This document shows, piece by piece, positions 1-6,257 of a DNA stretch of 6,257 bases (positions are counted from its first letter, which is position 1; each line of letters starts with the position of its first letter). The stretch lies in the NCBI GenBank assembly GCA_030685015.1, contig JAUXWS010000029.1:1-6257 (forward strand), written 5' to 3'. Under the pieces are notes generated by a model that worked only from the letters and a program-made list of their open reading frames with translations, had not been told where the DNA came from and did not search any database. Source of the stretch: a bacterium. Lineage in GTDB: Bacteria > CAIWAD01. A program made the position numbers and the translations under genes.

Positions 1-165
1 AGCAGCCTGTCGGGCTTGGGCCTTGGATGGGATTCGCGTCCAAATCGAGGCCGGGTTTTCGGAATTTTCGCAGGGCATACTGGTGGTCTGTTCAAGAAAA
101 TTGCGGAAAATCCGGACCGATTGGGGCGATGAAGACCGCCAAGTGGCCAAGTCCGACAGACTGCT
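1..165. repeat. Long imperfect inverted repeat, MITE-like or intergenic palindromic element
   Basis: This gene-free stretch folds back on itself around an axis near base 83. Bases 1-15 (AGCAGCCTGTCGGGC) match the reverse complement of 151-165 (AGCAGTCTGTCGGAC) at 13 of 15 positions. Bases 51-69 match the reverse complement of 96-115 at 17 of 19 positions with one gap, leaving a 26-base loop (70-95). The intervening arms, 16-50 and 116-150, also align weakly (about 16 of 35 ungapped, more with one-base shifts). Paired blocks at matching distances from a single centre argue for one element rather than chance hairpins. The left arm starts at the window edge, so the element may extend further left. 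It carries no credible coding sequence. It could be a non-autonomous mobile element, a REP-like repeat, or the leader or terminator of a neighbouring gene. Base pairing is seen directly; mobility is inferred. Confidence 0.55.
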
Positions 166-176
166 AGAGATGGATC

Positions 177-184
177 AAGGAGGT
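177..184 (+). promoter_or_regulatory. Strong ribosome binding site of the LemA gene
   Basis: AAGGAGGT is a near-perfect Shine-Dalgarno sequence lying 4 nt before the ATG at 189. It fixes the LemA start and suggests efficient translation. No convincing sigma-70 promoter was found between the palindrome and this site. A promoter may lie within the palindromic region or upstream of the window. Confidence 0.75.
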
Positions 185-188
185 CGCG

Positions 189-794
189 ATGAAGAAGGGT
201 TGGATCATCCTCATCGGTTTGCTGGTGGTGATCGTCCTGTTGGTGATGAGCGCCGTCGGCAAGTACAACACCCTGGTGACCCTGGACGAGGGCGTGACCG
301 GCCAGTGGGGCAACGTGGAGAACGTCTACCAGCGCCGGGCCGACCTCATCCCCAACCTGGTCGAGACGGTCAAGGGCTACGCCGCCCACGAGCAGGAGAC
401 CCTCACCGGCGTGATCGAGGCGCGGGCCAAGGCCACCCAGGTCAGCGCCGAGTTGACGCCGGAGGCGATGAACGATCCCCAGGCCCTGGCCAGGTTCCAG
501 GCCGCCCAGGGCGAACTGAGCAGCGCCCTCGCCCGCCTGATGGTGGTGGTGGAGCGCTATCCCGACCTCAAGGCGAACCAGAACTTCCTGGACCTGCAGA
601 CCCAGCTGGAAGGCACGGAGAACCGCATCGCCGTGGAGCGGCGCCGCTTCAACGACCTGGCGCGCGATTTCAACGCCGCCATCCGGCGCTTCCCGGCCAA
701 CTTCGTGGCGGGCATCGCTGGCCTGGGCAAGCACGCCTACTTCGAGGCCGAGCAGGGCGCCGAGAAAGCGCCCAAGGTCGACTTCGGCAAATGA
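189..794 (+). CDS. lemA: LemA family membrane protein
   Basis: This 201-residue protein is a full-length LemA-family member (family usually about 180-200 residues). Residues 4-24 form one hydrophobic N-terminal membrane segment. The family's signature block follows: YNTLVTLDEGV, then QWGNVENVYQRRADLIPNLV and ETVKGYAAHE at about residues 26-69. The remainder is helical and rich in Ala, Glu and Gln. It includes the conserved FLDLQTQLEGTENRIAVERRRFN region (about 133-155) and ends in a short tail after a FPANFVAGIAGL-like stretch. LemA proteins are single-pass membrane proteins with a helical soluble domain, and their molecular function is not firmly established. The ATG at 189 is set by an ideal Shine-Dalgarno. 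The gene heads a probable operon with two TPM-domain genes, a common LemA context. The family assignment is secure; the function is unknown. Confidence 0.95.
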   Translation: MKKGWIILIGLLVVIVLLVMSAVGKYNTLVTLDEGVTGQWGNVENVYQRRADLIPNLVETVKGYAAHEQETLTGVIEARAKATQVSAELTPEAMNDPQALARFQAAQGELSSALARLMVVVERYPDLKANQNFLDLQTQLEGTENRIAVERRRFNDLARDFNAAIRRFPANFVAGIAGLGKHAYFEAEQGAEKAPKVDFGK

Positions 795-807
795 TGGCCA
801 CGCCGGC

Positions 808-813
808 GGGGAG
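808..813 (+). promoter_or_regulatory. Ribosome binding site deciding the start of the first TPM gene
   Basis: GGGGAG lies 9 nt before the ATG at 823 but only 3 nt before an in-frame ATG at 817. Normal spacing favours 823, which removes only Met-Pro from the longer form. The next ATG, at 838, has no Shine-Dalgarno at a normal distance but would also keep the signal peptide. Confidence 0.5.
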
Positions 814-822
814 CCCATGCCC

Positions 823-1581
823 ATGAGCGCGCAACGCATGTCCTGGATCGCCGGCCTGGCGCTGCTCGTCGCCTTGGCGGCGGCCGCGCCCCTGCCCGCC
901 CCTCCCGCCCGCCATTTCGAGGACCGCGCCGGGCTGGTCGCTCCGGCCGAAGCCGCCCAACTCGCGGAACAGCTCTACGCTTTCGAGCAGCGCACGGGCA
1001 TCCAGTTCGTGGTGGCCGTGCTGCCCGACGTGGAGGATGAGATCACGGACTTCGCCAGCCGTCTTTACGAGCACTGGCGCATCGGCCAGCGCGACACCCA
1101 GCGGGGCGTCCTCTTCCTGGTGCTGCCCGGACAGGGCATGGCGCGCCTCGAGACCGGCTACGGCCTCGAGGAGAACCTGCCCGACATCGAGGCGGGACGC
1201 ATCCTGCGCGACATGCTGCAGGTGCCGCGGGAGCCGGCGGTGGCGCGCTTCCAATACGTCATGATCCGCGTCGCCCAGCGCATCGCGCCGGAGGATCCCC
1301 TCGCCCGCGGCGAACTGCCGGCGCGGCGCGGGGAGAATTCCATGCGGGGGCGGGGCGGCGGCCTGCTGGGCCTGCTGGTCCTGGTGGCCATCATGGCCCT
1401 GATCGCCGGCCGCGGACGCGGCGGCCGGGGCGGCGGCATGACGCCGCTCCTTATCGGCGCCATCCTCTCCCAGGCGACCCGGGGCGGTGGCGGCTTCGGC
1501 GGCCGGGGCGGCTTCGGCGGCGGCGGCTTTTCCGGGGGAGGCGGCTTCTCCGGCGGCGGCGGCGCCAGCGGGAGGTGGTGA
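823..1581 (+). CDS. TPM-domain protein with signal peptide and glycine-rich tail (YgcG-like)
   Basis: This 252-residue protein starts with a basic, hydrophobic leader (SWIAGLALLVALAAAA, about residues 7-22) that looks like a signal peptide with cleavage near the AAA-AP junction. Residues about 32-155 form a TPM domain: FEDRAGLV at the start, TGIQFVVAVLP, the WRIG motif, RGVLFLVLPG, then LETGYGLEENLPDIEAGRIL. A second hydrophobic stretch (about 181-196, GLLGLLVLVAIMALIAG) follows an Arg/Gly-rich linker. The tail (about 221-248) is almost all Gly with regularly spaced Phe and Ser, typical of this family. Members are exported or membrane-attached; phosphatase or membrane-protein maintenance roles have been proposed for TPM domains, but none can be assigned here. 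It lies 28 nt after LemA and 2 nt before the next gene, indicating co-transcription. An in-frame ATG at 817 is the alternative start. Confidence 0.9.
   Translation: MSAQRMSWIAGLALLVALAAAAPLPAPPARHFEDRAGLVAPAEAAQLAEQLYAFEQRTGIQFVVAVLPDVEDEITDFASRLYEHWRIGQRDTQRGVLFLVLPGQGMARLETGYGLEENLPDIEAGRILRDMLQVPREPAVARFQYVMIRVAQRIAPEDPLARGELPARRGENSMRGRGGGLLGLLVLVAIMALIAGRGRGGRGGGMTPLLIGAILSQATRGGGGFGGRGGFGGGGFSGGGGFSGGGGASGRW
1570..1577 (+). promoter_or_regulatory. Ribosome binding site deciding the start of the second TPM gene
   Basis: GGGAGGTG sits inside the last codons of the preceding gene, with its GGAGGT core 7 nt before the ATG at 1584. Two in-frame GTG codons at 1575 and 1578 overlap this site, so they are unlikely starts. 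The arrangement suggests translational coupling. Confidence 0.7.
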
Positions 1582-1583
1582 GC

Positions 1584-2042
1584 ATGGCGCGATCCGACAA
1601 GCCGGCCGAGTTCCTGACGGCGGCCGAGCAGGAGCAGGTGCGCGCCGCCGTGGCGGAGGCCGAGCGCGGCACCAGCGGGGAGATCCGCGTCTACCTGGAG
1701 CGCCGCATCCCCTGGTTCGGGCGCGACCCCTACCGCCGCGCCCGGCGCGTCTTCGTCATGCTGGGCATGCACGAGACGGAGGTTCACAACGGCGTGCTGG
1801 TCTACCTGGCCACTGCCTCCCACCGCTTCGCCATCGTGGGTGACGAGCGCCTCCACCAGATCGTGGGGGACCTGGGCTGGCACCGCATCGCCGACGCCAT
1901 GACCGCCCATTTCGCCGCCGACCGCTTCGGCGACGGGCTGGCCGAGGCCGTGCGCGCGGCGGGCGGGCAACTGGCCGAGTACTTCCCCCGGCATCCCGAC
2001 GACGTCAACGAGCTGCCCGACGAGATCCACTTCGGGCGCTGA
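1584..2042 (+). CDS. Short TPM-domain protein without signal peptide
   Basis: This 152-residue protein belongs to the short TPM-domain family that often follows LemA and the Gly-rich TPM protein. Recognisable blocks, in order, are: FLTAAEQEQVRAAVAEAE (about 10-27), TSGEIRVYLE (about 30-39), the RRVFVMLGMHET segment (about 54-65), HNGVLVYLATASHRFAIVGD (about 68-87), and the C-terminal FPRHPDDVNELPDEIHFG (about 133-150). It has no signal peptide or clear membrane segment, unlike its neighbour, and probably acts at the inner face of the membrane or in the cytoplasm. Its start two bases after the previous stop, with a Shine-Dalgarno inside the upstream gene, indicates coupling. Its activity is not established. 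The two TPM proteins are distinct subfamilies rather than a recent duplication, because their sequences align only over the general TPM core. Confidence 0.9.
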   Translation: MARSDKPAEFLTAAEQEQVRAAVAEAERGTSGEIRVYLERRIPWFGRDPYRRARRVFVMLGMHETEVHNGVLVYLATASHRFAIVGDERLHQIVGDLGWHRIADAMTAHFAADRFGDGLAEAVRAAGGQLAEYFPRHPDDVNELPDEIHFGR

Positions 2043-2063
2043 GCGCCGGCCCGGGAGACGAGG

Positions 2064-5000
2064 ATGACCCCTGCCCACGCCGAGTTCCTCGCCCGCTGGG
2101 CGGCCGCCACGGGCGGCGAGCGCGCCAACTACCAGCTCTTCCTCACCGAGTTGTGCGCCCTGCTGGATCTGCCCACCCCCGATCCGGCCAGCCGCGAGAC
2201 GGAGGAGAACACCTACGCCTTCGAGCGTCGCGTGGACCTGGCCGGCCCCGATGGCCGCGTCGCCCCCGGCTTCATCGACCTTTACCGGCGTGGCTGCTTC
2301 GTCTGCGAGGCCAAACAGACCGGCCTGGAGCTGGAGACGGGCGGCTGGGACAAGGCCATGCTGCGCGCCCAGGCCCAGGCCGAGCGCTACGCCCGCGCCC
2401 TGCCCGCCGCCGAGGGCCGCCCGCCCTTCCTCATCGTCACCGACGTGGGCCGCCACCTGGAACTCTACGCCGATTTCACCCGCAGCGGCGCCGTCTACAC
2501 GCCCTTCCCCGATTCCCGCCGCCACCGCATCCGCCTGGCGGATCTGGAGCGCCCGGAGATCCGCGAACTGCTGCGCGCCGTCTGGCTGGACCCCCTCGCC
2601 CTGGACCCGGCCCGCGCCAGCGCCAAGGTCACGCGGGAGATCGCCGCCCGCCTGGCGGACCTGGCGCGCAGCCTGGAGGGCGCCGGCCACCCGCCCGCCG
2701 CCACCGCCCAGTTCCTCATGCGCTGCCTCTTCAGCATGTTCGCCGAGGACGTGGGCCTCATCCCCGTCGACACCTTCAGCGGCCTGCTGCGGGACTTCCG
2801 CCGGGAGCCGGACAAGCTGCGCACCCTGTTGGAGCAGCTCTGGCAGACCATGGACCAGGGCGGCCTGTGGGGGCGCACGGCCGAGTTCCTGCTGCGCTTC
2901 AACGGCGGCCTCTTCCGCGACGTGCAGGCGCCGCTCCTGGCCAGGGAGCAGGTGGACCTGCTGTTGGAGGCGGCCCGCGCCGACTGGCGCCAGGTGGAAC
3001 CCTCCATTTTCGGCACCCTGCTCGAGCGCGCCCTGGACCCTGGCGAACGCCACAAGCTGGGCGCCCACTACACGCCCCGCGCCTATGTGGAGCGCCTCGT
3101 CCTGCCCACGCTGGTGGAGCCCTTGCGCGCCGACTGGCGGGACGCCCGCGCGGCGGCCCTGGCGCTGGAGCAACAGGGCCGGCCCAAGGAGGCCCTGGCC
3201 GAGCTGGAGGACTTTCTGCGCCGCCTCTGCGCCGTGCGCGTGCTGGACCCCGCCTGCGGCAGCGGCAACTTCCTCTACGTCGCCCTGGAGCACCTGAAGC
3301 GCCTGGAGGGCGAGGTCCTCTCCCTGTTGGCCGACCTGGGCGCCACCCATCGCCTGGAGTTGGAGCACGTCACGGTGGACCCCCACCAGTTCCTCGGCCT
3401 GGAGATCAATCCGCGCGCCGCCGCCGTGGCCGAGCTGGTCTTGTGGATCGGCTACCTGCAGTGGCACTTCCGCGTCCACGGCCACGTCCAGCCGCCGGAG
3501 CCCGTCCTGCGCGACTTCCGCAACATCCAGTGCCGCGACGCGCTGCTGGAGTGGGACGAACTCACCATCGCCACGGACGGGCAGGGCCGCCCCCTGACGC
3601 GCTGGGACGGCGTGACCACCAAGACGCACCCGGTGACGGGCCGCCCCGTGCCCGACGAGCGCGCCCAGGTGCCCGTGGAGCGCTATGTGAATCCGCGGAA
3701 GGCCCACTGGCCGGAGGCGGACTACGTGGTGGGCAATCCGCCCTTCATTGGCGACAAGCGCTTGAAGCAGGTGCTCGGCGAGGGCTACGTGGACGCCCTG
3801 CGCTCCACCTGGAAGGAGCTGCCCGAGTCCGCCGACTTCGTCATGCACTGGTGGCACATCGCGGCGGAGCTGGCGCGCGCGGGCAAGATCCAGCGCTTTG
3901 GTTTTATCTCGACCAATAGTCTGCGACAGATCTTCAATCGGCGCATCGTAGACGCGCATCTTGCCGCCAATCCGCCGTTGCGCCTGGCCTTCGCCATCCC
4001 CGACCATCCCTGGGTGGACAGCGCCGATGGCGCCGCAGTGCGTATTGCAATGACGGTGGGGACCGGTGAGAACGTTGAAGGTGACTTGCACACGGTGGCG
4101 GAGGAGCTTGCTGAGGGCTTGGACGGGGCGACCATAACACTGCTTGATCTGCGCGGTCAGATCAACGCGGATCTGACTATCGGCGCAGATTTGACAAGAG
4201 CGCGGCATCTGCAATCAAATGGTCATATAAGCTCCTTTGGTGTTTCACTGCATGGTGCGGGATTCATTGTGAATCCTGAAGAGGCGAAGATCCTCGGGCT
4301 TGGATGTGTGCTTGGTCTTGACCGACATATTCGTGCCTATCGAAATGGTCGTGACTTGATGGGACAGCCGCGTGGAGTCATGGTCATTGATCTTCTGGGG
4401 CTGACGGCGGAAGACGTCCGCACCCGCTTTCCATCTGTGTACCAGTGGGTGCTGGAGCGCGTGAAACCAGAGCGTGACCATAACAACCGGGCGAGTTACC
4501 GGGAAAACTGGTGGATTCATGCTGAACCTCGTCGCGAACTTCGACCTGCGCTTGAGGGCCTTTGCCGGTTCGTTGCAACAGCTGAAACAGCGAGGCATAG
4601 GATTTTTCAATTCCTTCCAGGGGAAATTCTGCCGGACCACAAGTTGATCGCCATTGCACTAGAAGACTCATTTTCACTTGGAGTGCTTTCCAGTCGTGTT
4701 CATTGTATCTGGGCACTTCGAAGTGGAGCATGGATGGGAATCGGCAACGATCCGGTTTACTCCAAGAGCAAGTGCTTCGAGCCGTTTCCTTTCCCAATAA
4801 CAGAGAATGTGATTCATAATCACTTGGTCGAGTTGGGCGAAGCCCTCGACGCCCACCGCAAGGCCCGCCAAGCCGCCCATCCCGGCCTCACCCTCACCGG
4901 CATGTACAACGTGCTGGAAGCCCTGCGCCAGGGCCGCCCGCTCACGGCCAAGGAGAAGGAGATCCACGAGCAGGGCCTCGTCTCCGTCCTGGGCAGCCTC

Positions 5001-5483
5001 CACGACGACATCGACCGCGCCGTGCTGGCGGCCTACGGCTGGGAGGACCTGGCCCCGGCGCTGGTGGGCAAGCCCGGCGGCACCCTGCCCCTGGCCAACC
5101 CGGACCCGGAGCAGGCCGCCGCCCAGGAGGAGCTGCTGGCCCGGCTGGTGGCCTTGAACGCCGAGCGCGCCGCCGAGGAGAAGCGCGGCCTGGTGCGCTG
5201 GCTGCGCCCGGACTTCCAGTGCCGCGACCGGGCCGCCGCCCCGCGCGGGGTGCAGACCGCCCTGGAAGTGGAGGCGGAGACGCCCGCCCCGTCACCGGGA
5301 GCGGGCACCGCGTCCGCCGCCCCCAAGCGCCCCTGGCCCAAGGCCCTCAAGGACCAGATCCGCGCCGTGCGCGAGGTCCGCGCCCAGGGCGCCACCACGG
5401 TGGAGGAGATCGCCGCCCGCTTCAAGCGCGGTCCGCTCAAGGGCGTGCAGGCGGTGCTGGAGGCGCTGGAGCTGCTGGAGTGA
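2064..5483 (+). CDS. MmeI-like type IIL restriction-modification enzyme (fused endonuclease, N6-adenine methyltransferase and TRD)
   Basis: This 1139-residue protein should both cut and methylate DNA. The N-terminal domain (about 20-150) has YQLFLTELCALLDLP, and FIDLYRRGCFVCEAK gives D72-x9-E82-A-K84, the spacing of the MmeI nuclease site. A helical connector (about 180-330) leads to GAHYTP (333-338), SAM-binding DPACGSGNF (395-403), GLEINPRAAAVAELVLWIGY (about 445-464) and catalytic NPPFIG (558-563), as in gamma-class adenine methyltransferases. The target recognition region (about 640-910) contains WWIHAEPRRELRPALEG, LGVLSSRVHCIWAL and CFEPFPFP. A Pro/Ala-rich linker (about 1055-1090) precedes a helical C-terminal domain beginning RPWPKALKDQIRAVREV. 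The start follows GGGAG by 6 nt, 21 nt after the TPM gene. No motif is broken. It is longer than MmeI (about 920 residues). BREX PglX or DISARM methylases are less likely: no partner genes are seen, and the nuclease motif fits type IIL. The recognition site is unknown. Confidence 0.9.
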   Translation: MTPAHAEFLARWAAATGGERANYQLFLTELCALLDLPTPDPASRETEENTYAFERRVDLAGPDGRVAPGFIDLYRRGCFVCEAKQTGLELETGGWDKAMLRAQAQAERYARALPAAEGRPPFLIVTDVGRHLELYADFTRSGAVYTPFPDSRRHRIRLADLERPEIRELLRAVWLDPLALDPARASAKVTREIAARLADLARSLEGAGHPPAATAQFLMRCLFSMFAEDVGLIPVDTFSGLLRDFRREPDKLRTLLEQLWQTMDQGGLWGRTAEFLLRFNGGLFRDVQAPLLAREQVDLLLEAARADWRQVEPSIFGTLLERALDPGERHKLGAHYTPRAYVERLVLPTLVEPLRADWRDARAAALALEQQGRPKEALAELEDFLRRLCAVRVLDPACGSGNFLYVALEHLKRLEGEVLSLLADLGATHRLELEHVTVDPHQFLGLEINPRAAAVAELVLWIGYLQWHFRVHGHVQPPEPVLRDFRNIQCRDALLEWDELTIATDGQGRPLTRWDGVTTKTHPVTGRPVPDERAQVPVERYVNPRKAHWPEADYVVGNPPFIGDKRLKQVLGEGYVDALRSTWKELPESADFVMHWWHIAAELARAGKIQRFGFISTNSLRQIFNRRIVDAHLAANPPLRLAFAIPDHPWVDSADGAAVRIAMTVGTGENVEGDLHTVAEELAEGLDGATITLLDLRGQINADLTIGADLTRARHLQSNGHISSFGVSLHGAGFIVNPEEAKILGLGCVLGLDRHIRAYRNGRDLMGQPRGVMVIDLLGLTAEDVRTRFPSVYQWVLERVKPERDHNNRASYRENWWIHAEPRRELRPALEGLCRFVATAETARHRIFQFLPGEILPDHKLIAIALEDSFSLGVLSSRVHCIWALRSGAWMGIGNDPVYSKSKCFEPFPFPITENVIHNHLVELGEALDAHRKARQAAHPGLTLTGMYNVLEALRQGRPLTAKEKEIHEQGLVSVLGSLHDDIDRAVLAAYGWEDLAPALVGKPGGTLPLANPDPEQAAAQEELLARLVALNAERAAEEKRGLVRWLRPDFQCRDRAAAPRGVQTALEVEAETPAPSPGAGTASAAPKRPWPKALKDQIRAVREVRAQGATTVEEIAARFKRGPLKGVQAVLEALELLE
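3897..4830 (+). other. Low-GC, atypical-codon segment covering the target recognition region
   Basis: Hand counts give about 55% G+C over 3901-4800 and about 52% over 4141-4800, against 68-78% in sampled rows on either side. The change begins within GFISTNS (about residues 612-619), where codons switch to AT-ended forms such as TTT, AAT and AGT. It ends near ALDAHRKARQ (about residues 927-936), where C/G-ended codons resume. Codons such as ATA (I722, I912), AGA (R712) and CTA (L866) occur here and were not noticed in the flanking parts of the gene. The reading frame is continuous. Bases 3961-4140 are intermediate (63-68%), so the left junction may be compound. The likely meaning is a module acquired by recombination. 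An AT-rich bias intrinsic to TRDs is the alternative. Confidence 0.7.
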
Positions 5484-5538
5484 TTACAAGCTCACAATGA
5501 AGAGGTTGAAAGTGGACCATATGTTTGACTTGGCGGTC
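5484..5538. other. Intergenic gap between the restriction gene and the IS30 transposase; probable IS junction
   Basis: This 55-base spacer separates the stop of the plus-strand restriction gene from the stop of the minus-strand transposase. It is AT-richer than the genes and contains no clear stem-loop followed by a T run on either strand, so no terminator is called. One boundary of the insertion sequence should fall here, but the exact base and any target duplication cannot be set without the other end. Confidence 0.5.
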
Positions 5539-6257
5539 TCAAGGAGCAAGTGCAACAGGTGGTGGCGTAGCTTGCGATTCGGACTCGGCGAGGTTTTTCT
5601 CGTATGAGGCGTAGACTTCCAAGGGGCACTTGAACCCATGGACTTTGCGCGGCCGGGTGTTGAGCATCCACTCGAAGGCGTCGAGTTGCTCCTGGCTGTA
5701 CTGGGACAAGTCAATGCCCTTGGGGAGGAACTGGCGGATCAGGCCGTTGGTGTTCTCGTTGGATCCGCGCTGCCAGGGGCTGTGGGGATCGGCGAAGTAG
5801 ATCTTCAAACCGGTGCGCTCTCCCAGGGCTTTGTGACACGCCATTTCCTTGCCTTGATCGTAGGTCAGGGTTTGGCGCAGACCGCGCGGGATGCGTTCGA
5901 AGGCCCTGCTGAAGCCCTCCAGCGCCGCTTCGGCAGTGGACGCGTCGAGCTTGACCAAGAGGACCAGGCGGCTGGAGCGCTCCACCAGCGTGCCGACGGC
6001 GGAGCGGTTTCCAGCGCCCTTGATCAGGTCCCCTTCCCAGTGACCTGGCACAAGCCGGTCTTCCACGTCCGGCGGTCGCACGTGGATGCTGACCATGTCC
6101 GGGATCTGGCCGCGACGGTCCTGGCCTTGCGAACGGGGGCGCCGCGCCTTGTGGCCCTGACGCAGATTGGCCAGCAGGTCGGTGCGCAGTTGACCCAGCG
6201 GCATGGCATAAAGCGCGGTGTAGATGGTCTCGTGTGACACCGTGCGCGTCCGATCGT
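5530..6257 (-). mobile_element. Partial IS30-family insertion sequence, transposase 3' end side
   Basis: The segment is defined by the IS30-type transposase it encodes. The end bordering the restriction gene probably contains the inverted repeat: on the minus strand the transposase terminates within GTTGCACTTGCTCCTTGA (5556-5539), and a TTGCACTT-like stretch near the tip recalls termini of some IS30 elements. The boundary at 5530 is approximate. The other end and its inverted repeat are outside the window, so repeat matching and target-site duplication cannot be tested. Confidence 0.6.
5539..6257 (-). CDS. IS30-family transposase, partial (N-terminus outside window)
   Basis: About 238 residues of a DDE transposase are visible. 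The frame is open to the window edge: the GTG at 6240 is the Val of VSHETIY, a conserved IS30 motif, not a start, and it is preceded in frame by DRTRT. Full-length relatives are roughly 320-380 residues, so the helix-turn-helix DNA-binding region is missing from view. The catalytic core is complete. Counting the Val at 6240 as residue 1, the acidic residues are D71 in HWEGDLIKG (codon 6030-6028), D128 in LTYDQGKE (5859-5857) and E162 in GSNENTNGLIRQ (5757-5755), giving the DD(33)E spacing of IS30. FADPHSPWQRG and FLPKGIDLSQYS are also family hallmarks. The product cuts and joins the IS ends during transposition. No frameshift or internal stop is seen, so it may be functional. It is convergent with the restriction gene. 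Confidence 0.93.
   Translation of the reverse strand, partial: DRTRTVSHETIYTALYAMPLGQLRTDLLANLRQGHKARRPRSQGQDRRGQIPDMVSIHVRPPDVEDRLVPGHWEGDLIKGAGNRSAVGTLVERSSRLVLLVKLDASTAEAALEGFSRAFERIPRGLRQTLTYDQGKEMACHKALGERTGLKIYFADPHSPWQRGSNENTNGLIRQFLPKGIDLSQYSQEQLDAFEWMLNTRPRKVHGFKCPLEVYASYEKNLAESESQATPPPVALAP

Follow-up and report, generated by a model that had tools for sequence, protein, structure and literature searches.

The MmeI-like restriction-modification (R-M) gene carried by the 6,257-base window that we analysed is a mosaic, in which a GC-poor cassette made up of the MTase tail and the TRD interrupts a GC-rich enzyme body. The best explanation, and one that we regard as probable, is that this cassette was exchanged. 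Codons about 612-919 would then derive from the corresponding part of a different member of the family, brought in by recombination with its left end in the conserved stretch RFGFISTNS and its right end in that at the border between PFPFP and the C-terminal helices. With a single TRD guiding both methylation and cleavage, the two specificities would change together, and the enzyme should remain self-consistent. We prefer exchange because the cassette is discordant with the copy in a congener, because cassettes are shuffled throughout the family, and because the same junction motifs recur elsewhere. Against it stand the GC-poor TRDs of the family at large, a TRD tree that keeps the window and its congener as sisters, a stretch of the TRD (residues 781-840) that stays near the congener, and the fact that the gene is found in one congener only.

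A single-chain enzyme of the MmeI family

The window is the whole of its source contig (G000:C29), which is complete at 6257 bases. Its R-M gene is one open frame (Table 1) and is an ordinary member of the known one-polypeptide type IIG (MmeI/type IIL-like) family. The product matches PADLOC PDLC03627 (REase_MTase_IIG) over residues 5-1138, that is, over its full length, with 1519 bits. Pfam matches are found to MmeI_N (1.6e-25), MmeI_hel and MmeI_Mtase (2.3e-34), and the match to MmeI_TRD is weak (21.4 bits vs a cut-off of 27). The MmeI_N and MmeI_Mtase matches place an N-terminal PD-(D/E)XK nuclease on the same chain as a gamma-class N6-adenine MTase. The nuclease residues D72, E82 and K84 are intact and are invariant in 30 homologues; MTase motifs I (DPACGSGNF, residues 395-403) and IV (NPPF, residues 558-561, within GNPPF) are likewise intact and conserved. 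An AlphaFold2 model of the 1139-residue protein (mean pLDDT 81) aligns to MmeI (5hr4; VIA-align) with a Z score of 31.8 over 712 residues, in an alignment that spans residues 188-1039 and reveals a single TRD of MmeI-like fold after the MTase. Structures consisting of an MTase only align to the model up to about residue 708, so the TRD proper occupies about 709-912; the C-terminal helices begin at about residue 915.

Table 1. Features of the window (positions in the 6,257-base stretch)
Feature	Position	Strand	Remarks
lemA-tpm-tpm genes (lemA and two TPM-domain genes)	189..2042	+	Upstream of the R-M gene; congeners have them without an R-M gene behind
MmeI-like type IIG (type IIL-like) R-M gene	2064..5483	+	ATG 2064 to stop 5483; one polypeptide, 1139 aa; PADLOC, Pfam, structure alignment
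Host-like N part, residues 8-611	2085..3896	+	PD-(D/E)XK nuclease, helical spacer, MTase motifs I and IV; GC3 0.957
Left junction, conserved RFGFISTNSLRQI stretch, about residues 609-621	3888..3926	+	Start range 609-612; one of three family left crossover clusters
Low-GC block, codons 612-919	3897..4820	+	End uncertain to 927 (nt 4844); ML changepoint; MTase tail (612 to about 708) and TRD (about 709-912); GC3 0.54
Right junction zone, residues 902-927	4767..4844	+	TRD end (CFEPFPFP) to first C-terminal helices; end range 919-927
Host-like C-terminal helical part, residues 928-1139	4845..5480	+	GC3 0.967; residues 928-1045 94% identical to congener
IS30-like transposase	5539..6255	-	Incomplete at contig end; rve domain; GC3 0.785

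A GC-poor block spanning the MTase tail and the TRD

A reading of the sequence alone had described a composition drop within this one uninterrupted gene, and sliding GC bears it out, falling from 0.70-0.75 to 0.50-0.56 and then returning above 0.70. The maximum-likelihood GC3 segment comprises codons 612-919, with a gain of 134 lnL and, within 2 lnL, a start at 609-612 and an end at 919-927. In nucleotides this is 3897-4820(4844), in agreement with the limits of 3897-4830 proposed earlier. GC3 is 0.539 inside the segment vs 0.958 outside. Four-fold sites repeat the drop (GC 0.99 in the N part, 0.47 in the TRD and 1.00 in the C part), so amino-acid composition is not its cause.

For a host null we drew on 235 kb of the same genome, in which 98 coding-like ORFs of at least 300 codons gave 947 windows of 309 codons. 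Their GC3 averages 0.885 (sd 0.064, minimum 0.576), and none of the 947 goes as low as 0.54. In 37 long host genes the steepest change of GC3 within a gene is -0.24, vs -0.42 in the R-M gene. Neighbouring genes have a GC3 of 0.91-0.96, comparable to the N and C parts of the R-M gene (Table 1).

The change had been said to fall exactly across the region that sets specificity. This is correct on the right, where the block ends at the border between the TRD and the C-terminal part, but not on the left, where it begins about 95 residues before the TRD, within the MTase domain at RFGFISTNS. The low-GC unit is therefore the MTase tail plus the TRD, not the specificity region alone. Both junctions do lie near conserved stretches, as the sequence-only reading proposed (FGFISTNS on the left; the region after FPFP on the right), and the same motifs mark the junctions of other swapped pairs.

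TRD exchange across the family

Exchange of TRDs as such is an already known phenomenon, and it is routine in MmeI-like enzymes; the window gene is probably a new instance. Across 80 homologues plus the window, pairwise identity in the N part correlates with that in the C part at r 0.65 and with that in the TRD at 0.10. Thirty-three other pairs combine an N identity of at least 0.88 and a C identity of at least 0.85 with a TRD identity of at most 0.60, and strains about 98% identical in the N part have TRDs that are 42-52% identical. Identities over N, TRD and C are 98/44/95% for a Thioalkalivibrio pair (L037/L049) and 98/51/99% for a Thauera pair (L046/L050). The DNA of the Thauera pair is 96.7% identical over a stretch that starts 1 kb before the gene and runs on into it, cannot be aligned over the TRD, and returns at 93.5%; judging from this alignment, the TRD has been replaced at one fixed locus.

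The left edges of the 33 swapped pairs cluster at residues 550-564 (around NPPFIG), 603-619 (FGFISTNS) and 654-670 (VRIAMTVG). The left edge of the window block falls on the second of these clusters, which accounts for 6/33 pairs. Right edges lie mostly at 882-908, with a few at 926-937, and that of the window is slightly past the main cluster. A separate observation concerns Marinobacter vinifirmus FB1, which has two copies of the enzyme (L062, L068) with N parts 91% identical and TRDs 54% identical.

We looked for a donor at the DNA and protein level in plasmids and phages, in viral contigs, and in the family to which the best TRD match belongs (399 genomes), and found none above 65%; in the collections searched, which are not exhaustive, the nearest TRD is 64-65% identical to that of the window. 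Contigs of the viral collection (L102-L113) carry relatives of the window TRD that reach up to 61%, and some copies of the enzyme may travel on putative phages or prophages.

Comparison with the congener

Among five genomes searched for the phylum the R-M gene is present in two, that of the window and G001, the sole congener with the gene (copy L002). The pieces of the congener genomes that we sampled share too few clear orthologues to yield a genome-wide identity. Identity between the window protein and L002 is 80% in the N part, 54% in the TRD (residues 670-915) and 94% in the C part (928-1045). When homologues are ranked by similarity to the window protein in successive windows, L002 comes first in the majority of windows of the N part and in almost every window of the C part. 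It drops to rank 41-63 at residues 701-780 and to rank 46-79 at 841-920, where other homologues reach 0.75-0.78; between these, at residues 781-840, it is again closest or near closest. Separate trees of the three parts, as the sequence-only reading had suggested, give a path from the window to L002 of 0.31 for the N part, 0.08 for the C part and 1.07 for the TRD, the last far above the others. The TRD tree nevertheless joins the window and L002 with an SH-aLRT of 88%, and AU tests of the TRD and of its thirds did not reject this grouping. Since the sister relation is left standing, the trees alone are no proof of exchange for this pair.

Horizontal replacement, the central proposal of that reading, thus draws its strength from the mosaic relation to the congener and from shuffling across the family, and not from the GC step, which is insufficient alone, nor from a donor. 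The DNA target may also have changed. At the positions aligned to MmeI contacts 773 and 810, the residues are H859 and V898 in the window protein, the same pair (H, V) in L022, and S and T in L002. This suggests that the DNA target of the window enzyme differs from that of L002; the alignment of contact residues is a distant one, used for comparison only and not to predict a target sequence.

It is possible, and we would give the idea appreciable if minority weight, that L002 received a new TRD instead of the window gene, or that both genes did so independently. The L002 TRD is also GC-poor (GC4 difference -0.38) and is at most about 55% identical to any other. On the other hand, the depression is deeper in the window and its boundary lies further upstream, at residue 612, whereas L002 keeps a GC3 of 0.85-0.90 up to about residue 660. 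A double replacement would agree both with the data and with exchange of the window cassette as the main explanation.

Genomic surroundings

The lemA-tpm-tpm genes that precede the R-M gene in the window are also found in G001 and G002, with no R-M gene next to them. By eye, from the translations, the genes that come next in G001 are DedA-like and sulfate-permease-like, and in G002 a RecC-like gene follows with little in between (L204; L205). The R-M copy of G001 is on a different contig, among toxin-antitoxin-like genes. Its setting (L130 4603-7843) includes an AbiEii-like nucleotidyltransferase, a PRiA4_ORF3-like protein and an HTH/MqsA-like regulator, and resembles a defence island. The differing loci and the empty lemA-tpm-tpm sites imply that the whole R-M gene is mobile in the genus, a point which the sequence-only reading missed. 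A search of G001-G003 for the IS30-like transposase of the window was negative; G000:C76 carries a degraded relative.

These observations raise a further reading, which overlaps with exchange of the cassette and differs in where and when it places the event: the gene could have arrived at its site whole, already with its present TRD, after a swap in an earlier host or location. We think this unlikely on balance. The different loci of the two congeners, the unoccupied sites and the IS30-like element adjoining the gene speak for it. However, GC3 in the N and C parts is as host-like as that of the neighbouring genes, and the nearest N and C parts are those of the congener, so that the backbone looks native to the genus and the TRD does not. 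The TRD swap may have taken place before the gene reached its present site.

GC depression of TRDs

The near-universal GC depression of the cassette was unexpected, and is a more interesting by-product than the exchange itself. In a set of 109 full-length homologues, the window counted in, GC3 of the TRD is below that of its own N part in 109/109 (mean -0.18), and four-fold-site GC is lower in 108/109 (mean -0.22). As controls, the two halves of the N part differ by -0.02 (sd 0.04) and the C part differs by about 0. When the homologues are clustered by N domain, the depression appears in 71/72, 50/51 or 35/35 clusters, and more distant MmeI-like genes have it in 15/17 cases (P 7e-4). TRD GC3 is lower in 6/6 low-GC hosts as well, few such hosts being in the sample. 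Invariant TRD columns are equally depressed (-0.225) and variable N columns show no depression, which rules out faster evolution or variable sites as the cause; the four-fold sites rule out amino-acid composition. A pure exchange pool, in which TRDs would be GC-richer than low-GC hosts, is not seen in these few (6/6 lower).

The sequence-only reading had named in advance, as something that would tell against an import, an AT bias of TRDs throughout the family whatever the host. Such a bias is largely what we find, so that the GC step, taken alone, argues only weakly for import. It still carries some weight. GC4 depression is deeper where the TRD conflicts with its N neighbours (-0.34 vs -0.17, P 3e-5), and at cluster level it tracks TRD discordance (rho 0.61, P 0.003), clustering being the only correction for phylogeny. 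The depth in the window is unusual, with a GC4 difference of -0.52 that is the third lowest of the 109. GC-poorer import sources would account for the lower values of swapped TRDs, not for the depression in low-GC hosts.

That no swap occurred at all, TRDs being GC-poor intrinsically or by a long-term process and those of the window and L002 being vertical sisters that diverged fast under selection for new specificity, fits the depression across hosts and clusters as well as the sister grouping, yet is improbable given that vertical-looking pairs with N identities of 0.79-0.82 (L079/L080, L057/L084) keep TRD identities of 0.68-0.79 vs 0.54 here, that this 54% accompanies a C part at 94%, that N and TRD identities are so loosely correlated in the family, and that the window lies far below the family mean.

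As to why TRDs should be GC-poor, bacterial mutation is biased towards AT (PMC2936535), and a correlation links GC to homologous recombination (PMC4450053). One speculative account, which we would not expect to prove right, is that MTase-tail/TRD cassettes form an allelic pool with its own composition, the members of which are too divergent to recombine, escape GC-biased gene conversion and drift to an AT-rich mutational equilibrium. As a hypothesis this fits the GC data and may merit attention. If true, TRD cassettes would be natural test blocks for a process that is debated in bacteria, and their depression could help to show whether GC in bacteria falls where homologous recombination is low. 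A literature search of partial coverage turned up no previous description of low GC in TRDs. For genome scans, the family-wide depression means that a TRD with a dip in GC should not on that ground alone be read as recently transferred.

Relation to known systems

Taken with the family data, the window gene illustrates how, in a large family of single-chain R-M enzymes, targeting cassettes are exchanged separately from the rest of the enzyme, with crossovers clustered at three conserved motifs. This movement is the natural counterpart of attempts to engineer the specificity of MmeI. PADLOC PDLC03627 is the window gene's own family, and we found no difference from it. MmeI itself (type IIL; PDB 5hr4) has the same arrangement of nuclease, helical spacer, gamma-class MTase, single TRD and C-terminal helices in one chain. 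It is about 20% identical to the window protein and shorter (919 vs 1139 aa), the C-terminal region of the window protein being longer. In MmeI one TRD serves both cutting and methylation, and the single recognition module lets MmeI-like enzymes evolve rapidly (PMC4833311). DISARM DrmMI and BREX PglX share a related gamma-class MTase and TRD; unlike these, the window protein has an N-terminal nuclease domain, and its contig has no DISARM or BREX genes. The closest precedent for the exchange comes from the type III Mod and type I/IIG S genes of Helicobacter pylori, in which TRD sequences move and the rest of the gene is kept; in the type III genes recombination, also between species, takes place where DNA of low similarity codes for conserved MTase motifs (PMC3983042, PMC3077401). 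The window enzyme differs from the Helicobacter pylori systems in being a single chain with one TRD, in which nuclease and MTase would be retargeted together.
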